This document shows, piece after piece, positions 1 to 33,782 of a DNA stretch of 33,782 bases (position 1 is its first letter; every line of letters begins with the position of its first letter). This DNA is from Oscillospiraceae bacterium (GTDB taxonomy: Bacteria; Bacillota; Clostridia; Oscillospirales; Oscillospiraceae). The position numbers and the translations under genes were made by a program. The DNA is taken from assembly GCA_017552325.1 (NCBI GenBank), contig JAFZQE010000016.1, forward strand, positions 1 through 33,782, read 5' to 3'. The notes beneath the pieces are model-generated. The model was not told the DNA's origin and did not search any database. It saw nothing but the letters and a program-made list of their open reading frames with translations.

Positions 1-1
1 C

Positions 2-295
2 ACCTTCAACACGATCGTGCTGCCGATCATGAAGCCCGCGATCGCCGTGCAGATGATCTTCTCCTTCGTCAGCTCCTGGAACAACTACTTCATTCCCGCG
101 CTGCTGCTCGACAAGGCGGAGATGAAGACCGTGCCGATCATGATCGCCCAGCTGCGCTCGGCGGACTACTCCAAGTTCGACATGGGCAAGGTGTACATGT
201 TCATCCTGCTGGCGATCCTGCCGGTGCTCGTTGTTTACATCATCCTGTCCAAATCCATCATCCGCGGCGTCACCTCGGGCTCCGTCAAAGGATAA
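2..295 (+). CDS. Carbohydrate ABC transporter permease (MalG-like), 5'-truncated
   Basis: This is the C-terminal part, about 97 residues, of an inner-membrane permease subunit of a sugar ABC importer. The reading frame is open from base 2, so the gene begins before the window. The visible part starts in a loop (TFNTIVLPIMKPA) of the kind that follows the EAA coupling helix in MalG-type permeases. A hydrophobic segment (AVQMIFSFVSSWNNYFIPALL) follows, then a last membrane helix (FILLAILPVLVVYIILSKSI) and a short polar tail ending GVTSGSVKG, typical of CUT1 permeases. A terminator lies just after the stop and a GH5 glucanase follows, so import of beta-glucan oligosaccharides is a reasonable inference. 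The substrate cannot be read from this fragment. Confidence 0.85.
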   Translation, partial: TFNTIVLPIMKPAIAVQMIFSFVSSWNNYFIPALLLDKAEMKTVPIMIAQLRSADYSKFDMGKVYMFILLAILPVLVVYIILSKSIIRGVTSGSVKG

Positions 296-308
296 GATAC
301 CAACCGAA

Positions 309-338
309 AACGGCCTTCCCCCGGGAAGGCCGTTTTTT
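309..338 (+). terminator. Intrinsic terminator after the ABC permease
   Basis: A perfect 12-bp stem (309-320 with 323-334), a very short loop and a run of six T (333-338) form a strong Rho-independent terminator 13 bases after the permease stop. It ends just before the ribosome-binding site of the GH5 gene. That gene must therefore rely on read-through or on a promoter I cannot see. Confidence 0.93.
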
Positions 339-355
339 GCGAAAGGAGAAAACAC

Positions 356-1309
356 ATGCTGAAAGAACGCGGATTTTACCGGGGCGTCAACCTCGGCGGC
401 TGGCTGAGCCAGTGCGACTACAGCCCCGAGCGCCTGGACAGCTTCATTACCGAGCCGGACTTTGCGCAGATCGCCCGCTGGGGCTTTGATCACGTGCGCA
501 TCCCGATCGACTACAACGTCATCCAGAATGCGGACGGCACGATGAAGGCGGATGGCCTCGCCCGCATCGACCGGGCGCTCGCGCTGTGCGAAAAATACGG
601 CCTGCGCGCCGTGCTGGACCTCCACAAGACGCAGGGCTTTTCCTTCGACGCCGGCGAACAGGAGGCGGGCTTCTTCGACAGCGAGCGCTACCAGGCGTAT
701 TTCTACGCGGTCTGGGAATGCTTCGCCGCCCGCTACGGCCGTTACAGCGAGCGCGTGGCCTTCGACCTGCTCAACGAGGTCACGAAGGAGCGCTATCTGG
801 AGCCCTGGAAGCGCATCTCGCGCGAGTGCGTGCGCCGCATCCGCCTGAGCGCGCCGGACACGGTCGTCCTGCTGGGCAGCTACTGGTGGAACAGCGCAAA
901 GACCCTGCCGGCGCTTGATCCTCCCTACGACGACCATGTCGTCTATAACTTCCACTTCTACGAGCCGCATATCTTCACCCACCAGGGCGCCTACTGGATG
1001 GACGCAAGCTTCGACAGGGAGCGGCGGCTCCGCTACGACGAGATCGGCGCGGGCGAGGCCTTCTTCGAGGACTTCCTCAGGCCCGCTCTGGAAAAAGCCG
1101 AAAAGGAGGGCTGCGAGCTCTACTGCGGCGAATACGGCGTGATCGACGTCGTGCCGCCGGAGGGGGCGCTCCCCTGGTTCCGCGACCTGCACGCCGTCTT
1201 CGAGCGGCACGGCATCGTCCGCAGCCTCTGGAGCTACAAGCAGATGGACTTCGGCCTGTCCGACGCGCGGATGGACGGCGTCCGGGACGAGCTGCTGACG
1301 CTGCTGTGA
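356..1309 (+). CDS. Glycoside hydrolase family 5 (cellulase / exo-beta-glucanase type)
   Basis: This is a 317-residue (beta/alpha)8 glycosidase of family GH5, predicted to hydrolyse beta-glucosidic bonds by a retaining mechanism. The start RGVNLGGWL and the segment HVRIPIDYNV are typical of endo- and exo-glucanases of this family. The acid/base Glu is E141 in FDLLNEV and the nucleophile Glu is E259 in YCGEYGV. The aromatic/His motif YNFHFYEPHIFTHQG (about 197-211) lines the substrate site. There is no signal peptide, so it probably acts in the cytoplasm on imported oligosaccharides, consistent with the ABC permease upstream. The ATG at 356 has the site AAAGGAG nine bases before it. The exact substrate (cellodextrin, laminarin or other) is not known. 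Confidence 0.9.
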   Translation: MLKERGFYRGVNLGGWLSQCDYSPERLDSFITEPDFAQIARWGFDHVRIPIDYNVIQNADGTMKADGLARIDRALALCEKYGLRAVLDLHKTQGFSFDAGEQEAGFFDSERYQAYFYAVWECFAARYGRYSERVAFDLLNEVTKERYLEPWKRISRECVRRIRLSAPDTVVLLGSYWWNSAKTLPALDPPYDDHVVYNFHFYEPHIFTHQGAYWMDASFDRERRLRYDEIGAGEAFFEDFLRPALEKAEKEGCELYCGEYGVIDVVPPEGALPWFRDLHAVFERHGIVRSLWSYKQMDFGLSDARMDGVRDELLTLL

Positions 1310-1312
1310 ATC

Positions 1313-1349
1313 AAAACGCCGGGAGAACTTCGATTCTCCCGGCGTTTTT
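1313..1349 (+). terminator. Intrinsic terminator after the GH5 gene
   Basis: A 15-bp perfect stem (1313-1327 with 1334-1348), a six-base CTTCGA loop and a run of five T lie four bases after the GH5 stop. The stem begins with an A-run, so the structure could also terminate transcription from the other strand. Confidence 0.94.
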
Positions 1350-1374
1350 GCATCTCTTGCCCCGGCTTTTCCCC

Positions 1375-1403
1375 TTGCGGAAAGGCGACGATTTTGTTAT
1401 AAT
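1375..1403 (+). promoter_or_regulatory. Sigma-A promoter for the 1463-5865 gene group
   Basis: The -35 box TTGCGG (1375-1380) and the perfect -10 box TATAAT (1398-1403) are 17 bases apart. Transcription would start near 1410, giving a leader of about 50 bases. That leader contains a small GC-rich hairpin (CGCGCC...GGCGCG) before the AAAGGAG ribosome-binding site. Confidence 0.8.
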
Positions 1404-1462
1404 ATGGATTTGAACGAAGCATATTTCACGGCGCGCCACCGCGGCGCGGAAAGGAGCTCATC

Positions 1463-2134
1463 ATGGCCGGCTCGCAGGCACTTGGCGACATGGTTCGCAC
1501 GCTGCTGGAGCGCTCGTATACGCTGAAAAAGGAATATCTCGGCGCGGACGCGAGGCTCTCGAAAAGCGGCATGGTCTTCGACACGGAGGCCTGGGAGATC
1601 CCGGGGCTCGGTCATCTTTGCGTCATGCGGATGAAGGCCTTTTTCGGCCTGATGAAGATGGAGACGGCTGTGCTCGCCGTATCGGGAAAGGACGTGCCGC
1701 TGCTCAACCTTGACTGGGTGCGCGCTTTCGGCAAGGAGACGCAGATCGCCGAGCTCTATGACACGCAGCTCGCTCCGTATCCCGCGGAGAAGCTAGCGGA
1801 CTTCGACACGCTCCGCGCGCGCGACGCCGATCTCCCCGAGCCGGGATCCAAGCCGCACTGGTACGACGCGATCCTCTATCCCTGCTCCTATCACAAGGCA
1901 GGCAAGGGCCTGTCGGAGCGCCTGTCCGCCGCGGCGCGGGACTATTTCGAGACCTTCCTGCGGCAGCTCGCCGAAGCTCCCGCCTGCGACGCCGGAGCCA
2001 AGGCGGAGAAGGTGAAGGCCTTCGCCGAGCGGCTCTTCGCGGAGGGCGGCCCGGCCGTCGATCAGGTGACGAAGCTCTTCGGACCGGAGACCGCGAAGCG
2101 CCTGATCCTGCGGCATATGTACGGCGTGAAATAA
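1463..2134 (+). CDS. Distant relative of ferredoxin-dependent bilin reductases (PcyA/HY2 fold), function unknown
   Basis: This 223-residue soluble protein has no name I recognise, but its order of motifs matches the bilin reductase family (about 250 residues). MKMETAVLAVSG, then DVPLLNLDWV, lines up with the PcyA central sheet. D84 falls exactly where PcyA has its catalytic Asp105 (LPLFGCDIV). The next segment TQIAELYDTQLAP matches the VSAAIADLSPT region. A KPHWYDAILYP segment matches the PPWGEIFSEY region. The C-terminus VTKLFGPETAKRLILRHMYG resembles [20 protein letters not shown]. The PcyA His88 position appears to be Glu or Met, so ordinary PcyA chemistry is doubtful. The alignment was made from memory and is not statistically supported. 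It is the first gene after a good promoter. ATG 1463 has AAAGGAG in front. Confidence 0.42.
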   Translation: MAGSQALGDMVRTLLERSYTLKKEYLGADARLSKSGMVFDTEAWEIPGLGHLCVMRMKAFFGLMKMETAVLAVSGKDVPLLNLDWVRAFGKETQIAELYDTQLAPYPAEKLADFDTLRARDADLPEPGSKPHWYDAILYPCSYHKAGKGLSERLSAAARDYFETFLRQLAEAPACDAGAKAEKVKAFAERLFAEGGPAVDQVTKLFGPETAKRLILRHMYGVK

Positions 2135-2191
2135 AGACCTGCCTGCGGAATTCTGTTCAATCAGTTCATACGGCAAGGAAGGAGACCTTTT

Positions 2192-2866
2192 ATGAAAGAT
2201 TTTCTCTGTGCGTCCTGTCCGATCGCGGTGTGGATCATCACGGCCCTCGAGGCCCTGTTCGTGATTCTCGCCTTCCGCGGCTGGGCCCGCAAAAAGGAGC
2301 CCCTGTACCTGCTGACGGCGCTGGTCGCCTTCGGCCTGTTCTACGACGCGCTGATCCTCTCGCTCGGCACGGTGCTGCCGGGCGGCCCGACGCTCGAGGC
2401 GCTCAGCCGCATGCGCTATGTGGCGCACGGCGCGCTGATCCCGCTGCTGTTCCCAATCTGCGCCTACGCGCTGAACTTCAACAAGACCTGGAAAACGGTC
2501 GTCTGGGTCTTCACCGGCCTTCTGATCGCCGCCGGCATCGCCGAGGGCTTCGCCACGGAGCTGGCGCTCAGGGAGGTCGCGGGCCTCACCCGCTACGCCT
2601 CCGGCGACGGCACGCCCGGCTGGGCCAATGCGATCAGCAGCGTGCTGAGCTACGGCGCGGTGGTGCCGCTGATCATCGCGGGCGTCGTCGTCTGGATCAA
2701 GCAGAAGACGCCGCTGCTGTTCCTCGCGGGCTTCCTGATGTTCGCCTTCTCGGCGCTCGGCCCCGCCACCGGCAACTTCGACCTGATCTTCTACATCAGC
2801 ATGTACGGCGAGGTTTGCATGGCGCTGTGCTTCCTGCTCTACGCCCGGAGGCGGGCGAGGGGATAA
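2192..2866 (+). CDS. Polytopic membrane protein, unrecognised
   Basis: This 224-residue integral membrane protein has about seven hydrophobic helices. The first covers roughly residues 9-29 (PIAVWIITALEALFVILAF), others lie near 37-57, 75-93, 100-118, 150-170 and 175-192, and the last is near 200-218. Only short loops and a basic tail (ARRRARG) connect and end them. Two cysteines sit at the very N-terminus (LCASCP). The even helix spacing resembles small seven-helix sensors or carriers, but I see no diagnostic motif and assign no function. The start ATG follows AAGGAAGGAG. The gene sits 57 bases after the bilin-reductase-like gene with no terminator between them, so the two are probably co-transcribed. 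Confidence 0.75.
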   Translation: MKDFLCASCPIAVWIITALEALFVILAFRGWARKKEPLYLLTALVAFGLFYDALILSLGTVLPGGPTLEALSRMRYVAHGALIPLLFPICAYALNFNKTWKTVVWVFTGLLIAAGIAEGFATELALREVAGLTRYASGDGTPGWANAISSVLSYGAVVPLIIAGVVVWIKQKTPLLFLAGFLMFAFSALGPATGNFDLIFYISMYGEVCMALCFLLYARRRARG

Positions 2867-2920
2867 CTGTTTCAGAATAATACACTCCGGTAAAACACTT
2901 TCTTTTTGAGGGATGTCTAT

Positions 2921-3379
2921 ATGAACAAAACCCGCTTTCAGCTTCGGCCTTCCAAAGCAAGTCTCCTTCCTGTGATTTGGCTGGTTGTGGCCATGTATTT
3001 ATATTTTTATTTCAGTTTCAGACTACAACTGCCGAAATATGTTAACTACATAGTTATTTCACTTATAACCATCTTTTACGGATTTACTGTCATCAAGTAT
3101 TTCGGTGTATTTATAGATATCCTGCCGGATGGGCTATGCTGCATTTACCCGATAAACAGGAAAATGAAAATGACCTGGGACGAAATAAAAAGCGCGGGAC
3201 TGATTTCAAAAAAGATCCCCTTCGGCACAGAAACCTGGCTATATATATCCGCAGAAGAAGCGCCTTCTTTGGATAACAGCTTTTATGGAAAATCGGACGG
3301 GAAAACCATATTTGCCATTGACCGTCCCGAGCTGAGAAAGGCGCTGAAAGAGCACGGAATACGTATTCAGGGAGAGTAA
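2921..3379 (+). CDS. Small two-helix membrane protein with a PH-like C-terminal domain; AT-rich
   Basis: This 152-residue protein has two adjacent membrane helices (about residues 13-33 and 43-62) and a soluble C-terminal half. The pattern ILPDGLCCIYPINRKMKMTW there looks like a bacterial PH-like domain, of the sort often found in membrane-anchored proteins of unknown role. A TTG at 2906 is in frame, but ATG 2921 with GAGGG eight bases upstream is the better start. The gene is clearly richer in A and T than all its neighbours and uses codons such as ATA, TTA and AAA that are rare nearby. It may therefore be a recent arrival in the unit. No function can be assigned. Confidence 0.7.
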   Translation: MNKTRFQLRPSKASLLPVIWLVVAMYLYFYFSFRLQLPKYVNYIVISLITIFYGFTVIKYFGVFIDILPDGLCCIYPINRKMKMTWDEIKSAGLISKKIPFGTETWLYISAEEAPSLDNSFYGKSDGKTIFAIDRPELRKALKEHGIRIQGE

Positions 3380-3470
3380 AAAATCCCTGAACGTTGCACG
3401 ATCTGTTTCCGATCGTCCGACTTTATTTTGAGCAAAACATTTTTAATATACAAGAAAGCGAGGCAATGCC

Positions 3471-4412
3471 ATGAGCAGCTTCAAAGACCTTCGCATCGTG
3501 GACAACTTCTACCAGACCAGCTCCTACTACCCCATGCCCACGGTCATGATCTCCACCCTGGCCGAGGACGGCAGCACCTCCGTCGGCTCCTACTCGCTCT
3601 GCTTCCCCTACTACATCGCGGGTAAGGGCTACTACGCCATGCTCCTGGAGGCGCGCAACTCCTCGAACACCGCCCAGCATCTGCTGGCCGGCCGCAAGAC
3701 CATCGCCATCAACTTCATGCCCGAGGGCCCCGGCTATCACAAAAAGATCGTCGCCCAGGGCTGGCCCGGCGACACGCCTGCCGAAAAGATGAAGAACTTC
3801 GGCTTCCATCTCGAGGACGGCCTGTGCATCGCGGAAGACCCCGCCACGCCGCGCCCGAAGGTGGTCAGCGAGGCCTATCAGGTGATGGAATGCACCTGGA
3901 TGAGCGACCTCGAGAACGCCTATGAGGACATCGGCCGCAAGCTTGAGGACGGCTGCTATCCGCCCCCCTACCGCAGCTTCAACGGCATCACCACCCAGTA
4001 CGGCGCGCACTTCATCCTGCGCATCGACAAGGTGCTGATGAAGCCCAAATTCTACGACAACATCATCAACGGCGTCAAGGGCCGCCTCTGGCCGAACGTG
4101 CTCGTATGCCACGGCTACCGCGACAGCAAGAACTTCTGGTTCGCCAGGACCCCGCGCCTCGTGCCGGAGCTGCTGCCGATCCGCAACGCGACCCTCTCCT
4201 CCGTGCGCTACGCCGCCGACCGCACCGACCCGAACGTCCACTTCACCGACGACGCGCTGGAAAAGCTGCTGAACGTGCCGCGCATCTTCCTGCCGACCGT
4301 GCTGAAGGGCTGCGTCGCCTGGGCAAAGGAAAACGGCGTGACCGAGATCACGGCCCGCGAGATGGACATCATCAACGACAAGCGCGCCAAGGAAAAGGGC
4401 AAGACCAAGTAA
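3471..4412 (+). CDS. Flavin-reductase-like (split-barrel FMN-binding) protein
   Basis: This 313-residue soluble protein has an N-terminal half resembling the flavin reductase-like, flavoredoxin-type split beta-barrel. The segment YYPMPTVMISTLAEDGSTSV (about 19-38) matches the strand-turn-strand that opens this fold. LLEARNSSNTAQHLLAGRKT followed by IAINFM (about residues 58-83) matches the FMN-phosphate-binding part. It is longer than usual flavoredoxins (about 190-200) and has a C-terminal extension of unknown fold. It probably binds FMN and moves electrons to an unidentified partner or small molecule. The stop is followed ten bases later by the GTG start of a membrane protein, so the two are likely translationally linked. 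Confidence 0.72.
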   Translation: MSSFKDLRIVDNFYQTSSYYPMPTVMISTLAEDGSTSVGSYSLCFPYYIAGKGYYAMLLEARNSSNTAQHLLAGRKTIAINFMPEGPGYHKKIVAQGWPGDTPAEKMKNFGFHLEDGLCIAEDPATPRPKVVSEAYQVMECTWMSDLENAYEDIGRKLEDGCYPPPYRSFNGITTQYGAHFILRIDKVLMKPKFYDNIINGVKGRLWPNVLVCHGYRDSKNFWFARTPRLVPELLPIRNATLSSVRYAADRTDPNVHFTDDALEKLLNVPRIFLPTVLKGCVAWAKENGVTEITAREMDIINDKRAKEKGKTK

Positions 4413-4422
4413 GGAGGCGGCT

Positions 4423-5031
4423 GTGGAAGGATCCGTTTATACCATCCCGATGGCGCTGTTTGACTTTGTCCCCGTCATCCTGTTCGGCATCTGCGGCCGG
4501 CTGCTGATGCGCGACCTGTACAACAAAATGTCGAAGGGCGCCTTTGCCTGCCTGGATCTCGGCGTCTGCGTGGCTTTCCTCGCCGGCTTCCTGAAAGCCC
4601 TGTACAAGCTGCTGATCGCCGCCAATGTCGGCGAGTATCCGCTGCTCAACAGCCTGTTCCTGCCGCTGCAGTCCTCGGGTCTGATGCTGACGGGGCTCGG
4701 CATTCTCCTGATGCTCGTCCTGCGGAAAAAGACCGCCGCCGCCATGGCTCCGCTGACCATCGGCTTTATCAGCATGATGGTGATCGGCCTCGGCTGCATG
4801 TGCGCGGGGCTCTCCGTCGTCGCAAAAAAGATGAAGAAGGGCTGGCTGATCCCGATCTTCATCCTCTGCTTCTTCTGCTATATGGGCATGGGCTATCTCG
4901 CCTCGCGCGACGTTGAGACCGCCGCCTCGAACTGGATCGAGCAGGGCGTCAACTGCTTCGGCCAGATCCTGCTGCTCACCGGCGTCGGCACGCTGCACCG
5001 TGCCGGTCTGCGCGAATTCAAGCTGTCATAA
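4423..5031 (+). CDS. Polytopic membrane protein, unrecognised
   Basis: This 202-residue protein has five or six hydrophobic helices: about residues 4-25, 38-61, 74-96, 101-125, 130-150 and a weaker one near 170-190. It starts with GTG at 4423, five bases after a perfect AGGAGG that directly follows the stop of the flavin-reductase-like gene; the two are surely one transcript. Cytosolic loops are short and basic (RKKTA, KKMKK). I see no motif linking it to a known transporter or enzyme. Its place between a flavoprotein and a DUF1295 membrane enzyme suggests a role in the same membrane redox or modification pathway; this is inference. Confidence 0.72.
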   Translation: MEGSVYTIPMALFDFVPVILFGICGRLLMRDLYNKMSKGAFACLDLGVCVAFLAGFLKALYKLLIAANVGEYPLLNSLFLPLQSSGLMLTGLGILLMLVLRKKTAAAMAPLTIGFISMMVIGLGCMCAGLSVVAKKMKKGWLIPIFILCFFCYMGMGYLASRDVETAASNWIEQGVNCFGQILLLTGVGTLHRAGLREFKLS

Positions 5032-5064
5032 ACTTTATTACATCATAAGAAAGAAGGTTTTTCC

Positions 5065-5865
5065 ATGTATCCTGCCTGGTATTTCTGGCTCCTCTTCGGC
5101 CTGGCCATGCTGGTCAGCTCCATCGGCTTCAAGAACTACGTCTGGTTCATCTCCCTCGGCTACGGCTTTTCGATCGCCGCCGCCGGTCTGCTGATGCTGA
5201 TCCTCTTCGGTGGGACGCTGACCGCCGGCACGATCATCTGCTGCCTCATCTTCTTCCTCTACGGCTGCCGTCTGGGCGGCTACCTCGCCTACCGCGAGCT
5301 CAAGAGCACGTCCTATAAAAAGAACATGGTCGGCGAGATCAAGGACGGCAAGACCGTCCCGATGGGCGTGAAGCTCGCCATCTGGGTCACCTGCGCCCTG
5401 CTCTACGCCACCCAGGTCTCCCCCGTTTTCTACCGCATGTTCAACACCGCCGACGACAACGCCTGGGTCTTCATCGGCGCGGTCATCATGGTCTGCGGCA
5501 TCACGCTCGAGTCCGCGGCCGACATCCAGAAGAACATGGCCAAAAAGGTCAATCCCCGCCGCTTTGTCGACACCGGCCTCTTCCGCATCGTCCGCTGCCC
5601 GAACTATCTGGGCGAGATGATCTTCTGGACCGGCGTGTTCATCTCCGGCATCGGCGCCGTCAAGGGCTGGCAGTGGCTCGTCTGCCTGCTCGGCTACAGC
5701 GGCATCATCTTCGTCATGTTCTCCGGCGCCCGCCGTCTGGAGATCCGCCAGAACAAGAACTACGGCGCGGATCCCGAGTATCAGAACTACGTCAAGACCG
5801 TGCCCATCCTGCTGCCCTTCGTGCCTCTCTACAGCGTCGAGAAGTACAAGTGGCTCGTCGCCTGA
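5065..5865 (+). CDS. DUF1295 / steroid 5-alpha-reductase C-terminal-like membrane enzyme
   Basis: This 266-residue membrane protein has about six or seven helices. The C-terminal hallmark of the DUF1295, 5-alpha-reductase and isoprenylcysteine methyltransferase superfamily is present: NPRRFVDTGLFRIVRCPNYL at about 167-186, followed by GEMIFWTGVF. The late motif RRLEIRQNKNYGADPEYQNY is also typical. Family members reduce conjugated double bonds of lipids such as steroids with NAD(P)H, or methylate. Gut bacteria are known to carry 5-alpha-reductases of this fold, but the substrate here cannot be told. The C-terminal Y(x)n-Y/H pattern that binds NADP(H) seems intact. It is the last gene of the unit, before a strong terminator. 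Confidence 0.8.
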   Translation: MYPAWYFWLLFGLAMLVSSIGFKNYVWFISLGYGFSIAAAGLLMLILFGGTLTAGTIICCLIFFLYGCRLGGYLAYRELKSTSYKKNMVGEIKDGKTVPMGVKLAIWVTCALLYATQVSPVFYRMFNTADDNAWVFIGAVIMVCGITLESAADIQKNMAKKVNPRRFVDTGLFRIVRCPNYLGEMIFWTGVFISGIGAVKGWQWLVCLLGYSGIIFVMFSGARRLEIRQNKNYGADPEYQNYVKTVPILLPFVPLYSVEKYKWLVA

Positions 5866-5880
5866 GCCCTTCACAAAAGC

Positions 5881-5916
5881 AGAACTCCCGCAGGCAATGC
5901 CTGCGGGAGTTCTTTT
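5881..5916 (+). terminator. Intrinsic terminator closing the 1463-5865 unit
   Basis: A perfect 15-bp stem (5881-5895 with 5899-5913) has a three-base loop and four T. It lies 16 bases after the DUF1295 gene. No comparable terminator occurs between 1403 and this point. Confidence 0.93.
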
Positions 5917-5929
5917 ATGCCTCGCAGAG

Positions 5930-6118
5930 TTTTTGCGCCGCAAGCGCAAAAAACAAATTTCAAACGTGTTTTCCGGGGGCGTGTACCTCGGAAAACACAC
6001 TTTGCGCCCTGCCGCGTCCTCGCAAGCTCTGTATCGTCTCGCTTCCTCGCATGCTCGAAAGCTCGCTCACTTCGCTGCTCGTCCTTTTCAACTTCAAAGC
6101 CTTGCGCTTTGAAGTTGA
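5930..6118. repeat. Three successive perfect hairpins with degenerate GCTCG-type iterations, non-coding
   Basis: The 344-base gap 5917-6260 has no convincing gene. It holds three perfect stems in a row: 5930-5938 with 5944-5952, 5966-5975 with 5989-5998, and 6088-6100 with 6106-6118. Between the second and third lies a stretch (about 6010-6085) of loosely repeated CTCGC, GCTCG and CTTCG words. A fourth inverted pair (6223-6235 with 6245-6257) lies next to the stop of the minus-strand gene. The arrangement looks like a mobile repeat relic or a structured RNA. I do not know this family. Confidence 0.6.
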
Positions 6119-6260
6119 GAGGAAAACGAAAGGAGCGGATAGGGAGCTTTCCCGGATCTTCGAAACCGGGGAAGCGGACTGGAGCGAGTTTCGTTTGACG
6201 ATGCAGCAGGGCGAAGGCCTTCTCAACGAGAAGCCCGGCAAAGCGGCTTCTCGTTGAAGA

Positions 6261-6572
6261 TCAAAGTCTGATGCCGGTCTGTTTGATCACGTGGATGAAC
6301 CAGTAGCTCTTCAGGCTGAAGCGCAGCGTTTCGTCGAGCTCCAGCACATAGGGCGGCAGCAGCACCTCGCCCAGCTCGCCCTCGACCGGGCGGAACTTCT
6401 TCTTTTCCTTGAAATAGGCGGCCTGCTTGTCGCTGATCAGATGGACGTAGAGCTCGGTCACCTCGATATCCGAATGCTGGGCGGACACGACCTCGACCGC
6501 GATCGTCGAACGGCCCTTTTTCTTCATGTATTCGCGCAGCGCGTCGTCGTATTCTATCCTTTGTATCGCCAT
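6261..6572 (-). CDS. Small conserved-looking hypothetical protein, 103 residues
   Basis: This soluble, acidic/basic mixed protein of 103 residues has alternating beta-strand-like segments (TIAVEVVSA, EVTELYVHLIS, GEVLLPPYVLELDETLRFSL) and a conserved-looking end (SYWFIHVIKQTGIRL). The general layout recalls the A-type, HesB-like beta-barrel, but it has no cysteine at all, so iron-sulfur scaffolding is unlikely. I do not recognise it firmly. A TTG at 6581 would add three residues, but ATG 6572 sits nine bases after AAGGACGG and is preferred. It stands alone between two repeat-rich intergenic regions, downstream of the hydrogenase operon in the same direction. Confidence 0.6.
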   Translation of the reverse strand: MAIQRIEYDDALREYMKKKGRSTIAVEVVSAQHSDIEVTELYVHLISDKQAAYFKEKKKFRPVEGELGEVLLPPYVLELDETLRFSLKSYWFIHVIKQTGIRL

Positions 6573-6649
6573 GTTGTTCAACCGTCCTTGTCCGGCTGGC
6601 GCGCCGTTTTTTTGTCCGTGCCGCGCCGTTTCGCGCGGCGCTTTTGAAA

Positions 6650-6870
6650 ACAGGGGTGTGGCGTATCCACACCTCTGTCAAGCTGTCGACTATATGTCGC
6701 CAGCCTGACAGGCAGAAAGTGAACTTTCTGAATAAGTTCGCTTTCTGCATGGATTGGACGCAGAAAGGGGACTCCCCGTCCCCTCTCTGCGCTCTCCCCT
6801 TGCGGGTCGTTTCCTCGGCGCAGGGGTTTGTCTACAGGTTGACAGGGGTGCGGAGTTCCGCACCCCTGTC
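6650..6870. repeat. MITE-like element with palindromic terminal inverted repeats
   Basis: Within the gene-free 6573-6900 stretch, the first 41 bases (6650-6690) and the reverse complement of the last 40 or so (about 6830-6870) are clearly the same sequence. Both begin ACAGGGGTGYGG, continue to CCRCACCYCTGT, and then read CAAGCTGTCGAC or CAACCTGTAGAC. Each end is itself a palindrome; the right one is a perfect 14-bp stem (6841-6854 with 6857-6870). Inside are further stems: 6713-6719 with 6724-6730, 6741-6748 with 6760-6767, and 6767-6772 with 6778-6783. There is no open reading frame of note. A separate GC hairpin (6620-6626 with 6633-6639) lies just to the left. Confidence 0.6.
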
Positions 6871-6900
6871 GCAAATAACGTGTGATTTACGGGTGATTGC

Positions 6901-8106
6901 TCAGTAGAGGATCGCCTGCTTCGGGCAGACGCCGGCGCAGGTGCCGCAGCCGATGCAGAGGTCCTCGTCCAGCTTCCAGGTCTTCGCCGCACGGTCGACC
7001 TCCAGCGCCCCGGCGGGGCACTTCTTCGCGCAGATCGTGCAGTAGACGCACTTGGCCGGATCCTGGACCGGGCGGCCGTCGTCGCGCGGCTTGGGCGGCT
7101 CGGCGGGCTTGCAGGGCTCGATGACCTCGGGCTCGGCGGCCTTCGGCGCCTCCGCGGGGGCGGGCGCCGGGGCGGGGGCGGGAGCCGCGGGGGCGTCCTG
7201 CACGCCGCAGACGATGGCCTTCTTCGGGCAGACGCTCTCGCAGGTGCCACAGGCGACGCAGGAGTCCTCGTCCAGCTTCCAGGTCTTCGCCGCGCGGTCT
7301 ACCTCCAGCGCGCCGGCCGGGCACTTCTTCGCGCAGATCGTGCAGTAGACGCACTTGTCGGGATCCTGGACGGGCTTGCCGTCCTCGCGGCCGACCACCG
7401 CGCTCTTCGCCGCAGGCGCGGCGGCAGGGGCGGGAGCCGGAGCGGCGGGCGCCTCGACGGCGACGGGCTCGTCGCCGGGCATCAGGATGGCCTTCTTCGG
7501 GCAGGCGTCGGCACAGGTGCCGCAGCCCACGCACTCGTCCTCGTTGAGCGTCCAGGTCTTGGCGGCGCGGTCCACCGTCAGCGCCCCGGCGGGGCACTTC
7601 TTGGCGCAGAGCGTGCAGTAGACGCACTTCGAGGGCACCTGGACGGGCTTGCCGTCGTCCCTGGGCTTGATGACCGCGCCGGCGGCGGGGGCCGGGGCCG
7701 CGGGAGCGGCGGGCTTGGCCGCGGGAGCCTTCTTCACCGGGGTCTTTTTGATGACGACGCCGGTGACCATCAGGTCCTCTTCCTTCGTGGCGACCATGTG
7801 GTAGTCGCGCGTGAACTCGATGGCGCCGTGGCCGCAGAAGTCCATGCAGGTCGCGCAGAAGGTGCAGGAGCCGAGATAGAAGGTGCGGGTGATGCGCTCG
7901 CCGTCCTCGGTCGGCTCGCTGACGTGCGTGATCGCGTTGCCGGAGCAGACGCGCTCGCACATGTTGCAGTTGATGCACTTGTCCGGGTGGAAGACGATGC
8001 GGCCGCGGTAGTTGGGCGCAGCTTCGCTCGGGCGGACGGGATACATGTCGCAGCTGCTCTTCTTGAAGATCGAGCTCAGCGCTTCTTTAACAAAGGGGAA
8101 ATCCAT
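6901..8106 (-). CDS. mbhN: Hydrogenase polyferredoxin: MbhN/NuoI-like domain plus three 2[4Fe-4S] modules
   Basis: This 401-residue iron-sulfur protein is predicted to carry electrons from ferredoxin to the hydrogenase. The N-terminal domain (about 1-115) is the MbhN/NuoI subunit with two cluster motifs: CINCNMCERVC (44-54) and CTFCATCMDFC (81-91). Three near-identical ferredoxin modules follow at about 148-209, 240-300 and 340-401. Each has CVYCTxCAKKCP and a second CxxCGTCxxxCP. Ala/Pro-rich linkers (runs of PAPAPA) separate them. In total there are motifs for eight [4Fe-4S] clusters, against two in ordinary MbhN of 120-180 residues. Its ATG overlaps the mbhJ stop by one base (TAATG). It is the last gene of the operon. 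One extra cysteine (C332) lies in a linker. Confidence 0.92.
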   Translation of the reverse strand: MDFPFVKEALSSIFKKSSCDMYPVRPSEAAPNYRGRIVFHPDKCINCNMCERVCSGNAITHVSEPTEDGERITRTFYLGSCTFCATCMDFCGHGAIEFTRDYHMVATKEEDLMVTGVVIKKTPVKKAPAAKPAAPAAPAPAAGAVIKPRDDGKPVQVPSKCVYCTLCAKKCPAGALTVDRAAKTWTLNEDECVGCGTCADACPKKAILMPGDEPVAVEAPAAPAPAPAAAPAAKSAVVGREDGKPVQDPDKCVYCTICAKKCPAGALEVDRAAKTWKLDEDSCVACGTCESVCPKKAIVCGVQDAPAAPAPAPAPAPAEAPKAAEPEVIEPCKPAEPPKPRDDGRPVQDPAKCVYCTICAKKCPAGALEVDRAAKTWKLDEDLCIGCGTCAGVCPKQAILY

Positions 8107-8549
8107 TAGTTCATCGCCCTCCTCTTCTCACGCAGGATCTCGATGGCCTTGACCAGGCCGTCGATGACGGCCTCGGGCTTCGGCGCGCAGCCGGCGACGT
8201 CCACATCGACGTGGACATACTTGGACAGCGGGCCGGCGATGGAATAGCTGCCGCGGAAGACGTTGCCGCTCTGGGGGCAGGAGCCCATCGTCACGATGCA
8301 GCGCGGTTCCGGCACCTGCTCGATCGTGCGCAGCACGCGGGGCAGAGACTGCACGGTGACCGGCCCGGTCACGACGACGATGTCGGCGTGGCGGGGCGTG
8401 CCGGACAGCTTGACGCCGAGGCGCTCGGCGTCGTAGCGCGGCGTGAGGACGGACACGAGCTCGATGTCGCAGCCGTTGCAGGAGCCGGCGTTGATGTGGA
8501 ACAGCCACGGAGATTTCGCGGTGCTCTCTTCGATCAGTTTCTTAAACAT
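8106..8549 (-). CDS. mbhJ: [NiFe]-hydrogenase small subunit, MbhJ/EchC/NuoB type
   Basis: This 147-residue protein holds the proximal [4Fe-4S] cluster next to the NiFe site and pairs with the large subunit encoded in the same operon. Ligands are visible at C24 and C27 (GSCNGCD), C91 (MGSCPQSG) and C121 (AGCAPKP), the complete NuoB/MbhJ set. The lack of extra cluster domains is typical of group 4 energy-converting hydrogenases. The start ATG follows GAGGAGGG, and the mbhM stop lies inside this ribosome-binding region, 12 bases upstream. It sits between the membrane subunit mbhM and the polyferredoxin, an order that puts the electron path genes together at the operon end. Confidence 0.94.
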   Translation of the reverse strand: MFKKLIEESTAKSPWLFHINAGSCNGCDIELVSVLTPRYDAERLGVKLSGTPRHADIVVVTGPVTVQSLPRVLRTIEQVPEPRCIVTMGSCPQSGNVFRGSYSIAGPLSKYVHVDVDVAGCAPKPEAVIDGLVKAIEILREKRRAMN

Positions 8550-8561
8550 AAGCGTCCCTCC

Positions 8562-9605
8562 TCATTTTCCAAACCAGGCCAGCACCAGACTGATCAGTGC
8601 GAGCCCGGTGACCACGGTCCAGTAATACTTGAAGAGCTGTTCGATCTTCAGGCGGGCCGTGACGGCGTGGACGAAGGAAATGGTGACCAGGGTGAGCACG
8701 ATGCACAGCAGCACCATGATCAGCACCTGCAGCAGCAGCGCGATCGCCGAGGCCAGGCCGCCGGTCAGGCCGATGGCGGCGATGAGCCTGACGACGCCGC
8801 TTCCGATGCCGCCCAGGAACAGGGCGACGAAGAGGCTGGTCAGGGTCAGCATCTTGACGGCGTGGCTGAGCTTGAAGATGCCGAGCGGCGCGCCGCTGTA
8901 CTCGGCCAGCAGGCCCTCGCAGATCTCGGTCTCGGCCTCGGCCGCGTCGAAGGGATGGTTGCCGGTCTCGCCGGGGATGATCAGCAGCATCGCCAGCGCC
9001 GCCGGGATCATGCTCGCGCGGCAGATCAGGCTGCCGTGGGCGGCCTGGTAATCCGCGATGCCGCTCATGGAGAAGACCAGACCCGTGCCCATCGCGTTGC
9101 CGACCGTCTTCGCCACGCTCAGCAGCACCAGCACCAGCGGCAGCTCGACGGCCAGCACCGTGACCATCTCACGGCTCAGGCCGATGCCCGCATAGGGCGA
9201 GCCGCTGGCCGCGCCGCCCATCATCACCGACACCGCCGGGATCAGCAGCAGGTAGAGGATGACGATGATGTCCGCCACCTCGGGCAGGTTGCGGAAGACA
9301 CGGAAGTTGAACACCGGGATGAAGAGCTGGATGACCACCAGGGCCGAGAGCCCCAGCAGCGGCGCCATCATGAAGGTGGTGCGGGAGGCGGCGGCGGGAA
9401 CGATGGTCTCCTTGCCGCAGAGCTTGAAGAAATCGTAGAAGGGCTGCAGGATCGGGGGACCGACACGCTTCTGCATGCGGGCCACCGCCTTGCGGTCGAT
9501 GCCGCAGAGCAGCAGGCCGATCACGAAGCAGAAGAGGAAGCCGGGGAAGATGAGGATATAGCCCAGATACAGCAGGGCGGTCTGAAGAAATTCAAGAGAA
9601 AACAT
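8562..9605 (-). CDS. mbhM: Hydrogenase membrane anchor subunit, MbhM/EchB/NuoH type
   Basis: This 347-residue protein with about eight membrane helices anchors the hydrogenase module and couples electron transfer to ion movement. NuoH-family signatures are clear: the first cytosolic loop KRVGPPILQPFYDFFKLCGK (about 46-65) and the acidic loop NHPFDAAEAETEICEGLLAE, followed by YSG. These correspond to the quinone-cavity or ion-path elements of complex I. The longer open frame reaches back to 9674, but ATG 9605 has a textbook AAGGAGGTG seven bases before it and gives the usual N-terminus. It lies 14 bases after mbhH and 12 bases before mbhJ. Confidence 0.94.
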   Translation of the reverse strand: MFSLEFLQTALLYLGYILIFPGFLFCFVIGLLLCGIDRKAVARMQKRVGPPILQPFYDFFKLCGKETIVPAAASRTTFMMAPLLGLSALVVIQLFIPVFNFRVFRNLPEVADIIVILYLLLIPAVSVMMGGAASGSPYAGIGLSREMVTVLAVELPLVLVLLSVAKTVGNAMGTGLVFSMSGIADYQAAHGSLICRASMIPAALAMLLIIPGETGNHPFDAAEAETEICEGLLAEYSGAPLGIFKLSHAVKMLTLTSLFVALFLGGIGSGVVRLIAAIGLTGGLASAIALLLQVLIMVLLCIVLTLVTISFVHAVTARLKIEQLFKYYWTVVTGLALISLVLAWFGK

Positions 9606-9619
9606 TCTTCCCACCTCCT

Positions 9620-11524
9620 TTAAAGAACGATCTGGAGGAACACGATGGCCAGGGCCAGCGCGACCACCGCCCACAGGGCATAGTCGTTGACGATGCCGCT
9701 GTGCAGATCATGCATGAAGCTGAAGTAGTGCCGCCAGTTCTGCTTGAAGCCCCAGAAGAGGTCTCCGCCGCCGACCTGGGAGTACTCGCTCTTTTCGCCG
9801 CTGAAGAAGACGTCGTACTTCGGGGCCAGCTTCTCGCCGGAGGCGTTCTCGCTGACGCGGTCGTACTTGCCGAGCAGCGCGACGAAGGTGAGCGCGAGCA
9901 GCGCGATGCCGAGCAGGAGCAGCCAGTTGATCGGGTTCCAGGCGCCCACGGCCTCCGGCAGCGCCGTCTCCGCGGGAGCGACCGAGCCGCCCAGCGCGGA
10001 ATTGATGTAGCGCGCGGCGCTCTGGGCCGCGTGCGCGGCGGGAGCGGTGAGGTACTTGGTGACGAGGTTCGGCAGCAGGCCGGTCAGAATGCAGAGGACC
10101 GCGAACATGCCCATGCCCAGGCGCATGCCGAAGGGCACTTCCTTGACGTCCTTGTATTCCTCCGGGAGCTGGCCGAAGAAGACGGACTGGCTGACCTTGA
10201 CGAAGGATGCCAGGGTCAGGGTGCTGGTGACGAGCGCGACGATCGTGACGAGCAGATAGCCGATGTTGTTGGTGTCCACCGCCGCCTGGTAGGTGGCCTG
10301 GTAGATCATCCACTTGCTGGCGAAGCCGTTGAAGGGCGGGATGCCGCTGATGGAGGCCGCGCCGATCAGGAAGAGCACCGTCGTGTGCGGCATGCGCTTC
10401 GACAGGCCGCCCAGGCGGTTGAGATCCGTGGTGCCGGTCTCGTGCATGACGGCGCCGGCGGCAAGGAACAGCAGGCCCTTGAAGATCGTGTGGTTCATCG
10501 CGTGGTAGAGGCCGGCGGTGATGCCCAGCAGACTAGACAGACCCACGGCGGTCAGCACGTAGCCGATCTGGGAGATGCTGTGGAAGGCCAGCAGACGCTT
10601 GAAGTCATGCTGCGCCAGCGCCATCGTGACGCAGACGAACATGCTCACGCTGCCGACGATGACGAGCATCCAGCGGATCGTGGCCTGATCCATGCTCTGG
10701 AACAGGAAGTAGGCCAGACGGATGATGCCGTAGATACCGGACTTGGTGAGGACGCCGGAGATCAGCACCGAGATGGAGGCGGGAGCAGCGCCGTGCGCGT
10801 CCGCCGCCAGGGGGTGGAAGGGCACCAGGAAGGCCTTGGTGCTGAAGCCCACGAACAGGAGCGCGAAGGCCACGCGGGTCGCCCCGTTGAAGTTGCCGGG
10901 GATCAGGCTGCTCAGCTGCGCGAAGTTCAGGGTGTGGGCCTGCGCGTAGAGCATGATCGTGCCGGCCAGGATGCAGGTGGAGCCGATGGAGCCGACCACG
11001 AGGTACTTGAAGGCCGCCTCCAGCGCGCCGCGCGCGGTGTTGCGGAAGGCCGTCAGCGCGACCGCGGCGAAGGTAAGGATCTCCACCATGATGAACATGT
11101 TGAAGAGGTCGCCCGAGAGGACGAGGCCCATCACGCCGCCGGCGAGCATCAGGAACAGGGTGTAGTACTGGGGGATGTTGTCGTCGTGCTCCATGTATTT
11201 GATGGAGTAGACGCAGGCCACGAAGACCGCCGTGGCGATCAGCAGGCCGAAGAAGAGGCTCAGCGCGTCGACCTCGAGCGCGATGCCGAAGGCGAAGCCG
11301 CCGGCAACGGAGCGGTTGCCCAGCCAGTAGGTGATGATCTCACCGCCCAGCATCACGCGGGGGATCAGCAGGCACAGCAGCGCCAGCGAGCCGCCGACGC
11401 TCAGCAGGGCCAGGCAGTGGCGCGCGATGCGGTTTTTCCCGAAGAGGACGATCAGGAAGGCGCCGAGGAACAGCAGCATGATCGCGTAGATCGGGTAGTG
11501 CTGATAAGAAAGAACGTTCATCAT
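9620..11524 (-). CDS. mbhH: Antiporter-like ion-pump subunit, MbhH/MrpD type, with long C-terminal extension
   Basis: This 634-residue, highly hydrophobic protein belongs to the NuoL/M/N-MrpD family and has about 14-16 helices. The helix with the key Glu (FIMVEILTFAAVALTAF) and the Lys/His helices (FSTKAFLVPFHPLAADAHGAAP, here split by GAAP, and LTKSGIYGIIRL) are present. MbhH/MrpD proteins are about 500 residues. Here roughly 120 residues follow the usual end, including a membrane helix (INWLLLLGIALLALTFVALL), a loop and a last helix (ALWAVVALALAIVFLQIVL). No separate mbhI gene exists in the cluster, so the tail may be a fused MbhI; this is inference. The start ATG overlaps the mbhG stop (ATGA). 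Confidence 0.92.
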   Translation of the reverse strand: MMNVLSYQHYPIYAIMLLFLGAFLIVLFGKNRIARHCLALLSVGGSLALLCLLIPRVMLGGEIITYWLGNRSVAGGFAFGIALEVDALSLFFGLLIATAVFVACVYSIKYMEHDDNIPQYYTLFLMLAGGVMGLVLSGDLFNMFIMVEILTFAAVALTAFRNTARGALEAAFKYLVVGSIGSTCILAGTIMLYAQAHTLNFAQLSSLIPGNFNGATRVAFALLFVGFSTKAFLVPFHPLAADAHGAAPASISVLISGVLTKSGIYGIIRLAYFLFQSMDQATIRWMLVIVGSVSMFVCVTMALAQHDFKRLLAFHSISQIGYVLTAVGLSSLLGITAGLYHAMNHTIFKGLLFLAAGAVMHETGTTDLNRLGGLSKRMPHTTVLFLIGAASISGIPPFNGFASKWMIYQATYQAAVDTNNIGYLLVTIVALVTSTLTLASFVKVSQSVFFGQLPEEYKDVKEVPFGMRLGMGMFAVLCILTGLLPNLVTKYLTAPAAHAAQSAARYINSALGGSVAPAETALPEAVGAWNPINWLLLLGIALLALTFVALLGKYDRVSENASGEKLAPKYDVFFSGEKSEYSQVGGGDLFWGFKQNWRHYFSFMHDLHSGIVNDYALWAVVALALAIVFLQIVL

Positions 11525-11871
11525 CCTCTCAGCCTCCTTACCTCACGGGTGTCCATCGTCCCGTACTGCTCGTAGATCTTCATCACGAGCGCGAGGGACA
11601 TCGCGGTGACGCAGGCGCCGATAACGATGCTCGTCAGCGTGAGCGCCTGGGGGATGGGGTCGACGAAGAAGCTCGAGGGATTGAGCTCGCTGATCGTGAA
11701 GATCGGGGCCGTGCCGCCGGGGTTGAAGCCGATCGAGACGATCAGCAGGTTCACGCCGTAGTCCATAATGCTCAGGCCGATGACCGTCTTGACGAGGTTA
11801 TACTTGGTGACGATCGTATACAGGCCGAGAACGATCAGGAAGAAGGCCGCTATGTAGTTCATCAGAATCAT
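11521..11871 (-). CDS. mbhG: MrpC/NuoK-like subunit (MbhG)
   Basis: This 116-residue, three-helix membrane protein of the NuoK/MnhC family is part of the ion-translocating arm. Typical features are the N-terminal helix (YIAAFFLIVLGLYTIVTKY), GLSIMDYGVNLLIVSIGF, and DPIPQALTLTSIVIGACVTA, the signature of MrpC. A frame extending to 11901 exists, but ATG 11871 has GGGAGG seven bases upstream and lies one base after the stop of mbhF. The stop overlaps the ATG of mbhH by four bases, which suggests translational coupling. Confidence 0.93.
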   Translation of the reverse strand: MILMNYIAAFFLIVLGLYTIVTKYNLVKTVIGLSIMDYGVNLLIVSIGFNPGGTAPIFTISELNPSSFFVDPIPQALTLTSIVIGACVTAMSLALVMKIYEQYGTMDTREVRRLRG

Positions 11872-11872
11872 G

Positions 11873-12334
11873 TCAGTCCCTCCCTTTCTCTTCGAGATCA
11901 CGCAGGACGCCGAGCATCAGCAGCGCCACCGAGCTGATGCCGGTGAAGACCTTGACGCCGACGGTCACGTTCATCCAGAAGATCGTGCCGGAGCTGTACA
12001 GGTCGCCGATGCTGCCCTGGGTGTAGAGGATGTTCTGGCAGAACATCGCGCCGGCAGCCGCGCCCATGAAGGCCAGCGCCACGTAGCACACGGAGGCCAG
12101 GCCCTCGCCGTGATGCACCAGGCCGAAGCTGATGGTGCGCGAGGCCGCCTCGTAGCCGTAGGCCAGAGCCAGAAGCGCGATCACCGCGGCGACCAGGACG
12201 CCGCCCTGGAAGCCGCCGCCGGGAGACAGATGCCCGTGCAGGATGATGTAGCAGATGTACACCATCGTCAGAGGCAGGATCATGTCAACCCCGCAGGGCT
12301 GAATGATGTTCTTCACGGTGATGCCGTTTTTCAT
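11873..12334 (-). CDS. mbhF: MrpB-domain membrane subunit (MbhF)
   Basis: This 153-residue protein with four helices belongs to the MnhB/MrpB family. The hallmark HGHLSPGGGFQGGVLVAA lies at about residues 33-50. A middle loop ends with the helices that frame the channel between the B and C subunits. Its ATG overlaps the mbhE stop (ATGA), and it ends one base before the mbhG start. In Mrp antiporters and Mbh hydrogenases this subunit is part of the proposed sodium path, so Na+ or H+ coupling is expected. Which ion is used cannot be decided from this reading. Confidence 0.93.
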   Translation of the reverse strand: MKNGITVKNIIQPCGVDMILPLTMVYICYIILHGHLSPGGGFQGGVLVAAVIALLALAYGYEAASRTISFGLVHHGEGLASVCYVALAFMGAAAGAMFCQNILYTQGSIGDLYSSGTIFWMNVTVGVKVFTGISSVALLMLGVLRDLEEKGRD

Positions 12335-12693
12335 TCCTGCTCATCCTCCTTCTTTTCTTCCTTCTTGTTGAAGAGGATGACCATCGTGCCGGCCACGGCC
12401 GTGATCAGGATGAAGGCCTCGCCCATGGTGTCGTAGCCACGGAAGTCGAAGACGATGCTGGTCACGTCGTTGACGGCATGGGTGTTTTTCAGGTTCTGCT
12501 GGACGATGACGGCCGCAGCGCCGTCCGCTTCCGCGTTCTCATCGGCGGCTTCGGGATCGTTCCAGAGCTCGGTGACGCTGAGATCCGCCTTGCTGCCGTC
12601 GTAGGTGCGGTCCATCTTGGCCAGCTTCATGCTGGCGAAAACGCCGGCGAAGAGGATGAGACCGAGGCAGACCCAAGTCAGAAATTTCTTCAC
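12331..12693 (-). CDS. mbhE: MbhE-like membrane subunit
   Basis: This 120-residue protein has two helices. The N-terminal anchor is at residues 5-22, an acidic external loop covers about 25-75, and a second helix lies near 90-110. The signature VNDVTSIVFDFRGYDTMGEA matches MbhE and the C-terminal end of MrpA. The acidic loop (NDPEAADENAEADGAAA) is longer than I expect for the family. Translation starts with GTG 12693, overlapping the mbhD stop (GTGA), and the gene ends in a Lys/Glu-rich tail. It stands in the usual D-E-F order of Mbh clusters. Confidence 0.88.
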   Translation of the reverse strand: MKKFLTWVCLGLILFAGVFASMKLAKMDRTYDGSKADLSVTELWNDPEAADENAEADGAAAVIVQQNLKNTHAVNDVTSIVFDFRGYDTMGEAFILITAVAGTMVILFNKKEEKKEDEQE

Positions 12694-12944
12694 TGGTCTC
12701 CGCCTCCTTTCAGCTTGCGCAGCGTAACGATGAAGATCATCGGCGCAAGCGCGGCGCCGACGGCCGCCTCGGAGATCGCGACGTCGGGCGCGTGCAGCAG
12801 CAGGAATTCAGCCGCGGCAAAGAGGCCCGTCACGCTCAGCGCGATCACGGAGGACAGCAGCTTTTCCGATACGGAGGCCAAGATCGCGGACACGACCAGG
12901 CCGATCAGAATCAGCGCGTTCAGTATGACTATCCAGGTACTCAT
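12690..12944 (-). CDS. mbhD: MbhD-like membrane subunit (DUF4040 type)
   Basis: This 84-residue protein with three helices corresponds to a C-terminal piece of MrpA that is separate in Mbh clusters. The conserved stretch APDVAISEAAVGAALAPMIF (about 52-71) is diagnostic and contains acidic residues thought to be on the ion path. The start ATG overlaps the mbhC stop (ATGA), and the stop overlaps the mbhE start. Confidence 0.9.
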   Translation of the reverse strand: MSTWIVILNALILIGLVVSAILASVSEKLLSSVIALSVTGLFAAAEFLLLHAPDVAISEAAVGAALAPMIFIVTLRKLKGGGDQ

Positions 12945-13294
12945 TCGCTGTCCCTCCCCAGATCATCTGTTTCCATGGGCTTGTCGGGGCGAATGCCCGC
13001 CTTGTACGCGCCCTTGGCGATCGCGTGCGCGCCGACCGGGCTCGTCACCAGGATCAGCAGGCCGATCACGACGATCTTCACGGCGGCGCCGGCCATCGGC
13101 GTTTCCGCGACGAAGAGCGCGTGGATCAGGCCGCCGAGCGTGACGCCGACCACACCGAGGGTCGACACGCAGGTGCTCGCCTGCATGCGGCAGAAGGTAT
13201 CGGGCATGCGGAGGATGCCGATCACGCCGACCAGAGCGAAGAAGGCGCCGACGGCGATCAGGACGTCACTGACTATCTTCAGCAGCATCGACAT
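12941..13294 (-). CDS. mbhC: MrpG/MnhG-like subunit (MbhC)
   Basis: This 117-residue, three-helix membrane protein of the MnhG family has the typical ILRMPDTFCRMQASTCVSTL (about 27-46) and a polar C-terminal tail. AAGGAGGG lies just before ATG 13294. The gene starts 29 bases inside the end of mbhB, an unusually long overlap for this operon, where four-base overlaps are the rule. Confidence 0.92.
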   Translation of the reverse strand: MSMLLKIVSDVLIAVGAFFALVGVIGILRMPDTFCRMQASTCVSTLGVVGVTLGGLIHALFVAETPMAGAAVKIVVIGLLILVTSPVGAHAIAKGAYKAGIRPDKPMETDDLGRDSE

Positions 13295-13562
13295 GCTTCT
13301 CCCTCCTTCCCTTCTCCAGGAACCGGCCGACCAGCATGGTATCGACGATACCGAGCATGGCGCCGATGATGGCGATATCCAGGTAAATGCCTCTTCCGCT
13401 GTAGAGAGCGAAGAGGATCATCGCGCAGCAGATCAGCGTATCCGCCGCGTCGGCGGCGACCATGCGGTCGGCGCCCGTGGGGCCCTTGACCAGGCGGATC
13501 AGAGCCACGGCGGCCAGCGCTCCGAAGAGCACGGCAAAAATGATCAGATCCGTATTGCTCAT
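13266..13562 (-). CDS. mbhB: MrpF/MnhF-like subunit (MbhB)
   Basis: This 98-residue, three-helix membrane protein of the MnhF family contains RLVKGPTGADRMVAADA (about 23-39), the family signature. It starts at ATG 13562, which overlaps the mbhA stop (ATGA) and follows AGGAGG by eight bases. The longer open frame back to 13874 is a shadow in the mbhA region. The charged tail overlaps the start of mbhC. Confidence 0.92.
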   Translation of the reverse strand: MSNTDLIIFAVLFGALAAVALIRLVKGPTGADRMVAADAADTLICCAMILFALYSGRGIYLDIAIIGAMLGIVDTMLVGRFLEKGRREKHVDAAEDSQ

Positions 13563-14077
13563 TGCCAGAACCTCCTGATCCATTTTTCCATCCGGCCCTT
13601 GATGGCCTCGCCGGCCTCGGCGCCGTCGGACTCGGCCTCGATCCAGTGCACGTAGTACTGCGCCTGGCCATCCTCCTCGGCGATCTCCATCGTGATGGTG
13701 CCGGGGGTCAGGGTGATGGAGTTGGCCAGGGCCGCGCGGCCGTAGTCGCTCTGCAGCTCTGACGGGATTTTGACGATGCCGGGCCTGACGTTTTTGCAGC
13801 CGCCGAGCACGAGCTTCGCCATGTTCACATTGGCCTTGATCAGCTCGCCCGGGAAGATGAAGAGCCAGTAGCACAGGCCCGTGAAGAACTTCGCGGGATT
13901 GGCGAGCCAGAACGCTTTTTCATGGATGAAGAAGCGCGCGGAGAACAGGGCGGCCGCCAGGCTCACCACGGCGCCGGCGATCAGCTCCTGCGGCTTAACC
14001 GACCAGGTCAGCAGCAGCCAGAACGCATAGCACACGATGAACGTGGCGATGACGGCCGAAACTTTGGTCTTTCGCAA
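13559..14077 (-). CDS. mbhA: MrpE/MnhE-like subunit (MbhA)
   Basis: This 172-residue protein has two or three N-terminal helices and a cytoplasmic alpha/beta domain of the MnhE family. Motifs seen are ELIAGAVVSLAAALFSARFF and, in the soluble part, ALANSITLTPGTITMEIAEE (about 116-135), the hallmark of this subunit. It ends in an unusually long acidic/basic tail. The start codon appears to be TTG (14077), with AAAAGGAG about ten bases before it. No in-frame ATG fits the N-terminus. It begins 22 bases after hypA, the largest gap within the operon. Confidence 0.9.
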   Translation of the reverse strand: MRKTKVSAVIATFIVCYAFWLLLTWSVKPQELIAGAVVSLAAALFSARFFIHEKAFWLANPAKFFTGLCYWLFIFPGELIKANVNMAKLVLGGCKNVRPGIVKIPSELQSDYGRAALANSITLTPGTITMEIAEEDGQAQYYVHWIEAESDGAEAGEAIKGRMEKWIRRFWQ

Positions 14078-14099
14078 GGGGAACCATCTCCTTTTCGGT

Positions 14100-14441
14100 T
14101 TATTCGACTTTCAGATTTTCCACATAGAATTCCCGCCCCTGCGTCATGCGCAGAGCCGTGGAGCGGCAGTCGGGACAGCAGGCGTTCTTCCGGTCGGCCG
14201 GGCCTTCATAGCCGCAGTCGAGGCAGCGGAAGCGCGCCGGCAGCGTCTCCATCACGAGGGCAGCGCCCTCGGCGGGCGTGCCTCCGGCGGCGATCGGGAA
14301 GAACTCGCGCAGGCACTCGGGTACCAGCCCGGAGAACTCGCCCATTTTCAGGCGGATCTCCAGAACGCGCGCGAAGCCCTCTTCCTTTGCCGCCTGCTCC
14401 ACGATCGCGATGATGTTGCGGGCGATCGACAGCTCGTGCAT
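14100..14441 (-). CDS. hypA: Hydrogenase nickel-incorporation protein HypA
   Basis: This 113-residue metallochaperone delivers nickel to the large subunit. The N-terminal MHELSIA carries the invariant Ni-binding His2 and Glu3. The zinc site is C73-X2-C76 and C89-X2-C92 (with C88 as an extra Cys). The ATG overlaps the stop of mbhL (ATGA), so HypA is made together with the subunit that it matures. This placement, between the catalytic subunit and the antiporter genes, is odd because the other hyp genes form a separate unit upstream. Confidence 0.96.
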   Translation of the reverse strand: MHELSIARNIIAIVEQAAKEEGFARVLEIRLKMGEFSGLVPECLREFFPIAAGGTPAEGAALVMETLPARFRCLDCGYEGPADRKNACCPDCRSTALRMTQGREFYVENLKVE

Positions 14442-15523
14442 CAGCGGTCGAGACAGCTGAAGCAGGGGTCGATGCTGGCGATGATGAGGCCGGCGTCCGC
14501 CACGGTGTTGCCGTGCAGCATGTGCGGCACGGTCGGCGTGTTCTTGTACGAGGGCACGTGCACGCTGATGCGGGCGTTGTTGAAGCCGCCGTTGCCGACG
14601 ACCATGTGGCTGAGCTGGCCGCGGGGCGCTTCGTGCATCTTCACGGCCATGCCTTCCTTGATCTTGACCAGCTTGTTGCCGAGGTTGATGGGCCCCTCGG
14701 GCAGGTTCTCCAGCGCCTGGCGGAGGATCTTGATGCTCTCGTAGCACTCGAGCGCGCGGACGACCACGCGGTCGAACACGTCGCCGTTCGGGGTGACGGG
14801 CACGTCGAACTCAAAATCGCCGTAGGCGGAATAGGGGGAGTCGCGGCGGACGTCGATGTCGACGCCGGAGGCTCTCGCGTGGGGGCCGACCGCGCCCATG
14901 CGCAGCGCGTCTTCTCTCGTCAGCACGCCGACGCCCTTGGTACGCATGGCGATGGTCTTGTCGTTGACGACGATGTCGACGATGCGGTCGAGCGGGGCCT
15001 TGAGCTTGTCCAGCGCAGCCAGCAGGTCGCGGCGCAGATCGTCGTCGATGTCGCGGCGGGAGCCGCCGATCGTGATCATCGCGTAGTTGACGCGGTTGCC
15101 GGTCATGCGCTCGAGCAGATCCATCACGAGCTCGCGCTCGTCCCAGATGTGCATGAACATGCTGTCGTGCCCGATGATGTGGCAGGCGATGCCGAACCAC
15201 AGGAAATGGGAGTGCAGGCGCTCGAGCTCGGCGGTGATGACGCGGATGTAGTCGCCGCGCTTCGGCACCTGGATGCCGTTGATGGCCTCCACGGCCATCG
15301 CGTACGTGAAGGCGTGCGAGTGCGAGCAGATGCCGCAGACGCGCTCCACCAGCACGAGGGTCTGGATGGCGTTGCGCTCGGTGGCAAGCTTCTCAATGCC
15401 GCGGTGGTTGTAGCCTACGAAGACCTCCGCGTCCTTGATGACTTCGCCTTCGGTGATGAGCCTGGCGTGGACCGGCTCCTCCAGGGAGGGATGGTACGGT
15501 CCGATGGGAACGATATAACTCAT
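14441..15523 (-). CDS. mbhL: [NiFe]-hydrogenase large (catalytic) subunit, group 4, MbhL/EchE type
   Basis: This 360-residue catalytic subunit reduces protons to H2. Both metal-binding motifs are intact: RVCGICSHSH with C63 and C66, and DPCFSC with C354 and C357. It is therefore a true hydrogenase and not a NuoD or Mbx homologue that has lost the site. The protein ends three residues after the last cysteine (CLDR), so there is no C-terminal peptide for a maturation protease to remove. MHIWDERELVMDLLERMTGN and the nearby RVNYAMITIGGSRRD are typical of group 4 enzymes. It starts one base after mbhK and overlaps hypA by one base. Confidence 0.97.
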   Translation of the reverse strand: MSYIVPIGPYHPSLEEPVHARLITEGEVIKDAEVFVGYNHRGIEKLATERNAIQTLVLVERVCGICSHSHAFTYAMAVEAINGIQVPKRGDYIRVITAELERLHSHFLWFGIACHIIGHDSMFMHIWDERELVMDLLERMTGNRVNYAMITIGGSRRDIDDDLRRDLLAALDKLKAPLDRIVDIVVNDKTIAMRTKGVGVLTREDALRMGAVGPHARASGVDIDVRRDSPYSAYGDFEFDVPVTPNGDVFDRVVVRALECYESIKILRQALENLPEGPINLGNKLVKIKEGMAVKMHEAPRGQLSHMVVGNGGFNNARISVHVPSYKNTPTVPHMLHGNTVADAGLIIASIDPCFSCLDR

Positions 15524-15524
15524 C

Positions 15525-15926
15525 TCACTCCTCCTCCTTGACTTTCTTCATGTTGTCCACCAGTTCGCTCAGAGGCGTGACCATGATCTGGCCCCTGCCC
15601 TGCGCTTCCAGCATGTCCTCCGGCAAGAACAGCCGCTTGGACATGTCGAGTCCCTCAAACTCGATGCCGAAGATCTCGTTGATCTCACGCTCCGGCCAGC
15701 TGGCCGCCGTGTCGTAGATCTCGCTGATCGAAGGCACCTTCGTCTCTCCGACGAGCAGATACCTTTCGATGGCGGGAGGCACGGAGTAGTCCCAGCTGAC
15801 CACCGGCTGTCCGTCTTTGTTCAGAAAGCCGTGGATCATGACGAGATAACGTCCGGCCTTTTTCATGCGCTCGGCCAGAGGAAGGACCTGGTCCCTGGTG
15901 ATTTGCGTTACCTTGTTCTCCTGCAT
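15525..15926 (-). CDS. mbhK: NuoC-like hydrogenase subunit (MbhK)
   Basis: This 133-residue soluble protein of the complex I 30-kDa (NuoC) family has the signature WPEREINEIFGIEFEGLDMS, followed by KRLFLPED. It forms the peripheral arm with MbhL and MbhJ. A GTG at 15935 would add three residues, but ATG 15926 has GAGGTG six bases before it and is preferred. It is the first gene of the structural operon. The 161-base gap upstream (15927-16087) shows a small hairpin (15974-15979 with 15986-15991) and a repeat, but no clear promoter. Transcription may therefore continue from the hyp genes. Confidence 0.9.
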   Translation of the reverse strand: MQENKVTQITRDQVLPLAERMKKAGRYLVMIHGFLNKDGQPVVSWDYSVPPAIERYLLVGETKVPSISEIYDTAASWPEREINEIFGIEFEGLDMSKRLFLPEDMLEAQGRGQIMVTPLSELVDNMKKVKEEE

Positions 15927-16003
15927 TCCTTTCACCTCTCTATTGTCATTGGTTTTCTTGCTATTTATCGACAGCGCTCTCTCGGGAGCGCGGATCGACC
16001 GTG

Positions 16004-16062
16004 GTTAGTTTTTAGTTTCTGGTTTCTAGTTTTTAGAAGAAACGGAGGTCGTCTCCTGTCAT
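16004..16062. repeat. TTTTTAG-iterated intergenic repeat, copy 1
   Basis: Iterated TAGTTTTTAG/TTTCTAG words are followed by AAACGG and TCTCCTGTCAT. The same order of words occurs at 24813-24912, so these are two diverged copies of one intergenic repeat. It lies between hypE and mbhK. Confidence 0.6.
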
Positions 16063-16087
16063 TCCGAATTTCGAACTCCGAATCGGA

Positions 16088-17086
16088 TCAGCAGATTCTC
16101 GGCAGCTGCGCGCCGCTGAGCTTCTGCAGAATGCGCCGGCCGCCGAGCGCCGTGCGCAGCGTCACCTTGCCGGGATAGGCCCCGGTCACATGACCGATGA
16201 GGGCGGCGTTTTCGCCCTCGGGGCAGCTTCTCATCGCGGTGAGCACGGTCTCCGCGTCCTCCGGAGCGGCGACACAGAGGAGCTTGCCCTCGTTGGCGCA
16301 GTAGAGCGGGTCGAGGCCCAGCAGCTCGCAGGCCGCCTTCACCTCGCCGCGCACCGGCAGCGCCTCTTCCTCCAGCTCGATGCCGAGCGGCGTGTTCTCC
16401 ACAAACTCGCACAGCGTCGTGGCCGCGCCGCCCCGCGTCGGGTCGCGCAGCACGCGCACCGCCGCGCCGCTCGAGAGGATCTTATCCGCCATGCCGTTCA
16501 GGGCCGCACAGTCGGATCTCAGTTCCCCCTGCAGCATGCCGCTGCGCGCGAGCATCACGGCCGTGCCGTGGTCGCCCAGCGTGCCGGAGCAGAGCACCGC
16601 GTCGCCGGGGCGGATCGCCGCCGGGCTGAGACCGGGGTATTTCAGAAAGCCGATGCCGGCGGTGTTGATGTAGAGCTTGTCGCCGCGGCCGCGCTCGACG
16701 ACCTTCGTGTCGCCGGTGACGACCTGCACGCCGGCCTGTTGGGCCGCTTTTTTCATGGAATCCAGCACGCGCTCCAGATCGGCGAGGGGAAAGCCCTCCT
16801 CGATGATCAGCGCGCAGCTGAGATACTGCGGCACGCCGCCGCACATCGCGACGTCGTTGACCGTGCCGCAGACCGCGAGCTTGCCGATGTCGCCGCCCGG
16901 GAAGAAGATCGGATCGACGACAAAGCTGTCGGTCGAGAAGACCAGCTCTTCCGCCCCGGGGATCACGGCGCCGTCGCCCAAGGCGCGCAGCGCGGGATTG
17001 TCCAGCGCGGGGAGGATGCTGTTTTCGATCAGACGCGAGGTTTTTTTGCCCCCGCTGCCGTAGTCCAAAGTAATGATGTCGTCCAT
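16088..17086 (-). CDS. hypE: Hydrogenase maturation protein HypE
   Basis: This 332-residue enzyme of the PurM/ThiL fold converts the carbamoyl group placed on its C-terminal cysteine into thiocyanate, the source of the CN ligands. The start ITLDYGSGGKKTSRLI, the ATP-site motifs FSTDSFVVDPIFFPGGDIG (about 50-68), CGTVNDVAMCGG and VVTGDTKVV, and the C-terminal PRIC with its terminal Cys are all present. It starts one base after the hypD stop and is the last gene of the hypFCDE group. It is followed by a repeat and then the hydrogenase operon. Confidence 0.97.
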   Translation of the reverse strand: MDDIITLDYGSGGKKTSRLIENSILPALDNPALRALGDGAVIPGAEELVFSTDSFVVDPIFFPGGDIGKLAVCGTVNDVAMCGGVPQYLSCALIIEEGFPLADLERVLDSMKKAAQQAGVQVVTGDTKVVERGRGDKLYINTAGIGFLKYPGLSPAAIRPGDAVLCSGTLGDHGTAVMLARSGMLQGELRSDCAALNGMADKILSSGAAVRVLRDPTRGGAATTLCEFVENTPLGIELEEEALPVRGEVKAACELLGLDPLYCANEGKLLCVAAPEDAETVLTAMRSCPEGENAALIGHVTGAYPGKVTLRTALGGRRILQKLSGAQLPRIC

Positions 17087-17087
17087 G

Positions 17088-18155
17088 TCACACCGTCTGA
17101 TAGTTATATGCCGCCGCGCAGGCGCCCTCCGAGGACACCATGCAGGGGCCGACCGGATCCTCCGGCGTGCAGCGCCGCCAGAACATCGGGCAGTCCGCCG
17201 GGCGGCAGCGGCCGCAGATCACGTCGCCGCAGCGGCAGGGCGTGGGCGCCTCGGCCTCCGGCGGCTCGACGCCGAACTTCTTCTCCGCGTCCCAGGCGGC
17301 GAATTCCTCCCGCCAGCCGAGGCCGCTTGCCTCGATCATGCCGAGGCCGCGCCAGAGCTCGCGCCGGGGCGCGAAGCACTGCGCGATCACGCGCTGCGCC
17401 AAAGGGTTCCCCTCGGCGCGCACGGCGCGCGGATAGGCGTTTTCCAGCTTCGGTTCTCCCTCGGCGAGCTGCCGCAGGATCAGGTACAGCGCATGGAGGA
17501 TCTCCTCTGGCTCAAAGCCGCCCACCACGGCGGGCAGGCCGTACTCCTCCGGCAGGAAGCGGAAGGCCTCCGCGCCGATGACCGTGGCCACATGCCCGGG
17601 GCAGAGGAAGCCCTGCACCGCAAAGTCCTCCTGCCGCAGCAGCGCCCGCAGCGCGGGCTCCACGGTTTTCAGCATCGACCAGACCGAAAAGTTCTTCACG
17701 CCGCGCTCCCGCGCCGTCAGCACGGCGGCCGCGGTGCCGGGGGCGGTGGTCTCGAAGCCGACGCCGAGGAAGACGATCTCCTTGTCCGGGCTGCGCTGCG
17801 CAAGCTCCACCGCGTCGACCGGCGAGTAGACCAGCTCGACACGCGCGCCCAGGGCGCGGCGGCGCTGCAGACTGTCCCCCGGGCGGCTGCCCGGGACGCG
17901 CAGCATGTCGCCGTAGCTGGCGAGGATGACGCCCGGCTCTCCGCTCAGCTCGAGCAGCCGGTCGATGACGGCCGCCGGGGTCACGCAGACGGGGCAGCCG
18001 GGGCCGCTGAGGAGCTCGACGCCCTCCGGCAGCAGCGACTTGATGCCCGCGCGGGCGATCGACATCGTGTGCGTGCCGCAGACCTCCATGAGCTTGGCGC
18101 GCAGCGGCGGCAGGGCCCCTATCGCGTTCAGCCAGTACTCCGCCTCAGAGCGCAT
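17088..18155 (-). CDS. hypD: Hydrogenase maturation protein HypD
   Basis: This 355-residue [4Fe-4S] scaffold, with HypC, assembles the Fe(CN)2CO unit. Conserved motifs are EVCGTHTM, LSGPGCPVCVTP, FLGVGFETTAP, GFLCPGHV and a cysteine-rich tail (CRCGDVICGRCRPADCP, then CTPEDPVGPCMVSSEGAC). The longer frame begins at 18221, but ATG 18155 follows GGGAGGA by about eight bases and gives the usual N-terminus. It overlaps the end of hypC by 11 bases. The tail is richer in cysteines than I expect, with added CRCG and CGRC pairs. Confidence 0.97.
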   Translation of the reverse strand: MRSEAEYWLNAIGALPPLRAKLMEVCGTHTMSIARAGIKSLLPEGVELLSGPGCPVCVTPAAVIDRLLELSGEPGVILASYGDMLRVPGSRPGDSLQRRRALGARVELVYSPVDAVELAQRSPDKEIVFLGVGFETTAPGTAAAVLTARERGVKNFSVWSMLKTVEPALRALLRQEDFAVQGFLCPGHVATVIGAEAFRFLPEEYGLPAVVGGFEPEEILHALYLILRQLAEGEPKLENAYPRAVRAEGNPLAQRVIAQCFAPRRELWRGLGMIEASGLGWREEFAAWDAEKKFGVEPPEAEAPTPCRCGDVICGRCRPADCPMFWRRCTPEDPVGPCMVSSEGACAAAYNYQTV

Positions 18156-18363
18156 CGCGTAGTTCCTCCCAGGCCCCGATGTCCTCGAGGGCCTGCTCCT
18201 CCGGCAGCCGCTCAATGGCAAAGCCCGCGTGGACGATCACGTAATCGCCCGGCTTCGGGTCGTCGATGAAGTCGACCCGGACGCTGCGGCGCATGCCCAT
18301 CGACTCGGCAATGGCCTCGTTTCCCTTTATTTCAATCAGCTTGAGCGGAACCGCCAGACACAT
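18145..18363 (-). CDS. hypC: Hydrogenase maturation chaperone HypC
   Basis: This 72-residue small beta-barrel chaperone binds iron via its N-terminal cysteine (MCLAVPLKL, Cys2) and hands it from HypD to the large subunit. GDYVIVHAGFAIERL is also typical. The ATG lies 32 bases inside the hypF end and the stop lies inside hypD, so HypF, C and D are tightly coupled. AGGAAAGGG lies upstream of ATG. Confidence 0.97.
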   Translation of the reverse strand: MCLAVPLKLIEIKGNEAIAESMGMRRSVRVDFIDDPKPGDYVIVHAGFAIERLPEEQALEDIGAWEELRDAL

Positions 18364-20596
18364 GTTCCCTTTCCTCCAACAGAGCCTCTGCGATCATCAG
18401 CTGGCCGAGGGACAGGCCCTCGTCGTTGGGCGAGACTCTCCGATGCCGCAGGACGCGGAAGCCCTCTTTTTCCAGGGCGGCCGGCAGCGCGCGCATCAAA
18501 ATCATATTCTGGAACGTGCCGCCCGAGAGCGCCACGTCGTTGATCTTCGTTTTCTCCCGCGCCGCGCGGCAGGTCTCGGCCGCCATCGCGACGAGGGTGT
18601 TGTGGAAGCGCCCCGCGATCTCGCCTGTCGGCAGGCCGCGGTCCCGGTCTTCGGCCAGCGCGCGGATCGTCGGCCGCCAGTCAAAGCGCAGGGGGCTGCC
18701 CTCCAGCGCGAAGGGGTAGCTTGCTTCCGTCTCCGTCGCAGCGGCCTCCAGCAGCACCGCCCCCTGGCCCTCGTAGCTGGCGAGGGTCTTGATGCCGAGG
18801 ATCGCGGCCACGCCGTCGAACAGGCGGCCCATGCCGCTCGAGAGCGGGCAGTTGAGCCCGGCGGCCAGCATCTTCTCATAGAGCGCCGCGCCAGGGACCG
18901 CTGAAGCGTCCAGCCCGGCCTCGCGCAGCAGCGCGAAGGCCACGCGGTCGAGCTCCTTCGTCGCCCGGTCGCCGCCGATCAGCGGGATCGGCCGGATCGA
19001 GCCGAAGCGCTCATAGCCCCGGAGATCCCCGATCAGGCATTCGCCGCCCCAGGTCGTGCCGTCGTCGCCGTAGCCCGTGCCGTCCCAGACGAGGCCGATC
19101 GCCGGCCCCTCCAGGCCGTTGTCGGCAAGGCACGCGGCCAAATGCGCGTGGTGGTGCTGCACAGCGATCACCGGCAGCTTTTCTCTCGCGCCGCGCTCCT
19201 GCGCATAAGCCGTGGAGAGGTAGTCGGGATGCTTATCGCAGACCAGCGCCGCAGGACGAATGTCAAACAGGCGCTCGAAGTGGCGGATCTGCGCTTCGTA
19301 GTGGGCGAAGGTCTCGGCGTTTTTCAGATCGCCGATGTGCTGCACGGCGAAGACGCTCTCCCCGCGCGAAAGGCAGAAGCTCGCCTTCTGCTCGGCCCCG
19401 CAGGCCAGGATCGGCCGCAGCGGCCGCCCCGTCTGCAGCGGGAAGGGCACGTAGCCCCGGCTGCGGCGGGCGAAATATTCCTTCCCGTCCAGGACCCAGC
19501 ACAGCGAGTCGTCGCAGCGGGTCTGGATCTCGCGGTCGTGCAGCAGGAAGCCGTCGGCGATGCCGTGCAGCTTCTCCAGCGCCTCGGCGTTTTTGAACAT
19601 GATCGGCGTGTCGGACAGATTCGCGCTCGTCATGACCAGCGCGTCGATGTCCTCGCCGAACAGCAGCACGTGCAGCGGCGTGTAGGGCAGCATCACGCCG
19701 AGAAAGCCGTTCTCGCTAAGATGCTCCAGCCCCGGCTCGCGCTTGCGGAGCAGCACGATCGGCTTGTGGAAGCTCTCGAGCACCGCGCGTTCCCCTTCGC
19801 TGACAACGCAGAGTTTCTCCGCGCAGGCCGTATTGCGGCACATGATGGCAAATGGTTTTTCGTCGCGCTGCTTGCGGCGGCGGAGCGTCCGCGCAATTGT
19901 CGGATCATCGCAGCGGCAGGCGAGGTGCATGCCGCCGAGGCCCTTGACCGCGACGATTTTCCCCTGCTTCAGCGCCTCGCGCGCCAGCCCGATCGCGTCG
20001 CCCGGGAGCTCCCGCCCTTCGGCGTCGAGATAAAAGACCCGCGGGCCGCAGACCGGGCAGCAGTCCGGCTGGGCGTGGTAGCGGCGGTTTTCGATGTCGT
20101 GGTACTCGCGGTCGCAGTCCGGGCACATCGGGAAGCCGCTCATCGAGGTCAGCGCTCGGTCGTAGGGCAGATCCTTGATGATCGTGAAGCGCGGACCGCA
20201 GTTGGTGCAGTTGATGAAGGGGTAGCGGTAACGCCGGTCGGCCGGGTCGAGCAGCTCGCGCCGGCAGTCCTCGCAGAGGCCTACGTCCGGCGAGACGAGG
20301 GTGTTGCGCAGCTCCTCGGTGCGGCTCTTTTGGATCTCAAAGCCCTGAAAATGCCGCAGCTCCGGGCTGAATTCGGTCTCGACGCGCTCGATCAGCGCGA
20401 GCTTCGGCGCGCGCAGCGGCACGTCCGCCACAAAGCGCTCCAGCTCCGGGCGCTCGCCCTCCAGCTCCAGCTCCACGCCGGAGGAGGTGTTTTTGATATA
20501 GCCGGAGAGCCGGTATTCGCGCACCAGCTTGTGGATGAAGGGGCGAAAGCCGACGCCCTGGACGATCCCGTGTATCTTGACAGTCGCTCTCTCCAC
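18332..20596 (-). CDS. hypF: Carbamoyltransferase HypF
   Basis: This 754-residue enzyme makes carbamoyl-adenylate from carbamoyl phosphate and transfers it to HypE. The domains in order are: acylphosphatase (GIVQGVGFRPF, about 9-19), two zinc fingers (CEDC...CTNC and CPDC...CPVC, about 108-185), a YrdC-like domain (GKIVAVKGLGGMHLAC, about 215-230) and a C-terminal Kae1-like domain (VIAVQHHHAHLAACL and VALSGGTFQNMIL). It begins with GTG 20596. The site AAGGAC is rather distant, so translation may be modest. It is the first gene of the maturation operon, after a good promoter (20664-20692). Confidence 0.97.
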   Translation of the reverse strand: MERATVKIHGIVQGVGFRPFIHKLVREYRLSGYIKNTSSGVELELEGERPELERFVADVPLRAPKLALIERVETEFSPELRHFQGFEIQKSRTEELRNTLVSPDVGLCEDCRRELLDPADRRYRYPFINCTNCGPRFTIIKDLPYDRALTSMSGFPMCPDCDREYHDIENRRYHAQPDCCPVCGPRVFYLDAEGRELPGDAIGLAREALKQGKIVAVKGLGGMHLACRCDDPTIARTLRRRKQRDEKPFAIMCRNTACAEKLCVVSEGERAVLESFHKPIVLLRKREPGLEHLSENGFLGVMLPYTPLHVLLFGEDIDALVMTSANLSDTPIMFKNAEALEKLHGIADGFLLHDREIQTRCDDSLCWVLDGKEYFARRSRGYVPFPLQTGRPLRPILACGAEQKASFCLSRGESVFAVQHIGDLKNAETFAHYEAQIRHFERLFDIRPAALVCDKHPDYLSTAYAQERGAREKLPVIAVQHHHAHLAACLADNGLEGPAIGLVWDGTGYGDDGTTWGGECLIGDLRGYERFGSIRPIPLIGGDRATKELDRVAFALLREAGLDASAVPGAALYEKMLAAGLNCPLSSGMGRLFDGVAAILGIKTLASYEGQGAVLLEAAATETEASYPFALEGSPLRFDWRPTIRALAEDRDRGLPTGEIAGRFHNTLVAMAAETCRAAREKTKINDVALSGGTFQNMILMRALPAALEKEGFRVLRHRRVSPNDEGLSLGQLMIAEALLEEREHVSGGSAQAD

Positions 20597-20663
20597 AGTC
20601 CCCTGGCGTCCTTTCCGGGCGAAGCCCCCGGCTTCGTCAAAAATCAGACAATAATACAGCTAC

Positions 20664-20692
20664 ATTTTACTTCAAAATCTTTATTTTATCAA
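20664..20692 (-). promoter_or_regulatory. Sigma-A promoter for hypFCDE
   Basis: On the minus strand TTGATA (20692-20687) and TAAAAT (20669-20664) are 17 bases apart, in an AT-rich island between hypF and ypeB. The leader of about 60 bases contains a seven-base-pair hairpin (20620-20626 with 20630-20636). As no clear promoter lies before mbhK, this may drive the hydrogenase genes as well. Confidence 0.75.
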
Positions 20693-20722
20693 GTCCATTT
20701 CTGCCCTTTTCCCAAAAAATCC

Positions 20723-20754
20723 AAAAGAAAAGCGCCCTCGTGAGGGGCGCTTTT
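20723..20754 (-). terminator. Intrinsic terminator of the gltX-ypeB unit
   Basis: A ten-base-pair stem (20745-20754 with 20728-20737), a loop of seven and T-rich sequence on the minus strand start within the ypeB stop codon. It separates ypeB from the hyp promoter. Confidence 0.85.
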
Positions 20755-22028
20755 CAGCCGATAATGATCTCCTCCTGCCTGCCGCTCTCCGCGTTGAGCC
20801 GGATACGCACGCGGCGCGCGTTTTCGTCCAGGCAGTCCAGCTCCCAGCAGGGGATGCTGCGCCCGTCCGCGCCGGCCAAGGTGACGCGCCGCGCCGAGCG
20901 CAGCGTCAGCCCGGCGGGCAGCAGGGCCTTCGCCTCCGCCTCGCCGAGCGTCCAGTCGCTCTCGGCGGCCTCTCCCTGCAGGGCGCTCAGATCCAGCGCG
21001 AGGAGCGAGCCGTCGTCGAGCGCGACGGAGAGCGCGATCTCGCGGTCGAGCCCGGCCGCGCCGTCCGTCTCCGCGCTGCCGCGCAGATCCAGGACGTTGC
21101 CGCGGCGCGTCTTCTCCTCCCAGCGCAGGCCAGTATAACCCAGCGCCGCCAGCGCCTTCTCCGCGGCGGCAACGGCCTCTTTCTCGCCGATCAGGCTCTC
21201 CTCGACCAGGCGCGCATTCCGCAGGCTCTCAAGCCCACGCGCCGTCACGGTGACTGTTGTGCCGCCGAGGCTCAGCAGCAGCTTCCCCTCGTCCTCGTAG
21301 CGCGCGGCGAGTTCAAAGTCCTCCGGCTCGCAGCCGAGCAGCGCGGCCGCCTGCTCCCGCGCCTTTTCCTCGTCGACCGGCTCCGCCTGCCCTTCCTCGC
21401 GGGCGCTGTACTGCCCGTGATAGCTGAGCGCCTCCGCCGCCGGGAAGTCCTTCGCGTAGGCGCCGAGGCGCTCGCTGAGGAAGGCGGGGACCTCGTCGAG
21501 GATGTTGGCGACGCGCGCCTCGCGGCTGTCCATCGTCAGCTTCCCGTCGCGCAGCTCCCCGCGCATCGCGTCCAGCTCTTCGGCGAGGGCCGAGGCCGTG
21601 TCGGACAGACGCGCCATCGTCCCGCGCTGCTCGTCGGTGAAGCCCTGCTCCGCCGCCTCGCGGCAGAGGGTGTAGGCGTAGTCGCCGCTGAGGCTGATGA
21701 AGCGCTTGAGCTCCTCCATCTCCACGGTGGAAAAGGGCAGCGCGGCCAGCGCCGTCCCGGCCCGGCCCGCGTCGGCGTAGATCTCGGCGCAGACCCTGGC
21801 GCACATCGCGCCGTCCCCGGCGTAGCGGCTCTTGTCCAGCGAAAGGCTCAGATCCTGCAGCGCGCCGACCGTCTCCTCGAAGGCGCGGTCGGCGTCCGCG
21901 GCCGTCTGGCGGCGGTAGGCCAGCAGATGCCCCCAGCTCAGGGCCGAAAACAGGCTCAGCACCAGCAGCGCCGCGGCGGCGTAGCTGACGATGCGCACCA
22001 GCGCGCGACGGCTGATCCGTTTGAACAT
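20754..22028 (-). CDS. ypeB: Germination protein YpeB-like
   Basis: This 424-residue exported protein is resembling YpeB, which in spore formers stabilises and localises the cortex-lytic enzyme SleB. There is one N-terminal membrane anchor (about 14-34) and a helical middle domain with the family-like stretch MDSREARVANILDEVP, then PAFLSERLG. Three PepSY-like repeats follow (about 215-265, 275-345 and 355-424), the last ending EEIIIG. No sleB gene is adjacent, though the two are usually neighbours. It lies downstream of gltX. Its ribosome-binding site is locked in a 16-base-pair hairpin (22031-22077). If the assignment is right, the organism can probably form spores. Confidence 0.85.
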   Translation of the reverse strand: MFKRISRRALVRIVSYAAAALLVLSLFSALSWGHLLAYRRQTAADADRAFEETVGALQDLSLSLDKSRYAGDGAMCARVCAEIYADAGRAGTALAALPFSTVEMEELKRFISLSGDYAYTLCREAAEQGFTDEQRGTMARLSDTASALAEELDAMRGELRDGKLTMDSREARVANILDEVPAFLSERLGAYAKDFPAAEALSYHGQYSAREEGQAEPVDEEKAREQAAALLGCEPEDFELAARYEDEGKLLLSLGGTTVTVTARGLESLRNARLVEESLIGEKEAVAAAEKALAALGYTGLRWEEKTRRGNVLDLRGSAETDGAAGLDREIALSVALDDGSLLALDLSALQGEAAESDWTLGEAEAKALLPAGLTLRSARRVTLAGADGRSIPCWELDCLDENARRVRIRLNAESGRQEEIIIG

Positions 22029-22030
22029 GA

Positions 22031-22077
22031 AAAATCACCTCTTTTGAAGCTTATTTTGCTCCAAAAGAGGTGATTTT
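22031..22077 (-). promoter_or_regulatory. 16-bp perfect hairpin that covers the ypeB ribosome-binding site
   Basis: Bases 22031-22046 and 22062-22077 are perfect complements with a 15-base loop. On the minus strand the 3' arm contains AAGAGGTG, seven bases before the ypeB ATG, so folding would hide the site. The arm ends in a run of five T, so the structure can also act as terminator of gltX. Either way it should keep ypeB expression low in vegetative cells. Confidence 0.75.
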
Positions 22078-22084
22078 ATGTGCT

Positions 22085-22116
22085 CATTACACTACGCACT
22101 ACGCACTAAGCACTCA
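22085..22116. repeat. Short tandem heptamer (CACTACG-type) at the gltX end
   Basis: CACTACG-CACTACG-CACTAAG-CACT units run over the gltX stop codon (22106-22108). They are of the type ATTACACATTACGCATTA that is common in intergenic regions of many Firmicutes. It may represent slippage or a repeat remnant. Confidence 0.55.
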
Positions 22117-23584
22117 GCTTCCCGAGTCCGATGCGCAGTCTGCGGATCGTCTCGTCCCGGCCGAGGATGCGGCAGATCTCCACCGCGCCGCCGGGCGTGA
22201 CGGCCTTGCCGGCCGCGGCGATGCGCACCGGCCACATGACCTTGGCGTTCTTCGCGCCCTGTGCTTCGGCGAGGCCGACCATCGCGTTCAGGATGCTCTC
22301 GTCGTCCCAGGAAGGCAGCGCCTCGAAGATCGGGAGGATCGCCTCCAGCGCCGCGCGGGAGCTCTCCTCGTCGGACTTCGATTTCTTGTGTACGAAGAGC
22401 TCCGTGCCGTAGTCCGGCAGCTCGTCGAAGAAGTCCAGCTTCTCCGGGATCTCGGCCAGCACCTCGGTGCGCTGCTGCAGGAGCGCGGCGATCGCGGCGG
22501 CGTCGTAAGCCGGGTTCTTCACGGCCCTGCGGATCCAGAGCTCGGCGATCTGCGCGAATGCCTCCGGCGTCATCGCGCGGATGTAGGCGCTGTTGAAATA
22601 GCGCAGCTTCTCGATGTCGAAGATCGCGGGCGACTTGGAGACGCCGGCGATGTCGAAGGCCTCCTTCAGCTCGTCGAGCGTGAAGAACTCCTGCTCGCCG
22701 CGCGGGCTCCAGCCCAGCAGCGCCACGTAGTTCAGCACGGCCTCAGTCAGATAGCCCTGCGCGATCAGATCCTCGTAGGAGGGGTCGCCCTTGCGCTTGG
22801 ACATCTTGTTGTGCGCGTCGCGCATGACCGGCGAGCAGTGCACGTATTTCGGGATCTCCCAGCCGAAGCCCTCGTAGAGGAGGTTGTACTTCGGTGCGCT
22901 GGACAGATACTCGCTGCCGCGCACGACGTGGGTGATGCCCATCAGATGGTCGTCCACGACGTTGGCGAAGTTGTAGGTCGGCAGGCCGTCGCGCTTGAGC
23001 AGCACCTGGTCGTCGAGCGTCGCGTTTTCCACGGTGATGTCGCCGTAGATCTCGCAGTGGAAGGTGGTCGTGCCCTCGTGCGGGATGCGCTGGCGGATGA
23101 CGTAGGGCTCGCCCGCGGCGGCGCGCGCGTCGGACTCCTCCCTGCTCAGGCTGCGGCAGGGGTCGTCTCCGCGCTCGAACTGGCCGGACTCCTCCTCGCT
23201 CTCGGTCTTCTCGCAGAAGCAGCGGTAGGCGTGGCCGCGCTCGATCAGGAGCTCCGCGTACTCTTTATACAGCAGCCGGCGCTCGGTCTGCACGTAGGGG
23301 CCGACGGGGCCGCCGAGATCCGGGCCCTCGTCGTGGTCGAGGCGGCACTCGGCCAGGGTCCTGTAGATCACGTCGGTCGCGCCCTCGACGTAGCGCCCCT
23401 GGTCGGTATCCTCGATGCGCAGGATAAAGGTCCCGCCGTAGTGGCGGGCGATCAGCCAGGTGTACAGCGCCGTGCGCAGGTTGCCGACGTGCATGTAGCC
23501 GGTGGGAGACGGCGCGAAGCGGGTGCGCACCCCGCCCTTCGGGATGCGGGCCTCCATGTCGTCGAACCAGGTCTTGTCTTTCAT
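22106..23584 (-). CDS. gltX: Glutamyl-tRNA synthetase
   Basis: This 492-residue class I synthetase charges tRNA(Glu), and perhaps tRNA(Gln) in an organism that uses GatCAB. The HIGH-type motif is in FAPSPTGYMHVGN (23-35) and the KMSKS-type motif is KMSKRKGD (260-267). RIEDTDQGRYVEGATD and VLLKRDGLPTYNFANVVDD are typical. The C-terminal anticodon-binding part ends LRIGLGKLSA. ATG 23584 follows GGAGGA. A full-consensus promoter lies at 23702-23730. The leader of about 110 bases mostly consists of a palindromic repeat and has no T-box features. The stop lies inside the heptamer repeat. Confidence 0.97.
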   Translation of the reverse strand: MKDKTWFDDMEARIPKGGVRTRFAPSPTGYMHVGNLRTALYTWLIARHYGGTFILRIEDTDQGRYVEGATDVIYRTLAECRLDHDEGPDLGGPVGPYVQTERRLLYKEYAELLIERGHAYRCFCEKTESEEESGQFERGDDPCRSLSREESDARAAAGEPYVIRQRIPHEGTTTFHCEIYGDITVENATLDDQVLLKRDGLPTYNFANVVDDHLMGITHVVRGSEYLSSAPKYNLLYEGFGWEIPKYVHCSPVMRDAHNKMSKRKGDPSYEDLIAQGYLTEAVLNYVALLGWSPRGEQEFFTLDELKEAFDIAGVSKSPAIFDIEKLRYFNSAYIRAMTPEAFAQIAELWIRRAVKNPAYDAAAIAALLQQRTEVLAEIPEKLDFFDELPDYGTELFVHKKSKSDEESSRAALEAILPIFEALPSWDDESILNAMVGLAEAQGAKNAKVMWPVRIAAAGKAVTPGGAVEICRILGRDETIRRLRIGLGKLSA

Positions 23585-23610
23585 CGTTTTGTCCTCCGAA
23601 AACCAGGATC

Positions 23611-23677
23611 TGTCATCCTGAGCGCAGCGAAGGAACCTGAAAGATTCTTCGACTCGCTTCGCTCGCTCAGAATGACA
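23611..23677. repeat. Palindromic intergenic repeat (TGTCATCCTGAGCG family)
   Basis: The terminal inverted repeats TGTCATCCTGAGCG (23611-23624) and CGCTCAGAATGACA (23664-23677) enclose GAAGGAACCTGAAAGATTCT and TTCGACT. This is a widespread repeat type found in many bacterial genomes. Here it lies within the gltX leader and would fold into a long RNA hairpin there. Confidence 0.8.
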
Positions 23678-23701
23678 AAGGCTGCTGTTGATAGCTTTCC
23701 T

Positions 23702-23730
23702 ATTTTATTTTGCAAATACTCGCTTGTCAA
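23702..23730 (-). promoter_or_regulatory. Sigma-A promoter for gltX
   Basis: On the minus strand the consensus TTGACA (23730-23725) and TAAAAT (23707-23702) are 17 bases apart. Its -35 box overlaps the -35 box of the trpS promoter on the other strand; together they form the palindrome CTTGTCAAG. Polymerase should be able to bind only one at a time. Confidence 0.85.
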
Positions 23731-23752
23731 GTCGCTTTTCATTTGCTATAGT
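23724..23752 (+). promoter_or_regulatory. Sigma-A promoter for trpS
   Basis: TTGTCA (23724-23729) and TATAGT (23747-23752) are spaced by 17 bases. Transcription starting near 23759 leaves a leader of about 37 bases, too short for a T-box. GAGGTG precedes the trpS ATG. Confidence 0.85.
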
Positions 23753-23795
23753 AAAGAATCATCACAGAAGCATCCCGCAGAATTGAGGTGTCATC

Positions 23796-24812
23796 ATGGA
23801 TACTCCCATCGAAAAGAAAAAAGTCATGCTCTCGGGCATCAAGCCGACCGGCGACCTGACCCTGGGCTCCTATCTTGGGGCGGTCAAGAACTGGGTCGAG
23901 CGCGCTGATCTGTATGACAACTACTATTTCATGGCGGACCTGCACGCGCTGACGACGCGCAACAATCCCGCCGACCTGCGCCGCCGCACGCTCGAGCAGC
24001 TCGCGCAGTACGTCGCCTGCGGCCTCGACCCGCAGAAGAACGTGCTCTTCATCCAGAGCCACGTCCCCGCGCACGCGGAGCTCGGCTGGATCCTCAACTG
24101 CTACACGATGTTCGGCGAGCTCAGCCGCATGACGCAGTTCAAGGACAAGAGCGCCAAGAACGCCGACAACATCAACGGCGGCCTCTTCACCTATCCCGCG
24201 CTGATGGCGGCCGACATCCTGCTCTACCAGCCGGACTACGTGCCCGTCGGCGAGGATCAGAAGCAGCACGTGGAGCTGACGCGCGACGTGGCCAACCGCT
24301 TCAACAATCTCTACGGCGAGACCTTCCGCATGCCCGAGCCCTTCATCCCGAAGGTGGGCGCCCGCGTGATGGACCTGCTCGACCCGCACAGCAAGATGTC
24401 CAAGTCCGACGAAGTCGGCAACGGCCGCGTCTGCCTGATGGACGACCCGGCGGACATCATGCGCAAGTTCAAGCGCGCCGTCACCGACTGCGACTGCACC
24501 TGCTGCATCCGCTACGCCCCGGAGGAAAAGCCCGGCGTGGCGAATCTCATGAGCATCTACGCCGCCGTCACCGGCAAGAGCTTCGCCGAGATCGAGGCCG
24601 AGTTCGAGGGCAAGGGCTACGGCGCCTTCAAGCCCGCCGTCGGCGAGGCCGTGGTCGAGACGCTGCGCCCGATCCGCGAGGAGGCCCAGCGCATCATGAA
24701 GGACAAGGGCTATCTCGAGGCCCTCTGCCGCGAGGGCGCGGAGCGCGCCTCTTACGTCGCCGAAAAGACCCTGCGCAAGGTGCGCAAAAAGGTGGGTCTC
24801 GTCGCGAAATGA
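23796..24812 (+). CDS. trpS: Tryptophanyl-tRNA synthetase
   Basis: This 338-residue class Ic synthetase charges tRNA(Trp). The HIGH-equivalent is TLGSYLGA (22-29) after SGIKPTGD, and KMSKS is at 200-204 (DPHSKMSKSD). YQPDYVPVGEDQKQHVELTR (144-163) belongs to the active site. The C-terminus GAERASYVAEKTLRKVRKKV is complete and normal. ATG 23796 follows GAGGTG. It has its own promoter, divergent from gltX. There is no obvious terminator after it; only repeat 24813-24912 separates it from the next gene, so read-through into that gene is possible. Confidence 0.97.
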   Translation: MDTPIEKKKVMLSGIKPTGDLTLGSYLGAVKNWVERADLYDNYYFMADLHALTTRNNPADLRRRTLEQLAQYVACGLDPQKNVLFIQSHVPAHAELGWILNCYTMFGELSRMTQFKDKSAKNADNINGGLFTYPALMAADILLYQPDYVPVGEDQKQHVELTRDVANRFNNLYGETFRMPEPFIPKVGARVMDLLDPHSKMSKSDEVGNGRVCLMDDPADIMRKFKRAVTDCDCTCCIRYAPEEKPGVANLMSIYAAVTGKSFAEIEAEFEGKGYGAFKPAVGEAVVETLRPIREEAQRIMKDKGYLEALCREGAERASYVAEKTLRKVRKKVGLVAK

Positions 24813-24912
24813 GTTTTTAGTCTGCAGTTTTTAGTTTTCGGAAAAAACGGGTATAACGGTGACAGAGCCGTTCTCCTGTCATCTAAAAACTAAAAACTAA
24901 AATCTGAAAACT
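24813..24912. repeat. TTTTTAG-iterated intergenic repeat, copy 2, with inverted ends
   Basis: The left end has TTTTTAG words on the plus strand. The right end (24883-24912) has CTAAAAACTAAAAACTAAAA, the inverse. In between are AACGG...CCGTT and TCTCCTGTCAT, also present in the copy at 16004-16062. The inverted ends suggest a small non-autonomous element. Confidence 0.65.
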
Positions 24913-24927
24913 ATCTCGAGGTGCCCC

Positions 24928-25962
24928 ATGCTCTCCGCTTATCCCCTCTGGCTGCGCGCGCCGCTGTCGCTCTTTGCCGCCGGCGCGCTCTGCCATCTCT
25001 TCACGCCGCCTGTCCGCCAGCTTGCCCTGCGGCTCGGCGCGGTCGACCGCCCCGGCGGTCGGCGCGTCAACCGCCGCCCGGTGCCGCGGATGGGCGGTTT
25101 GGCGCTTTCCGCCGCCTTCCTGGCCGCGGCTCCGCTCTTCTGCGCGGCGGACGGGCCGCTGCTCGGCCTGCTCTGCGGCGCGCTGCTGATCGCCGCCCTC
25201 GGCGCGGCGGACGATCTGCTCGATCTGCGGCCGGGGCTCAAGCTGCTCGGGCAGCTCGCCGCCGCGGCGCCGGCGCTGAAGGGTGGGATCGTCCTGCGGA
25301 GCGTCTCCCTCCCCTCCGGGGAGAGCCTCGCCCTGCCGCCTGCCCTCGCCGCCGGGCTGACGCTGCTGTGGCTCGTCGCCTGCACCAACGCCGTCAACCT
25401 GATCGACGGCCTGGACGGCCTGGCAGTGGGCGTGTCGGCCCTCGGCTCGCTGAGCATGCTGCTCGTCGCGCTGAGCCTGTCCGCGCCGGCGGTCGCCGTG
25501 CTGCTCGCGGCGCTGACCGGGGCCTGCCTCGGCTTTCTGCCCTATAACCGCAGCCCCGCGCAGATCTTCATGGGCGACGCGGGCTCGCAGTTTCTGGGCT
25601 TCGCGCTTGGCGCGCTGAGCGTGATGGGGCTGCTGAAGTTCCACGCCCTCGTCAGCTTTTTCGTGCCGCTGCTGGCGCTGTCCGTCCCGCTGGCGGACAC
25701 GCTCTTCGCCGTGCTGCGGCGGCTGCGGCGCGGGCAGAGCCCCTTCCGCGCCGACCGGGGGCACATCCACCACCGGCTGCTCGACCTGGGGCTGAGCCAG
25801 AAGCAGGCCGTGGCCGTGCTCTACGGCGCGTCCTCGCTGCAGGGCCTGACCGCCGTGCTGCTGGCCGGGACCGACGCGCTCTCCCGCGCGCTGTGCCTGC
25901 TGCCGGCGCTCGCGCTGGGCCTTGCCGTATGGCTCTGCGCGCTGCGGGGCGGCGAAGGATAA
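24928..25962 (+). CDS. Undecaprenyl-phosphate GlcNAc-1-phosphate transferase family (WecA/TagO/MraY-like)
   Basis: This 344-residue membrane enzyme with about ten or eleven helices transfers a sugar-1-phosphate to undecaprenyl phosphate, the first step of wall teichoic acid, capsule or other glycan synthesis. Motifs are GAADDLLDLRPGLKLLGQ (DD at 95-96), NAVNLIDGLDGLA (155-167, catalytic Asp), PYNRSPAQIFMGDAGSQF (205-222) and RGHIHHRLLDLGLSQKQAV, the HIHH motif of the WecA/TagO group that excludes MraY. Many leucines and alanines make it very GC-rich. GAGGTG precedes ATG 24928. The partner enzymes are not in the window, so the glycan made is not known. Confidence 0.92.
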   Translation: MLSAYPLWLRAPLSLFAAGALCHLFTPPVRQLALRLGAVDRPGGRRVNRRPVPRMGGLALSAAFLAAAPLFCAADGPLLGLLCGALLIAALGAADDLLDLRPGLKLLGQLAAAAPALKGGIVLRSVSLPSGESLALPPALAAGLTLLWLVACTNAVNLIDGLDGLAVGVSALGSLSMLLVALSLSAPAVAVLLAALTGACLGFLPYNRSPAQIFMGDAGSQFLGFALGALSVMGLLKFHALVSFFVPLLALSVPLADTLFAVLRRLRRGQSPFRADRGHIHHRLLDLGLSQKQAVAVLYGASSLQGLTAVLLAGTDALSRALCLLPALALGLAVWLCALRGGEG

Positions 25963-25996
25963 AAAACCCGGAGGATCGTGCGATCCTCCGGGTTTT
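25963..25996. terminator. Bidirectional terminator between the transferase and GH2 genes
   Basis: A perfect 16-bp stem (25963-25978 with 25981-25996) has A-runs on one side and T-runs on the other. It begins right after the transferase stop. It can end transcription of the two converging genes on both sides. Confidence 0.93.
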
Positions 25997-26008
25997 GGTT
26001 TTGTTTGC

Positions 26009-27679
26009 CTATAGTATCAGCTCTTCCATGACCGGGCGCAGCTCCTCAGGGCTGATCTTCCGGACGCGGCGGTCGAAGCTCAGCAGGCCGTTGGTCTCGT
26101 CCTCCACGTCGGAGACCTGGGTGTAGACCGCGCCGCAGAGCCCCTGCCGCATCAGCGGGACCAGCGAGCGGTACAGCTCCCGCAGCTCCCGGACGAAGTC
26201 CTCCCGCGTCTCGTACTTGCGGTAGCCGTAGGTCTTTTCCAGGTTGAAGCTGTGCGCCGGATCCTTCCACACGAAGCCGCCGAATTCGCTGAGAAGCTGC
26301 GGCAGCTTTTCTTTGCCGAGGTGCAGCGGGTCGAAATAGATGTGCAGGCTGTCGACGTCGCTCTTTTTCTGGTGATACCAGCCGGAGGTCGCGTCGATGA
26401 AACGGCCCGGGTCGAGCGCCTTCAGCCGCTCGTAGGCCCTGTCCGCCTCGAACTGGCCCCAGCCCTCGTTGAAAATCGTCCACAGGCAGATGCAGGGGTG
26501 GTTGCCGAGCAGCCGCACCGTGTCCTCCATGCTCCGCAGGAAGATCTCCCGCGCCTTCGGGTCGCGGAAAAGCCGCCTGTCGCGCCGGGTCTGGAAATGC
26601 AGGGTCGGCAGGACGGTGTCGCGGATGTAGTGATAGGGGCCGTTGTTGACCATGTCCTGGAACACGACCATGCCCAGGCGGTCGCAGTCGTAATAAAACC
26701 GCTCCGGTTCGATCTTGATGTGCTTGCGCAGCATGTTGAAGCCGAGGGCCTTCATCGCGAGGATGTCCTCCTCGTAGGCCTCCGGCGCGGCGGGGGTGTA
26801 GAGCCCGTCGCTCCAGTAGCCCTGATCCAGCAGGCCGTTGAAGAAGTACGGCTTTCCGTTCAGGCAGAGCCGCGGGATACCGTCCACCGTCTCGGTCGTG
26901 AGCGTGCGCAGCGCGAAGTAGGAGGAAACGCGGTCCTCCCCGCTCGTCAGCGTGAAACGGTAGAGATGCGGGTCCTCCGGGCTCCACAGACGCGGGTTTT
27001 CGAGCTCGATCCGCGCCCTGCCGTCATGCAGGGGATAGTCACGTCCATCGAGCGAAATCACGCCTTCGGAGACGCCCTCGGCCTCGATCTCGGCCCAGTC
27101 GGCGCCATTCGTGATGCGCAGCGCGCGGATATGCTCCTCCGGCACCGGCTCGAGCCACACGGTCTGCCAGATGCCGGAGCAGGGCGTGTACCACATGCCG
27201 CCGCGCCTGATCTTCTGCTTGCCGTAAGGGTGCCGCGGGTCGAGATCGTTCGTCACGGCGACGCTCAGCTCGTTCTCCCCTTCGCGCAGCGCATCGGTGA
27301 CGTCGACCGTGAAAGGCAGATAGCCGTTGTCGTGGCGGCAGAGCTCGGTTCCGTTGACCAGTACGGCAGCCGTGCGCATCACAGCGCCGAAGTGCAGCAG
27401 GATTCTTTTTCCGCGCCAGGCGTCCGGGATCGTGAAGCCGCGCCGGTAATCGAATCTTTCCCCGGGGGCGGGCGCCTCTTTCACGCCGCTCAGCAGGGAT
27501 TCGGGACAGAAGGGCACGCGGACGCCGCAGCGCAGGGCATGGCCGTATGCTTTGACGGCCAGCAGCTCCCAGTCCCCGTTCAGGTTCAGCCATTCCTCCC
27601 GCGCCATCTGCGGCCGCGGATAGGCCTGCCAGGGCGTTCCATGCAGCGCCTCTCCGGCGGCGGTCATAAGCTTCTGCAT
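26009..27679 (-). CDS. Glycoside hydrolase family 2 (beta-galactosidase / beta-glucuronidase-like)
   Basis: This 556-residue cytoplasmic glycosidase has a sandwich N-terminal domain (about 25-180; LNLNGDWELL, then NGYLPFTVDVTDALREGENE), an immunoglobulin-like domain (180-262) and a TIM barrel (262-556). The acid/base is E405 in TIFNEGWGQFE and the nucleophile is E465 in LLSEFGGF. GFNMLRKHIKIEP is the usual start of the barrel. It is shorter than E. coli LacZ (about 1,020) and resembles compact GH2 enzymes of gut Firmicutes. The NKG motif of glucuronidases is not visible, so a glucuronidase role is doubtful. AAAGGAG precedes ATG 27679, with its own promoter (27709-27737). Confidence 0.92.
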   Translation of the reverse strand: MQKLMTAAGEALHGTPWQAYPRPQMAREEWLNLNGDWELLAVKAYGHALRCGVRVPFCPESLLSGVKEAPAPGERFDYRRGFTIPDAWRGKRILLHFGAVMRTAAVLVNGTELCRHDNGYLPFTVDVTDALREGENELSVAVTNDLDPRHPYGKQKIRRGGMWYTPCSGIWQTVWLEPVPEEHIRALRITNGADWAEIEAEGVSEGVISLDGRDYPLHDGRARIELENPRLWSPEDPHLYRFTLTSGEDRVSSYFALRTLTTETVDGIPRLCLNGKPYFFNGLLDQGYWSDGLYTPAAPEAYEEDILAMKALGFNMLRKHIKIEPERFYYDCDRLGMVVFQDMVNNGPYHYIRDTVLPTLHFQTRRDRRLFRDPKAREIFLRSMEDTVRLLGNHPCICLWTIFNEGWGQFEADRAYERLKALDPGRFIDATSGWYHQKKSDVDSLHIYFDPLHLGKEKLPQLLSEFGGFVWKDPAHSFNLEKTYGYRKYETREDFVRELRELYRSLVPLMRQGLCGAVYTQVSDVEDETNGLLSFDRRVRKISPEELRPVMEELIL

Positions 27680-27708
27680 CTCCTCCGCTCCTTTCTCTCT
27701 TTGCCTGC

Positions 27709-27737
27709 AGTATAGCGCAGATTCCGGGAATTTGCAA
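27709..27737 (-). promoter_or_regulatory. Sigma-A promoter for the GH2 gene
   Basis: On the minus strand TTGCAA (27737-27732) and TATACT (27714-27709) are 17 bases apart. Transcription would start about 25 bases upstream of the ATG. It is back to back with the scfA promoter, with -35 boxes 11 bases apart. Confidence 0.8.
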
Positions 27738-27748
27738 CGCGGGACTTC

Positions 27749-27779
27749 TTGACTTATGGCCGGATCTGTGTTATATAAT
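27749..27779 (+). promoter_or_regulatory. Sigma-A promoter for scfA
   Basis: TTGACT (27749-27754) is followed by TATATA (27772-27777, spacing 17), which overlaps a perfect TATAAT (27774-27779, spacing 19). The -10 region is strong. GGGAGGA of scfA follows. Confidence 0.8.
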
Positions 27780-27807
27780 GGGGGAAAACCGATGGGAGGA
27801 TCGTACT

Positions 27808-27966
27808 ATGAAACACATCGTCACCCTCAAGACCCGCAATCTCTGCGAGAGCGCCGCGAAGGGCGGCTGCGGCGAGTGCCAGACCTCTTGCCAGTCCGCC
27901 TGCAAGACCAGCTGCGGCATTGCCAACCAGCACTGCGAGAACAGCAACAAGAAGGACAACCAGTAA
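27808..27966 (+). CDS. scfA: SCIFF ranthipeptide precursor (six-cysteines-in-forty-five-residues family)
   Basis: This 52-residue precursor peptide starts MKHIVTLKTRN and has the invariant core GGCGECQTSCQSACKTSC (19-36), followed by C43. The cysteines at 21, 24, 28, 32, 36 and 43 are the six usual ones, of which at least one is linked by thioether to a later residue by the partner enzyme. An additional cysteine (C13) stands in the leader. It is longer at the C-terminus (ENSNKKDNQ) than most members. ATG 27808 follows GGGAGGA. A strong terminator after it should give more peptide than enzyme mRNA. The role of SCIFF in Clostridia is still unclear. Confidence 0.96.
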   Translation: MKHIVTLKTRNLCESAAKGGCGECQTSCQSACKTSCGIANQHCENSNKKDNQ

Positions 27967-27979
27967 TCGCCGCAAGTCC

Positions 27980-28010
27980 ATGCCGCCTTTTTATAAAGGC
28001 GGCATTTTTT
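27980..28010 (+). terminator. Intrinsic terminator/attenuator between scfA and scfB
   Basis: An 11-bp stem (27980-27990 with 27995-28005), a TTAT loop and six T lie 14 bases after scfA. Partial read-through would set the peptide-to-maturase ratio. Confidence 0.93.
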
Positions 28011-28020
28011 ATTCAACCGA

Positions 28021-28116
28021 CTTGCTTCCCCCTTTGGGGGAAGTGCCCGCGCAGCGGGCGACAGGGGCCCCTTCCGGTTCGCTATGCTCACCACCTCCCC
28101 CGGAGGGGGAGGCAAG
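28021..28116. repeat. Nested palindromic intergenic repeat between scfA and scfB
   Basis: The ends CTTGCTTCCCCC (28021-28032) and GGGGGAGGCAAG (28105-28116) are near-perfect inverted repeats. Inside are stems CTTCCCCC/GGGGGAAG, GCCCGC/GCGGGC and CCTCCCCC/GGGGGAGG. This type of sequence (TTCCCCCTTTGGGGGAAG) is common in gut Clostridia. It ends just before the AAAGGAG of scfB. Confidence 0.75.
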
Positions 28117-28131
28117 AAAAGGAGATTTCCC

Positions 28132-29508
28132 ATGATCCACCGTTATCAGCTCAGCGGCTACAACATCGTGCTGGACGTCTGCTCCGGCGCGGTGCACGCC
28201 GTGGACGCTCTCGCCTACGACATGATCGGTCTGTACGAAGAACTGCCGCGCGAAGAAGTTCTCGCCGCCATGGCCGTGAAATATCCCGACACGCCGGCAG
28301 AGGAGCTCGCCGAGTGCTACGAGCAGATCGGCGCACTGAAAAAGGCCGGGCAGCTCTTCACGCCCGACGTCTTCGAGCCGCTGGCCGGCAAATTCAAGGA
28401 AAAGAGCGGCGGCGTCATCAAGGCGCTCTGCCTGCACGTCGCGCATACCTGCAACCTCAGCTGCTCCTACTGCTTCGCCAGCCAGGGCAAGTACCACGGC
28501 GAGCGTGCCGTGATGAGCTTTGAGGTCGGCAAACAGGCGCTGGATTTCCTCGTCGCCCACTCCGGCACGCGGCGCAATCTCGAGGTCGACTTCTTCGGCG
28601 GCGAGCCGCTGATGAACTTCGGGGTCGTCAAGGAGCTCACGGCCTACGCCCGCTCGATCGAAAAGGACGCGGGCAAGAATTTCCGCTTCACGCTGACGAC
28701 GAACGGCTTGCTGATCGACGACGAGGTCATTGACTTCTGCAACCGCGAGATGAGCAACGTCGTGCTGAGCCTCGACGGGCGGAAAGAGGTGCACGACCGC
28801 TTCCGCGTCGATTACGCCGGAAACGGGAGCTGGGAGCGCATCGTGCCGAAATTCCAGAAGCTCGTCGCGGCGCGCGGCGGCAAAAACTACTACATGCGCG
28901 GCACCTTTACGCACCATAACCCCGACTTCCTCAACGACATCCGCGCGATGCTCGAGCTCGGCTTCACGGAGCTGAGCATGGAGCCCGTGGTCTGCGCGCC
29001 GGACGATCCCTCCGCGCTGACGGCCGAAGACCGGCAGCTCGTGATGAAGCAGTATGAAGAGCTGGCGGAGCTGATGCTCGAGCGCGAGCGCGAGGGGCGT
29101 CCGTTCACCTTCTACCACTACATGCTCGACCTCTCGGGCGGGCCATGCATCTACAAGCGCATCTCCGGCTGCGGCTCGGGCACCGAGTACATGGCCGTGA
29201 CGCCTTGGGGCGATCTCTACCCCTGCCACCAGTTCGTCGGCGAGGCGCGCTTCCGCCTGGGCGACGTCTGGCACGGGCTCGACAACCCCGAGGTGCAGAA
29301 CGAGTTTGCCGCCTGCAACGTCTACGCCCGGCCGGAGTGCCGCGACTGCTGGGCGCGGCTCTACTGCTCCGGCGGCTGCGCGGCCAACGCTTATCACGCG
29401 ACCGGCTCGATCGGCGGCGTGTACGAAGCGGGCTGCGAGCTCTTCCGCAAGCGGATGGAGTGCGCGATCATGCTGGCCGTGGCGCGCGCTTCGGAGGAAG
29501 ACGCATGA
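28132..29508 (+). CDS. scfB: SCIFF maturase, radical-SAM SPASM enzyme
   Basis: This 458-residue enzyme makes thioether crosslinks in the SCIFF peptide. An N-terminal RRE/PqqD-like domain (about 1-90, YNIVLDVCSGAVHAVDALAY) binds the precursor. The radical-SAM cluster motif is C107-X3-C111-X2-C114 (HTCNLSCSYCFAS), with DFFGGEPLMNF following. The C-terminal SPASM region has many cysteines (GPCIYKRISGCGSG, LYPCHQF, CRDCWARLYCSGGCAAN, EAGC) for two extra [4Fe-4S] clusters. A longer frame starts at 28084 within the repeat, but ATG 28132 with AAAGGAG before it gives the known N-terminus. The stop overlaps the next gene (ATGA). Confidence 0.96.
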   Translation: MIHRYQLSGYNIVLDVCSGAVHAVDALAYDMIGLYEELPREEVLAAMAVKYPDTPAEELAECYEQIGALKKAGQLFTPDVFEPLAGKFKEKSGGVIKALCLHVAHTCNLSCSYCFASQGKYHGERAVMSFEVGKQALDFLVAHSGTRRNLEVDFFGGEPLMNFGVVKELTAYARSIEKDAGKNFRFTLTTNGLLIDDEVIDFCNREMSNVVLSLDGRKEVHDRFRVDYAGNGSWERIVPKFQKLVAARGGKNYYMRGTFTHHNPDFLNDIRAMLELGFTELSMEPVVCAPDDPSALTAEDRQLVMKQYEELAELMLEREREGRPFTFYHYMLDLSGGPCIYKRISGCGSGTEYMAVTPWGDLYPCHQFVGEARFRLGDVWHGLDNPEVQNEFAACNVYARPECRDCWARLYCSGGCAANAYHATGSIGGVYEAGCELFRKRMECAIMLAVARASEEDA

Positions 29509-30860
29509 ACACGCCGATTGCTGACTTTGTGCAGGGCTGCGCCGCGGGCGGAGCCCTGCGCCTGCATATGCCGGGGCACAAGGGCGTCCCTGCGCTCGGC
29601 CCCGAGGCGCTGGATATCACCGAGATCCCCGGCGCCGATGTGCTGTACCACGCCTCCGGCGTGATCGCCGAGAGTGAAAAAAACGCCGCCGCGCTATTCG
29701 GCAGCGCGAAAACGCTCTATTCCGCCGAGGGTTCTTCCCTCTGCATCCGCGCGATGCTGTACCTCGCGCTGCAATATGCGCATCTCACGGGAAAAAAGCC
29801 TCTGATCGCCGCGGGACGCAACGCCCACTCGGTTTTTCTCTCGGGCTGCGCGCTGCTGGGGCTGGAGGTTTCGTGGCTCTACGGCGACGACGCCTCCCGG
29901 CTTTCCTGCCGCGTCTCGCCGGAGGAGCTGGAGACCGTGCTGGAGCGGGAAAAACCCGCCGCCGTCTATCTGACGAGCCCGGACTATCTCGGCGTCTGCG
30001 CCGAAATCTCCGCGCTCGCGGCGGTCTGCCGCCGGCACGGCGCGCTGCTGCTCGTCGACAACGCCCACGGCGCTTATCTGAGATTCCTCTCCCCCTCGCG
30101 GCATCCGCTCGACCTCGGCGCGGATCTCTGCTGCGACTCGGCGCACAAGACCCTGCCGGTGCTGACGGGCGGGGCCTATCTGCATCTGTCAAAAAGCTGC
30201 CCTGCGGCGCTGCTGCCGGCGGCGGAGGCCGCGATGCGGCTCTTCGCGAGCACCAGCCCCTCCTATCTGATCCTGCAGTCGCTGGATCTCTGCAACGCAG
30301 CGCTGGCCGGGGACATTCCCGCGCAGCTCGCGGAGCGGGCAGCTCAGCTGGACGCGCTGAAAGCGGCTCTGATCGCCAACGGCTGGACGCTCGTCGGCGA
30401 CGAGCCGATGAAGCTGACGCTCTGCCCGAAGAGCCGGGGCTATACCGGCACGGAACTGGCCGCCGCGCTGCAGAAAAAAGGGATCGTCTGCGAATTTGCC
30501 GACCCGGATTTCTGCGTGTGCATGTTCTCGCCCGCCAACAGCGCGGCGGAGATCGCCGCGCTGGGCCGCGCGCTGGCCGCGCTGCCCGCAAAGGAGTCGA
30601 TCCCGGGCGGCCCGCCGCCGCTCGGCCGGCCGGAGCGTGTGCTATCGCCGCGCGGGGCGATGCTCGCGCCCTTTGAAACGCTGCCGGCGGCGCAGAGCCT
30701 CGGCCGCGTGCTCGCCGCGCCGAACGTCAGCTGTCCGCCCGCCGTACCGATCCTCGTATGCGGTGAGCGCGTCGACGAACGGGCGCTGGCGCTGTTTGGC
30801 TATTACGGGCTCGAGCGGCTGGACCTCGTCCTTCCGGACGCGGAGCTCGGGGAGGATTGA
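29505..30860 (+). CDS. PLP-dependent Orn/Lys/Arg decarboxylase family enzyme
   Basis: This 451-residue fold type I PLP enzyme resembles the short YaaO/SpeA-like group that lacks the N-terminal wing domain of E. coli decarboxylases. Motifs are RLHMPGHKG (19-27), the PLP site LLLVDNAHGAYLRF (about 181-194, D185 and H188) and SAHKTLPVLTGGAYLH with Schiff-base K215. Its C-terminal domain is small. The probable role is decarboxylation of arginine, lysine or ornithine for polyamine formation, but the substrate is not sure. The ATG overlaps the scfB stop, with GGAGGA before it, so translation is coupled with the SCIFF maturase. Confidence 0.9.
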   Translation: MNTPIADFVQGCAAGGALRLHMPGHKGVPALGPEALDITEIPGADVLYHASGVIAESEKNAAALFGSAKTLYSAEGSSLCIRAMLYLALQYAHLTGKKPLIAAGRNAHSVFLSGCALLGLEVSWLYGDDASRLSCRVSPEELETVLEREKPAAVYLTSPDYLGVCAEISALAAVCRRHGALLLVDNAHGAYLRFLSPSRHPLDLGADLCCDSAHKTLPVLTGGAYLHLSKSCPAALLPAAEAAMRLFASTSPSYLILQSLDLCNAALAGDIPAQLAERAAQLDALKAALIANGWTLVGDEPMKLTLCPKSRGYTGTELAAALQKKGIVCEFADPDFCVCMFSPANSAAEIAALGRALAALPAKESIPGGPPPLGRPERVLSPRGAMLAPFETLPAAQSLGRVLAAPNVSCPPAVPILVCGERVDERALALFGYYGLERLDLVLPDAELGED

Positions 30861-30863
30861 GGC

Positions 30864-31331
30864 ATGTCGGACTACATCATGGAACTGCGCAAGATCGTCG
30901 GGCACCGTCTGCTGCTGAGCCCGGGCGTCAGCGTCATCGTCGAGGACGCGAAGGGCCGCGCGCTGCTGGAAAAGCGGCACGACAACGGCTGCTGGGGCTA
31001 TGCAGGCGGCGCGGTGGAGCCGGACGAAGTCGTCGAGGACGCCGCGCGGCGCGAGTTGCTGGAAGAAACCGGGATCGTTGCCGGGAAGCTGGACTTTTTC
31101 GGGATCTATTCCGGGCCGGAGAGCCACTTTTACTACCCCAACGGCGACGAGGTCTCCTACGTGGAGATCGTCTATACCTGCCGCGACTGGAGCGGCTCGC
31201 TTTGCCCGCAGCCGGGCGAGGTGGACGAGCTGCGCTGGTTTGCCCCGGACGAGCTGCCGGAGAATATCTCCCCCTCGATCCGCCGCGGCCTGCTGGACTG
31301 GGCGGAGAAAAAACGTGCGCAAGGAGGCTGA
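30864..31331 (+). CDS. Nudix hydrolase
   Basis: This 155-residue enzyme cleaves nucleoside diphosphates linked to another moiety. The complete Nudix box G49-X5-E55-X7-R63-E64-X2-E67-E68-X-G70 is present. The region after the box (SGPESHFYYPNGDEVSYVEIVY) is typical of MutT/ADP-ribose pyrophosphatase-like housecleaning proteins. It starts three bases after the upstream decarboxylase-family gene ends, and the GH13 ATG lies three bases after its own stop, so it belongs to the scf transcript. The substrate is unknown. Confidence 0.94.
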   Translation: MSDYIMELRKIVGHRLLLSPGVSVIVEDAKGRALLEKRHDNGCWGYAGGAVEPDEVVEDAARRELLEETGIVAGKLDFFGIYSGPESHFYYPNGDEVSYVEIVYTCRDWSGSLCPQPGEVDELRWFAPDELPENISPSIRRGLLDWAEKKRAQGG

Positions 31332-31334
31332 ACC

Positions 31335-32624
31335 ATGGCTAAAAATACCGATATCGCCCTGCGGCAGCAGGTCATCTATTCGATCTACGTGCGCAGTCAT
31401 ACCGAGGAGGGGACCTTTCTCTCGGTCATCCCCGACCTTGACCGTATCCGCGCGCTCGGCGCGGACATCATCTGGTTCATGCCGATCCACCCGATCGGCG
31501 TCAAGGGCAAAAAGGGCAGCCTCGGCTGTCCCTACGCCAACCGCGACTACCGCGCCGTCAATCCCGCCTACGGCACGATGGAGGACTTCCGCGCCCTCGT
31601 CGACGAGATCCACGCGCGCGGCATGAAGGTCATGATCGACGTCGTCTACAACCACACTTCGCCGGACTCGGTGCTCTTCGAGCAGCACCCGGAGTTTTTC
31701 TACCGCGGGCCGAACGGAAAGCCGGGCAACAAGATCGGCGACTGGAGCGACGTCATTGACCTCGACTACCGCAATCGCGGGCTCTGGGACTATCAGATCG
31801 AGTCGCTCTGCTTCTGGGCCGGGATCGTGGATGGCTTCCGCTGCGACGTGGCTTCCTTCGTGCCGCTGGACTTCTGGAAGGAGGCGCGCGAGGCCGTCGA
31901 GCGCGTACACCCGGGCTTTGTCTGGCTGGCCGAGACCGTGCACCGCACCTTCGGCCTGCAGTGCCGCCGTCAGGGCATCTACTCGATGCGCGACAGCGAG
32001 GCCTTCGAGGCCTTCGACATCGAATACGAATACGACATCCGCGAGATCTTCGACGCCTGGCTCTACGGCCGCGCGCCGCTGAGCCACTACCTGGATCTGA
32101 TGAACTTCCAGGAGGTCACGTATCCCGTCAACTACAACAAGCTGCGCTACCTGGAGAACCACGACCAGCCGCGCATCGCCTCTTTCATCAAAAGCGAGAG
32201 CGACCTGATCAACTACACGGCCATGCTATACTTCTTCAAGGGCACGACCCTGCTCTACGCCGGTCAGGAATTCGAAAACGACCATCTGCCGAGCCTCTTC
32301 GAGAAGGAGCCGATCGACCGGAACGGCGGGAAGGATCTGAGCGCGCTGATGGCCCGCCTGTACGAGATCAAAAAGACGGCGCTCGACGCCGAGGACGACT
32401 TCCTCGCCCGCGCCGACGACGAGCACGCGATCGCGGTGCTCGAGCGCGTCGGCAGGGGCGTGCGCAAGCTCGGCGTTTTCTCCCTGCGCTCTGAGAGCGC
32501 CGAGATCGAGGTCCCGGCCCCGGACGGCGACTACGTCAATCTGATCGACGGCGGCGCGGTTTCCGTGAAAAATCACAAAATCCGCTGCGCCGGAAGGCCG
32601 ATAATTTTCACTCTCCCCGCGTAA
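31335..32624 (+). CDS. GH13 alpha-amylase family glycosidase
   Basis: This 429-residue intracellular enzyme (no signal peptide) acts on alpha-glucans or related sugars. The four GH13 regions are present: IDVVYNHTS (101-109), GFRCDVASF with nucleophile D171, WLAETV with acid/base E200, and YLENHDQPR with D277. The barrel start QQVIYSIYVRSHTEEGTF is typical. Domain B is small, and the C-terminal beta domain (about 350-429) is short. AAGGAGG precedes ATG 31335. It could be an alpha-glucosidase, neopullulanase-like enzyme or sucrose-acting enzyme; this is undecided. It is the last gene of the scf group, followed by a new promoter. Confidence 0.93.
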   Translation: MAKNTDIALRQQVIYSIYVRSHTEEGTFLSVIPDLDRIRALGADIIWFMPIHPIGVKGKKGSLGCPYANRDYRAVNPAYGTMEDFRALVDEIHARGMKVMIDVVYNHTSPDSVLFEQHPEFFYRGPNGKPGNKIGDWSDVIDLDYRNRGLWDYQIESLCFWAGIVDGFRCDVASFVPLDFWKEAREAVERVHPGFVWLAETVHRTFGLQCRRQGIYSMRDSEAFEAFDIEYEYDIREIFDAWLYGRAPLSHYLDLMNFQEVTYPVNYNKLRYLENHDQPRIASFIKSESDLINYTAMLYFFKGTTLLYAGQEFENDHLPSLFEKEPIDRNGGKDLSALMARLYEIKKTALDAEDDFLARADDEHAIAVLERVGRGVRKLGVFSLRSESAEIEVPAPDGDYVNLIDGGAVSVKNHKIRCAGRPIIFTLPA

Positions 32625-32631
32625 TTGGCGA

Positions 32632-32660
32632 TTGCGCGCCGCGCCGCGGCGGATTATAAT
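32632..32660 (+). promoter_or_regulatory. Sigma-A promoter for guaA
   Basis: TTGCGC (32632-32637) and a perfect TATAAT (32655-32660) are 17 bases apart. The leader would be about 30 bases long, with GGAGG before the guaA ATG. There is no room for a purine riboswitch. Confidence 0.75.
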
Positions 32661-32697
32661 GGTTTCTGTAAAATAATAGATTTTGGAGGCGCAGAAC

Positions 32698-33678
32698 ATG
32701 GCAGACAACAGACGTCCCGAGAATATGGAACGCATCACCACCCCCGAGCTGGCCCTGGCATTCATCGACGAGCAGCTCGCCGCGCTGCGGGCGCAGATCG
32801 GCGACAAAAAGGTGCTGCTGGCACTGTCCGGCGGCGTGGATTCCTCCGTCGTGGCCGCGCTGCTGATCCGCGCGGTCGGCAGGCAGCTCACCTGCGTGCA
32901 CGTCAACCACGGCCTGCTCCGCAAGGGCGAGAGCGAGCAGGTCATCGAGGTCTTCCGCAACCAGATGGACGCGAACCTCATCTACGTCGACGCGGTCGAC
33001 CGCTTCCTGGACAAGCTGGCCGGCGTCGCCGACCCGGAGACCAAGCGAAAGATCATCGGCGCGGAGTTCATCCGCGTGTTCGAGGAGGAGGCCCGCAAGC
33101 TGGAGGGCATCGAGTTCCTGGCCCAGGGCACGATCTACCCCGACATCCTCGAGAGCGGCCCGGTCAAGGCGCACCACAACGTGGGCGGCCTGCCGGAGGA
33201 TCTGAACTTCGAGCTGGTCGAGCCGGTGAAGTTCCTGTTCAAGGACGAGGTGCGCGTGGTCGGCAAGGCCCTCGGCCTGCCCGACAACATGGTCTACCGC
33301 CAGCCCTTCCCCGGCCCCGGCCTGGGCGTGCGCTGCGTCGGCGCCATCACCCGCGACCGTCTCGAAGCCGTACGCGAGAGCGATGCGATCCTGCGCGAGG
33401 AGTTTGCGAAGAACGGCCTGGCCGGCAAGGTCTGGCAGTACTTCACCATCGTGCCGGACTTCAAGTCCACCGGCATCCGGGACGGCCTGCGTACCTACGA
33501 CTGGCCGGTCGTCATCCGCGCGGTCAACACGGTCGACGCCGTCACCGCCGAGGTCGCGGAGCTCAGCTTCCCGCTGCTGCAGCACATCACCGCCCGCATC
33601 ACGAGCGAGGTCAAGGGCGTCAACCGCGTCCTCTGGGACGTCACGCCGAAGCCGAGCGGCACGATCGAGTGGGAATGA
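32698..33678 (+). CDS. guaA: GMP synthase, ATP-pyrophosphatase subunit only
   Basis: This 326-residue enzyme converts XMP to GMP with ATP and ammonia. The PP-loop LSGGVDSS (43-50), HVNHGLLRKGE, AQGTIYPDILES, RQPFPGPGLGVRC and the C-terminus KPSGTIEWE are canonical for the C-terminal two thirds of bacterial GuaA. The glutamine amidotransferase domain (about 190 residues before this part) is missing and is not encoded upstream, where a GH13 gene ends. It therefore depends on a separate glutaminase subunit, as in archaea, or on free ammonia. TTG 32683 is in frame, but ATG 32698 with GGAGG eight bases upstream is the better start. It has its own promoter. Confidence 0.95.
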   Translation: MADNRRPENMERITTPELALAFIDEQLAALRAQIGDKKVLLALSGGVDSSVVAALLIRAVGRQLTCVHVNHGLLRKGESEQVIEVFRNQMDANLIYVDAVDRFLDKLAGVADPETKRKIIGAEFIRVFEEEARKLEGIEFLAQGTIYPDILESGPVKAHHNVGGLPEDLNFELVEPVKFLFKDEVRVVGKALGLPDNMVYRQPFPGPGLGVRCVGAITRDRLEAVRESDAILREEFAKNGLAGKVWQYFTIVPDFKSTGIRDGLRTYDWPVVIRAVNTVDAVTAEVAELSFPLLQHITARITSEVKGVNRVLWDVTPKPSGTIEWE

Positions 33679-33782
33679 GATACGAAAACCGGAAAACCCA
33701 GTAAAATCAAGGCTTTCCGGCTTCGCAATGGTTCCTTTGATAACAATTTGATAACAGTTGCATGATCTCCCTTTATTCTCCC
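33679..33782. other. Gene-free end of window after guaA
   Basis: No gene is visible. There is a weak stem, CCGGAAA (33689-33695) with TTTCCGG (33714-33720), without a T-run. A direct repeat of TTTGATAACA lies at about 33735-33756. The sequence becomes AT-richer. The 3' end of guaA is a known integration site for genomic islands in many bacteria, so an element border nearby is possible, but the window ends too soon to tell. Confidence 0.4.

Follow-up and report, generated by a model that had tools for sequence, protein, structure and literature searches.

Why should the ferredoxin-like subunit of a membrane-bound hydrogenase carry three further dicluster modules behind its usual domain, and what would they do for the enzyme? 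The question is raised by the mbhN gene on a stretch of 33,782 nucleotides, called the window here, which makes up one entire contig of a MAG (83 contigs, 2.09 Mb, 75% complete, 4.3% contaminated). The genus consists of rumen and gut clostridial MAGs, with Candidatus Limivicinus among its members, a name that the NCBI taxonomy places in Clostridia, Eubacteriales incertae sedis.

The mbhN gene and its operon

The mbhN gene (6901..8106, minus strand) has an ATG start codon, and its product of 401 residues contains the motif CxxCxxCxxxC eight times. Residues 1–116 (7759..8106) form an N-domain of the MbhN/NuoI type, with [4Fe-4S] motifs starting at residues 44 and 81, that matches MbhN of P. furiosus (6cfw_N, E 7e-14). 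Behind it lie three dicluster modules of 62 residues each, at residues 147–208 (7483..7668; motifs at 161 and 192), 238–299 (7210..7395; motifs at 252 and 283), and 339–400 (6907..7092; motifs at 353 and 384). They are joined by linkers of 30 residues (117–146; 7669..7758), 29 residues (209–237; 7396..7482), and 39 residues (300–338; 7093..7209), of which Ala and Pro make up 57%, 66%, and 62%, respectively. From the motifs, the protein is predicted to hold eight [4Fe-4S] clusters. Pfam Fer4 and dicluster models match repeatedly along the product, and the coding DNA of the three modules forms 181-nt direct repeats, with 88% and 81% identity to the reference copy. The NCBIfam whole-protein scores (NuoI, PRK08348) are sums over four stretches of the product and were therefore set aside as evidence of membership.

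The AlphaFold2 model of the protein (38 rows) has a mean pLDDT of 76.1 and a pTM of 0.37; as a single chain with so low a pTM, it carries no information on docking. Ten-residue blocks within the modules reach a pLDDT of 84–91. Values below 50 are found at residues 1–3 and 16–21 of the N-domain and in the linkers, where they cover residues 134–141, 221–235, and 304–333, so that the first linker is of low confidence only in part and large parts of the second and third are predicted to be disordered. When Foldseek is run with the model, FwdF polyferredoxin chains head the list, though their TM stays under 0.21, as one would expect of beads placed arbitrarily, and NuoI/HycF-type chains come next. 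The best PDB matches of the sequence, summed over the repeats, are polyferredoxins, followed by RnfB, HdrA, and HydB chains. With eight motifs the product exceeds the six per chain that mark a polyferredoxin, but it is neither a separate chain nor tightly packed, being an MbhN fusion with linkers of 29–39 residues that are disordered to a considerable extent in the model.

mbhN is the last gene of a minus-strand operon. The operon begins with hypF (18332..20596; PF22521, PF17788, PF07503), hypD (17088..18221; PF01924), and a hypE-like maturation gene with AIRS domains, named by gene order (16088..17086; PF00586, PF02769). These are followed by the NuoC-like mbhK (15525..15935; PF00329), the [NiFe] large subunit gene mbhL (14441..15523; PF00346, PF00374), whose product has both Cys motifs, RVCGIC and DPCFSC, and hypA (14100..14441; PF01155). 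Next are genes like MrpE (13559..14077; PF01899), MrpF (13266..13568, the C-terminal part of an ORF at 13266–13874; PF04066), and MnhG (12941..13294; PF03334), then mbhD (12690..12944; PF13244), an MbhE-like gene (12331..12693; PF20501 at 26.6 bits, slightly below the cut-off of 27), and genes like MnhB/MbhF (11873..12334; PF04039) and MnhC/MbhG (11521..11901; PF00420). The antiporter-like mbhH (9620..11524; PF00361), the NuoH-like mbhM (ORF 8562..9674, likely start 9605; PF00146), and the gene of the NuoB-like small subunit, mbhJ (8106..8549; PF01058), lead to mbhN. The C-terminal 120 residues encoded by mbhH are MbhI-like (6cfw_I, E 0.0014), which suggests an MbhH–MbhI fusion.

This gene order is kept in 80 of 80 named loci to the limit of their DNA, 59 of them spanning hypD to mbhN, and both nickel-binding Cys motifs are present in all 63 near-full MbhL proteins of these loci. 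The operon has the marks of an Mbh-type group 4 enzyme: a large subunit of the NuoD type that carries both of the CxxC nickel motifs, Mrp-type antiporter subunits, and a two-motif MbhN/NuoI-like subunit. Given the nickel motifs and the conserved order, the operon seems to encode an Mbh-type [NiFe] hydrogenase rather than a hydrogenase-like relative that lacks the nickel ligands. As an Mrp-type group 4 hydrogenase, the enzyme presumably conserves energy.

Distribution, conservation and history of the modules

A match to MbhN (E ≤1e-20) is present in 93 of the 102 genomes of the genus. The 96 mbhN loci of these genomes were read, and in 89 of them the modules can be counted: 67 genes have one module, 12 have two (one of these damaged), eight have three, and two have none (G001 and G059). 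The damaged case, in G119, has lost one motif of its second module. Since all but two of the 89 countable genes, which come from separate genomes, have at least one module, chance and assembly artefact are rejected as the source of the fusion. The fused MbhN is real, conserved, and genus-wide. The initial annotation had described a two-cluster MbhN/NuoI-like domain joined to three 2[4Fe-4S] modules by flexible Ala/Pro linkers, and the reading frame, the eight motifs, the Pfam matches, and the recurrence across the genus all bear this out. The domain search of MbhN homologues that it proposed shows further that the arrangement is not unique to the window and comes with zero to three modules.

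Seven of the 96 loci could not be counted, two being broken (G002, G040) and five ending at a contig end before the stop codon; the tail module of the contig-cut G139 gene was found on a separate contig. The countable G102 gene lies at a contig end without its first codons. Split or interrupted genes were seen at L026 (G002), L065 (G040), L088 with L262 (G139), L114 with L117 (G102), and L022 (G006), probably because the assembly collapsed or the contig broke at the repeats or close to them. Draft MAGs may understate the number of modules.

Beyond the genus, MbhN was searched for in 391 genomes of the class and 398 of the phylum, both sets including the window's own genome (16 and 116 with a match), and in two further classes of 43 and 20 genomes (21 and 5 with a match) that partly overlap the phylum set. 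Because the shortest fused gene of the genus that has a start encodes 206 residues, frames of at least 205 residues were taken as able to hold a fusion. All 17 class loci outside the window were read, as were 15 of the 17 such frames of the phylum set outside the window's genome (those of G733 and G709, 563 and 627 residues, being left out) and all four and two frames of the two other classes. In none of the frames read beyond the genus were added modules of this type present. The nearest MbhN proteins of other genera have two motifs, and that of P. furiosus (6cfw_N) has 139 residues, in agreement with the earlier claim that a normal MbhN consists of the first part alone.

The closest relatives of the module are found among EchF-type proteins. 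In a module-consensus search of 196 class genomes, the best matches outside the window's own gene are short proteins of this type. A profile of 114 modules scores EchF-type proteins highest, at 50.5–69 bits, NuoI-like proteins from 50.4 bits downward, and one small 2[4Fe-4S] ferredoxin of the window's genome at 37 bits; the panel is not neutral, as the EchF-type loci were fetched with a module query, and the NuoI-like 50.4 bits nearly tie with the weakest of them. On this same panel, an origin of the module from the organism's own small ferredoxin is disfavoured. The EchF identity was checked by neighbours at three loci (L236, L238, L249), all preceded by a [NiFe] large subunit, with L236 also followed by hypA and hypF. 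The modules and EchF have a like dicluster core, with a stretch resembling CPxxAIxVxRxxKxW and CPKK. In contrast, EchF at the three loci checked is a single dicluster in a stand-alone gene beside the Ech large subunit, with no MbhN tether, and the modules form the 3′ part of the mbhN gene. An Ech-derived origin within the genus was not seen when its 102 genomes were queried with EchF, the matches being mainly mbhN genes, with three (G007 contig 115, G123 contig 39, G006 contig 75) left unread.

Two further occurrences of similar domains were observed. A 265-residue frame in G002 (contig 110, L261) has an EchF-like dicluster (VDRESKSW) near its N-terminus and more ferredoxin motifs; it is a different protein, and such modules are therefore also present on another redox protein. 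In other clostridia, a similar dicluster domain is N-terminal in oxidoreductase-like frames of about 610 residues (L124–L129, L132).

When the 89 countable genes are searched with a profile built from one-module genes, with cysteines not required, 115 module domains are detected (one match of 8 residues and 2.3 bits was dropped). Both four-Cys motifs are kept in 114 of the 115, always spaced by 31. Among the 114 modules selected by Cys motif, twelve other residues are invariant: R3, D5, G6, P8, Y17, A22, V32, D33, R34, W39, G50, and I61. In the eight three-module genes, pooled dN/dS is 0.17 for module 1, 0.23 for module 2, and 0.18 for module 3; in eleven two-module genes, it is 0.29 and 0.27 for the first and second; the median pairwise value for one-module genes is 0.23 (1651 pairs, dS 0.05–1.5). 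These values of 0.17–0.29 indicate purifying selection on every module position.

The linkers are variable in length. Overall they consist of 34% Ala, 20% Pro, 15% Lys, and 10% Glu. First linkers span 25–144 residues, with a median of 38 (87 genes), the longest belonging to a clade with an insert of about 10 residues in the N-domain that is counted in the linker length; later linkers span 27–60 residues (n = 27). Four one-module genes (L051, L053, L056, L057) have both a very long first linker and this insert. In its abundance of Ala, Val, Lys, Glu, and Asp, that of L053 resembles a single long helix.

Trees of the Mbh subunits, made by a quick method with SH-aLRT support (1 and 3 rows with too few columns left out), require at least nine changes of module number and at least four of the state of two or more modules. 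Both module-less genes nest within one-module clades, which suggests that they arose by loss. Two modules are near-identical in some genes (up to 98% DNA identity, in G019), as if a tandem duplication or a conversion had taken place there recently. Unfused MbhN proteins of other genera already bear a short, cluster-free tail rich in Ala, Lys, and Pro (L120, L270–L272), and so the arm may predate the addition of the modules.

Tethered modules as proposed electron-input heads

The modules are best read as tethered heads, which would capture ferredoxin in its reduced form and pass its electrons to MbhN, with extra modules aiding capture and docking, and a probability of roughly 0.55 seems fair to this reading; confidence in the tethered mechanism is moderate. 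A neutral-to-basic module would bind acidic reduced ferredoxin and accept its electrons. Its arm would then let the loaded module swing across to the clusters of MbhN and hand the electrons over, for onward transfer in the direction of MbhJ and the [NiFe] site. Added modules would raise the rate of capture and allow several donors to dock simultaneously. They would also help Mbh against other users of reduced ferredoxin, such as Rnf. RnfB is encoded in the window's genome (L003; NF005503, 257 bits against a cut-off of 252), and Rnf and Mbh would therefore compete for one donor.

Electrons can tunnel over distances up to a limit of about 14 Å. Arms this long, of varying length and disordered to a considerable extent, are unlikely to conduct electrons by tunnelling, so that the modules would have to move. 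Charge, taken from letter counts that ignore clusters and surface patches, also bears on the mechanism. The modules have a mean net charge of +1.45 (range −1 to +5), and the EchF-type cores displayed have +2 to +7. One small 2[4Fe-4S] ferredoxin of the window's genome, the single ferredoxin compared, has −10; against this value the module seems better placed to accept electrons from an acidic ferredoxin than to imitate one. A counter-point to electrostatic capture is that the N-domain is itself negative (mean −4.2) though ferredoxin docks there in Mbh. The modules could also bind a partner other than ferredoxin. Since two of 89 genes have no module and one module is damaged, the tail is dispensable in some species.

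A bolder extension is a "swinging ferredoxin" enzyme with zero to three tethered arms, their number tuned to the electron load and added where Mbh is the main or only hydrogenase because an [FeFe] enzyme is missing. The lipoyl arms of pyruvate dehydrogenase are the natural comparison. This extension is tentative, with the odds against it. [FeFe] hydrogenase (PF02906, E ≤1e-20) is present in both genomes with no module, in 50 of 66 with one, in 4 of 12 with two, and in 1 of 8 with three, and is thus rarer with two or more modules than with one (5/20 against 50/66; Fisher p 9e-5). As a phylogenetically independent signal the link is not upheld, with three independent pairs and a median p of 1 in the sign test. 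Independent gains are few and MAG gaps also confound the comparison, so the link is kept as a hint and not as evidence.

The initial annotation had offered a wire, a store of electrons, or the docking of several donors at once. The last is what the tethered-head reading favours. The store, in which the extra clusters would buffer electrons for two-electron H2 chemistry during bursts of reduced ferredoxin, is retained as a rival but is unlikely. Six extra clusters are predicted in the window's protein and modules are conserved at every position, as a store would have it, but most species have a single module (67 of 89 countable genes) and thus little storage capacity, and free ferredoxin would probably hold more.

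It is quite unlikely that the modules are specific docking arms, binding particular donor enzymes such as 2-oxoacid:ferredoxin oxidoreductase and bypassing free ferredoxin. The twelve invariant residues are compatible with a partner site, and a POR-like frame is present in the genome (L008, labelled from its sequence without a family search), but part of this invariance may be structural, as VDR..K.W is shared with EchF-type proteins, and no such donor is encoded among the annotated genes of the operon.

Neutral expansion, in which the repeats promote changes in copy number and extra copies contribute nothing, agrees with the repeated changes of module number and of the two-or-more state on the trees, with the near-identical modules within genes, and with the one damaged module among 115. 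It is nevertheless most improbable, for purifying selection acts at all positions and both motifs are kept in 114 of the 115 modules. Hardly credible is a fixed wire, a rigid stack whose cluster chain would connect the periphery with MbhN in the manner of compact polyferredoxins, since its structural echo, the FwdF chains at the top of the Foldseek matches, has TM below 0.21, and first linkers of 25–144 residues and later ones of 27–60 are unconserved in length, largely predicted to be disordered in linkers 2 and 3, and longer than electrons can tunnel.

Comparison with known systems and significance

P. furiosus Mbh is the obvious reference for the enzyme, with the same subunit types (NuoC/D/B/H/I-like and a Mrp-type antiporter) and an MbhN that matches the N-domain. 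The gene order of the P. furiosus mbh operon differs from that in the window. Unlike the window's protein, P. furiosus MbhN lacks tail modules, and the MbhI-like end of mbhH is a further difference. In the part of the source available, the P. furiosus enzyme is described with three [4Fe-4S] clusters in total, located in MbhN and MbhJ, and with MbhN as the ferredoxin docking site (PMC11228991).

Many clusters per chain are no novelty at group 4 hydrogenases. Among methanogen polyferredoxins, the accessible portion of one account lists EhaP, EhaQ, and EhbK, encoded in the eha and ehb units, with 6, 10, and 14 clusters, and MvhB and FwdF, encoded in other units, with 12 and 8 (PMC3087415). These resemble the window's protein in the number of [4Fe-4S] clusters per chain, and several are encoded with a hydrogenase; as described there, they are separate proteins, whereas the window's modules are fused to MbhN by long linkers and vary in copy number within a genus. 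CooF of the CO-dependent hydrogenase system is also termed a polyferredoxin in the text available (PMC5861303).

RnfB is the nearest functional parallel in layout. According to the part of the source at hand, it accepts electrons from cytoplasmic ferredoxins, has 2–7 clusters in its C-terminal domain, and relays electrons through a flexibly tethered domain (PMC12174285). It thus shares with the window's protein a place at the electron entry, a cluster number that varies, and a ferredoxin-like domain on a flexible tether. It differs in its complex and N-terminus, and identical modules linked by Ala and Pro are not among the features described in that part. The N-terminal membrane helix and one-cluster domain that distinguish RnfB are absent from the window's protein, whose N-terminus is the MbhN domain.

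The initial annotation knew of no described Mbh with this arrangement. That holds for the fusion itself, in that a literature search brought up no paper whose title or opening abstract lines report tandem modules on MbhN, a weak negative given that most subscription journals and preprints lay outside the coverage; it has to be narrowed in that polyferredoxin subunits of group 4 enzymes are already known from the excerpted account above (PMC3087415). The dicluster ferredoxin part and the presence of many clusters at a hydrogenase are thus known, and the covalent, flexible, copy-number-variable tether to MbhN appears to be new.

The genus offers a natural series of zero, one, two, and three modules on one enzyme in rumen and gut bacteria, and the effect of a tethered ferredoxin on H2 production and energy conservation is therefore directly testable. 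If the modules are indeed input heads, they would be a ready-made means of connecting redox enzymes to pools of ferredoxin. The modules are of interest, too, for the question of which bacteria feed H2 to rumen methanogens. Rumen hydrogenases are in part functionally unresolved, which the available text says of group 4g (PMC6776011); the window's Mbh is placed here in group 4 as a whole. The same contig carries a GH5-type cellulase gene at 356–1309 (PF00150), which fits a plant-fibre gut habitat.
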